Assembly: GCA_030765605.1 (NCBI GenBank) | Contig: JAVCCG010000075.1 | Span: 1-6,584, forward strand | DNA from: Candidatus Alcyoniella australis | Lineage (GTDB): Bacteria > Lernaellota > Lernaellaia > JAVCCG01 > Alcyoniellaceae | Direction: 5' to 3' | DNA: 6,584 nucleotides | Part shown: positions 1-6,584 of the stretch, one piece after another | Position numbering within the stretch: position 1 is the first letter of the stretch | Layout: each line of letters opens with the position of its first letter | The notes under the pieces: generated by a model | Databases searched by the model: none | The model's input: the letters and a program-made list of their open reading frames with translations, nothing else | What the model was told of the DNA's origin: nothing | Position numbers and translations under genes: made by a program

Positions 1-401
1 AAGGGCAATCGTACTTGCCCGGAATTACAGGGAAATCGCGGTTTTTTTCGAAAGATTATCGCATGCATGCGGTTTCAAGATTACCCTGATTAATCAGCAA
101 CTTGCGCGACAGGGAAAAGCAGTATATGAACATCGCATGGAGCCAAATCGCGATTACCAAGTAATTTCAACGACTATACGCGCTTCGTAACCTATACGAA
201 ATCTGTGATTTGAAATCCCAATTCGTATGCAACACCTCAAGCAATTTATCAGAGGTTCGCGTGCAACTCGATGTTAAATAAGGATTACAGTATGGTTTTT
301 CGGTGAACCCGATAGGTAAAGTATTACTTGACCTTATCGCCCTAAGTCGCTGAAAAATAGGCTTCGATGGGCAATGTTGGAAATGTCGCCGGTCGGGTCG
401 G
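1..401. other. AT-richer region without a convincing complete gene
   Basis: This 401-base stretch lies beyond the 3' end of the minus-strand operon and is visibly richer in A and T than the genes. No complete coding frame with a ribosome binding site is evident. One plus-strand frame enters from the left edge at base 2 and stays open for 62 codons to TAA at 188-190. Its third codon positions are not GC-biased as they are in the neighbouring genes, so it may be chance, the end of a foreign gene, or a decayed remnant. The region also holds a short GGGCAA/TTGCCC stem (3-20), a perfect 12-bp palindrome CGCATGCATGCG (60-71), and clustered TTCGTA/TACGAA motifs (184-228). No tRNA or CRISPR structure was found, and no canonical terminator for the minus-strand operon. 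Confidence 0.6.
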
Positions 402-1565
402 TCAGAGCTTTTCCAGGGCAGCGCGCATCCGGCGCAGCGCCTCCTCGATATTCTGGATCGAGGCGGCGTACGACAGGCGCAGATACCCTTCGCCGAACTT
501 GCCAAAGCTCGTGCCGCTGAGGGTCGCCACCCCGGCCTCCTGCAGGAAGTAATCCTCGAGGAAGCGCGAATCTTTGCCTGTTTCCGTGATGTTGGGGAAC
601 ACGTAGAACGCGCCGCGCGGTCTGCGGCAGCTCACGCCCGGCAGGTCGTTCAGCCCATCGACGATCACGTCGCGCCGACGTTTGAACTCGGCGACCATTG
701 TGTGTACATCGTCCTGGGGACCGGAAATCGCTGCAATACAGGCACGTTGCACCGCCGTGTTGGTGCACGAGTTGGAGTTGGTTTGCAGCCGCGCCACCCC
801 GGCCGCCAGCTCGTGGGGCATGATCCCGTAGCCCACGCGCCAGCCGGTCATGGCGTAGGTCTTTGAAAATCCATCAAGAATTATCGTGCGCTCCAGCATG
901 CCGTCAATGGCGGTCAAGGTCTCGAACTTGCCCTCATAGAGGATGTTGAGGTAGACCTCGTCGCTTAAAACCCAGAGATCATGCTGCTTTGCCAGATCCG
1001 CCACCCGCCGCACATCTTCGGCGGTCAGCACGCCGCCCGTGGGGTTCTGCGGCGAATTAAGTATTAAAAGCTTGGTCTTAGGCGTTATCAGCGCGGCCAG
1101 CTCGTCCACGTCGAACACGAAATCGAGCTCCTCGCGCAGCCTGATCGGCACGGGCTTGGCCCCGACAAAGTTGATCACCGACTCGTAAATCGGGAACCCC
1201 GGATTAGGGTAAATCACCTCGTCACCCTCGTTGACCAGGGCCATAATAGTGAAAAACATTATGGGCTTGGCACCCGGTGTGACCACCACCATATCGGAAT
1301 CAAGCTCGATCCCACGCCGCTTGCCCGCGTCGTGGGCGATCGCCTTGCGCAGGTCCGGAAGGCCCGCGGACGGGCTGTAATGCGTGTACCCGCTGTCCAG
1401 CGCCTGCTTCATCGCCTCGATGATGTGACGCGGAGTGTCAAAGTCCGGCTCGCCGATCTCGAGCTCGATCACAGAGCGGCCCTGGGCCTGCAATGCGCGG
1501 GCTTTGGCCAAAACCTCGAACGCCGTCTCAGTCCCCAGCCGTGACATCCTATCTGCGAACTTCAC
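402..1565 (-). CDS. Class I/II PLP-dependent aminotransferase (aspartate aminotransferase-like)
   Basis: Complete 387-residue cytosolic enzyme of fold type I, the usual length for this family (about 380-400). It transfers an amino group between an amino acid and a 2-oxo acid through pyridoxal phosphate. Visible family signatures are the N-terminal GEPDFDTP (residues 38-45), SAGLPDLRKAI near 66-76, SPQNPTGG (171-178) with cofactor-contacting Asn174, SDEVY (201-205) with Asp202 for the pyridine nitrogen, SKTYAMTGWR (234-243) with Schiff-base Lys235 and phosphate-binding Arg243, and YLRLSY (361-366) with substrate-carboxylate Arg363. All key residues are present, so it should be active. The pattern fits the I-gamma aspartate/alanine/aromatic group. 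The substrate cannot be fixed, so no symbol is given. The start is GTG at 1565, chosen for its AAGGAG seven bases upstream; an overlapping ATG at 1570 runs into a stop after two codons. It is the second gene of an operon, 15 bases after the transketolase-like gene. Confidence 0.95.
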   Translation of the reverse strand: MKFADRMSRLGTETAFEVLAKARALQAQGRSVIELEIGEPDFDTPRHIIEAMKQALDSGYTHYSPSAGLPDLRKAIAHDAGKRRGIELDSDMVVVTPGAKPIMFFTIMALVNEGDEVIYPNPGFPIYESVINFVGAKPVPIRLREELDFVFDVDELAALITPKTKLLILNSPQNPTGGVLTAEDVRRVADLAKQHDLWVLSDEVYLNILYEGKFETLTAIDGMLERTIILDGFSKTYAMTGWRVGYGIMPHELAAGVARLQTNSNSCTNTAVQRACIAAISGPQDDVHTMVAEFKRRRDVIVDGLNDLPGVSCRRPRGAFYVFPNITETGKDSRFLEDYFLQEAGVATLSGTSFGKFGEGYLRLSYAASIQNIEEALRRMRAALEKL

Positions 1566-1572
1566 GTCATCA

Positions 1573-1578
1573 CTCCTT
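1573..1578 (-). promoter_or_regulatory. Ribosome binding site of the aminotransferase gene
   Basis: AAGGAG on the minus strand ends seven bases before the GTG start at 1565. It lies wholly in the 15-base gap after the transketolase-like stop codon (TAA, 1583-1581). This supports the GTG start and tight translational linkage of the two genes. Confidence 0.85.
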
Positions 1579-1580
1579 TT

Positions 1581-3974
1581 TTAGGACGATGCCTGTTCTA
1601 TGTATCGCGCGTAATCGAGGATCGCCGCGAGCATCGACTGCGAGTCGAGGCCGCCCTCCTCCAGCACTTTCTCGGCCTTGCCGCTGCCCAAATAGCGCCC
1701 GCCCTTGAACGGATGCAGCGTGCGTTTCCGCCCCTCGAACGAGCTGATCCAGCGGTAGATCGTGGGTAGGGTAAACCCCGTAATTCCCATGGCTTCACGC
1801 GCGCGCGCCTCGGGGAAGATCGCCTGCTGCTCATCCGACGGCAACAGGTCGAACAGCTCGGAGCTGGCAACGTAATACACGTTGAGGTTGATCCCCTGTT
1901 TGCGCAGCTCGGGCAGTACGTCAAAGGTGAAATTGATCCCAACTTCGCTGCCTTGGAGCACCAGCGTACCGTGGTAGGGTTTGACATCCGGGTCGCCCGC
2001 CACCAGTTTGTAGAGCCCCTTGATCGCGGCGGATGCGGGCGCCACGCCCAAGACCGCGCGGTCGGGCACGATCTCGTTGGGACGCGTGACAAACGGGCAG
2101 AGCACTGCCGGACGCGCGCTGATTCCGGCCATCAGCAGCGGCCAGACCTCCTGTGGTTCCCAGGGGGTAAGCGTGATCAGGATCCCGCGCGGGAAGTTCT
2201 CCTGAAGCAGCTGTAAACACTGGGGATCGGCGTGGGTCGGGCCGTCCTCGCCGGTCTTGATACCCGCGTGGGCGTTGACCATGATGAACGTGCGGAACGG
2301 GTCGCCCGTCAGGTCGTGCATGTTCTGTTGGCCGATGCCGTGCAGCCGCGCAATGATGTGCTCCAGCGCCGCGATGAACGCGCCGTAGGACGATGTGCAG
2401 CCGATGTGCCGGCCGAAGCTCGAGACCCCGGCCATCAGCCCGCCCATGGCGTCCTCGCAGATCCCGCCCACTGCCACCAGGCGGCCAGTTGGATTGGTTG
2501 CCGCGTTGTAAAATCCCTCGGACAGGCCCTTGGCCGCCTTGGAGATCGATGTCGAGTCGGCCAGATCCGCAGCGCAAGCCAGCAAAGCGCCGCCGGTTGC
2601 GAGGTTGAGCTGATTGAGAGCATCGCCCAGGGCGCCGCGCAGGGTGGCCTTGGAACCGGGCTCGAGCACCAGTTTGTCGGGCACCTGATCGGCCCGCAGC
2701 TCGCCTGAATACAGCGCCTCAAGCTTGGGAGCGCCCTGCCGCGGGGCGCGCGCGAGCCCTGCCAGACGCTCCTTGGATAGGCCCAGGCGCTGCACTGCAA
2801 AGCTTGCGGCCGCGCCCTCCTGCTCCAGGGCCTCGCGCATGGCGATCAGCGTTTCAAAGAAAATCTGCTCGATCGACTCGTTGGACCCGCAGTCGGTGGG
2901 CCTGGGGAAGCGCTTGCCAAAGCGTTGTTCAAACGGTTCTGCAACGTATTTAAAGTAGTTCTCAGAGCAGAACCCGTGCCCCGCGCCGTGTGACTTGCGG
3001 CCCTCAATGCCGTAGTGCCAGCCCTTGATCGTGCGATAGACGATCGCCGTGGGCTGATCGGAAATCCCGGCCTTGGCCAGGACCTGCGCAGCCAGCACCT
3101 GACGCAGGTCAAAGCCGTCCTCAACCTCGATCACGTTCCAGTCGTGGGTGTAGCACAGCTCAGTGGGATTCCACTGCACGTAGTCGCCGGGCTGGCCCTG
3201 GTCGGCGCACACGCGGTTGGAATCGATGGACGCTTGGTTCCAATCCACGTGCAGCACAATGTTGCGCAGATTGGCCGTGGCAGCGGCTGCCAGCGCCTCG
3301 TGCACGCGGCCCGGGGTCATGCCGCCCTCGCCCTCGAGCACGTTGACCTGCGGCGCGGCGTCGCCGAAATAATCCAGAGCAGCCAACGCCAGGCCGAACG
3401 CCGCGGGCACGCCTACGCCCGATGCGCCGGTGGCCAGCGAAACAAAGGGCATGGCCGGCGTCGGATGGCCATCCAGAGGTTTGCAGTTGAACTTTTTAAA
3501 CAGCGGCGTTTCCTGAGTGCGGTTGCGCCGAAAACCAAGCAGATCCTCCCAGCGCAGCTGCATTCGCTCCTGGGCCAGCAGCTGCGGCGCGCCGATTCTG
3601 ATCAGCTCGTTGCGCAGCGCCCACATCGCGTAGAGCCCCAGCGCCTTGTGCCCGGCCGCGTAGACCAGCATGTCCGCCGCCTCTTCTCTTGGCTGCGAGA
3701 AGTCGTAGTCCATGGTGCCGTAGAACAGCGATGACACGATCCGACCCGACGAGATGCTGCCGCCCGGATGGCCCGAGGTCGGCGCGCAGTTGTAGAGCAC
3801 GCCGCACAGTGTGCGGTAGACAAAGTCGATGGTCTCCAGGGCCGCTAGCCCCTGGTCTTCCAGCGGCAGCTCGATGTGCTCGAGCACGTCTTTGATCCGA
3901 AACAGCCTAGCGCGTCGAGGTCCAAAGACATCGGTCCGGGCAAGACGCACGATCTTGTCGGGTAATGCTGTCAT
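1581..3974 (-). CDS. Transketolase-like thiamine-diphosphate enzyme, long form
   Basis: A 797-residue cytosolic ThDP enzyme with the transketolase order of domains: N-terminal cofactor (PP) domain, middle Pyr domain and C-terminal domain. Seen from the ATG start: SGHPGGS (67-73) as in transketolases; GEGG (215-218) leading to DWNQASID (244-251), which is the ThDP/Mg motif with Asn246; SHGAGHGF near 328-335; GICEDAMGG (504-512) with Glu507 at the place of the glutamate that activates the aminopyrimidine ring; and GEDGPTH (575-581), a transketolase hallmark. It is longer than classic transketolase (about 620-670), with extra sequence between the PP and Pyr domains, approaching homodimeric 2-oxoacid dehydrogenase E1 in size. 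The canonical GDG reads GEG and IDG reads IDS. The family (transketolase superfamily) is certain, but sugar transketolase activity is less so. It could act on another ketose or a 2-oxo acid. First gene of the operon with the aminotransferase. Confidence 0.9.
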   Translation of the reverse strand: MTALPDKIVRLARTDVFGPRRARLFRIKDVLEHIELPLEDQGLAALETIDFVYRTLCGVLYNCAPTSGHPGGSISSGRIVSSLFYGTMDYDFSQPREEAADMLVYAAGHKALGLYAMWALRNELIRIGAPQLLAQERMQLRWEDLLGFRRNRTQETPLFKKFNCKPLDGHPTPAMPFVSLATGASGVGVPAAFGLALAALDYFGDAAPQVNVLEGEGGMTPGRVHEALAAAATANLRNIVLHVDWNQASIDSNRVCADQGQPGDYVQWNPTELCYTHDWNVIEVEDGFDLRQVLAAQVLAKAGISDQPTAIVYRTIKGWHYGIEGRKSHGAGHGFCSENYFKYVAEPFEQRFGKRFPRPTDCGSNESIEQIFFETLIAMREALEQEGAAASFAVQRLGLSKERLAGLARAPRQGAPKLEALYSGELRADQVPDKLVLEPGSKATLRGALGDALNQLNLATGGALLACAADLADSTSISKAAKGLSEGFYNAATNPTGRLVAVGGICEDAMGGLMAGVSSFGRHIGCTSSYGAFIAALEHIIARLHGIGQQNMHDLTGDPFRTFIMVNAHAGIKTGEDGPTHADPQCLQLLQENFPRGILITLTPWEPQEVWPLLMAGISARPAVLCPFVTRPNEIVPDRAVLGVAPASAAIKGLYKLVAGDPDVKPYHGTLVLQGSEVGINFTFDVLPELRKQGINLNVYYVASSELFDLLPSDEQQAIFPEARAREAMGITGFTLPTIYRWISSFEGRKRTLHPFKGGRYLGSGKAEKVLEEGGLDSQSMLAAILDYARYIEQASS

Positions 3975-3982
3975 TGCTGTGC

Positions 3983-3987
3983 CCTCC
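3983..3987 (-). promoter_or_regulatory. Ribosome binding site fixing the transketolase-like start
   Basis: GGAGG on the minus strand lies eight bases before the ATG at 3974. An in-frame TTG nine codons upstream (4001) has no comparable site and would begin only about 17 bases after the predicted transcription start, so the ATG is preferred. Confidence 0.85.
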
Positions 3988-4024
3988 AGCCTTGGGCGCA
4001 AAAGTGGGATTAGCTTGTATCTAT

Positions 4025-4053
4025 AATTTATGATTCCCGCGAAGCTTCGTCAA
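4025..4053 (-). promoter_or_regulatory. Sigma-70-type promoter of the transketolase-aminotransferase operon
   Basis: On the minus strand, TTGACG (4053-4048) is separated by exactly 17 bases from TAAATT (4030-4025). The -35 box matches the TTGACA consensus at five of six positions and the -10 box matches at four of six. Transcription would begin near 4018, giving a leader of about 43 bases before the ATG at 3974. A perfect 10-bp palindrome, CGAAGCTTCG (4040-4049), overlaps the -35 box and spacer and could be an operator. Confidence 0.65.
4040..4049. promoter_or_regulatory. Palindrome in promoter spacer, possible operator
   Basis: CGAAGCTTCG is a perfect 10-bp palindrome lying between and partly over the -35 element of the minus-strand promoter. 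A repressor bound there would block RNA polymerase. No specific regulator can be named, and a palindrome this short can arise by chance. Confidence 0.3.
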
Positions 4054-4110
4054 GGCTCGTCTTACGCGGCCCGATTGCCGGAGAATCGCCCTTCGCATCT
4101 GTGGCTTGGT

Positions 4111-4132
4111 TGCGCGTATCAGCCTACGCGCA
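4111..4132. promoter_or_regulatory. Perfect 8-bp dyad, candidate enhancer-binding-protein site
   Basis: TGCGCGTA and its exact reverse complement TACGCGCA are separated by six bases. The dyad lies about 109-130 bases upstream of the transcription start predicted for the sigma-54 promoter at 4215-4229. Activators of sigma-54 RNA polymerase (NtrC-type enhancer-binding proteins) bind dyads of this size at about this distance, so this is a plausible upstream activating sequence. It is also 57 bases upstream of the -35 box of the opposite promoter and might affect both. The dyad is seen directly; its role is inferred from position. Confidence 0.5.
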
Positions 4133-4175
4133 TGCCCCAAGGTGAGCTGCATCGTATGTGCTAAAAACAGCACTT

Positions 4176-4188
4176 AATCATCTGGTTG
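4176..4188 (+). promoter_or_regulatory. IHF-like site between dyad and sigma-54 promoter
   Basis: AATCATCTGGTTG matches the IHF consensus WATCAA-N4-TTR at all specified positions but one (T in place of the last A of the first half). It sits between the candidate activator dyad and the -24 element, where IHF commonly bends DNA in sigma-54 promoters. The motif is short, so chance occurrence is possible. Confidence 0.3.
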
Positions 4189-4213
4189 TGGAATTATCAT
4201 GTTCGAGCGACGC

Positions 4214-4230
4214 CTGGCACGGCCCTTGCG
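4214..4230 (+). promoter_or_regulatory. Sigma-54 (RpoN) -24/-12 promoter
   Basis: CTGGCACG-GCCC-TTGC matches the sigma-54 consensus YTGGCACG-N4-TTGC at every specified base, with the required ten bases between the GG (4216-4217) and GC (4228-4229) pairs. Only the weakly conserved following W is G. It is intergenic and points to the plus strand, towards the 47-codon frame and gspD. Transcription should start near 4241. Eleven fixed bases are rarely matched by chance in a window this size. Such promoters need an ATP-dependent enhancer-binding activator. Confidence 0.8.
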
Positions 4231-4240
4231 TTGTGTTAGG

Positions 4241-4380
4241 TTCGGCTCCGAGGAGCAACATGGATGTCGTTAAACGCAAACACAGGACACACAGGGCCGC
4301 GTTTCTTCATTTCGATCCTCCTTTCTCCAGCGGCGGCAGCGTCGAAGTCGTCGTCAACGCTGCCGCCGCTAAACTCTTTT
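4241..4380 (+). ncRNA. Candidate sigma-54-dependent small RNA or gspD leader transcript
   Basis: The interval from the predicted sigma-54 start (about 4241) to the end of the hairpin and U-rich tract (about 4380) defines a transcript of about 140 nt with a strong 3' stem. This is the typical architecture of a bacterial small RNA. Both ends are predictions from motifs. The alternative is the 5' part of a longer leader reaching gspD at 4510, or an mRNA for the 47-codon frame. No known RNA family was recognised. Confidence 0.35.
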
Positions 4381-4403
4381 TCGGATTGGAAAGACCAACT
4401 TGA
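4260..4403 (+). CDS. Possible 47-residue small protein or leader peptide, unknown family
   Basis: An ATG at 4260 is preceded by GAGGAG with a four-base gap, nearly the same start context as gspD (GAGGAG then five bases). It begins about 19 bases after the start predicted for the sigma-54 promoter. The frame encodes 47 residues: a basic N-terminus (KRKHRTHR near residues 5-12), a Ser/Gly stretch, then a Val/Ala-rich segment, ending in TGA at 4401-4403. I recognise no family, signal peptide or membrane segment. A 14-bp hairpin with a following U-rich tract lies inside its second half, so full translation and transcription termination there exclude each other. It may be a real small gene, a leader peptide for attenuation, or a chance frame in a non-coding RNA. 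Confidence 0.35.
   Translation: MDVVKRKHRTHRAAFLHFDPPFSSGGSVEVVVNAAAAKLFFGLERPT
4329..4380 (+). terminator. Rho-independent terminator-like hairpin upstream of gspD
   Basis: AGCGGCGGCAGCGT (4329-4342) pairs perfectly with ACGCTGCCGCCGCT (4357-4370) around a 14-base loop. The stem is followed after three bases by CTCTTTTT (4374-4381). On the plus strand this is a strong GC-rich stem plus U-rich tract. The other strand has no U run after the stem, so it acts only in the plus direction. It would stop transcripts from the sigma-54 promoter about 130 bases before gspD. Confidence 0.6.
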
Positions 4404-4456
4404 TTTTTCCCTTACCGAGCCCTATGATTTTGCAAATTTTGGAGTCTTTTACCGAA

Positions 4457-4462
4457 TATACT
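4457..4462 (+). promoter_or_regulatory. Possible gspD-proximal -10 element
   Basis: TATACT matches the sigma-70 -10 consensus at five of six positions and would give a start near 4469, about 40 bases before gspD. No good -35 box at 16-18 bases is present: TTGCAA at 4430-4435 is 21 bases away. The surrounding stretch 4404-4460 is AT-rich. A local promoter for gspD downstream of the hairpin is plausible but weakly supported. Confidence 0.3.
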
Positions 4463-4498
4463 CGCTCTGGACGGTTCGACGTTCCGGGGCGCCCAATC

Positions 4499-4504
4499 GA
4501 GGAG
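4499..4504 (+). promoter_or_regulatory. Ribosome binding site of gspD
   Basis: GAGGAG ends five bases before the ATG at 4510 and eight bases before a second in-frame ATG at 4513. Either could be used, and the difference is one residue of the signal peptide. Confidence 0.8.
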
Positions 4505-4509
4505 CATAC

Positions 4510-6584
4510 ATGATGGGCATCAGGCCTATCTCTATTCTGTTGATCGCCTTGTCAGTCGCCCTGCTGCTGTCGATCCCGGCCCTGGCCCAGGACGAGGACG
4601 GCCCGGGTGCGAGCCTGGGTACGACTGCCGACGAGGGGGACGCAACGGCGTCCGGATCGAGCCGCTGCACCGAGTCCGACCAGGTCGACATCTCGTGCAC
4701 TGACTGCGACATCTCCCAGATCACGCAGATCATCAGCGTTGTTACGGGCACCCACTTTCTGCTGGACAAAAAGGTCACAGGCAAATACACGATCCTCTCG
4801 CCCTCTTGCGTGAGTGCGGAGGACGCCTACCAGATCTTCCTCTCGGTGCTCGAGATCAACGGCTTCACTACTGTCAAGATGGGCGCCGTGACCAAAATCG
4901 TGCCGCGCAAGAACGGCGGTAAAGTCCCGGTGACCACCTACACCGGCACCGACATTCCCGAGGCCACGGACGAATTCATCACCCAGCTCTACCCGCTGAA
5001 CTACATCAACTCCGCAGAGGTGTCCAGCGCCCTGCGCAACTTGGTCTCGGGCGAGGGCAACCTGTTCGCCTACGCTCCGAGCAACACCCTGGTGATCCTC
5101 GATTCGGCGGCCAACGTCAACCGCATCGTACGCATCATCCAGCGGCTGGACGTCGAGGGAACCGAGGAGCAGATCGAAGTCATCCCGCTCAAGTATTCCT
5201 CCGCACCGGTGGTGGCCGAGGAAATCCTCTCGCTGTTCGGCGACCAGGCCGGAGTCGCAGCCCCGGCCCGCGGCCGCACCACGCGCACCAGCTCGACGAG
5301 CAGCTCGCGTAGAGCGCGCACCCAAACCGCGAGTTCTTCGCGCCTCAGAGGATCCGCGGCTTCCGAATCGGGCGTGATCACCAAGGTCATCGCCGACCTG
5401 CGCACCAACTCGCTGGTGGTCAAGGCCAACCGCGTGGGCCTGCGCAAAATCCGCGACCTGGTGGCCAAGCTCGACGTACCGATTCCCGGCGGCGAGGGCA
5501 AGATCCACGTGATCTACCTCAAGAACGCCGACGCCGAGGAGCTGGCCCAGGTGCTGGCCGCCCTGGCCGGCAACAGCCCGGTGGCCGGCGGCGCGACGCG
5601 TGCGACCAGCCAGCGCAATCAGCAGGCCGGCGGCGCTTCGGCCGGTGGCGTGTTCGGCGCAGCGGGCGCGACGGCTCCGAGGGCCTCGGGGGTCACTGGA
5701 GGCGGTGCTCCGACGGTGGCCAACTTCGAGGGCGAGGTGCGGATCACCTCCGACCCGGGGACCAACTCGCTGGTGATCGTGGCCAACCCGCACGATTTCC
5801 AGACGCTCAAAGACGTGATCGATAAGCTCGACATCCCGCGGCGCCAGGTGTTCGTCCAGGCCTTGATCATCGAGATCACCCTTGAGAAGGGTCTCGACCT
5901 GGGCTTTGAGGCCCGCTCCACATCCGACTTCACCGACGACGGCGTGCAGGTCATCGGCGGGTCGAACTTCGGCGGCATCAACCAGGCCGCCACCAACCCG
6001 CTGGGCATCACCGGCCTAGCCATCGGCGCAGTGGACGGCACGATCAGCTTCGGCGGACAGACCTTCGCCAACATCGGCGCGCTGTTCCGCGCCATCCAAT
6101 CCGACTCCGACGTCAACGTGCTATCGACCCCGACCCTGCTGGCCATGGACAACATGGAAGCCGAGATCGTGGTCGCGGACAACGTACCGTTCGTCACCGG
6201 CCAGCTCTACTCCGCGGGCGGCGGCGGCGGATTCACCCCGACCACAACCATCGAACGCAAGGACGTGGGCATCACGCTCAAGGTCACACCGCAGATCAAC
6301 GAGAGCGACTACGTCAAACTCGAGATCTACCAGGAGGCGAGCAACGTCACCAAATCGCCCGAGGGCCTGCAGGCCTCCAACGTCGGAGTAACCACCAGCA
6401 AGCGCTCGGCCACCACCACCGTGGTGGTCAAGGACCGCCAGACCGTGATCATCGGCGGCTTGATGAAAGAGGACTCCTCGATCATCGAGAGCAAGGTGCC
6501 GATCCTCGGCGACATCCCGGTTCTGGGCTATCTTTTTAAGTACCAGAATCGATCCAACAAGAAGACCAACCTGGTGATCTTCCT
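4510..6584 (+). CDS. gspD: Type II secretion system secretin GspD (3' end beyond window)
   Basis: Outer-membrane secretin that forms the multimeric exit channel of type II secretion. 691 residues are visible and the frame runs off the window. A signal peptide covers residues 1-26 (hydrophobic core, ALA-Q cleavage). An acidic linker is followed by N0 (about 57-135), N1 (152-215), N2 (221-324) and N3 (331-440), then the secretin barrel from about 445. Barrel hallmarks are VLSTPTLLAMDN (537-548), VPFVTG just after, DVGITLKVTPQIN (585-597) and VPILGDIPVLGYLF (663-676). The last visible residues, NLVIF, begin the final barrel strand, so only the C-terminal end is missing. The N0 start without AMIN domains favours GspD over PilQ. 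N2 carries a Ser/Thr/Arg-rich insert (250-287) and N3 a Gly/Ala-rich one (355-404). N0 and its lead-in hold four cysteines. The start is ATG 4510 after GAGGAG; ATG 4513 is equally possible. No gspC precedes it. Confidence 0.95.
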   Translation, partial: MMGIRPISILLIALSVALLLSIPALAQDEDGPGASLGTTADEGDATASGSSRCTESDQVDISCTDCDISQITQIISVVTGTHFLLDKKVTGKYTILSPSCVSAEDAYQIFLSVLEINGFTTVKMGAVTKIVPRKNGGKVPVTTYTGTDIPEATDEFITQLYPLNYINSAEVSSALRNLVSGEGNLFAYAPSNTLVILDSAANVNRIVRIIQRLDVEGTEEQIEVIPLKYSSAPVVAEEILSLFGDQAGVAAPARGRTTRTSSTSSSRRARTQTASSSRLRGSAASESGVITKVIADLRTNSLVVKANRVGLRKIRDLVAKLDVPIPGGEGKIHVIYLKNADAEELAQVLAALAGNSPVAGGATRATSQRNQQAGGASAGGVFGAAGATAPRASGVTGGGAPTVANFEGEVRITSDPGTNSLVIVANPHDFQTLKDVIDKLDIPRRQVFVQALIIEITLEKGLDLGFEARSTSDFTDDGVQVIGGSNFGGINQAATNPLGITGLAIGAVDGTISFGGQTFANIGALFRAIQSDSDVNVLSTPTLLAMDNMEAEIVVADNVPFVTGQLYSAGGGGGFTPTTTIERKDVGITLKVTPQINESDYVKLEIYQEASNVTKSPEGLQASNVGVTTSKRSATTTVVVKDRQTVIIGGLMKEDSSIIESKVPILGDIPVLGYLFKYQNRSNKKTNLVIF

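Follow-up and report, generated by a model that had tools for sequence, protein, structure and literature searches.

A candidate sigma-54 promoter, possibly of a short RNA, in front of the type II secretin gene of Candidatus Alcyoniella australis

Does the intergenic region in front of the gspD gene of Candidatus Alcyoniella australis contain a working sigma-54 promoter and, if so, what would be transcribed from it? The stretch of DNA analyzed here (the window, 6,584 nucleotides) is one contig (C75) of an assembly of 157 contigs and 4.29 Mb. Its secretin gene matched TIGR02517 with 526.6 bits (cut-off, 351) and is separated from a divergent transketolase-like gene by 535 bp with a G+C content of 53%, compared with 61% for the window (Table 1). 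A preliminary description had reported a complete sigma-54 regulatory layout in this region, with a dyad, an IHF-like site and a -24/-12 promoter in the correct order on one strand. We confirmed the coordinates and order of these elements on the plus strand and agree on a predicted transcription start (+1) at 4241, set by taking the C of the GC as -12. “Complete” slightly overstates the case, however.

Table 1 Features in and around the intergenic region, with their positions in the window
Feature	Position	Strand	Remarks
Aminotransferase gene	402-1565	-	
Transketolase-like gene, divergent	1581-3974	-	PF00456 and PF02779 matches; under NCBIfam transketolase cut-offs
Perfect 8-bp inverted repeat (dyad), TGCGCGTA-N6-TACGCGCA	4111-4132	.	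-130 to -109 relative to +1 at 4241
IHF-like site, AATCATCTGGTTG, one mismatch	4176-4188	+	
Sigma-54-type -24/-12 promoter, TGGCACG-GCCC-TTGCG, TGGCACGGCCCTTGCG	4215-4230	+	Predicted +1 at about 4241
Predicted short transcript or leader	4241-4385	+	Inferred; folds better than shuffles (z-score -2.6)
47-codon ORF	4260-4403	+	GAGGAG ribosome site (4250-4255) a few nt before the ATG
CCTCCTTTCTCC, complementary to ribosome-binding sites	4317-4328	+	Can pair with GAGGAG at 4250-4255
14-bp GC-rich hairpin, then AAACTCTTTTT; terminator-like	4329-4370	+	
Sigma-70-like promoter, TTGATT-N17-TATGAT, 9/12	4400-4428	+	Candidate own promoter of gspD
gspD, type II secretion secretin	4510-6584, runs past window end	+	TIGR02517, Pfam secretin domains

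The window ends at 6584 in an assembly break, not at the end of the gspD gene. Positions 6458-6584 overlap exactly, over 127 bp, with the end of a second contig (C117), which holds the remaining type II secretion operon downstream of gspD (gspE and further genes). The gspC gene lies at the end of a third contig (G000:C112:13581-14444, minus strand) that has no overlap with the window. On the other side of the intergenic region, the transketolase-like gene scores far under the transketolase cut-offs and had no orthologue in the six other members of the class. It was possibly acquired from elsewhere, or may code for a distinct thiamine-diphosphate enzyme.

The sequence TGGCACGGCCCTTGC at 4215-4229 has the form GG-N10-GC, with TGGCACG and TTGC boxes. 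It is not quite “consensus-perfect”, as had been claimed, since the full site departs from TGGCACG-N4-TTGCW at one position, a G at -11; no other match in the window is as good. The accompanying claim that the match is unlikely to have arisen by chance holds. Only 0.0019 exact cores (TGGCAC-N5-TTGC) are expected in the shuffled intergenic region. With a matrix built from 42 intergenic sense sigma-54 sites of an E. coli ChIP-seq study (PMC4591121), the site scored 13.5 bits, higher than 29% of those 42 sites, and 0.012-0.035 sites of equal quality are expected per 535 bp. The match is thus beyond chance for this intergenic region.

A search for rpoN, proposed in the preliminary description, returned a single full-length gene (474 aa; Sigma54_DBD, E = 6.7e-63; RpoN box ARRTVTKYRE), and the genome contains about 18 strong PF00158 matches to sigma-54 enhancer-binding activators. 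Matches to the promoter pattern were concentrated between genes: of the 30 sites that differ from TGGCACG-N4-TTGCW at no more than one position, 17 were intergenic, compared with 10.6% of 321 random positions assessed by the same rule (P for 16 or more, 8e-9), as were five of the seven exact cores (P = 2e-4). This enrichment is partly confounded, because intergenic DNA differs in base composition. The presence of rpoN, the activators and the intergenic enrichment together support the reading of the site as a sigma-54 promoter, the part of the earlier proposal that stands. Another -24/-12 site in this genome, CGGCACGTAGTTTGCT (L081 1501-1516; G000:C20:15332-15347), is followed after 47 nt by a pilA-like gene. 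An activator gene is found about 1 kb upstream on the same contig, a classical PilR-type arrangement.

Alternatively, the match may be a chance or decayed site, with gspD expressed from the sigma-70 promoter and the dyad serving as an operator of the divergent gene or having no function. Genome totals favor this explanation, with seven exact cores against five for the reversed pattern, which is no excess, and 30 one-mismatch sites against 32; this control compares totals only, while placement was scored for the forward-pattern sites against random positions. The region to be melted points the same way. The base at -11 is G rather than A or T, whereas the four other intergenic exact-core sites have T. 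From -11 to -1, 6 of the 11 bases are A or T, and the other intergenic sites in the genome are more A+T-rich and nearly always begin with T. Scored with a leave-one-out matrix over the intergenic sites of this genome, the core is strong (18.1), but the -11 to -1 segment contributes -3.7, where most of the other intergenic sites have values of +3 to +12. Of the 16 other intergenic sites, 13 exceed the resulting total of 14.3, which is itself only slightly higher than that of the best coding match (13.9). The G at -11 is not decisive against a promoter, since G occupies this position in 3 of the 42 E. coli ChIP-seq sites as well (PMC4591121). The expected number of such sites in the intergenic region, from 0.002 (exact core) to 0.035 (matrix), and the enrichment of matches between genes argue against a chance or decayed site, which we consider unlikely, though it deserves serious attention. 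Our combined findings suggest that the sigma-54 promoter at 4215-4230 probably works.

When the 132-bp region was shuffled with its dinucleotides preserved, 2.8% of the shuffles contained a perfect 8-bp dyad; for the whole intergenic region the figure was 10%, the latter being a point in favor of the chance explanation, and the dyad thus exceeds chance weakly. Its distance from +1 compares with a range of about -80 to -150 for upstream activator sites. Further copies had been proposed as worth searching for; the genome contains no second exact copy, and three others appear at two mismatches, against two for a reversed-pattern control. It could equally be a candidate activator (enhancer) site or the operator of the divergent transketolase-like gene, and its assignment to an activator is a guess. 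At one mismatch the window contains four IHF-like sites, compared with 1.4 expected, and the one at 4176-4188 is weak evidence.

What would such a promoter transcribe? We favor, tentatively and at a probability of about 0.45, a sigma-54 promoter producing an RNA from near 4241 that mostly ends at the hairpin at 4329-4370, with part of the transcripts perhaps reading into gspD. RNA polymerase with sigma-54 would wait at the -24/-12 site as a closed complex until opened by an enhancer-binding activator, perhaps one bound at the dyad and perhaps aided by a bend of the DNA at the IHF-like site. Transcription would then yield a short RNA of about 130-145 nt containing an anti-Shine-Dalgarno stretch, CCUCCUUU. 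The T run behind the hairpin is shifted by about 4-6 nt (AAAC precedes TCTTTTT), so that partial read-through into gspD is possible, and a terminator scan did not pick up this hairpin. The gspD gene probably has its own housekeeping promoter at 4400-4428; three sigma-70-like sites of this quality were found in the scanned region, compared with 0.5 expected. We infer promoter activity, the activator, the role of the dyad, termination and any effect on secretion from the DNA sequence.

A second alternative is that the sigma-54 promoter is real and that gspD and its downstream operon genes are expressed from it through a 269-nt leader, in which the hairpin would be a leader structure and not a terminator. 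On this strand the gene annotated next is gspD, which starts 269 nt past the predicted +1 and whose operon continues on the second contig. With gspC on another contig, gspD must have a promoter of its own, and the displaced T run suggests that termination may be poor. However, where a gene was called downstream of the other intergenic sigma-54-like sites, the distance to it is mostly 14-125 nt, the sigma-70-like promoter is closer to gspD than the -24/-12 site is, and relatives have no such site near gspC-gspD. We regard this alternative as distinctly improbable. The arrangement is accommodated at least as well by a short RNA of about 130-145 nt, possibly extended by read-through into gspD, as by a gspD promoter. 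The suggested tie between secretion and an environmental signal is conjectural: a strong hairpin and the sigma-70-like promoter precede gspD, and the relatives have no such site before gspC-gspD. The other possibility raised in the preliminary description, a small RNA beside the secretin gene, suits the layout better. The predicted window RNA had no match above threshold in Rfam 15. We also considered whether CCUCC could make two ribosome sites mutually exclusive in a long leader and rejected this, as folding pairs the first site only.

The comparison with relatives covered seven genomes of the class, including this one, with the six others all outside its family. All six of these have gspD, and in all five whose sequence spans the junction upstream of it, gspC comes immediately before. 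The surroundings of gspC-gspD in the relatives yielded no -24/-12 match, and a scan of contigs for gspD returned distant secretins only. Among 60 genomes we found no DNA relative of positions 4100-4400, the sole match (in G001) being a low-complexity coding repeat. The intergenic region, as judged from these sequences, is a junction particular to this lineage, and conservation therefore neither supports nor refutes the promoter.

That the promoter serves the 47-aa small protein at 4260-4403 is very improbable: GAGGAG stands a few nt before its ATG at 4260, 19 nt past the predicted +1, but its GC3 of 0.55 compares with 0.81-0.87 in the neighboring genes, it belongs to no known family and has no homologue in the six class members, its ribosome site tends to pair with CCUCC, and it is probably not a conserved protein. 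On the opposite strand (window 4240-4330, minus), CCTCCTTT appears in antisense as GGAGAAAGGAGGATCGAAATG, a good ribosome site that is followed by a frame of 24 codons. The combination of this minus-strand site and frame is probably due to chance.

Only two of the 17 intergenic sites, that of the window and one at another locus (L007, contig C28), are followed within 300 nt by a hairpin whose tail is T-rich, and CCTCCTTT directly precedes the hairpin in both, although this common sequence was picked after the fact. The second locus (L007 1501-1610; G000:C28:3793-3900, plus strand) has an exact -24/-12 core, hairpins, GACCTCCTTTTTGG and a terminator, GCTGAGG-loop-CCTCAGC-CCTTTTTTT. Its neighbors are a dinB-like gene on one side and a lipoprotein gene on the other, and from its sequence features it looks like a standard orphan sRNA gene. 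We tried aligning it with the window RNA as members of one sequence family and rejected this grouping, as the alignment was no better than with shuffles. We therefore claim a common layout and not a family. No homologue of L007 was found in the class, and when the class was searched for a sigma-54 core with CCTCCTT, the hits were confined to L007 and an apparent chance match (in G003), a yield not exceeding that of the controls. It would be a long shot to propose that the two loci form an undescribed set of sigma-54-driven small RNAs that carry an anti-Shine-Dalgarno stretch, CCUCCUUU, immediately before the terminator and repress translation broadly when an activator is switched on, with read-through linking the window copy to the operon for type II secretion. 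Downstream of the -24/-12 sites at two further loci (L077 and L100), GGCCGCGTAGGAT is found inside GC-rich stems, and L100 repeats AGGATTCGGCAG. These stems could be chance or an RNA element, and an Rfam search of the other sigma-54 loci, these two included, yielded nothing above threshold.

The alphaproteobacterial anti-Shine-Dalgarno small RNAs (the “cuckoo” RNAs and their relatives) have an unpaired C/U-rich anti-Shine-Dalgarno stretch near a terminator hairpin. The window likewise has a C/U-rich anti-Shine-Dalgarno stretch near a hairpin, but here it is partly paired, sequence or Rfam relationship is lacking and the status as a small RNA is putative. The site is probably an ordinary sigma-54 promoter in a little-studied lineage. 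If our reading is true, a little-studied class uses sigma-54 in the classical manner and seemingly for small RNAs too, and one genome offers 17 concrete candidate sigma-54 sites; even so, general ideas on sigma-54 would remain unchanged.

Two known systems resemble the layout in the window. In glmY of Enterobacteria (QseF/GlrR, IHF, sigma-54), palindromic activator sites, an IHF site and a -24/-12 promoter precede a small RNA, and Proteus mirabilis co-transcribes glmY with the genes that follow (PMC8745638). The window has a candidate dyad, an IHF-like site and a putative -24/-12 promoter in the same order, ahead of a predicted short RNA. However, glmY has three activator sites, TGTC-N10-GACA, and an overlapping sigma-70 promoter (PMC8745638), whereas the window has one unrelated dyad and no Rfam relationship. 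In crcZ/crcY of Pseudomonas (CbrB, IHF, sigma-54), which also yield a regulatory RNA, an IHF site lies between the activator subsites and GG-N10-GC, and the subsites are several and clustered, TGTTAC/GTAACA (PMC6296734). The window similarly combines a candidate activator site, an IHF-like site and GG-N10-GC, but with a single perfect dyad, which is neither the glmY nor the crcZ/crcY activator motif. If it is active at all, the window's promoter would operate in the manner of these two systems. Thus, the layout is of an already known kind, and what is new is its setting in a little-studied bacterial class.
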